A stretch of 33,046 nucleotides of DNA from Priapulus caudatus. Lineage: Eukaryota; Priapulida; Priapulimorpha; Priapulimorphida; Priapulidae. The position numbers and the translations under genes were made by a program. The stretch covers positions 493,408 to 526,453 of the forward strand of contig NW_014577077.1 of NCBI RefSeq assembly GCF_000485595.1. Reading direction: 5' to 3'. Shown here piece by piece: positions 1 to 33,046 of the stretch; position 1 is the first letter of the stretch, and every line of letters begins with the position of its first letter. The notes beneath the pieces are model-generated. The model made no database searches, was not told where the DNA came from, and saw only the letters and a program-made list of their open reading frames with translations.

Positions 1-1842
1 CCTTGGTCAACGAATTCGGCCTCATCGCGAGTGCAAGCATATAATGTCACCATTGCGGTTCCGGTTCCGATTTATCAAAGTTTTGGTTCCACGCGACCTA
101 TTTTCGGCTTCAGACTAAAATATGCTACTGGCCCTCCAACCTTTACGATAACCCGGTTTTTCCGAAGGTATATGGGACGGGGAGAAAAGCACATTTAGCA
201 GATCTAGCCGAGTCGTTCGCCTAATGAAGGTGAATGAACCTCCGCAAGAAGTGTCGAGATTGAAATTTAAAAACAGCTCTCCGGAGCACACAGGAAGATC
301 GAGGCTTAATTTTGATGCGCTTCGATAACATTCACGAGCAGTCGAGCGTGCTGAATCAGTTGCTCGCACCCAGATCCTAGTCTGGCGAGGTTTTCTCCCT
401 AGTCAAAGGAAACGTCTAGCGCACAAATTACGCACGCGTAACGCTGTAACGCGCCGCAGGTTTTACGCCAAGGCAGGTTTTGCTATGTCTAGCGTGTAGG
501 TGTCTTAATTCAGTTTGCTGCTATATATAATGAGTTGTTAGCAAGCACAGCCTGTCTGTCAGCCGAGCGACTGACATCGGCGGGTGGGTGTTACACTACA
601 CACAGGATTCATCCCTTGGGGAGAGGCCTGCAAGAACGCATCCGTCACATCTCCCGCGCTGTGCCCACGCCGAAAACTCGCGCGGTGCACGTGACGCGCA
701 TTAGGCCTGCGTTTTAAATCAGACTAGTTACAGACGAAAACTGTAACGCAAGCATTCTGCTGCGTGTTCGTGTTGCTAACAGCATGTCGCGCCGCAACGC
801 GAACGAACTGCTCGAAGACAGACGCGAAATGCGGAGCCAACGAATTCAAAATGTCAACCCAGATTAGCTGCAAATCAGGGCAGGTCCAAAGGCTTCCAGT
901 CGACTAAGAGCATTAACAAGCGACTAGATAGCTACTAAGACAAACACGTGCCAAGGCGCGTTACTGGCTATCTATACATGCTAGCTATCTAGCTTTAACG
1001 CATGCACGCACGCACGCACACACAATCACAAAGGATTGCACGCACACATGCCTGCCCCGCTCCCCACCGTTCTCTGTCTGTCATTCTCTCTATCTCCCTC
1101 TCTATTTGCCATTCTGCCCTTCTAATATCACCACGTCAAACTGTCAACTAATTGTGATTTCTCAGTTTAATGAACACTTTTATATCACCATGTAATCTCC
1201 AAACCTTACTTCAATATTTGAAACAGAAGCTCTCGTTACAGAATTTATTTACATCGTTAATTTATGAGCTTCTCGATTCAACATTTCATTTTTTCGAAAT
1301 GAGACTTATTATCAGGGTGGTACGTACACAAAGCGCGCGCAAGCACACAACCGCAAATAGCTGTGTAGTGACGGTATGAAGTCAGCTAAACAGGAGTCTG
1401 AACCCTCATTTAATAAGCTGCACATTAGAACAAGTGAAGCCTCTTCACTGGCGATTTCTCTAGAAAAGACACTAGTTTCTTGCTGCTAGCTGGCAACATT
1501 TGAGTCATGCGTCTGCCTCCACGGTGAAGCCCTACTATTAAGTATGCATTACTATCTCTGACCCGAACAACGCATCGCCCCGGCGTTCCTAGTGCTTGCG
1601 AAACGAGATGCTAACTGGGTGATTTCCCCTGACATGTACCCAAGCTGCTCGCGAACACAGGAAACACTGACCCGCAAATCTGCGCCACCACGAACTGAGA
1701 GCCCATCCTTCACGACAGCATCGAGTGTGGCCCAGTGACCATCTGAACCATCCACCCCTTCCCCCTCACCGTGGAGTCACACTGTCAACACAACTGCAAT
1801 CCCCACTGCTGCTGTTGCCGCTGATGTCGACATTGCCCTCCA
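1..1842. other. Anonymous sequence without a supportable gene
   Basis: I see no gene in this stretch. It holds a short GCAC/CA run near 1004-1026, a pyrimidine-rich patch near 1070-1125 and scattered short open frames on both strands. At 784-867 a 27-codon ATG-initiated frame is rich in R, E and N, but it has no splice or homology support. From about 1560 to 1842 the plus strand reads as Ser/Pro/Thr-rich peptide broken by one TGA. That part is described with the decayed coding candidate around the minisatellite. Confidence 0.5.
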
Positions 1843-3000
1843 GGTCGTCTGAGACACCCCGGCTGTCGCTGCGCTGCTTGAGGCATTGATCAGTCGTCTG
1901 AGACACCCCGGCTGTCGCTGCGCTGCTTGAGGCATTGATCAGTCACCTGAGACACCCCGGCTGTCGCTGTGTTGCTTGAGGCATTGATCAGTCACCTGAG
2001 ACAACCCGGCTGTCGCTGCGCTGCTTGAGGCATTGATCAGTCACTTGAGACACCCCGGCTGTCGCTGCGCTGCTTGAGGCACTGATCTGTTGTCTGAGAC
2101 ACCCTGGCTGTCGCTGCGCTGCTTGAGGCATTGATCAGTCACTTGAGACACCATGGCTGTCGCTGCGCTGCTTGAGGCATTGATCAGTCACCTGAGACAA
2201 CCCGGCTGTGGATGCGCTGCTTGAGGCATTGATCAGTTGTCTGAGACAACCCGGCTGTGGATGCGCTGCTTGAGGCATTGATCAGTCACCTGAGACAACC
2301 CAGCTGTCGCTGTGCTGCTTGAGGCATTGATCAGTCACTTGAGACACCCCGGCTGTCGCTGCGCTGCTTGAGGCATTGATCAGTCACATGAGATACCCCG
2401 GCTGTCGCTGTGCTGCTTGAGGCATTGATCAGTCACCTGAGACACCCCGGCTGTCGCTGTGCTGCTTGAGGCATTGATCTGTTGTCTGAGACGCCCCAGC
2501 TGTGGATGCGCTGCTTGAGGCATTGATCAGTCACCTGAGACAACCCGGCTGTCGCTGTGCTGCTTGAGGCATTGATCTGTTGTCTGAGACAACCCTGCTG
2601 TCGCTGTGCTGCTTGAGGCATTGATCAGTCGTCTGAGACGCCTCGGCTGTCGCTGCGCTGCTTGAGGCATTGATCAGTCACCTGAGACAACCCTGCTGTG
2701 GATGCGCTGCTTGAGGCATTGATCAGTCGTCTGAGACGCCAAGGTCGATAACGGGCGTACATTTCCACGTGTGGATCGTGCTGGGGCTCGTGTCCTCCTG
2801 CACAGTCTTACTGCTGCAGAACACGTCCAGCTTGAACTGACCGCTGCAGAAGAACAGCAGGCTGCACTGATGCTCGAACGTCTCCTTGAGGCAGGCCTGC
2901 AGAGATACAAGCACACGATAGCATTAATGCGCAACGTCGATGCTGATAGTGAATTGTTTCGATATCTAGACATTCACTTTACTACTCCACTACACACTCC
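1600..3000 (+). pseudogene. Possible decayed coding region interrupted by the minisatellite
   Basis: Upstream of the 49-bp array one plus frame reads MYPSCSRTQETLTRKSAPP and continues Ser/Pro-rich to a TGA near 1738. It then resumes in the same frame with PSEPSTPSPSPWSHTVNTTA until the array. Downstream, from about 2741, an open frame reads RVLLHSLTAAEHVQLELTAA and MLERLLEAGLQRY, an alpha-helical, Glu/Ala/Leu-rich composition. Nothing matches a family I recognise. The in-frame stop and the frame-shifting array argue against a working gene. It could be a decayed transposon protein or chance. No start codon or splice junction can be fixed. Confidence 0.2.
1843..2740 (+). repeat. 49-bp minisatellite, about 18 copies
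   Basis: A tandem array with a 49-base period. Each unit contains GTCTGAGACACCCCGGCTGT followed by CGCTGCGCTGCTTGAGGCAT and a TGATCAGT junction. Variants alternate CACCTGAGAC/GTCTGAGAC and GTCGCTGCG/GTGGATGCG between units. The period is not a multiple of three, so the frame changes in every unit and the array cannot encode a regular repeated protein. One frame of a unit reads VAALLEALIS. The unique sequence just downstream reads ERLLEAGLQRY in another frame, so the unit may have expanded from an old coding segment. Confidence 0.95.
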
Positions 3001-3135
3001 TGTTAGAACCCCTGCCAAGTTCCATCTCTCATCATCTCATCCGCTATGCCGCCCCTCTCTCCTGCCCTGCCTCCCTCTCACTTCTCTCGCTCGCTCTCTC
3101 TCTCTCTCCCTCTCTAACTGCATTTTGCATTCTCT
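2980..3135. repeat. Pyrimidine-rich low-complexity tract
   Basis: CT-rich sequence with interspersed CTCTCTC runs and motifs such as CACTACACACTCC. In style it resembles the longer pyrimidine-rich block at 28.2-28.98 kb, and the two may share an ancestral repeat. Confidence 0.6.
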
Positions 3136-3193
3136 ACGACACGCACGTCAACGCACGCATGGATGCGCGCGTCTTCTTTATTCAGTTTACTCC

Positions 3194-3194
<1 letters not shown>

Positions 3195-3247
<53 letters not shown>

Positions 3248-3281
3248 TATTATATATGTGTGTGTAACACTGTGTATATAA

Positions 3282-3316
<35 letters not shown>

Positions 3317-3321
3317 CACAT
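3195..3321. repeat. Compound microsatellite (TTA)n then (TG)/(CA)n
   Basis: About 19 TTA units (3195-3253) are followed by a short TA/TG patch and a nearly pure CA run (3281-3321). Poly-Tyr, poly-Asn and Thr-His frames across it are artefacts of the repeat. Confidence 0.95.
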
Positions 3322-3333
3322 TTATTTATTGAT

Positions 3334-3405
3334 ATTATATATTATCAAGAGCATATAAACCATAAACGGTAAGGGTTGGGGTTAGGATAATATCTTGATA
3401 ATATG
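3334..3405. repeat. Small inverted repeat enclosing a telomere-like motif
   Basis: ATATTATCAAGA near 3343 is repeated in inverse orientation (TCTTGATAATAT) near 3392-3403, enclosing about 40 bases. The interior contains AAGGGTTGGGGTTAGG, a degenerate TTAGGG-type sequence. The ends share the TCAAGAGC-type motif with hairpins at 19.2, 21.0-21.7 and 22.5 kb. It is probably a very short miniature element or its relic. No target duplication is clear. Confidence 0.45.
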
Positions 3406-4890
3406 CATCTATGTACCAGATGGCACACATGTGAAAGCAAAATTAAGTCTCGCCTAATACAGGAGCAGCTGCAACCTGTCAGAGAATCTACTAGCTGACA
3501 GCACGTAATTCAGGCTGTCTCTCTAATGAATAATGTGCGTGATCACACGACGATCCCCACAATATACATTCGATTATGGAAAGATGCTGGTTTTATGGTG
3601 ACAAACTACAGCCACAAGTAACTAATTTGTCTTCATTCTTATTAGAACATTTGAACATTTATATGTATTATATTATTATGTATTTTATGTGATATGCGTT
3701 CACATTAAATCCTCGCTGCCGGTGTGAAATGGCGGCGACTATTTGGCTGGTAGTTGACCAGCCGTGGCCGGTTACCTAATGTCAATGTAAGCTGACCTGA
3801 ATGTAGCCTGCTAATACGAAAATATTGTAATCCCGTATCTCGTTATTATTAGGGAAATAAAACTAGTGCATTTAAGAGTTTCCATCCTGGCTTAAATTCG
3901 ATACGCGTTTAAAGAGTTTAGTTAAATATATTTCCATATTATTAAAAGGGCTCATCAAGATCCATCTTGGGACAATACGTGCTGAATCATATGTAACGAC
4001 AATCATGTAAATAAATAACACTTCAGGGTGATTTGGAATTTTCGAAAAATACAAACATCACGGAAACATTAAAAAAAAACCTGCCACCCAGACATAACAC
4101 TATTTTAATGGATTAACTGCCGAGGAACTGAAATCTCAACCGGCAAAAACTTATTCATTTAACGAGCGACTCTGAAGCTCGCGTAGCATGATTGCTACTG
4201 GGTTGCCTGGCGTCATTTTGGGAAATTAAATAAAAACAGTACAGCTTTACAGTGGCTGAATTTTAAATTGCATTTATATCGATGCCGCACCGAAAACTAT
4301 GCGCATCCATGCTAAAATTTAAACTTTAATATAATTGTTCGAAATCGAAGCATATTAATACAGCATGGTCTAGCGCCGTTAAGTGTTTACTGCACTGTTG
4401 TGTGACGCAAGCGCATCGACCTCTTACGTCATGTACGGGAATTTCTTTGCGGCGTAGTTCGTTGTGTTAAAATCGTTCAGTGTATAGCTCGGCGCTCTCA
4501 TGCTATTGATGTCTGGAGCCTGCGCTTAATAAACAAAAGGCGCATCAACGAATCTATCAGTGAGCACGGTGAATATCTCGCTTCAAGCACGTGACAAATT
4601 GAATTACCTGCTCAGCAACTAGACAAACATTCGCTATAACGTTGGCCCTGAAGATGTTTCCTTCTAAATAGAATCTTTCAAGGTAGACCTTTTTTTAGAA
4701 TATCGTTACTACTCGCTACTACACAGCAGATGAGAGACATGCAATTAACTGCATCATACAGCCATGCTAGTCCACGCCACACAAATACATTTGAAGTCAC
4801 GACTCCCAAGTTTGAAAACACATGAAAAGTGGAAAATACCTCCATTTCCTTCTTCCATTAGAGATTAACTTGGTCACTGGACATCTAAAC
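3406..4890. other. AT-rich intergenic or intronic sequence, nothing recognised
   Basis: No gene is visible. Both strands are full of stops, and the one modest minus-strand frame (3872-4054) lacks splice signals or family features. A small hairpin GGCTGGT/ACCAGCC lies near 3747-3766. Confidence 0.5.
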
Positions 4891-4963
4891 GCACGCACAC
4901 GCATACCCGTGCACGCGCACACACACTTACACACGGGCACGCACACGCACACTTACACACGTG

Positions 4964-5004
<41 letters not shown>

Positions 5005-5034
5005 ACACACACACACACACGCATACTGAGTAGC
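4891..5034. repeat. CA/CGCA-rich compound microsatellite
   Basis: Imperfect arrays of CACG, CACA and CGTG. The long Thr/His and Cys/Val frames across it are low-complexity artefacts. Confidence 0.9.
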
Positions 5035-5099
5035 GTGCACGTACATTACTCAGACAAGCACAGTCACGATCGCACACAAAAAACAGATGGGAATTTACA

Positions 5100-5560
5100 T
5101 CTCTAAAAGGAATGATGTGTTCGCAATGTGTTTCTCCGTCGAATTTTCACGGATGAGTTTGAGTAGCAGGTTAACTGCGCCCGCAATCGATAAGCCCGGA
5201 ACACGGGAACAACGCTCCTCGAGCCATGTGCTAGCATTACGGATGCACTGGCTTCCTGCAAGAAGCTCATTTTCCTGCTTCCGCCGAGCAGCTCCGGCCG
5301 CATGCTAACGGGTTCGGCCAAACTAATTTGCATCCACTCTCGCATTTTCCACATGTAATAGCGTCTTATTATGATATAATCTGAGTGAGATTTTTAATTA
5401 ATGAAGTCCGCGCCGCTAAGCCCGCTACGGCTCGGCACAGCATGGCGTGCCACAAAAGCCGACAATTGGGCTCTCACACTGTAATTGAAGCAGGCGCTCA
5501 GTGGCTGGTCGCCGTGAATAGCCGCAGTGAAGCCCGCTCGCTTAGCCGAGCACTAGGGAA
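5100..5560. other. Moderately GC-rich sequence, no supported gene
   Basis: Open frames of 73-83 codons exist on both strands. The minus frame has an acceptor-like CTTCTTGCAG near 5261-5270, but no matching donor and no recognisable domain. I do not call a gene. Confidence 0.4.
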
Positions 5561-5562
5561 GT

Positions 5563-5631
5563 AGTAGTGGTGATGGTGATGGTGGTGCAGTAGCAGCAGT
5601 AGTAGTAGTAGTCGTAGTAGTCGTAGTAGTC

Positions 5632-5669
<38 letters not shown>

Positions 5670-6161
5670 TAGTAGGTCAGTAGTGTCATAGGTAGTAGTA
5701 GTAGTAGTAGTAGTGAGAGTAGTAGTAGATAGTAGTAGTAGTAGTTAGTAGAGTAGTGTAGTAGTAGTAGTAGTGTAGTAATGTGTAGTAGCTAGTAGTG
5801 AGTCAGTACGTAGTAGTAGTATAGTAGTAGTTGTCAGTAGCTGTAGTAGTATGTACGTATGTAGTAGCTAGTAGTAGTAGTAGTAGTAGTAGTAGGTAGA
5901 GTAGTAAGTAGTTAGTGTAGTAGTAGTAGTAGTAGGAGTAGTGTTAGTAGTACGTAGTAGTAGTAGTAGTCAGTAGTAGTAGTAGTAGTAGTAGTGAGTA
6001 GTAGTAGTGAGTATTTAGTAGTAGTAGTAGATAGTTAGTAGTAGTAGTAGGTGTAGTAGTAGTAGTAGTAGAGTAGTAGTAGTAGTAGTAGTAGTCAGTA
6101 GTAGTTAGTAGTTAGTAGTAGTAGTAGTGTAGTAGTAGTGTAGTAGTGTAGTAGTAGTAGT

Positions 6162-6196
<35 letters not shown>
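5563..6196. repeat. Degenerate (TAG/AGT)n array of about 630 bp
   Basis: A long trinucleotide tract of GTAGTA units with many one- and two-base interruptions (GTTAGTAG, GTCAGTAG, GTGTAG). One phase of the plus strand is TAG, so that frame is dense in stops. Confidence 0.95.
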
Positions 6197-6355
6197 CAAC
6201 AAGAAGAAAAGAAAGAAGAAAAAGAAAAAGAAAAAGAAAAAGAAAAGAAGAAGAAGAAGAAGAAGAAGAAGAAGAAGAAGAAGAAGAAGAAGAAGAAGAA
6301 GAAGAAGAAGAAGAAGCAGAAGCAGACGACGACGGCGAAGAAGAAGAGGAACGGT
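6197..6355 (+). repeat. (GAA)n polypurine tract
   Basis: The TAG tract changes abruptly to AAGAAAAGAAAGAAG and then about 24 nearly pure GAA units. Almost all of it is purine on one strand, the composition that can form triplex (H-DNA) structures. Confidence 0.95.
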
Positions 6356-6745
6356 AGCGGAAATATACTCGTGAAAAATATCTTCCCGTATTTATCGGAA
6401 GCTAAGCAGCCTGGCGAATGTCATTAACAATCAGCTGCAAGTAGATTAGTGTAATTTCCCGGTGATTTCTTTGACGCGACCGGCACACGCAAAAATCATC
6501 CGAAATCGGGCCGCGTCAGTCTGCGCACATAAATTGACAGACAAGATGAAAATTTAGCAGATAAACGTCGGAATCATAGCTGCTTAGCTGCATTATTCAT
6601 TAGAACATATTAAACCGACATGCACGCTGAATTCGCTAATGTATATCAACATCAGCTTACAGAGCGTCAGCCGATATGAAACCTCACACACGCACACAGA
6701 CAAATGCACAAAACCGCACGCACTCACGCGAATGCTTCATCTAAC
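6356..6745. other. No gene seen
   Basis: Unique-looking sequence between the GAA tract and the minus-strand exon candidate. It has short CA-rich patches near 6690-6730 and nothing else that I can support. Confidence 0.5.
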
Positions 6746-7054
6746 CTGACCAAATGACGATCGGCTCCAAACAGGTTATAGCCTTCCTCGTGCTGAACAT
6801 GAAAATATTCGGGCGCAATGCTGACATTAAATACAGCAAATCTACCAACTGCTGTTGCTGTTTGACATAACATGACCGACCATTCTTGATTCAGAAATAG
6901 ATCATTATGCGCTACGTGTACGGTATATTGCTGCATGCGCGGAACAGATAAGCGATTGCACTTGGCGAATGCGATCGCATTTGTCAGACATTTGTGACAA
7001 TCTTCAACATTATACACACGGCTGAGATCAAGACACGGCAACCGAACAATACTG
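6746..7054 (-). CDS. Candidate internal exon, unrecognised cysteine-containing protein
   Basis: The longest non-repetitive frame in the window: 154 codons on the minus strand, ending at 6724. Within it lies an acceptor-like sequence (pyrimidine-biased, ending GTGCAG) before 7054 and a donor-like CAG|GTTAGA after 6746. Together they bound a 309-base, phase 2-2 exon of about 102 residues. The peptide has Cys residues near its start (VEDCHKCLTNA) and beta-like hydrophobic alternation: YTVHVAHNDLFL, EWSVMLCQTA, GRFAVFNVSIAPEYFHV. This composition fits an extracellular domain, but I recognise no family. The donor has T at +3 and is weak. A frame this long could arise by chance in 33 kb. No partner exon of matching phase was found. 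Confidence 0.35.
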
Positions 7055-7304
7055 CTGCACACAGTGCACAACGTAAAAGACGCGTATAGGCCGTAAAACC
7101 GCGAGACAAAAATCCAGATTGTCAATCTTCTGAATATCCTTGCGTGTACTGTGCTATCTACCGTCGCACTCATCAAATTCAATCGCAATCTTTCTTAGAA
7201 ATGCAGATTTCTCTCCATCCAAGAGCAATTTCTTATGCGCAGCCATTAGTGGTTGGCAAGATAATAATATGGAAACGGATCAACGGATATACGTTATTTA
7301 TGAA

Positions 7305-7690
7305 CACGACATTCCACCTGCATACAACACATATTGCACCCGGATCTACGACATATTTTACCCAGATACATTCTACCTGGAAGCGAGATACATTCTACCT
7401 GGATGCGAGAGATATTCCACCTGAATACAAGACATTCCACCTGAATGCGACAGATATTCCGCCTGAATCCAAGACATTCCACCTGAATGCGACAGATATT
7501 CTGCCTGAATACAAGACATTCTACCTGAATATGAGATATATTCCATCTGGCTACAAAACACATTTCGCCTGAATACAATAAATATTCCACCTGGATAAAA
7601 GACGTAATCTACCTGAATACACGATATATCCCACCTGGATACAAAACATTCCGTCTGCATACAACTCGTATTTCACCAGGATACAGCCCT
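7305..7690. repeat. Minisatellite with a period of about 21 bp (42-bp doublets)
   Basis: Repeated GACATTCCACCTGAAT and AGATATTCCGCCTGAAT half-units of 20-22 bases alternate, so about 42 bases form a higher-order unit. Because the mean period is near 21, several frames stay open on both strands (plus-strand peptide ATDIPPE/KTFHLN; minus-strand IQVECL). There is no signal or domain, so I treat the open frames as by-products. The ends of the array are more diverged than the centre. Confidence 0.85.
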
Positions 7691-8790
7691 GTAGTCAACC
7701 ACGATGGCTATCATATTTTCCCACCTAGACATACAACCCGTGTAAAATGGCAATACAACAACCGTGTGTATGGAACCCGTATTCAGACCGAATGTCACAC
7801 ATTCACGCCGCAGCCGACGAGTCGAAAAATCAATTGTGTGACACGCTGCCAACCACTATCAGTCGGATACCAATATGTCGCACGCTTCCATAGCGGCTCC
7901 TTCCTGGATGAGAGAATGGCACCGGCCAGCGCCGATCAATAAAACGCACGCGCACCTCGTTTTTGCTGTACTCTCTCACCAAAAGTGGAACGACAGCGTT
8001 TGTACACCCGATTTACTACCACATCGCGCCACGACGACCACCAGAAGAATCGAACCAGATCATAACTCACTAGGGGCAGATCGCATAAGCATTCACACTG
8101 GCAACCGCGAGCAGGTCGCATCCACATTGACAAGGGTCGAATCAGCGTGGATGTTGAGTGGTGAACATGCAATTACCGGTAATTTTTTTACGTTTGGGCG
8201 GCACGGATGTTCAACCTTCAGCTGCCCCAATACCGGCTGCCCCCCCCCCCATCATACCCATGTTATATTCAGATTGAGCTCACAATGAGAACACTGGGTT
8301 AGCTCTAATATCAGCTATGGCATATAAAACAGAGTTTGCTATCAGTATCGACCATAGAGGACTGGGGGCCGTTGTCAGAAAAATAACATCAATTTTAACA
8401 TTAGTCTTAGCATTAAATTTTTTTCTCTTAGACCGTGGGCAGAAACATCGTAAAATAACGAGAGTGAAGAATCCCACGAAATTTCCTCATAGCTTTACGA
8501 AACAAAATCCTGTCAATGGTCTACTAGAAAAGGTTGCGACTAATTTTGTTTCTAGTAACGGACACTGCTCTTTATAACGACAGAAACCCCATGATAAAGG
8601 TGCGATATCGATCTGTGTAATCTACACAAATATTTCTCATGCGGCCAAAACATACACTGCCTAAATATTATTTTACGGGCACAATACAGGTCAGCACACA
8701 CGAACTGTCACAACTGACACACCCGCGTTTTCGCACGTAACAAAAGTATCAGCGGAAAGACGTTTTTCCGACGTTGCCCATTTTTTCCCC
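7691..8790. other. No supported gene; one C homopolymer
   Basis: Open frames at 7875-8288 (plus) and 7936-8172 (minus) overlap on opposite strands and carry no domain or splice evidence. An 11-C run lies at 8240-8250. The remainder is unremarkable. Confidence 0.45.
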
Positions 8791-8793
8791 GCA

Positions 8794-9072
8794 GGCTATT
8801 AAGGGTGCGAACGGTCTCTGTAAATGTCACTGGGTTTGCCTACTTGTTGGTGAAACGCCCGTCAGCATTGATGCGAGCACGCCTCACAGAGCCTGCTGCG
8901 TGGAGTATATAGGCACGTCAGGACTCAGTCCGACTCACAGATTGAATGCTCTACTGTTAGCGCTGAAAAGCAGCATGACCATTCCTGCGTTCTTACAAGA
9001 GGATAGGTCAGCCTGGCTGCACCTAAGCTGTGATGCGGGCATCACAGCCACTGGGAGAGCAGATTACAAAAC
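8794..9072 (+). CDS. Weak exon candidate beside a dispersed repeat
   Basis: A strong-looking acceptor, CATTTTTTCCCCGCAG, ends at 8793 and is followed in phase 0 by an open frame beginning AIKGANGLCKCHWVCLLVG. The frame runs on into the dispersed repeat that starts around 9073-9116 and stops at 9157. No good donor is visible before the repeat and I recognise no domain. It could be an exon truncated by a transposon, part of a longer element, or chance. Confidence 0.15.
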
Positions 9073-9862
9073 AAGTGCCGTGGAGCGACAGCGCTCATCT
9101 AACGTCTACTGCGGTGACTCTGTGGTGGAGTGGTGGGATTCTAGTAAACCCTGTTAGTCCCAAATGTGTTCACATACAACGCCGAAACAGTGGAAGCACA
9201 GGGATGGTATCAGGAACCTTCTCAAAGGAATGTTCGTTGGATCGTTATGAAAGTTGCCACGAGATGGCAGCTACGTTTAAGTGTCTTCAGATTAAAAGAT
9301 GGAAGCTCCATCGTACGTAGTAGCAAAACTATTTGCAAGACAGAATAGGTAAGCACGTCATCCATTTACCTACGCAAGCCTACAGGCTAAAATAGAAAGC
9401 TGCCACCTGTAACTAATTAACGCAGGCAAAAACTACACAGTACCACCACCACATGCACTGGCACTGGCCACTGGCAGTGGCATACGTTACATGTAACACA
9501 CTGACAGTACAGAATGCCATAGAAATTATACGATTTAAGGAGCATAAACCTTCTTCAGCCAAATTTAGCTCTTGAAATTTTACTGTGACATTGTAGCCTC
9601 ATACATCCAGGCATGTATAGATTCTACTAGCAACCCGGCCAGTCAAATTCTTTCTAACAGTAAACAAATCCATGTTTAACCCTCCTCTTGAGGGTCAAAA
9701 GGTTATCTGACACTTACTCTTCGCATGTCAGCAGGAAGTAGATTTCATGGTTCTTTCAATAAAGCCATAAAAATGCTAGGTCACCGCTGAAACAGAAAAG
9801 TTTTTCAATCGCTCCGTCAGACCATTTCCTCAGAAAATGTCTAAAATCTGCCCTGTGCCCAT

Positions 9863-9882
9863 TGACCTTTGACCTGTGACCT
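9863..9882. promoter_or_regulatory. Triple TGACCT half-sites in copy A
   Basis: TGACCTTTGACCTGTGACCT holds three TGACCT half-sites with one-base spacers. This is the DR1 arrangement bound by RXR/HNF4/COUP-type nuclear receptors in animals. It sits in a dispersed repeat, so use as an enhancer is only a possibility. Confidence 0.4.
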
Positions 9883-10034
9883 CCAATTTCGGCACAGTGA
9901 TGGCTTTTCCTACCATGATGCTATACACGCACTATCACAAGCCTAGGTCGAGCCGTTTAGATTTGTGCCGCAATTCTGGCATTCCTCCCCATACCTTAAG
10001 TTAAGGAGGGAATGTCCCCTTCTTTTACACCTCT

Positions 10035-10055
10035 TGACCTTTGACCTTTGACCCC
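10035..10055. promoter_or_regulatory. Second DR1-like cluster in copy A
   Basis: TGACCTTTGACCTTTGACCC is a clean DR1-type tandem. The corresponding region of the 25-kb copy is eroded, so conservation in that copy is weak. Confidence 0.4.
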
Positions 10056-10232
10056 CCAGCTTCGACATCCCAACTCGTTTTGACGATCCCCCCCGAATAT
10101 CGTGACCGTACGTCGAGCGGTTAAGATTTGTGCCCAACTGTTGACGCACGGCCGGACGGACGGACGCACGGACGCACGCTCATGCGATTCTACAAGCTGC
10201 ATCTGACTATGTCTGATGAGCTAAAAAGCAGC

Positions 10233-12015
10233 ATGACTGCTCGTGAATCACCCTCAGCCCCCCCACCTCCTGTCAAGCCATGCACCCCTTCCTCCGCCTC
10301 ACGGTCGGCTCACGTCGACTAGATGGTAGGGAACAGCTCAATATCGCTACACCGAATCAAGCCTCAAGGGCACAGAACAGGAGCTTCAAACATTTACTAT
10401 AGACACAACCCCTGGGATCATCTGGTCACTACGCGCGGGCTGATGGGAAGGCTACAAAAATAAACAACAGCACTTATCTAACATATAATATGTCAACACG
10501 GCAGCAGTCAGCGGCCGAGGGCTAGAACTCGTGCGAAAACCTGGTTTCGCGATTAAAAGCAGCAACCGACAGACTTTATGAATCGTTACATAACGAGCCG
10601 AATCAACCATCGTGACCACGCATTCACATTTATCCAATCGGCATCGCATGCCATCATGGCGGCACGATGTTGACTAGTGGCACGATCGGCGCAATAGAAG
10701 ACAGCGTTTACTCCAAGCGTTCATGACCTAAACGACCGGTTACACTCTGAACTTCATCAAACAACTTTTGAAGGAGGAGAGGAAACACGAGCGTACCTTT
10801 AACATTTACGGTAACTCGCGTGAGCAACCCGCAGCAGTTATATGGTAGCTAGAGCTAGCATTGCTATTTTAACCTACCGAGGGAGCACTGCCAACGCAAC
10901 GGAACAAATTCACACGCAAACGCGCGTGAACCACCAACACACGCATGCACAAGCACAGCACATGGCAGCTGTTTCTGCGTATGCTTCTAGATCTGTCGCC
11001 GGTTGCTTGTGCTCCCGTCTCTGTTTCAGTCTCCCCATCTCTCTCTATTTTCACACACACGCCTGCACGCGCACATACAAATTGCGCACGCGTGCGTGTG
11101 CGCGCGCGATTGTTCATATCATATATGCGACGCTAGTATATAATTGCTTATTATCACGAACCAAACACACCATATAATATGCTTTGCCTTTTCATTGTTT
11201 GCAATGCTGACAAATGCACACATACAAAAACATAACACGCACAAGTATTACTGTTTTAAAGAAAAACAGCTGACATGCTCGCGGCGTGCTCTATCTTCAC
11301 CACCCTGACTTGAATTCTCTCCCGTTCATTAAAGACATACAAGTGCCTTCCACTATATTACTCTGCTATTGTGAACGTTTTCTGGGTTGTCCATATATAA
11401 ATATGTTCATAAATATTAATAGCAAATAACTGCAGAGAATTGGCGACATTACATGGGCTATGGCATGCTAGATTCTCGGCACAACCATTAACGGTAGCAA
11501 GATAGAACGTGTCAACAACAGCAAATCTGTACCCGCCATGAAACAACATAGAACTCGTTTTAGCAATAGTTACGGTGCGTGTTAGTTACTTTATTAGTGA
11601 AAACCACGTCTTAGCAACATCTGGCTCTCATTGCGACGACATAATACAGAGTGAGAGTACGAGATATATATCATCATAAATCTCGTTGAATGCGTTTGAC
11701 CGTTGCTCTAAAGCGTTTTAGTTTTTTGTTGTTATTATCATTCTGGGTGTACCGCTGAAACAATCATTTCAACAATATTTTTCATCAGAAAAGCCACATG
11801 GAGCACGTAAATATAATAGTTCCATTATTGTGATTACAGAGGCAAAAACATCAATGTTGCGTAGTAATCATGGTCTCGAGACTATAAATAAGAACCAAAA
11901 TATTAATACTTGCATACGTGAAGACAGCGCCAGTACTGGCCGCATGGATAACGGACATATAGGCTTGTGGATATGATGCCAATTCACAATATGATCAACA
12001 AGATATATACCACAC

Positions 12016-12017
<2 letters not shown>
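10233..12017. other. No supported gene; CA/CGCA patches
   Basis: Contains CA/CG-rich stretches near 10905-11110 that create several frames on both strands. A minus-strand frame at 11358-11549 includes the protein-like piece VNGCAENLACHSPCNVAN and an acceptor-like GGGTACAG, but I find no matching donor. Otherwise nothing can be supported. Confidence 0.4.
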
Positions 12018-12048
<31 letters not shown>

Positions 12049-12061
12049 TAATAATAATAAT

Positions 12062-12113
<52 letters not shown>

Positions 12114-12311
12114 TCAACAACAATAATAATAATAATCTTCATCATCACCAACACTAGCAATAACTACAATAACAATTCTGCACGAATAAAATTCATCAGA
12201 CGTGGTGTAATGACACAACAACTACACCGACCATAACGACAACACCAATATCATCATCATCATCAGCAGCAGCAGCAGCATCGTCACCGTCACCGTCACC
12301 GCCACCACGAC

Positions 12312-12342
<31 letters not shown>

Positions 12343-12345
12343 AAT
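12018..12345. repeat. Compound trinucleotide block (AAT)n(CAA)n ... (CAT)(CAG)(CAC)(CAA)
   Basis: (AAT)n at 12018-12062, (CAA)n at 12063-12122, a short AAT/CAT patch, about 100 bases of mixed sequence, then CAT, CAG, GTCACC and CAA runs from 12252 to 12345. Homopolymeric frames on both strands are artefacts. Confidence 0.95.
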
Positions 12346-12975
12346 AGAAGTAACAAAGGCAGGATGGTACAACGACACATCTGCACCACTAACACGCACC
12401 AGTACCATGAACAGTCACAGGCCAAGAATCTCAAGATATGCACTGAACAAATCAAAACAAATTAATAACGTTGGGTTGGGTGGACGTCAAGGTAGTCGGG
12501 TGGATGTAGAAGTGGAGAGGCAGCTTACATGTACACCTACTATTGATGTAACTGTCATTTCTGCGAATACGTTCTAACAAAACAAACATTAGGCTTGACC
12601 CTACGACATATGCGCTATTCCCAGCGTTTATTACGAGTCACGCTATATGGGAGTCCAGTCTAGGCCAGAGTAAAATAGTTTCTAAACACACCAATTATCG
12701 CCCTACGTATGAAACATTTCTGTGGGGACTCTATTTTCATGGTCTAACTATTTATAGACATAATATTTTATAGCGTAAAAACTTTTGCAGGATTATCATC
12801 ATTTTAGAAATTTCACCGTTAGCGCGTATCCACACAGATGTCGTAAAGTGAAGCAATATCGCTCGAGTTTGTTACCCAGCTATACATATATATCATCGAC
12901 GATATGACTGACGACTTCAATCACGTATGACTGCAAATACGATTCTTCTGCTTCGCCTGCGCTATTCTCCCGCAG
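12346..12975. other. No gene seen
   Basis: Unique-looking sequence without coding potential. It ends in a pyrimidine-rich run that resembles a splice acceptor for the candidate that follows. Confidence 0.5.
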
Positions 12976-13326
12976 CTAGAAGAGAATTTAATTCCGGTTT
13001 CCGGTCGGGCTCACTTCATTATTAACCAGGGAATGTCTCGATCATTTTCGACTCGCCTCGATTCTCGAAAGGGCCATGACTTGATGTCGGTCCTTGAGCG
13101 GCGCATGGCAGGCAGCTCGGATGATATTGCCTCGTTAACTACGTGGCTCGGTACGAATGCCTTCCTCCACAGCTGTCTAACCTCAGCGAGATGCGTGAAG
13201 CGACCCTCTACAGGAAGTTCCTGCGATCGCAGCGCACTCTATAGTTGCGATGCTCATTGCCCCGATTACATTCCCATGCATATGATGTCAGTATTATATC
13301 TCATATATCGTACACTGCCAGTTTAG
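12976..13326 (+). CDS. Weak exon candidate, unrecognised
   Basis: The acceptor-like stretch TTCTGCTTCGCCTGCGCTAT, continuing TCTCCCGCAG, ends at 12975. The phase-0 frame after it stays open for about 117 codons to TAG at 13324. It includes MSRSFSTRLDSRKGHDLM, SSDDIASLTTWLGTNAF and a Cys-containing tail. The first two-thirds look more protein-like than the tail. A possible donor, CTCG|GTACGA, lies near 13149. I know no matching family. Confidence 0.2.
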   Translation, partial: LEENLIPVSGRAHFIINQGMSRSFSTRLDSRKGHDLMSVLERRMAGSSDDIASLTTWLGTNAFLHSCLTSARCVKRPSTGSSCDRSALYSCDAHCPDYIPMHMMSVLYLIYRTLPV

Positions 13327-13587
13327 TATCATGTCATATATCATTATGTAGATATAGTCAGCAGTGCGAACACATCAATATGAATAAAATTATATAGAAT
13401 AATTCTTATTGCATCTCTACTAACTCTTCCATCTGCACTAAAAAATTTTTTAACTAAAAAAGAAAATATCCTGCGCTACATACCTATATATATTAATTTG
13501 TGCTATTATAAGCTAGAGGCATACGCAGAGTAGGCAAGAGAGCCGAAACTCGCACTGACATTACGTTTTCTAATTGCAGTTGTTTAC

Positions 13588-13668
13588 CACAGATTGGAGA
13601 GTTAGTAGTGGTGCAATAAGGATTCATTATACATGATTTTGATATTTTGTCCGAGCTGTAAGCAATTT
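13588..13668 (-). CDS. Very tentative exon with a Kazal-like CxxxxxPICG spacing
   Basis: On the minus strand the acceptor-like TGTATTCTTTCGCAG precedes a frame containing SCIMNPYCTTTNSPICG. It is followed by a possible donor TGTG|GTAAAC at the CG. In Kazal protease-inhibitor domains seven residues separate two cysteines ahead of a conserved CG, and the spacing here is the same. The typical DGxTYxN portion is not seen in the following sequence. It could be chance. Confidence 0.12.
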
Positions 13669-13841
13669 CTGCGAAAGAATACATTCGCGGCCTACGCTTT
13701 CAGACATCAATATTTTTCCGCTGTCGTTTTATAATGTCTGCCGCTTGTGCCACAACGAACGCGTGCGTCAAAGAAGGATAATAGCAAGACGACAGTGGAC
13801 GACGGCGTGAACGGAGGCACAATACTGCTTTCGAGGCTCAC

Positions 13842-13892
13842 CCCTTGTATAAATAAGCATAGAACTATGACGGCTATCAGTCCGCGATGCAA
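13842..13892 (-). CDS. Tentative signal-peptide first exon
   Basis: The minus-strand ATG at 13892 starts MHRGLIAVIVLCLFIQG, a positively charged N-terminus followed by a hydrophobic core. It is followed at once by GTGAGC, which fits a splice donor. A signal-peptide exon ending in a donor is a common start for a secreted protein gene. The phase does not match the Kazal-like segment 170 bases further on unless a weaker donor is used, so the two are not convincingly one gene. Confidence 0.2.
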
Positions 13893-16090
13893 AAAGAAAG
13901 CAACGCGATATTTTCCAATTACTTGGTCGGGAGCACGCGCTCGACAAGAGTTGCTAAAGTGTCAGCCAGGAAAACCCGCTTCTTGAAATCGGGTCAGCTT
14001 GAATTGTCAGCAAACACATCACAGCCCGGTTCCTTGTCACCCTCACATATAACAGGAAATTGGCTTTCACTTTTTGCTGCCTTAGAAGTGGCGTCAACCG
14101 AATCATACGCCAGAACGGACGCGTGCACGCACGCACGCACGCACACCCACATGCTCACACATACACATTTGAACTTTAAATGGTTGCAAGTAAGAACTCT
14201 ACAACTAGCCAGAAAAGGAAATTTCATGCGAAATCTATTGAGACGTATGCCCTTGACTATGTGCGCCGGTACTGTACCGATTACTGTGGGTATTGACTGG
14301 CGCTTTTTTTCCTACAAAATTTGCAGCAAACGGCTGATTCTATTGACTATTGCTTCTATACTACAGCTACAGTCGGCTATCAATTTCGCTAAAAGTCACA
14401 ATCGCAAAAAAGGTCGTACACCTGCACGCATGGTCGGGGATGTGGCAGCACCAAGCATATAGACACGCAAATGTATCTGTCAACGTTTATTCATTACCTA
14501 AAGATAATTTTTCATCAACAGAAAAAAAATCTCGCTCGCCGAACATGTCACGCACGCACGCACGCACGCACGCGCGCAGACACGCACAGAGATATGCGCG
14601 TTGCTTCATGAATGATCATGCAGAGCTAGGACCGTACAGTTTCTCTCGACACGCACACGTTCAGTTCCAGGCGAGGGCACACCGCACCATATCCAACGGC
14701 AACCTTATGAAAGCCGATTGCATCTCCAAGTTCCGTCACAAGGCGGCTTTGCTCAGGGTGCAAGCCGATAGAAAAACCTTACCGGATTCTACCGATCACT
14801 TTCAGCGAAATCGCTTTCTTTTCACAGGCGCCCGTATATAGTAGCAATTACATTAGCCGGCGGTGTCAGTTATAGAGCACGCTGCCGACTATAGTACACA
14901 CAGCGGCCGGCTGTCGTCGCAAATCATTCATCGACTGCTAGCGATGCGAATAGCTAAGTTGATTGCCGTCTCTTAATCAATGGCGCGCCGGCGACTATCA
15001 TTCAAAGTAAGCAACGTCTATCATAACTGCCGCGGCGCACGGCAGCGAAACGAAAAGACGTCGAGACGAAATCAAATGCAGGCATAATTTTCAGCCCTGT
15101 ATTTACCACTGCCCCCGACGCCAACGCGGAATTGTTCAAGTAACACGATTTTCAAGCGACATAAAAGACTTTCGGTTAATGCCGCACGGACAAATGCTTC
15201 GTATAATCAGGTTAGCGATAAAGTTTTAGCATAGTATCAGATAGTATATATATGAGGTAATGATACTGCGAAATGAAATGATCCCTGATCACTATAAAGA
15301 CACACCGACCACGTTTTAACGGGATTGTAATGGAAGGATTTTCTGCCTTTTGTGAATTAGCAATGCACTGCTGTGCCTCAACAGATTTCAGTACGGAGAT
15401 TTGCAGAGAGAATGTCGATATATAATGCAACTGCGTGCTGTTTCATACTAAAAAAACAGTGGCTGCAGAAGAGTTTGACACGCACGCACGCACGCACGCG
15501 CCTACGCCTGCGCCCACGCACACGCACACACACACACCCACACCCACACGATAGGTGCACTAATTAACACCCACTCCACTAATTCCTAATTAGAATTAAT
15601 TATTTATTAATTCGTGTTCAATTACTTATTAATTACTTATTAATAATTGGTATTTGCAAAGATGAAATACAGAGCAGGGTAGGTAACAAGCTAATCGTAA
15701 TTAACAAGGAATAAAAACGAAGCAGGAATGATCTAAGTGACATTTTTTCTACATTCAGATATGAAACAACGTCGAACAAAAGTACTAGAAACAACACAAA
15801 TGCAAAGACAGAACACAAAACCAAATAGCATTAAAACTCAATCTGGATTTACATTACCTTGAGGAAATAAAACACATTACATGGTAAACAATTACTGAAT
15901 TTTATTTCACATGCCAAAGTTTAATTGGCAGGGTGGGTAGTAACGCTGCAGCTCATTCGTTGGGGCAGTTAGTATGAGATAATATGAATATCGTGTGGTC
16001 CGATAAGTACTAGGTAGAACGTTAATGATTCACTTTCATCCAGAGATTCCGAACTTAGAAATCAAGGTTGATTAAATTAACTGCAATTAC
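13893..16090. other. Mostly unassigned sequence with GCAC/CA microsatellites
   Basis: Short GCAC arrays lie near 14125-14150, 14549-14580 and 15478-15550, and an ATTAATT-rich patch at 15560-15650. A good-looking plus acceptor (CTTTCTTTTCACAG, ending 14828) leads to only 15-21 codons before a stop. Long plus frames at 13887-14462 and 14350-14841 run through simple repeats and are not convincing. Confidence 0.4.
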
Positions 16091-16215
16091 CTGACTTATC
16101 TGTAGTGTCCTGCTGCCTACGATGCTAAACTTGTCCATGGGCATGTAATCTAGGACTCCGTTCTGGTGGTCCTGGTAGCACTGAATGTTCAATGTTATGT
16201 CATCATGAAAGAACT
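16091..16215 (-). CDS. Internal exon of an unrecognised beta-rich protein
   Basis: Among the best-supported exons in the window. On the minus strand TTTTCTTTTTCTTTTAG is a textbook polypyrimidine acceptor, and CAG|GTAATT is a good donor. The 125-base exon starts with two bases completing a codon (phase 1) and ends at a codon boundary. It encodes 41 residues plus the split codon, including DDITLNIQCYQDHQNGVLDY and MDKFSIVGSRTLQISQ: alternating hydrophobics with one Cys, typical of a beta-sandwich segment. An alternative acceptor two bases further (AG|TTC) would make it phase 0-0. The family is not recognised; ZP-like and other extracellular folds were considered and not established. It may follow the 29.8-kb exon, which ends in a compatible phase. 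Confidence 0.6.
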
Positions 16216-16960
16216 CTAAAAGAAAAAGAAAACAAGGGTTTGTCGTGACAGTCAACACGTTATCTCGTTTACATAATGAAGCAGGAGATACATTTGCCCG
16301 CGAGGAGGAGGAGGAGCAGCTGTTTAGATGGGCGCACATTCTCGTTCGTTCTCTACTTAATCACCATGATCTCTCATCTATAGCTGATATGAGGGCGGCT
16401 CACAATGAAAGGAAGGAAAATATGAGGGGTCTATGCGTTCTTGGGGTTCAGTGCAAGTTAACTTCTTTGTTAATAGGTTTTTGCAGAACATTTCGATTAC
16501 TCATTCAAACAAAAGTAAATACTGGTCCCCCCATGTTCATGAGGCCATATATGATATATATTATTTGCCACTAGGCACTATATATCTATATGATGTTCCT
16601 ACGTCCATATTAAAGGAGAAAATAATAAATAACATTGTGCCTGGGATGTGACAGTGTGACAGTTGTAGAAGGGTACAGACAGGGGTACAGTATAACTCCA
16701 CTCTGTAGTTAATATCAGCGAACATTCGCGTTAGATAACAGCATTAGGGCGGTAAGATAGGACTCGATTCCGAGTGCCACTTCTCGCAGTAGCGCTTATG
16801 GAGAAATCAGCAAGCGCCTGCACTGTTTGCTCTTGCAATTTTCCGAAGTATCACACCGAGTTCGCTCGGCAATCATGACAGGTTGCTAAGGAATCTGACA
16901 GCTAGCCTACAGGCTTTGCACGGTCACTGCATCGGGATCCCACCCGCGTCAACGGCGTAC
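16216..16960. other. Probable intron or flank, no gene seen
   Basis: Upstream, on the minus strand, of the 16.1-kb exon. It contains a short GGAGGAGGAGG patch near 16303-16315 and plus-strand frames with no splice or domain support. Confidence 0.4.
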
Positions 16961-17509
16961 GTAACCGAATTGGAGGAAAAATGCGAAATGCGTCGCAAAT
17001 CCGTGCGCCGTCTCGTCATTTATTTTTGAAGGGCTGCGCTTATAAGCGTGTACAGGCCGGCGTACGCTGCTGACGTGTGCGAGCGCGCGCTGTCATGTTA
17101 CAGCTTCCGCACTGCACGTGAACGTAATTTGCTCGTAACGGAGCGTGTCGCCCCGTACTAACAAGCGTCGAGGCGAGCGTGAGCGAGCGAGCACTCCCCT
17201 CCCTCGAGAGATGCCGGCGAACATTTTTATTTCCTCGCCTAATAATATTTGAAATCACACTTGTAATTGTGCGCCCTCTGTTTACCGAACACGCGCAAGA
17301 TAAATAGGCGAGAGAGGCGGCATCGGCGCGGGGCAGGGAATCAAGCAGACGGCATTCATGCGAGCTCTGAATGGCTTCCCCGGCGCGGTTCTCGCGCGCA
17401 GCACAAGAGGCGCGCGACGACGGCCAATGGAGACATGGCAAACAAGCTCCCGAAAAGCTCTCTCGTACTTAAATGCACATGCTGCGTTCTCATAAAGAAC
17501 CGCAGTACT

Positions 17510-17540
<31 letters not shown>

Positions 17541-18010
17541 CTGAAAAGCTCCGAAAATTCGCGGCGCACTGGGCATCAACATCGCTCGCCATCTTGACAT
17601 TCAGAATTTCCCACAATTTGCTTCGCAAAATAGTCCCCACCGCCACCGGATGTTGCCCATCAAAAACGCATTTGGGATTCTCCACCGCGCAGGGGCAGTG
17701 ACACTGAAAGTAATTGGGTCCTTGACATCAGACAAAGCCTGCGTCTCTCGGCGGCTTCTCTATAGGCGACCCGAACCCCTGCTAAGCTGGTTGGCAGTCT
17801 CGCAGCGACAGACGACGAGCGACCGATGAGGCCGCCACCCGCGCGACGACATCGTCGGCAGCGACAGCAGGCGTGCGCAGGTAACTAGATCTAGGGGACG
17901 CTACATCCGTATATACACACGCGCTAGCGAGCCGTCTTCTTCATCCCTTCCACAAATGCCGCCGCGCCTTATCATCCAAGGGACCGTTTCCGAGGAGAAA
18001 TGCCAAGCGG
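16960..18010. promoter_or_regulatory. CpG-rich block, candidate promoter
   Basis: About 1 kb markedly richer in G+C and CpG than its surroundings, with many GCGCGC and CGCG motifs and a CGG/GAC triplet patch at 17511-17540. GCCATCTTG at 17588-17596 is the reverse complement of CAAGATGGC, the YY1-type element that often contains the start codon of animal housekeeping genes. On the plus side CGCAG|GTAACT near 17881 resembles a first-exon donor, so transcription could be bidirectional. Several overlapping frames on both strands reflect the base composition. No transcript evidence is available. Confidence 0.4.
17356..17592 (-). CDS. Possible 5' coding exon at a CAAGATGGCG start
   Basis: The minus-strand ATG at 17592 lies in CAAGATGGCGAGC, a good initiation context. 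The frame begins MASDVDAQCAANFRSFSAR, passes through a poly-Arg run from the CGN repeat and stays open for 78 residues. A real first exon would probably be shorter and end at an internal donor; the weak options are near TTTAA|GTACGA and, in another frame, CG|GTAAAC near 17285. It lies about 1.4 kb upstream, on the same strand, of the 16.1-kb exon. A link between them is speculation. Confidence 0.2.
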
Positions 18011-18886
18011 GAATTGCCTCCGCGATTCTCGAAAGCAAACACAAAGCGACTAGCAGCGAGCGCCATTAGGGTCCATGAGAAAGTCAATTACAAGGTCTAT
18101 CCGATGGCAGTTAGACTTCCGACAAAAGTGTGTAATCCTACAGTGATTCTTGCGAGATGCGGCGCCTATAGAGAAGAGGTTTCAGAACAGCCTTCTTAAG
18201 TACAGACGCGGAGCATAGATATGGGTTTAGGACAGCCTGATGAGAAACGGACACAAAACGCAACGTTATAGAATTGAGACGTGCTGCTTTACCGCATACG
18301 TAGAAAATATATTTGGCTTCAGAAAAAGTCTTGAATAGCAATTTATGGAGAGTAATAAGTGGTTAGACTAGTAAAGGCTGCTTAAGCATACAGACATAGA
18401 GCATAGATATCTGCACATGGTGATAATTCACAGACACAGAGTATAGGAATAGTTTTACCACAGGGTGCTTAAATATCGTTCGATCACACAACATTAACTA
18501 GCCACTACGCACGCTACAGCCAGCCTGAGGCATACTGAAACATTTATTAAACACGTAACGCGCGAGCCTTCGTTTCCAGTACTGATTGTTTAGTCCCACC
18601 CGCGATGTGCATTGCCCCTGAAAGCTTGACGGATGGCCGTTAACGTACAGAATTAAAAACTATAATTTTCCACAGATTAAGCACCTATTTCCAACCGCCT
18701 CCTGCTTGATACATAAACAATCCATTCTGAAGACATTCACGGAAATAGGAAACGTCAAACAAATTGAAATTGATAGAGAACGCTGCGTGCAGATGTATTC
18801 AGATGGAAAATCCTACAAGGAAGAATACAGCCAGCTGTAATCTGCGACTAATCAGCACAATTTATATGTAGTCCATCATAATCACC

Positions 18887-18888
<2 letters not shown>
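18011..18888. other. No gene seen
   Basis: Short frames only (18014-18199 plus, 18138-18341 minus) with no recognisable features. I see no repeat structure above background. Confidence 0.45.

Positions 18889-18970
<82 letters not shown>
18889..18970. repeat. (CT)n microsatellite, about 41 units
   Basis: A perfect, uninterrupted CT run. Confidence 0.98.
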
Positions 18971-18973
<3 letters not shown>

Positions 18974-19170
18974 ATCACGGCGCGAAGGAAAGCATCAACT
19001 CGAATTACGCGCTGATTGTGTAAATTATTCTCGCTATGGAATTCATGGAGACAAGGCAAATCAGGCACAAAAAATTCTATGGCTAGCCGCGGCTGCCATT
19101 GATTGCTGTAGCTGCGAGTATATGAAGCAGGAGTTTGTGAGACGATGGGGACGCGCTCACATTTATATAT

Positions 19171-19220
19171 ATATCATGAATAGCTAATAAACACCGGGGT
19201 GTTTATTAGCTCTTGATATC
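19171..19220. repeat. Near-palindromic hairpin, TCAAGAGC-type ends
   Basis: AGCTAATAAACACC is followed directly by GGGGTGTTTATTAGCT. The flanks are ATATCATGAAT on the left and CTTGATAT on the right. The arms are about 24 bases with a few mismatches and essentially no loop. A TA run precedes it. The AAGAGCTAATAA end is shared with the hairpin at 22.46 kb. Confidence 0.75.
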
Positions 19221-19321
19221 ATCGTATATGCTTGGCGGCAAAATTCAACCAGGGTTAATTAAGACACGGCTACGGCCACTTCCACCGCACGTCTTATGAT
19301 AATACGTGGAACAGCACGATC

Positions 19322-19495
19322 AACCACACACACACATGCACACACACACACACACACACACGCACACACACACACACGCACGCACGCACGCACACACGGA
19401 CATGCACACACACACACACACACACACGCACACACACACACACGCACGCACGCACGCACGCCCGGACATGCACACACGCACGCACACATACAGAC
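19322..19495. repeat. CA/CGCA compound microsatellite
   Basis: Alternating (CA)n and (CGCA)n blocks with a duplicated higher-order pattern around CGGACATGCACACA. The long overlapping Thr/His and Cys/Val frames are artefacts. Confidence 0.95.
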
Positions 19496-20199
19496 TTTTA
19501 CACGCAAGCGGTGACCTTGAAGACAGGTAAAGCCATGTGAAGATCTGTGATACCACGTGATGGCGTGCTGTGCCGAGCAATGCATGAGATACACGACTGG
19601 CACGATTTTCTAGCTGATAGGCGAAGCTTAATCGAACATTGCACGCGCCAAATATTCGTTTTCTCAGATAACACGAAAAGGCAGGAATGACAAAAACGAA
19701 CGGCATTTATATGAACGTATGTTAGGTTTCAGCTTTCCATAGAATAAAATATCACAAGAATGAAACGGCATAAATTCTCCTAAAATAAAAAGAATCTCGA
19801 AAGTTATCCGTGACTATAAATGATTGCAATAACTTATTGTACCGATAGACGGTGTAATGCCATTGCCAGTTTACCGTTCCATAAACAGCAGTGAAATCAA
19901 AAGAATAACTGAATGCTACTGGGATAATACCTACTGGGATAAATTTTAGCCTCAAAAGCGTATCTCCGGCACGGAATATAAGACATATGCCGTCAAATGC
20001 AATACCAACCCAGATTCGAGTTTAATTACAGCCCAGCGAAATGAACGTGAAAAATTATCTGTGAAACTGGAAAGTTGCATCACCGCTGTAAAATATTTTT
20101 GCTTGCAACACCGTGATCAATATAGAACTATGCTAAGACCGATGCCATTGCTTACTCTTCCTGCCATGAAATGAAAACAAAGGTCGAATAACTGAAATC
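19496..20199. other. No gene seen
   Basis: Unique-looking sequence. A donor-like GACAG|GTAAAG sits near 19526, directly after the CA array and without an upstream exon. Confidence 0.45.
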
Positions 20200-20203
20200 T
20201 CTC

Positions 20204-20260
<57 letters not shown>

Positions 20261-20318
20261 CTCTCTTTCTCTCCCCCCGCTTTCTCTCTTTATTTCTTTC
20301 TCTCTCGCGCTCTCGCTT

Positions 20319-20366
<48 letters not shown>

Positions 20367-20520
20367 ACACTGTCTTCCTGCCTGTCTCCCCTCTTTCTCT
20401 CTTTCTTTCTTTCTCTCGCGCGCTTTCTTGCTCTCACATTCGCTCTCCATTCTCCCCCTTCCTCTATCTCTCTGCCCTCTCTTTTGCTCTACCCCCCCCC
20501 TCTCTCTCTCTCGCTCTCTC
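20200..20520. repeat. Interrupted CT/TTTC pyrimidine tract
   Basis: Two CT runs (about 20206-20256 and 20319-20361) within a continuous pyrimidine-rich stretch, followed by TG-rich DNA to about 20620. Poly-Arg/Glu frames on the minus strand are artefacts. Confidence 0.95.
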
Positions 20521-20942
20521 GCTGCTAAATTATTCATATGTAGGAAACCACGTGTGTATGTGTGCGCGAGTGTATGTGTGCGTGAGTGTATGTGTACATG
20601 CACCCGCGTGCGCGCGTGTGTGTCACTCATGATCGTAACCACAACACGTATAGAAGCGAAGCTATATCGAACTCAAATAAATCGTAATCCGCGTGTGATT
20701 TTTTCCGATTGATTGTTTACCATTGTACCCCCCCCCAATATAAAGCTGGCTACGGGCCTGGATACATACACAACTGTTAGGAGAAAATGTGTTGAAATTC
20801 CTACGATATTAGTGTCAAGTTCTTCATATAATCTATTCGCTATTCTTCGTCATATGATCTATATCACACCACCGTGTAGGTGTTCCAGTTACTAAGCTTT
20901 CGTTAATCTGTGTATTACCATTTAAGGAGTACTAATGAGATG

Positions 20943-20980
<38 letters not shown>

Positions 20981-20984
20981 CCTG

Positions 20985-21713
20985 ATATATATATATATAT
21001 ATCAAGAGCGTATAAAGAAGGAGAGCGTACAACGGTGAAATGCTGAAACCATGTTGCAGTATTAGTTGAATTAATAAACTTTCGCCGTTTTATTTTTGCA
21101 GTATGATCAGCTGTCTTACCTTGTTAATATAAAACAAACCGCATGTCCCTACGATGCTCCTACGCCGAGATAATAAGCGGTGAAAATCTGGTATTTTCGC
21201 CAAAAACCGACTCGAGATCAGTGTTTACTGCGACTGTCTCTCGCTTTGAGATAACTTCGGGAAACCTCGCGTGTTTCCGTCAATGATCGATTGACAGATG
21301 GAATGAATGACGTCTGTTATTGATTGTCATAGTGATGACCCCCACCTGTGCCTACCTCACGCTGGATGTATGGTAATCTCTGTAGTACAGACGTGAGTCA
21401 GCGCTACCATGGCGCTGCACAGCGGCGACCGGAAGCAATACACTGGCCACAAAGCGAGAGACTGATCTCGAGTCCGTTTTCGGCGAAAATACCAGATTTT
21501 TACCGCTCCTTATCTCAGCGTAGGGGCATCGTAGGGACATGCGGTTTGTTTTATATTAACAAGGTAGGACAGCTGATCAATAATACGTCAAAGAATCGTC
21601 AATAAAACGGGGAAAGTTTATTAATTCAACTAATACTGCAACAGGGTTTCAGCATTTCACCGTTTTACGCTCTCCTTCTTTATACGCTCTTGATATATAT
21701 ATATATATATATG
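20985..21713. mobile_element. Foldback element with long inverted arms, about 730 bp
   Basis: The sequence from 20985 to 21247 is found again inverted at 21451-21713 with high identity and small indels. Both outer ends are (TA)n followed by TCAAGAGCGTATAAAGAAGG. The arms share GGTGAAATGCTGAAACC, AAACAAACCGCATGTCCCTA and CTCGAGATCAGT. About 200 bases lie between the arms, with no obvious coding capacity. A non-autonomous DNA transposon of foldback or MITE type is the simplest reading. The TA-repeat flanks hide any target duplication. Frames at 21348-21605 (plus) and 21352-21540 (minus) are by-products of the arms. Confidence 0.85.
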
Positions 21714-21790
21714 TCTCTCTCGCCCTCTCCCTCTCCCTCTCTCTCCCCCTCTCGCTTTCTCTCTCTCGCTCGCTCTCCCTCCCTCTTCCT
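21714..21790. repeat. CT-rich tract beside the foldback element
   Basis: Pyrimidine-rich simple sequence abutting the TA end of the foldback element. Confidence 0.8.
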
Positions 21791-21800
21791 GTGGTTGCAG

Positions 21801-21950
21801 ATAATATCGTGTGATTGTAATGCGCTAATATCCCGCCGTGGCAGCCTGCTGGGTTCGGCCATCACTGCCGGTGACTACCTTCACAGTATTGACACCTCTG
21901 TGCGGCTCCCTTATGAGGTCCTTTGTAGGCTACAGACAAATGCCACTTAG
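21801..21950 (+). CDS. Candidate terminal exon, unrecognised
   Basis: A pyrimidine-rich run ending CTTCCTGTGGTTGCAG makes an excellent acceptor at 21800. The phase-0 frame then reads 49 residues to TAG and includes SLLGSAITAGDYLHSID and LPYEVLCRLQ. There is no AATAAA in the next few hundred bases. The opposite strand reads RCQYCEGSHRQ between stops, which recalls the C-x2-C-x3-H start of a retroelement zinc knuckle, so a decayed element on the minus strand is an alternative. The CT run may mimic a polypyrimidine tract by chance. Confidence 0.25.
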   Translation: MISCDCNALISRRGSLLGSAITAGDYLHSIDTSVRLPYEVLCRLQTNAT

Positions 21951-22363
21951 ACACTCACCATCTGTTCTGTAAGCATCTACGTCAGGCACGACATGTAATT
22001 TCTGTTTAGGTATCCCTATTCGACACAGAAGATATCCTCGCATGTCAATTTGGCCACACATAGACGCGGGTTTCTGTATATGTGACATAATTTATGTTCA
22101 ATGCCAGCGGCTGCGCAGTGCGCCCATATTTGTGCAAAATTCCACGAATTTCGGTTTTAGCTGAAAAGTCGCCCGCATGAATTCAATTTATTGTCGATTT
22201 CCTTAAATCCATATATTTATTGAATGAACTAGGTCCAATCGATAAAATTAATATAGGGGAAGGAATAACAAATAGCGAACCACATTTTGATCTTCATAGC
22301 TTGGCTTAATTGTAGTTTACGCAAAGTGTAAAGTTGTATGGCGATTAACGATTTAGCAATTAT
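21951..22363. other. No gene established
   Basis: A minus-strand donor-like ATG|GTGAGT lies near 21957-21963, preceded by the short frame LHVVPDVDAYRTD. The acceptor before it is poor and the segment has only about 43 bases, so I do not call it. The rest is AT-rich. Confidence 0.4.
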
Positions 22364-22450
22364 AAACGGAACATATTAACGGAACAATATTAACGGAACA
22401 ATATTAACAACGGAACAATATAACAACGGAACAATATTAACGGAACATGT
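22364..22450. repeat. Short minisatellite of TTAACGGAACAATA
   Basis: Six imperfect units of 14-17 bases built on AACGGAACAATATT. Confidence 0.85.
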
Positions 22451-22460
22451 TATCAATCCT

Positions 22461-22506
22461 AGCAAGAGCTAATAATACTATTAGGTATTATTAGCTCTTG
22501 ATCCTA
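22461..22506. repeat. Palindromic hairpin, CAAGAGCTAATAATA arms
   Basis: CAAGAGCTAATAATAC is followed by a six-base loop and GTATTATTAGCTCTTG. Partial CCTAG/ATCCTAG flanks extend the symmetry. The end motif matches the 19.17-kb hairpin and the tips of the 21-kb foldback element. Confidence 0.8.
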
Positions 22507-22734
22507 GTATAAGTGAAGACACTCGGCTAACCTCTACCCTTTAGTGACTGAAGTCAGAGGTGTCGACTGACTGAATGACATGAATTGACCCGTTCGAAGC
22601 TAGTCAAATGATGGCGGCACACGAACAAGGTATATGCTATAGCTTGCCTAAATATTGCGCGGTGAAAAACCAACATAACTGTCATGCTATGGCACCTACT
22701 CTGACCAAACAGCCGACCAAACCAGTGCACCCTA

Positions 22735-22770
22735 ACACACACACACACGCGCGCGCGCGCACACACACAG
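22735..22770. repeat. (CA)/(CG) dinucleotide run
   Basis: ACACACACGCGCGCGCGCAC-type alternating purine-pyrimidine sequence of the Z-DNA-prone type, directly 5' of the next element. Confidence 0.9.
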
Positions 22771-22782
22771 ACTATTCAATGC

Positions 22783-23132
22783 GGGTGTTGCTATCCCCCG
22801 GGCGTGGAGTGAGAGTCACGTGATACAGTTGACGTATACTTCAAAACGTATACGTATACGTTGACATACACGTAACTCCAACACTAAACTTAACACTAAA
22901 TAACTATATCTCGGAGCGCTATATGTAGGTGTATATATCCACAAAAATTAATCTATGGTGTGGGGACAGATATCATGATGCAAAAACTCTAACCCTAATC
23001 CTAACCATAACCCTAACCCTAACCTAATACTAATACTAATACTAATGCTAATAGTAATACTAATAATATTAATCCTAATACTAGTGCTGCCACGTTGCGG
23101 TCTCACTCGACGCCCGGGGGATAGCATTACCC
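22783..23132. mobile_element. 350-bp TIR element with 9-bp target duplication and telomere-like repeats
   Basis: The left end GGGTGTTGCTATCCCCCGGG matches the inverted right end (GGGTAATGCTATCCCCCGGG), and similarity continues through GCGT-GAGTGAGA. The element is flanked exactly by the direct repeat ATTCAATGC (22774-22782 and 23133-23141), a 9-bp target-site duplication. TIRs starting with G and a 9-bp duplication fit Mutator-like (MULE) or possibly Merlin-type DNA transposons. The interior contains an 18-base perfect palindrome (22845-22862) and a CCCTAA/CTAATA hexamer array (about 22987-23080). There is no coding capacity, so it is non-autonomous. Confidence 0.85.
22987..23085 (-). repeat. 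Degenerate telomere-like array
   Basis: CTAACCCTAATCCTAACC and ACCCTAACCCTAACC units are followed by CTAATA-type hexamers (ACTAATACTAATACTAAT). This reads as a TTAGGG array, on the minus strand, grading into variant hexamers. It lies inside the 350-bp TIR element. Confidence 0.85.
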
Positions 23133-23206
23133 ATTCAATGCAAGATCATATTTTCGTCCTTGCAATAGCACTGGCATTATTTCCACGTGGTACGTTGCTA
23201 GTCTAG

Positions 23207-23239
23207 TGACGTCACCAGAACTGTGCGACCATGACGTCA
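23207..23239. promoter_or_regulatory. Two perfect CRE palindromes
   Basis: TGACGTCA occurs at 23207-23214 and 23232-23239, 25 bases apart. This is the full consensus for CREB/ATF bZIP dimers. Two perfect copies so close are unlikely by chance and suggest a promoter or enhancer. No gene start next to them is certain. Confidence 0.45.
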
Positions 23240-23604
23240 TCGTTGGTTTGACGGCAGCCGCGTCGAACATTCACAGTCGTTTACCGCGCTGACTTCACAA
23301 TCACATCGCGTTGTATTCGAATTATATCTATCGAGTTGTTTTTCGCATTATGCTTGCGCGTTGATATTTTGTGCTAATTCATTTCATCGGGTTACAGGCT
23401 CCCGAGTTACTAATGTGAACGAAACCTAACCGATTCCTGTGGATTATATAAGTTTGGTCATCACAAGAGAGCAAGTACATAAAATCGGCTTCATAAACAA
23501 TACGAAATGATTGCGAAACCAACATGAGATTATCGAAACGTTTTGCAACGACTGCTTTTTCCAAACCATTTACTTATCGTTTATGTTGTTATTGTTGCTG
23601 TGCT

Positions 23605-23605
<1 letters not shown>

Positions 23606-23658
<53 letters not shown>

Positions 23659-23660
23659 GA
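23606..23660. repeat. (TTG)n microsatellite, about 18 units
   Basis: A pure GTT/TTG run. The poly-Val/Leu and poly-Asn frames it creates are artefacts. Confidence 0.98.
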
Positions 23661-23675
23661 CTTTTGTTCTTGCAG

Positions 23676-23738
23676 ACGTCGAATCCCGTTCCCGAGCAGC
23701 CAACTGGTGTGAAATTACAATGGAGCCGGTTTGATTGA
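23676..23738 (+). CDS. Candidate 3' terminal exon with poly(A) signal
   Basis: ACTTTTGTTCTTGCAG is a strong acceptor ending at 23675. The phase-0 frame reads TSNPVPEQPTGVKLQW and a few more residues to TGA at 23736-23738. AATAAA follows at 23786-23791. A second frame also stays open to nearly the same stop. The opposing minus strand carries a longer frame with a hydrophobic leader (FPLLLVIVAMLLSSLLKPC), NGS and NQT sequons, and a GTGAGT donor-like site near 23740. The region could therefore instead hold a first exon of a secreted protein on the minus strand. I cannot decide between the two. Confidence 0.25.
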   Translation, partial: TSNPVPEQPTGVKLQWSRFD

Positions 23739-23785
23739 ACTCACAGCCGCTGTTGGCACAATCCATCGCGTTCACTCTCGGCATG

Positions 23786-23791
23786 AATAAA
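23786..23791 (+). terminator. AATAAA polyadenylation signal (candidate)
   Basis: It lies 47 bases after the TGA of the candidate terminal exon. It counts only if that exon is real. Confidence 0.25.
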
Positions 23792-24106
23792 ATTTGACTT
23801 CCATTCTCGAGAGCAATGCAGGGTTTCAGAAGTGACGATAAAAGCATCGCAACTATAACCAAAAGCAGTGGAAACCAGTTGAGCCCTCCCTCCGCGCGCG
23901 TTCACAACGCACGAACACCCTCGACGCTAGAGAATGCTAGAGTTGGCTGAAAGAAAATTCACGCGTCGCTTTGGAAGGCGTTTCTGCACGATTGTTAGCT
24001 ACTGCGCGGTCGCTGAATAAATTGCGCGTGATTTGAGGAATTTCGCGATTGACGAATTAAAAATGCATGGCAGCTTTGTTCCTGCTTGGGTGAAGCGGAC
24101 GGAACT

Positions 24107-24241
24107 ATGCAAATATCACAGCCCCGATCGTTTCTATGTGTGCCGACACAAAAGTTAGTGAATATCGTCTGTAGCAATGGGGAGCGAATCTTAAGTATAT
24201 GCACAGCCCACGCATCGTTCAAGAGTAAAGTGGTGACGTCA
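24107..24241. promoter_or_regulatory. Octamer ATGCAAAT and a third perfect CRE
   Basis: ATGCAAAT at 24107-24114 is the exact POU-factor octamer. TGACGTCA at 24234-24241 is a full CRE. Both lie upstream of the minus-strand leader-like frame near 23.8 kb, and so could serve a minus-strand promoter. Confidence 0.25.
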
Positions 24242-24586
24242 CCGTAAAGAACACAAGCAATACTTTGCAGCTATGAATTTGAGGATGCATTTAGTGTTAA
24301 TAGTAATTATACGTTCTATGTAAAAAACGCAATTTCACTTCTCACTCGCAAAAATACTTCCATACAAGTGCCGCAGAGCGACAGCGCTCACTGACGTGTA
24401 CTGTAGCCGGGTAGCGAATTTGCGATTCCCAAACCGTATAGCTATGGAAGAAAAATTGAGCAACGTGATTGGCTAGAAAATGTTTTGGACGCGCCCACTA
24501 TCGCACGCACACCATCGCGCATTTTGCACAGGGGCTTATTTATTTTATTTCTTATTATTTTTGGCTAATTTTGTTTTATTTTCGAA

Positions 24587-24646
24587 TTAGGGTTAGGGTT
24601 AGGGTTAGGGTTAGGGTTAGGGTTAGGGTTAGGGTTAGGGTTAGGG
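24587..24646 (+). repeat. Perfect interstitial telomere array, (TTAGGG)10
   Basis: Ten uninterrupted TTAGGG units followed by a partial TTA. It lies within the 557-bp TIR element, so it is interstitial rather than a chromosome end, and it is G-quadruplex-capable. Confidence 0.98.
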
Positions 24647-24680
24647 TTAACTGAGTTCTATATCGACGTGTTTCATATTT

Positions 24681-24755
24681 GTCTCAGTGGGTCAACGCTA
24701 GACCGTTCGCCTCGTGATCGTAAGGTACCGCGTTCGAACGCCATATGTTGTTTTT
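24681..24755 (+). other. tRNA-like, pol III promoter-like segment (SINE head or tRNA relic)
   Basis: GTCTCAGTGGGTCAACGC resembles a D-arm with A box. CGCCTCGTGATCG resembles an anticodon arm, and GCGTTCGAACGCC a T-arm with B box. TTTTT follows about ten bases later as a possible pol III stop. The stems do not pair fully, so a functional tRNA is unlikely. tRNA-derived SINE heads in animals often read this way. Confidence 0.4.
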
Positions 24756-25209
24756 ATTTTCCTCTGCGTTATGTATTTCTTTGTATTTTATTTGTTTCTG
24801 CATTTATTTGTTTTGTAACTTTTGTTTATGTTCTGAATTAAATATATTTCTTTATAATATTAGCTTATAATTTAATATATTAGCTTGTTGACTAATAATG
24901 CGTGTCCTAAAATTTTTCTAGCCAATCACGTTGCTCACGTTGCTATACGGTTTGGGAATCGCAAATTCGCAGCCGGGTATTCTTCTGATAAACTCACTGG
25001 CAACCGAATCAAGAGCACCCTCCCGCCACCGCGTTCGCGCTCATAGCATATATCTAGGATACTACTAACAGATCTAAAATCTATGATAGGCTTTGCTATA
25101 CCGGTAGTACAGTAATAAAGATACACCTGTGTACACGATAATGCTTTCACTAATATTAAAGTGTTATCTATGGATATAGCGTCGGGCGCGAGCGTAACGT
25201 GGTGGTGGT

Positions 25210-25227
25210 GGGAGGAGGGTGGGAGGG
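25210..25227 (+). other. G-quadruplex motif
   Basis: GGGAGGAGGGTGGGAGGG has four G3 runs with loops of four, one and one bases, within a GGTGGTGG context. Confidence 0.7.
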
Positions 25228-25262
25228 ACAGGAGAGGCTCTAATAGGGCAACCGCAGTTCAG

Positions 25263-25815
25263 TCTTTGTTAACAGTCAACAAGAATCGCCTTGTTTTAGC
25301 CCCTCCTCTAAGGTTCAAAAGATTATCAGACACTTACTCTTCGCACGTCAGCGGAAAGCACATTTCATGCCTTTCAAAAAGTGATAAAAATGGTAGGTCA
25401 CACTGAAAACAAAAAGTTTTGCACTCGGTCGCGTTAAGACCATGCCTCTAAAAAATCTGAATCTGACTTTCCCCCCATCTGCCTTTGACGCTGTGACCTC
25501 CGAATTCGCGCTGGTGATGGTTTCCATGCCCGCAATCACATATCCATCGAATATAAGAGCGTAGGTCAACCGTTGAGACTTGTGCCGCAATTCCGTATTT
25601 CCTCCTATACCTTAAGTTAAGGGGGAAATATTCCCCCTCCATTGACACACCTTGATCCCGAGTCCTTTTCGCGACTCCCCCCCCCCGACGTCCCGAATAT
25701 CAAGACCGTACGTCGAGCGGTTAAGATTTGTGCCCAACTGTTGACGGACGCACGGACGGACAATCATGCGATTCTACAAGCTGCATCTGACTTCGTCAGC
25801 TGAGCCAAAAAAAGC
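25263..25815. mobile_element. Dispersed repeat family, copy B (3' portion)
   Basis: Matches about 9649-10232 of copy A through CTCCTCTAAGGTTCAAAAG, GGTCACACTGAAAACAAAAAG, ATACCTTAAGTTAAGG, CGTACGTCGAGCGGTTAAGA and ATGCGATTCTACAAGCTGCA. It is more diverged than copy C. The frames at 25348-25648 lie in this repeat and are not genes. Confidence 0.8.
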
Positions 25816-26054
25816 GGCAATCATTGCCAACGGGTTGTTCACATCGATGCAAGCACGTTAGCTGGCTACTAGACGCATGGTGAACTCACATTGCTCTCAC
25901 ATTCAAGCGAGAAGTTATATCTCGCGTCCGGTCGGAGCACACAGCATGTCTTTACAGTACTAGATGGCCAGCACGACGTAATCTAGTGCACAGCCTAGTG
26001 CCTTTTACATCGAACTATTTTAATAAATATATGAATAGATAGTTACAACAAAAT

Positions 26055-26094
26055 AACACACACGCGCACGCACGCACGCACGCACACGCACAAA

Positions 26095-26132
<38 letters not shown>

Positions 26133-26165
26133 AACACACACACATACACACACACACACACACAT

Positions 26166-26220
<55 letters not shown>

Positions 26221-26225
26221 CAAAC
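26055..26225. repeat. CA / CGCA compound microsatellite
   Basis: (CA)n with CAAACA interruptions, then a pure (CGCA)n run at about 26163-26222. Confidence 0.97.
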
Positions 26226-26294
26226 ACCACCACAACAGGTCTTCACGCAATGGCGACGTCGTCCACCGCGCCCCAACCCCCCTGCCCTACATAT

Positions 26295-26645
26295 GTACCA
26301 GCCCCACCCACCTTACATCTGTACCAGCCCCACCCTACCTTACATCTGTACCAGCCCCACCCTGCCTTACATCTAGACCAGCACCACCCTGCCTTATATC
26401 TGTACCAGCCCCACCCTGCCTTACATCTGTACCAGCCCCACCCTACCTTACATCTGTACCAGCCCCACCCTGCCTTACATCTGTACCAGCCCCACCCTGC
26501 CTTACATCTGTACCAGCCCCACCCTGCCTTACATCTGTACCAGCCCCACCCTGCCTTACATCTGTACCAGCCCCACCCTGCCTCACATCTGTACCAGCCC
26601 CACCCTGCCTCACATCTGTACCAGCCCCACCCTGCCTTACACCAG
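26295..26645. repeat. 27-bp minisatellite, 13 copies
   Basis: The unit is CCAGCCCCACCCTGCCTTAC plus ATCTGTA. A multiple-of-three period and no stops keep frames open on both strands: plus YQPHPALHL and TSPTLPYIC, minus GWGWYRCKA and GGAGTDVRQ. One plus frame of 145 codons has an ATG at 26250 and a stop just after the array. Its 15-residue unique tail and the absence of splice signals give no support for a gene, but the array could lie in an exon. Confidence 0.9.
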
Positions 26646-26988
26646 CATGAGGCTGGCATCCCTGAACCAGCAAGCGGCTCATCCTGACGAAACCATGTTG
26701 TGGCTTGACGCAGCGCATATCTAATGAAGGCCGAAACAAGTTCAGAAATTATTCATGCGATAACTAACAGACTGGCATCGTTCATTGATTTCTTGCCGAA
26801 CCGTGATGATTGAACTCCCACTGACAGGTCGGCACCGTGACCTCCATAGCTTCCCATGTAGACCAGCAGACCGCAAAGACATTCTAGATGTTCGCATCCA
26901 ACACAGCGCCCCCTGCTACAAGCAGCAGCGGCCCACACTCGCACTAGCTGTAATATTTATCACATAGGGTGAGAGTGTTTCCACGTAG
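26646..26988. other. No supported gene
   Basis: Probably intron of the plus-strand exon that follows. An acceptor-like CTCCCACTGACAG at 26826 is followed by VGTVTSIASHVDQQTAKTF and a stop, which I consider too weak to call. Confidence 0.4.
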
Positions 26989-27135
26989 CAGCCGCAGGAG
27001 ATTCTCAACGACCTAAGTAGTCTGTCGAAGCACAGCGCGGCAGAGGCTAAAGGCGTTCCAAGCGCGGGAACGAAAAAGAGTTTGACAGGCTACAACTTGG
27101 ACGAAATAGCACGACAGAAAGAGGACGAGAATTGA
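26989..27135 (+). CDS. Terminal coding exon, unrecognised protein
   Basis: The frame begins directly after TTTCCACGTAG and runs 48 residues to tandem TGA TGA stops. It reads QEILNDLSSLSKHSAAEAKG, then SLTGYNLDEIARQKEDEN: hydrophilic, Lys/Glu/Ala/Ser-rich and helix-forming, as expected for a charged C-terminus. An in-frame TAG just before 26989 means the exon must start at or after that point, and the TAG itself serves as the acceptor. AATAAA lies at 27510-27515, giving a 3' UTR of roughly 400 bases. No ATG is present, so upstream exons are required. The acceptor's pyrimidine tract is modest. The family is not recognised. Confidence 0.45.
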   Translation, partial: QPQEILNDLSSLSKHSAAEAKGVPSAGTKKSLTGYNLDEIARQKEDEN

Positions 27136-27530
27136 TGAGGAGCAAACAAAAATGAATGCAAAATGTCCCGGGCGTCTATCCCGACCTGATTCAACAAGTT
27201 ATAGGATCAGTCTAGTGCAAAATTGCGTTCCAACCAAACATTGCAACTATAGTATACGAGCTTTAACATAAAACTACACTAATCAGGTAGCACAAATATA
27301 ACATTTTCCATCAGCCCTCTAGCACATATTTGGATTCCCTTCCCTCCTCGTCATTTAATTTCCCTTTCTTGACTATCGGTCTCCTAATCTCCATACCTAA
27401 GTCCTCAATCCACCTCCGCATTCACCCAATGGCTGCGCCCCCTCCCTACTCCTCCTGTGTGTAGCGGCGGCCGTGCTGACTAATGACACGCTCAGCCTGT
27501 TTGCATATTAATAAAGGTGTGATGAAACCG
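27136..27530 (+). other. Putative 3' UTR
   Basis: A non-coding stretch between the tandem stops and AATAAA. It is T/A- and C/T-rich, with no repeats of note. Confidence 0.35.
27510..27515 (+). terminator. AATAAA polyadenylation signal
   Basis: It is followed by GGTGTGATG, a modest GU-rich downstream element. It supports the terminal exon at 26989-27135. Confidence 0.4.
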
Positions 27531-27824
27531 CCTCTATGCGAATCCATACGTTAGTTTGCGTACCTTTGTCAGCTATCGTGAGACCTCCCCCAGCATCCGC
27601 CACTTAGGTAATTAATACTAAACCAGCTTTGGAGTGAACAGCGCTAGCGATCGGAAGGTGAAGGGTTGCGCATGTTTTCTTAGCACTGCGTGTTCTATCA
27701 AAGGACTGCCAACAAACAGTGACCTACTGGTAAAAGCTATCGATCAGGTAGCTACATATAAAAAAAATATGATGGACAAACCTACAGACAGCTGGTTGCA
27801 TAAAATCAAAGGTGCGCCGCTCGT

Positions 27825-27825
<1 letters not shown>

Positions 27826-27880
<55 letters not shown>

Positions 27881-28180
27881 CACCCCCCACACGGGCCACA
27901 CGGCACACGCACACACGCACGCACGCACGCACACACACACACACACACACGCACACACACACACACACGCACACGCAGACACGCACACACGCACGCACAC
28001 ACACGCACGCACACACACACACCCACACCCACACACACGCACCCCACCCTCCAACACACGCACACACACACGCGCGCGCACATGAATGCATGGGCACACA
28101 CGTATAGAAACACCCAAACGGGGCCTACATACACGCACGCACGCATACAGGTATACATTCCCGCACTCACGCACACGCGA
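27826..28180. repeat. (CA)n and CA/CGCA/CCCA compound microsatellite
   Basis: A pure CA run (about 27826-27878), a CCCCCCACACGGGCC interruption, then mixed CA, CGCA and CCCA units. Five long overlapping frames here are artefacts. Confidence 0.95.
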
Positions 28181-28239
28181 ACACCAACATAATTATACGT
28201 ATCGGGCTCATACGTACACCCATGCATCCAACCTTATTT

Positions 28240-28754
28240 ACTCTCTCCCGTACAGCACTAATTCTCTAACTATTTCACACAGAGCCTCCCTGTCCAATTC
28301 TCTGCCCAATACATTTTCCCTGCCTATTATTTCTTCCCATACATCATGTCTCTCCCCTAAGCGATGTCACACACCCTGCACGCCTCTCATTAAATTGTCC
28401 CCAAGCGTTAAGTAAGCGCATGGGAATTCGTGCGAGGGAATGTAATAGGTGCGGATAACGTTTGGGGACAATTTAATGAGAGGCGTGCAGGGTGTGTGAC
28501 ATCGCTCACTCGTACGTATACTACACTCTACCATACACTGCCCTTTCTCTCGTACTGCACAACACATCCTCACCTCACCTTCACCCTCTTCACCCCATTC
28601 TACTTCTCCACACACCCCCTTGCTCTCTCCAACTGCATCAAACATCCACCTCACCACCCCTTTCCTCTCTACCACACACCCCTTCATTCTCAACTACATT
28701 AACACGCATCCTCCTCCTCCTCCTCCTCCGCACCCCTTCTACTCTATCACACAC

Positions 28755-28804
<50 letters not shown>

Positions 28805-28980
28805 CAATGCACAACATATCGCTATCCGCACACTGTTCCACTCTACCATACACACCCCTCGCTCTCTCCCGCCACACCACGCATCCTCATTCTCTTCCTC
28901 ACCCCTTCCACTCTACCATACGTACACCCGTTCACGTTCGCGCTTCTACGCACGTGCCTCCTCGCCCTTCGCGGAGCCCT
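28240..28980. repeat. Pyrimidine-rich degenerate repeat block with (CT)n
   Basis: Loosely repeated pieces such as CTCTACCATACAC, CTCCAACTGCATCA and CACCCCTTC at intervals of roughly 50-70 bases, with a pure CT run at 28757-28802. In style it matches 2980-3135. The hairpin at 28361-28505 is embedded in it. Confidence 0.75.
28361..28505. repeat. Long near-perfect hairpin, 50-bp arms
   Basis: Bases 28361-28410 (starting GCGATGTCACACACCCTGCA) are found inverted at 28456-28505 with 49 of 50 identical. The one difference would be a G-U pair in RNA. The loop is 45 bases. No target duplication is seen at the edges. It could be a MITE, a recent inverted duplication or a small-RNA precursor. Confidence 0.9.
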
Positions 28981-29797
28981 TGCAGGCCTATATTAATTAT
29001 ACAACACTGCCATCGAAGCTTAACAACAGTTTACAATAAATAGCCTATTTAGACCGGTTAGTATAGACTGATATTCGTGTAAACATCGATATCGCACGAC
29101 GAGCAATACAAAGCAGCAGAAATATAACTATGATAGCACATCAACCGAGTAAGCCAGCAACAGTGCAGCTTAACCCTTTAATAGACGACGTCAGCTGCTA
29201 TTGTCTGCCTAACTCGCTATAATTAGACCGATGTTCTTGCTTCATTTCCAGAATTATAAGACGCATGCGTGGGTTTGATGCTTAAGCGGGTGACGTCAGT
29301 GACGCCATAATCACATAGCTTGTGTGCAACCAATGAGGAAAATCTAGGGCCTTAGTCACTAGCAAGCCGCAGCCAACTATTCCGACTGTTTAGTGGTCTC
29401 ACGCTGTACAACGGCCCTAACATTTGAAAGTTGGCTAATTACTACCCATGCTCAATGAAAGCTAACCCAAGCACCTGTCTCGGAAATTTCTGGCCACAAA
29501 TTTCTCTTTCAATCTTTAATGTCAATTTTCCCACTCTTACTCTCGATAACAAAAGCTTCAACCTTAATGAGTCTAGCACATTGATTTCGCCAAAACGTCT
29601 AATCACCTCAAATAAAAAATGACTACATACGTATACGGACTTTATGCCATCAGAAAAAACTGCGTGCTAATGCGAAAATAATCCCCACGCCTTTGAGAAA
29701 GCAAGGTTGTGGTTACTAGTGGTCACCATTAGTGCATGGTGCTTGCACTGGCGCTAGTGGATGAATATACGCCTAAACAACGTAAACTGAGGCGTAC
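28981..29797. other. No established gene; one CRE
   Basis: The strong acceptor-like TGTTCTTGCTTCATTTCCAG ends at 29251, but all frames after it stop within about ten codons (for example IIRRMRGFDA). An AATAAA lies near 29609. A tiny terminal exon is possible and cannot be shown. TGACGTCA lies at 29291-29298. Confidence 0.4.
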
Positions 29798-29896
29798 CTG
29801 TATAAGCGTTGATGGAGACAGTGAGAATCACAGGCTGACCAACCCTGTAGCTGTTCTCTTCAGTCGATTTGCATACTTGGCCGTTAAGCGAGATCT
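29798..29896 (-). CDS. Internal exon of an unrecognised beta-rich protein
   Basis: On the minus strand the acceptor ACATTTTTTTTTATTCTTGCAG, shortened here to TTTTTTTATTCTTGCAG, is textbook, and CAG|GTACGC is a good donor. The 99-base exon is phase 1-1 and encodes 32 residues, including ISLNGQVCKSTEE and NSYRVGQPVILTVSINAYT. This beta-strand pattern suits an extracellular sandwich domain. Its last base G plus the first two bases AG of the 16.1-kb exon would give GAG (Glu) and an open join, so both could be exons of one minus-strand gene. The opposite plus strand is also open here (LALALVDEYTPKQRKLRR) but has weaker splice signals. The family is not recognised; a ZP-type resemblance is only superficial. 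Confidence 0.6.
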
Positions 29897-30247
29897 CTGC
29901 AAGAATAAAAAAAAATGTTATTCCAGCGTTGTATATTAATTTGCATTAAAAAGTAATGACTAATAATTACAGACCCACATGATGGGCTGGGTCTAGTAAG
30001 ACATTCTGAACACTGTGATAATGCATAATTAATATAATAATATAATGAATATAATAATAGAACTGATTTCAAAGTGATATTATATATTAAATATTTAGCC
30101 AATCTTTGCAGCTTCCTCTATGATTGACCGCGGTAACGGTAAAGCACATCGCTTAGCAATATGAAATATTCCCCTTCTACAGACAGTCAAACACAGACAG
30201 ACGCACTTGTGCAGACATGCACCAACATCGAGAAGGTTTCCTCTTAT
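29897..30247. other. AT-rich, no gene seen
   Basis: The minus-strand side next to the 29.8-kb exon is probably intron. An AATAATATAATATAATG patch lies at about 30028-30060. Confidence 0.4.
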
Positions 30248-30801
30248 TTTTATCACTAGCACAGGCGATTTTGTTGCCAGCAACAAAATCGCCGAGAAAT
30301 CGCCACGTGTGCGCTGCATGACGATAGCAATTTTGACGCCAGAAACTCGTCGCTGGAATATCAAACACGTTTGATATTTGTTGCCAAGTCGCAGAACAAT
30401 CGCTACGTGTGAGCTGCGCTGGCGACTGATTCAGGCAACAGTTTTTGGATTAACCAATCAAATGCATGATTTGAAGCACGTGATCAAATATGGCAGCGCC
30501 CGTGGTATGGAAGAGAACGAGGGAGGACGAACTCGTTGAAATCTGGCAGAACCGCCAATGTCTTCGATATTACGAGTGGGATTTACAGCGATAGGAATAA
30601 GAAAATAAAAATAAAATATATTCCAATAACTTGAAGAACGGTTATCGTGGTGTCAATGGGCGCTTCCATTTTGAACAGGTCACGTAATCAGTTCATACAG
30701 TGGTATGTTGCTGACAGATCGTTGCATTGCCGCCGGATCCCGCACACGTGGCGATTTTTATCGCCCGTACTAGCGATAAAAATCGCCACGTGTGCGCCCG
30801 G
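30248..30801. mobile_element. Decayed TIR DNA transposon with palindromic ends
   Basis: The left end, TTTTATCACTAGCACAGGCG and the AAATCGCCACGTGTGCG that follows, matches the inverse of the right end (TTTTATCGCTAGTACGGGCG, AAATCGCCACGTGTGCG). Each end is itself palindromic: GGCGATTTTGTTGC with its inverse at 30264-30293, and a perfect 24-bp hairpin at 30741-30796 with an 8-base loop. A further AATATCAAAC/GTTTGATATT palindrome lies at 30357-30378, and the ACGTGTG motif recurs near 30405. Inside is a MADF-like start of a protein. It is best read as a truncated, non-autonomous DNA transposon, possibly Harbinger-related given the MADF fragment. Confidence 0.65.
30490..30594 (+). pseudogene. N-terminal fragment of a MADF-domain-like protein
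   Basis: ATG at 30490 opens a 34-codon frame that includes APVVWKRTREDELVEIW and QNRQCLRYYEWD before TAG. MADF (Myb/SANT-like) domains begin with Trp, then after about ten residues a Leu-(I/V)-Glu-(L/I) helix and a short Cys-Leu-(W/Y) segment. Those landmarks appear here in order. MADF proteins accompany transposases in Harbinger-type elements. The usual domain has about 80-90 residues, so only its first third remains before the stop. It is a relic inside the surrounding TIR element. Confidence 0.5.
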
Positions 30802-30934
30802 CTTTATCGAAATTCATCTCATCTGTAAATTGAACACTAAAATTCTCTAAATGGCTTATTTATGTGTTTTTCGTGCTACGAGGACTGTGACTATGGAATT
30901 CAGCACCACCCCCTTTCTCCGCCTCTCTCTCTCG

Positions 30935-30988
<54 letters not shown>

Positions 30989-31582
30989 GTCTCATCCTTG
31001 TTATTCTCTCTCTCTCTCTTTCTGTCGCGCTACCAGTTATCCTGTGCATGCTAATGTACGAACATCTCGTGTACAGCCATCTTATGATGCAAATTCTATT
31101 ACTCTTATCCGATTCTCTTAAGAGAAATGGTTACTTGAAAGCGGGGTAAGCAGACAGACGAGCTATTCACTTATGAAACCGTCGTGAATGTGTTTACCCG
31201 GCTAAACAAGTATATATATATATATTTTATATACATATATATATTATATGTGTGTGTGTGTGTACATGTAGTATCTGTAGTTGTACCCGTGTAGCTAGTG
31301 CCTGACACATGCAGTTGTCAGGCGCGTGTGTGAAAAGCGCTTCAATTATCCACCCGGTGAATCTGCCTGCTTGCTGTGAGCACCGCAGCAGCAACTTTGC
31401 TGTTATGTTAGCACAGTAAAATTATTTACGGTGTAGCTGAACGATGGCAGTGGGTGTCAGAGGGTTGAAAGGTTCAGCACTTCCTTCCTTCAGGGATAGG
31501 AAAGCACAAAGTGATCATTCCGAGGTGTGATCATCCCTTAGGGACCTGATCTAATAATAACTAGAGCACTCGGATAGTGCAG
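30802..31582. other. No gene; (CT)n and TA/TG repeats
   Basis: (CT)n near 30920-30984, TA/TG repeats at about 31211-31262, and a small hairpin GCCTGACA/TGTCAGGC near 31301-31323. Frames here come from the CT tract. Confidence 0.7.
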
Positions 31583-32028
31583 ACCTCCGCCAAGGCAGCT
31601 GAATTCTCTCACTGTGAAAAATTGTATGAATTAATTAACTAACTAATTAATTAATTGGATCCGGATCACCACCAAAATGTAATGTTACCCCATTTCTGAC
31701 CTATCCTGAAAATTTAATTAATTAATTGGATCCGGATCACCACCAAAATGTCATCAATTCTAATTGTTACCCCATTTCTGACCTATCCTGAAAATTTTAT
31801 TAATTAATTAATTAATTAATTGGATCCGGATGACCACCAAAATCTCATCAATTCTAAGTTAGCCCATTTCTGACCTATCCTGAAAATTTGATGACAATCC
31901 GTCCATAATTTTTTTAGTTAGGCTGTACACAAAGAACGGTGTTATAAACCCACAAACGAACAAACACACGCCGCGAACAAACACACGCTGGTGAAAACAT
32001 AACCTCCTGCCAACCCCTTGGCGGAGGT
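31583..32028. mobile_element. TIR element with CCTCCGCCAAGG ends and internal triplication
   Basis: ACCTCCGCCAAGG at 31583-31595 is perfectly inverted at 32016-32028 (CCTTGGCGGAGGT). The interior repeats GGATCCGGATCACCACCAAA followed by CCCATTTCTGACCTATCCTG three times, starting near 31657, 31728 and 31822 and separated by (TTAA)n. The block CCGTCCATAATTTTTTTAGT with AAACACACGC precedes the right end. I recall similar GGCGGAGG-bounded repeats from several marine animals, but the class is not certain. Confidence 0.75.
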
Positions 32029-32034
32029 AACAAA

Positions 32035-32086
32035 CACGCACGCACGCATGCACGCACGCACGCACACGCGCGCACACACACACACA

Positions 32087-32130
<44 letters not shown>

Positions 32131-32135
32131 CAAAC
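32035..32135. repeat. (CGCA)n microsatellite
   Basis: A GCAC/CGCA run immediately outside the right TIR of the preceding element. Confidence 0.95.
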
Positions 32136-32251
32136 ACACATCGCTATACAATCGAGAGGATCTATTAAGCACAGCCTGCAAGTAAGTGTGCATGCATGTG
32201 CACTGTGCAGGGGTCAAAATAAGTGATGGTCCGATAGTCCGGGGCCAGCAA

Positions 32252-33000
32252 GACTCTGTGGTGAAGCGGTGGGATTCTAGTAAACCCTGTTAGTCCCAAA
32301 TGTGTTCACATACACGCCGAAACAGTGGAAGGCACAGGGATGGTATCAGGAACCTTCTCGAAGGAATGTTCGTTGGGATCGTTATGAAAGTTTCCACGAG
32401 ATGGCGCGTACGTTTAAGTGTCTTAAGATTAAAGATAGAAGCTCCCATCGTACGTAGTAGCAACAACTATTTGCAAGACAGAATAGGTAAGCACTCATCC
32501 ATTTACCTACACAAGCCTACAGGCTAAAATAGAGAGCTGCCATCTGTAACTAATTAACGCAGGCAAAAACTACACAGTACTATCACCACCACATGCACTG
32601 GCAATGGCATAAGTTACATGTAACACACTGACAGTACAGAATGCCATAGAAATTATACAATTTAAGGAGCATAAACCCTCTTCAACCAAATTTAGCTTTT
32701 GAAATTTCACTGTGACATTGTAGCCTCATACGTCCAGGCATGTATAGATTCTACTAGCAAACCCGGCAGTAAAATTCTTTCTAACACTAGTAACAGTAAA
32801 CAAATCCATGTTTAACCCTCCTCTTGAGGGTCAAAAGGTTATCCGACACTTACTCTTTGCATGTCAGCGGAAAGTACATTTCATGGTCCTTTCAATAAAG
32901 CCATAAAAATGATAGGTCACCGCTGAAACAAAAAAGTTTTTAAACGCTCCGTCAGACCATGTCCTCAGAAAATGTCTAAAATCTGCCCTGTGCCCCATTG
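32252..33000. mobile_element. Dispersed repeat family, copy C (5' portion)
   Basis: 749 bases nearly identical to 9116-9864 of copy A, with scattered substitutions and one-base indels. Similarity stops sharply at CCCCATTG, just before the TGACCT cluster of copy A. The frame at 32300-32527 has a counterpart at 9166-9348 and belongs to the repeat. Confidence 0.9.
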
Positions 33001-33046
33001 GAAAAATCGGGACTAAATCTTTTGACTAAATCGGACGACTAAATCG
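33001..33046. repeat. Start of a GACTAAATC tandem at the window edge
   Basis: GACTAAATC occurs three times with short spacers (TTTT, GGAC). The array probably continues beyond the window. Confidence 0.6.

Follow-up and report, generated by a model that had tools for sequence, protein, structure and literature searches.

The window, a stretch of 33,046 nucleotides from Priapulus caudatus, contains a 557-bp, apparently non-coding MITE of probable Mutator type on the forward strand at 24414-24970, which we call the group 1 element. Its terminal 29 bases, GCGAATTTGCGATTCCCAAACCGTATAGC, form perfect terminal inverted repeats (TIRs; left, 24414-24442 on the forward strand; right, 24942-24970 on the reverse strand), and it is bracketed by an exact 9-bp target-site duplication (TSD), AGCCGGGTA, at 24405-24413 and 24971-24979 (both read on the forward strand), the only two occurrences of this 9-mer in the window. 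The inverted similarity extends into longer arms that agree at 79% over 91 columns, TSD included (24404-24494 versus 24900-24979). An array of TTAGGG units lies inside the element on the forward strand (24587-24649), consisting of ten perfect units at 24587-24646 followed by a half unit, and a tRNA-like stretch, bounded by sequences resembling an A box and a B box but not identified as a tRNA, lies at 24686-24742 on the same strand. We use 'telomere-type' for the TTAGGG hexamer, which may not be the host's own chromosome-end motif. None of the open reading frames of at least 120 aa listed for the window falls inside 24414-24970, and the frame at 24938-25258 had no match in the protein family library. 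An earlier note on this DNA had described a short Mutator-like element with clear ends and ten perfect TTAGGG units; the perfect 29-bp TIRs, arms of about 80 bp and exact 9-bp TSD confirm the former, and the tract at 24587-24646 the latter.

A second TTAGGG-carrying TIR element, assigned to family B, occupies 22783-23132 on the reverse strand, 1.3 kb from the group 1 element. It is flanked by an exact TSD, ATTCAATGC, at 22774-22782 and 23133-23141 (forward strand) and contains a degenerate telomere-like array on the reverse strand at 22989-23083 (TRF rows 22989-23064 and 23024-23083). Several other repeats were seen in the window: a long inverted repeat at 20985-21710 that lacks TTAGGG and whose arms, each of about 250 bp, are 90% identical, a dispersed direct repeat at 9116-9864 and 32252-33000 (92% identity over 765 columns), and minisatellites at 1849-2737 (49-bp unit) and 26280-26641 (27-bp unit). 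An open frame at 16209-16571 matched Tweety below cut-off (PF04906, E = 0.00031; 20 bits, cut-off 31.8); a Pfam search of ten window frames gave nothing beyond this match, and a PDB search with one window frame returned no result.

We searched the whole assembly (385,217,808 bases in 2,952 contigs) for further group 1 copies. A 22-base TIR pattern with at most one mismatch had 26 + 26 matches, compared with 0 for the reversed-pattern control, and 22 copies with paired TIRs were recovered (21 including the window copy, plus L111). Five TIR matches (C28:775935, C447, C591, C601 and C2395) lie outside the loci taken, and three divergent loci whose TIRs failed the pairing rule (L029, L035 and L036) are outside the pair count; among these three, a run of two perfect units was present only in L036. 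A search of IMG/VR with the group 1 TIR gave no result. The same assembly contains a COX1 that reads with mitochondrial code 5, the mark of an invertebrate animal, beside nad2-, cox2- and atp6-like frames named by eye, and a second COX1-like stretch (G000 C1568:75493-76781; L109, L110) with several stops in every listed frame, which may be mitochondrial DNA copied into the nucleus or foreign sequence.

Exact 9-bp TSDs flanked 17 of the 22 paired copies and a single mismatch was present in one more, with the remaining four (L012, L026, L028 and L030) showing 2, 4, 6 and 8 mismatches, respectively. Because the TIR matches were absent from the control and 17 of 22 copies carry exact TSDs at the same boundary, the ends of the element are not a chance feature, and the concern that the flanking 9-mer of the window copy might be coincidental falls away: the copies share identical boundaries and differ in their 9-bp duplications. 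The middle five bases of the duplicated sites fit [CG]CNG[CG] in all 18 copies with exact or one-mismatch TSDs, a pattern found at 0.9% of positions in 20 random regions, and position 4 is C and position 6 is G in each of the 18.

Of the 22 copies, 19 measured 495-621 bp and three were longer (L024, 1092 bp; L034, 1070 bp; L111, 1996 bp). The L024 copy (L024:606-1698) is interrupted, by eye, by about 500 bp of apparently unrelated DNA with inverted ends of its own. TTAGGG arrays of 5-20 units, each including at least four exact units, were present in 21 of the 22 copies, and their place was constant, at 0.32-0.43 of element length. Variant units also occurred at matching places in many copies, which together with the near-universal presence of the array marks it as inherited cargo. 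The earlier note had asked whether most full copies carry the array or this locus only, and had suggested that a mobile element with telomeric cargo could spread interstitial telomere sites; the 20 other array-bearing copies with paired TIRs answer the former and the variety of their TSDs supports the latter. The pristine condition of the array, on the other hand, is peculiar to the window copy, in which all ten units are perfect, versus longest perfect runs of 2-6 units in the other 20. This perfection is probably secondary, variant units having been lost through slippage. The one copy without an array, L111:36-2031, has group 1 TIRs and an exact TSD around an unrelated 1,996-bp body with neither TTAGGG nor the core, which shows that movement does not depend on the array.

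A second set of elements, group 2 (L037-L047), resembles the group 1 element only within element positions 122-442, that is, over a core at 24535-24855 on the forward strand of the window. Group 2 TIRs begin GGAAGTGTCTAAACAACCGG, unlike those of group 1, and an alignment of the outer 50 bases of the two was not significant among 78 TIR pairs (4% of shuffles reached its score). The consensus cores, in contrast, were 86.5% identical over 267 columns and 96% identical over 53. Exact 9-bp TSDs, which look AT-rich, flanked five of eight paired group 2 copies, and seven of the eight contained at least one exact TTAGGG. Either the core has moved between TIR families or the TIRs around it have been replaced.

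The flanks of L041 and L015 contained further TTAGGG arrays between inverted repeats, which led us to a wider survey of array loci. The sample comprised all array loci among the first 100 (TTAGGG)4 matches listed, giving 40 regions on contigs C1-C6 only, and inverted repeats were called strong at 40 bits or more. Arrays of at least four units lay between strong inverted repeats at 23 of 40 loci with 600-bp flanks and at 24 of 40 with 800-bp flanks. None of 35 non-telomeric microsatellites did so (Fisher P = 1.2e-8 against 23 of 40), nor did more than one of 60 random positions (P = 7e-11), which were drawn from 20 regions on C1-C4 and scored with 800-bp flanks only. The control microsatellites originally numbered 42; seven were excluded for lying no more than 500 bp from a telomeric tract, and among these seven the one in L084 scored 44.6 bits. 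Among 150 cross-locus pairs of flanks, about 10% reached 34.6 bits and about 5% reached 68.9 bits; this counts against the explanation we prefer, and such high scores arise because TIR families recur.

The 17 array loci below threshold also count against it, and they are of several kinds. Ten (L059, L060, L062, L067, L070, L071, L073, L077, L083 and L085) have a half or the TIRs in common with a family for which a strong inverted repeat or a TSD is seen at another locus of the sample, the left half of L050 is that of L057, and L061 and L079 are repeats of one another and lack a strong inverted repeat. In L064 the only inverted match, of 11 bp, is at background level. The last three, L053 (next to Ns), L075 and L087, belong to no assigned family and weigh on the same side, although L075 falls in left cluster 1 of the array-flank clustering and has a family A element nearby. 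An inverted-repeat scan of 94 kb without selection for arrays found TTAGGG units in both elements detected in random regions (L089 and L097) and in two of four in the window; only the former two are unbiased, since the window was chosen for the finding. Over the whole assembly, (TTAGGG)4 had 1909 + 2007 matches compared with 0 + 1 for the reversed pattern, and a run of at least 20 perfect units occurred at a single locus (C1451:21686-21817). With about 42 arrays among the first 100 of these 3,916 matches, extrapolation gives some 1,600 arrays of at least four units in the genome.

About 12 TIR sequences in all were found to enclose TTAGGG tracts. TSDs of 9 bp accompany six of them (groups 1 and 2 and families A, B, C and D), and family G has TSDs of 8 bp. 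We compared 13 TIR representatives, which were picked by eye, several resting on one or two sampled loci and one (H) being without a strong inverted repeat. Across the 78 pairs, B and J were clearly related (0 of 200 shuffles), and the next-closest pairs (A-C, E-H and group 1-group 2) were not significant among the 78. Some cores and TIRs are shared, so the roughly 12 TIR sequences may not equal as many independent acquisitions. Family A was the commonest, with 2064 + 2111 TIR matches at two or fewer mismatches (about 4,175; control, 0), corresponding to an estimated 2,000 or so copies if most TIR matches pair. Such TIR pattern counts give numbers of ends rather than of checked copies. Its TSDs in 11 paired rows were exact in five, had one mismatch in three and were absent in three. 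Of the first eight exact-TIR family A loci outside the array list, seven carried an array of 3-13 units. Each of these seven arrays contained one exact unit or more, and six contained two or more; L115 had no array.

A profile of the MULE transposase (PF10551) had 46 matches over cut-off in the genome, 40 of them without stops. The 9-bp TSDs and long TIRs, taken together with these transposases, make mobilisation of the MULE type the best reading. None of the 46 matches lies on a contig with a match to the group 1 TIR, the TIR compared, and this counts against it. Changes of module fall at the array. Left module L2 pairs with right modules R2 and R4, and the ends of L060 resemble, by eye, those of family C and its array flanks those of family A. 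In L034, about 700 bp (L034:864-1567) take the place of the core between the right end of the array and element position 427. These contain an open frame of 126 aa whose LicD match falls just short of the cut-off (21.6 bits; cut-off, 22.6), and the replacement is an apparent capture of a gene fragment that starts where the array ends on the right.

Taking these observations together, we consider the element to be a non-autonomous cut-and-paste transposon of Mutator (MULE) type, one of about 12 TIR sequences that carry TTAGGG as inherited cargo (probability roughly 0.75). MULE transposases encoded elsewhere in the genome would move these elements, and much of the interstitial TTAGGG would have been spread by transposition rather than by break repair at each site, with tract length drifting afterwards by slippage. 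At a few loci the tract looks like a weak point, where replication or repair may switch template; such switching could exchange cores between TIR families and sometimes capture other DNA.

The earlier note had also proposed that a tRNA-like, pol III promoter-like segment adjoins the array, and a core derived from a tRNA and moved by retroposition as a SINE would provide a different account of the copies. The segment begins and ends in box-like stretches, at 24686-24698 and 24730-24742, which we take to be an A box and a B box, and is followed by a T5 at 24751-24755; a D-arm-like stretch was also seen by eye in the group 2 alignment. To this extent the proposal is weakly borne out, but the remainder is not. 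ARAGORN found no tRNA in the window, Rfam found none there at its gathering threshold and, at E ≤ 1, none in the element or in the eight loci tried among 39 related ones, and the stretch folded no better than its shuffles (z = -0.36). On ARAGORN, Rfam and folding, we reject SINE or pol III identity. Retroposition is very improbable on structural grounds as well: copies end in TIRs with TSDs of fixed 9-bp length, and exact TSDs still flank L020 and L025, from which the middle of the tRNA-like stretch is missing. A further suggestion, that pol III transcribes through TTAGGG, is unlikely from the layout, because the array, with its last base at 24649, lies upstream of the A-box-like stretch that starts at 24686, and the T5 comes after the B-box-like stretch.

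Arrays could instead have been inserted one by one through telomerase-assisted repair of double-strand breaks, with the inverted repeats incidental or older, a route described for short interstitial telomeric sequences of primates and rodents (PMC7215372). We give this little credence for the sampled arrays, 23 of 40 of which lie between inverted repeats, and for the copied families we reject it, as the group 1 array holds the same place, often with the same variant units, at different target sites. A possible polarity sign of telomerase extension was likewise dropped: when the elements are turned so that the G-rich strand runs from left to right, the array sits to the left of the midpoint in groups 1 and 2 and in most bounded loci of the sample, but arm-to-array distances point to the left arm in about five families and to the right arm in about five others. 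Short tandem arrays are prone to error in assemblies, yet many loci with distinct flanks and target sites, and the near absence of matches to the reversed pattern, leave an assembly artefact a negligible prospect. A stronger competitor is neutral hitch-hiking, whereby short TTAGGG seeds in a few successful MITEs grew by slippage and a few ancestral cores were passed on or had their TIRs replaced, so that the number of families would stem from common descent rather than from repeated gains, and the motif would be without a role. It agrees with the common core of groups 1 and 2, with the related TIRs of B and J and with family A tracts of 1 to 8 exact units in eight copies, as expected from slippage. 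Set against it are the lack of significant similarity among most of the 13 TIR representatives, the several clusters formed by array-flanking halves and the finding that other microsatellites were never between inverted repeats (0 of 35); we regard it as plausible, at somewhat under even odds. A bolder extension of the MULE reading is that the tracts are actively favoured, several unrelated MULE-type MITE families having each gained one because telomere proteins bind to it or replication forks stall there, which would promote template switching, core exchange and re-insertion. This we hold only tentatively and think rather unlikely, and both the route by which the arrays were acquired and a role of TTAGGG in promoting template switching are inferred.

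Several known systems share parts of this picture. MULEs have TSDs of 8-11 bp and long TIRs according to sections of PMC6446971, and the TSD size and long TIRs seen here, like the presence of such transposases in this genome, agree with MULEs and MITEs derived from them. The elements differ in that several families carry TTAGGG cargo and that group 1 has a strong preference for CCNGG-like targets; no autonomous partner was found. Animal Pack-TIRs hold DNA captured between TIRs, and fork stalling with template switching has been proposed for them (parts of PMC8277862). L034 and L111 resemble such capture by Pack-MULEs or Pack-TIRs, whereas what these elements mostly carry is a short tandem array of telomere type, and the word 'telomer' does not occur in the accessible text of that paper. 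Oyster Helentron-type elements carry satellite-like arrays (PMC7492417) and are comparable as mobile elements that disperse short tandem arrays, but here TIR elements with 9-bp TSDs do the carrying, and the repeated unit is the telomeric hexamer. Carriage by mobile elements is named as a possible origin of heterochromatic interstitial arrays in part of a review (PMC6410037). Like short interstitial telomeric sequences, the arrays are short TTAGGG tracts away from chromosome ends; unlike them, they sit inside TIR elements that bring them to new sites. No description of TTAGGG-carrying MITE families was found among the titles and beginnings of abstracts listed, in a literature with subscription journals mostly outside it, or in passages of PMC6947457 and PMC9071541. 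MULEs, MITEs and Pack-TIRs are already known, and what may be new here is the existence of TIR families that carry TTAGGG.

Break repair and chromosome fusion are the usual origins given for short interstitial telomeric sequences. With 23 of 40 sampled arrays inside short inverted-repeat elements, the transposition route becomes countable and datable within one genome. The presence of TTAGGG in several differently ended short elements suggests that transposons spread telomere-like DNA inside chromosomes, and in such genomes a TTAGGG probe may hybridise to transposons whose signal could be mistaken for the scar of a chromosome fusion. Should the motif be favoured, and more than a passenger, these families would be natural experiments on the use of telomeric repeats to a transposon and on whether such repeats act as fragile sites or as sites of template switching, and the interstitial telomeric sequence of this genome would be largely transposon-borne and amplifiable.
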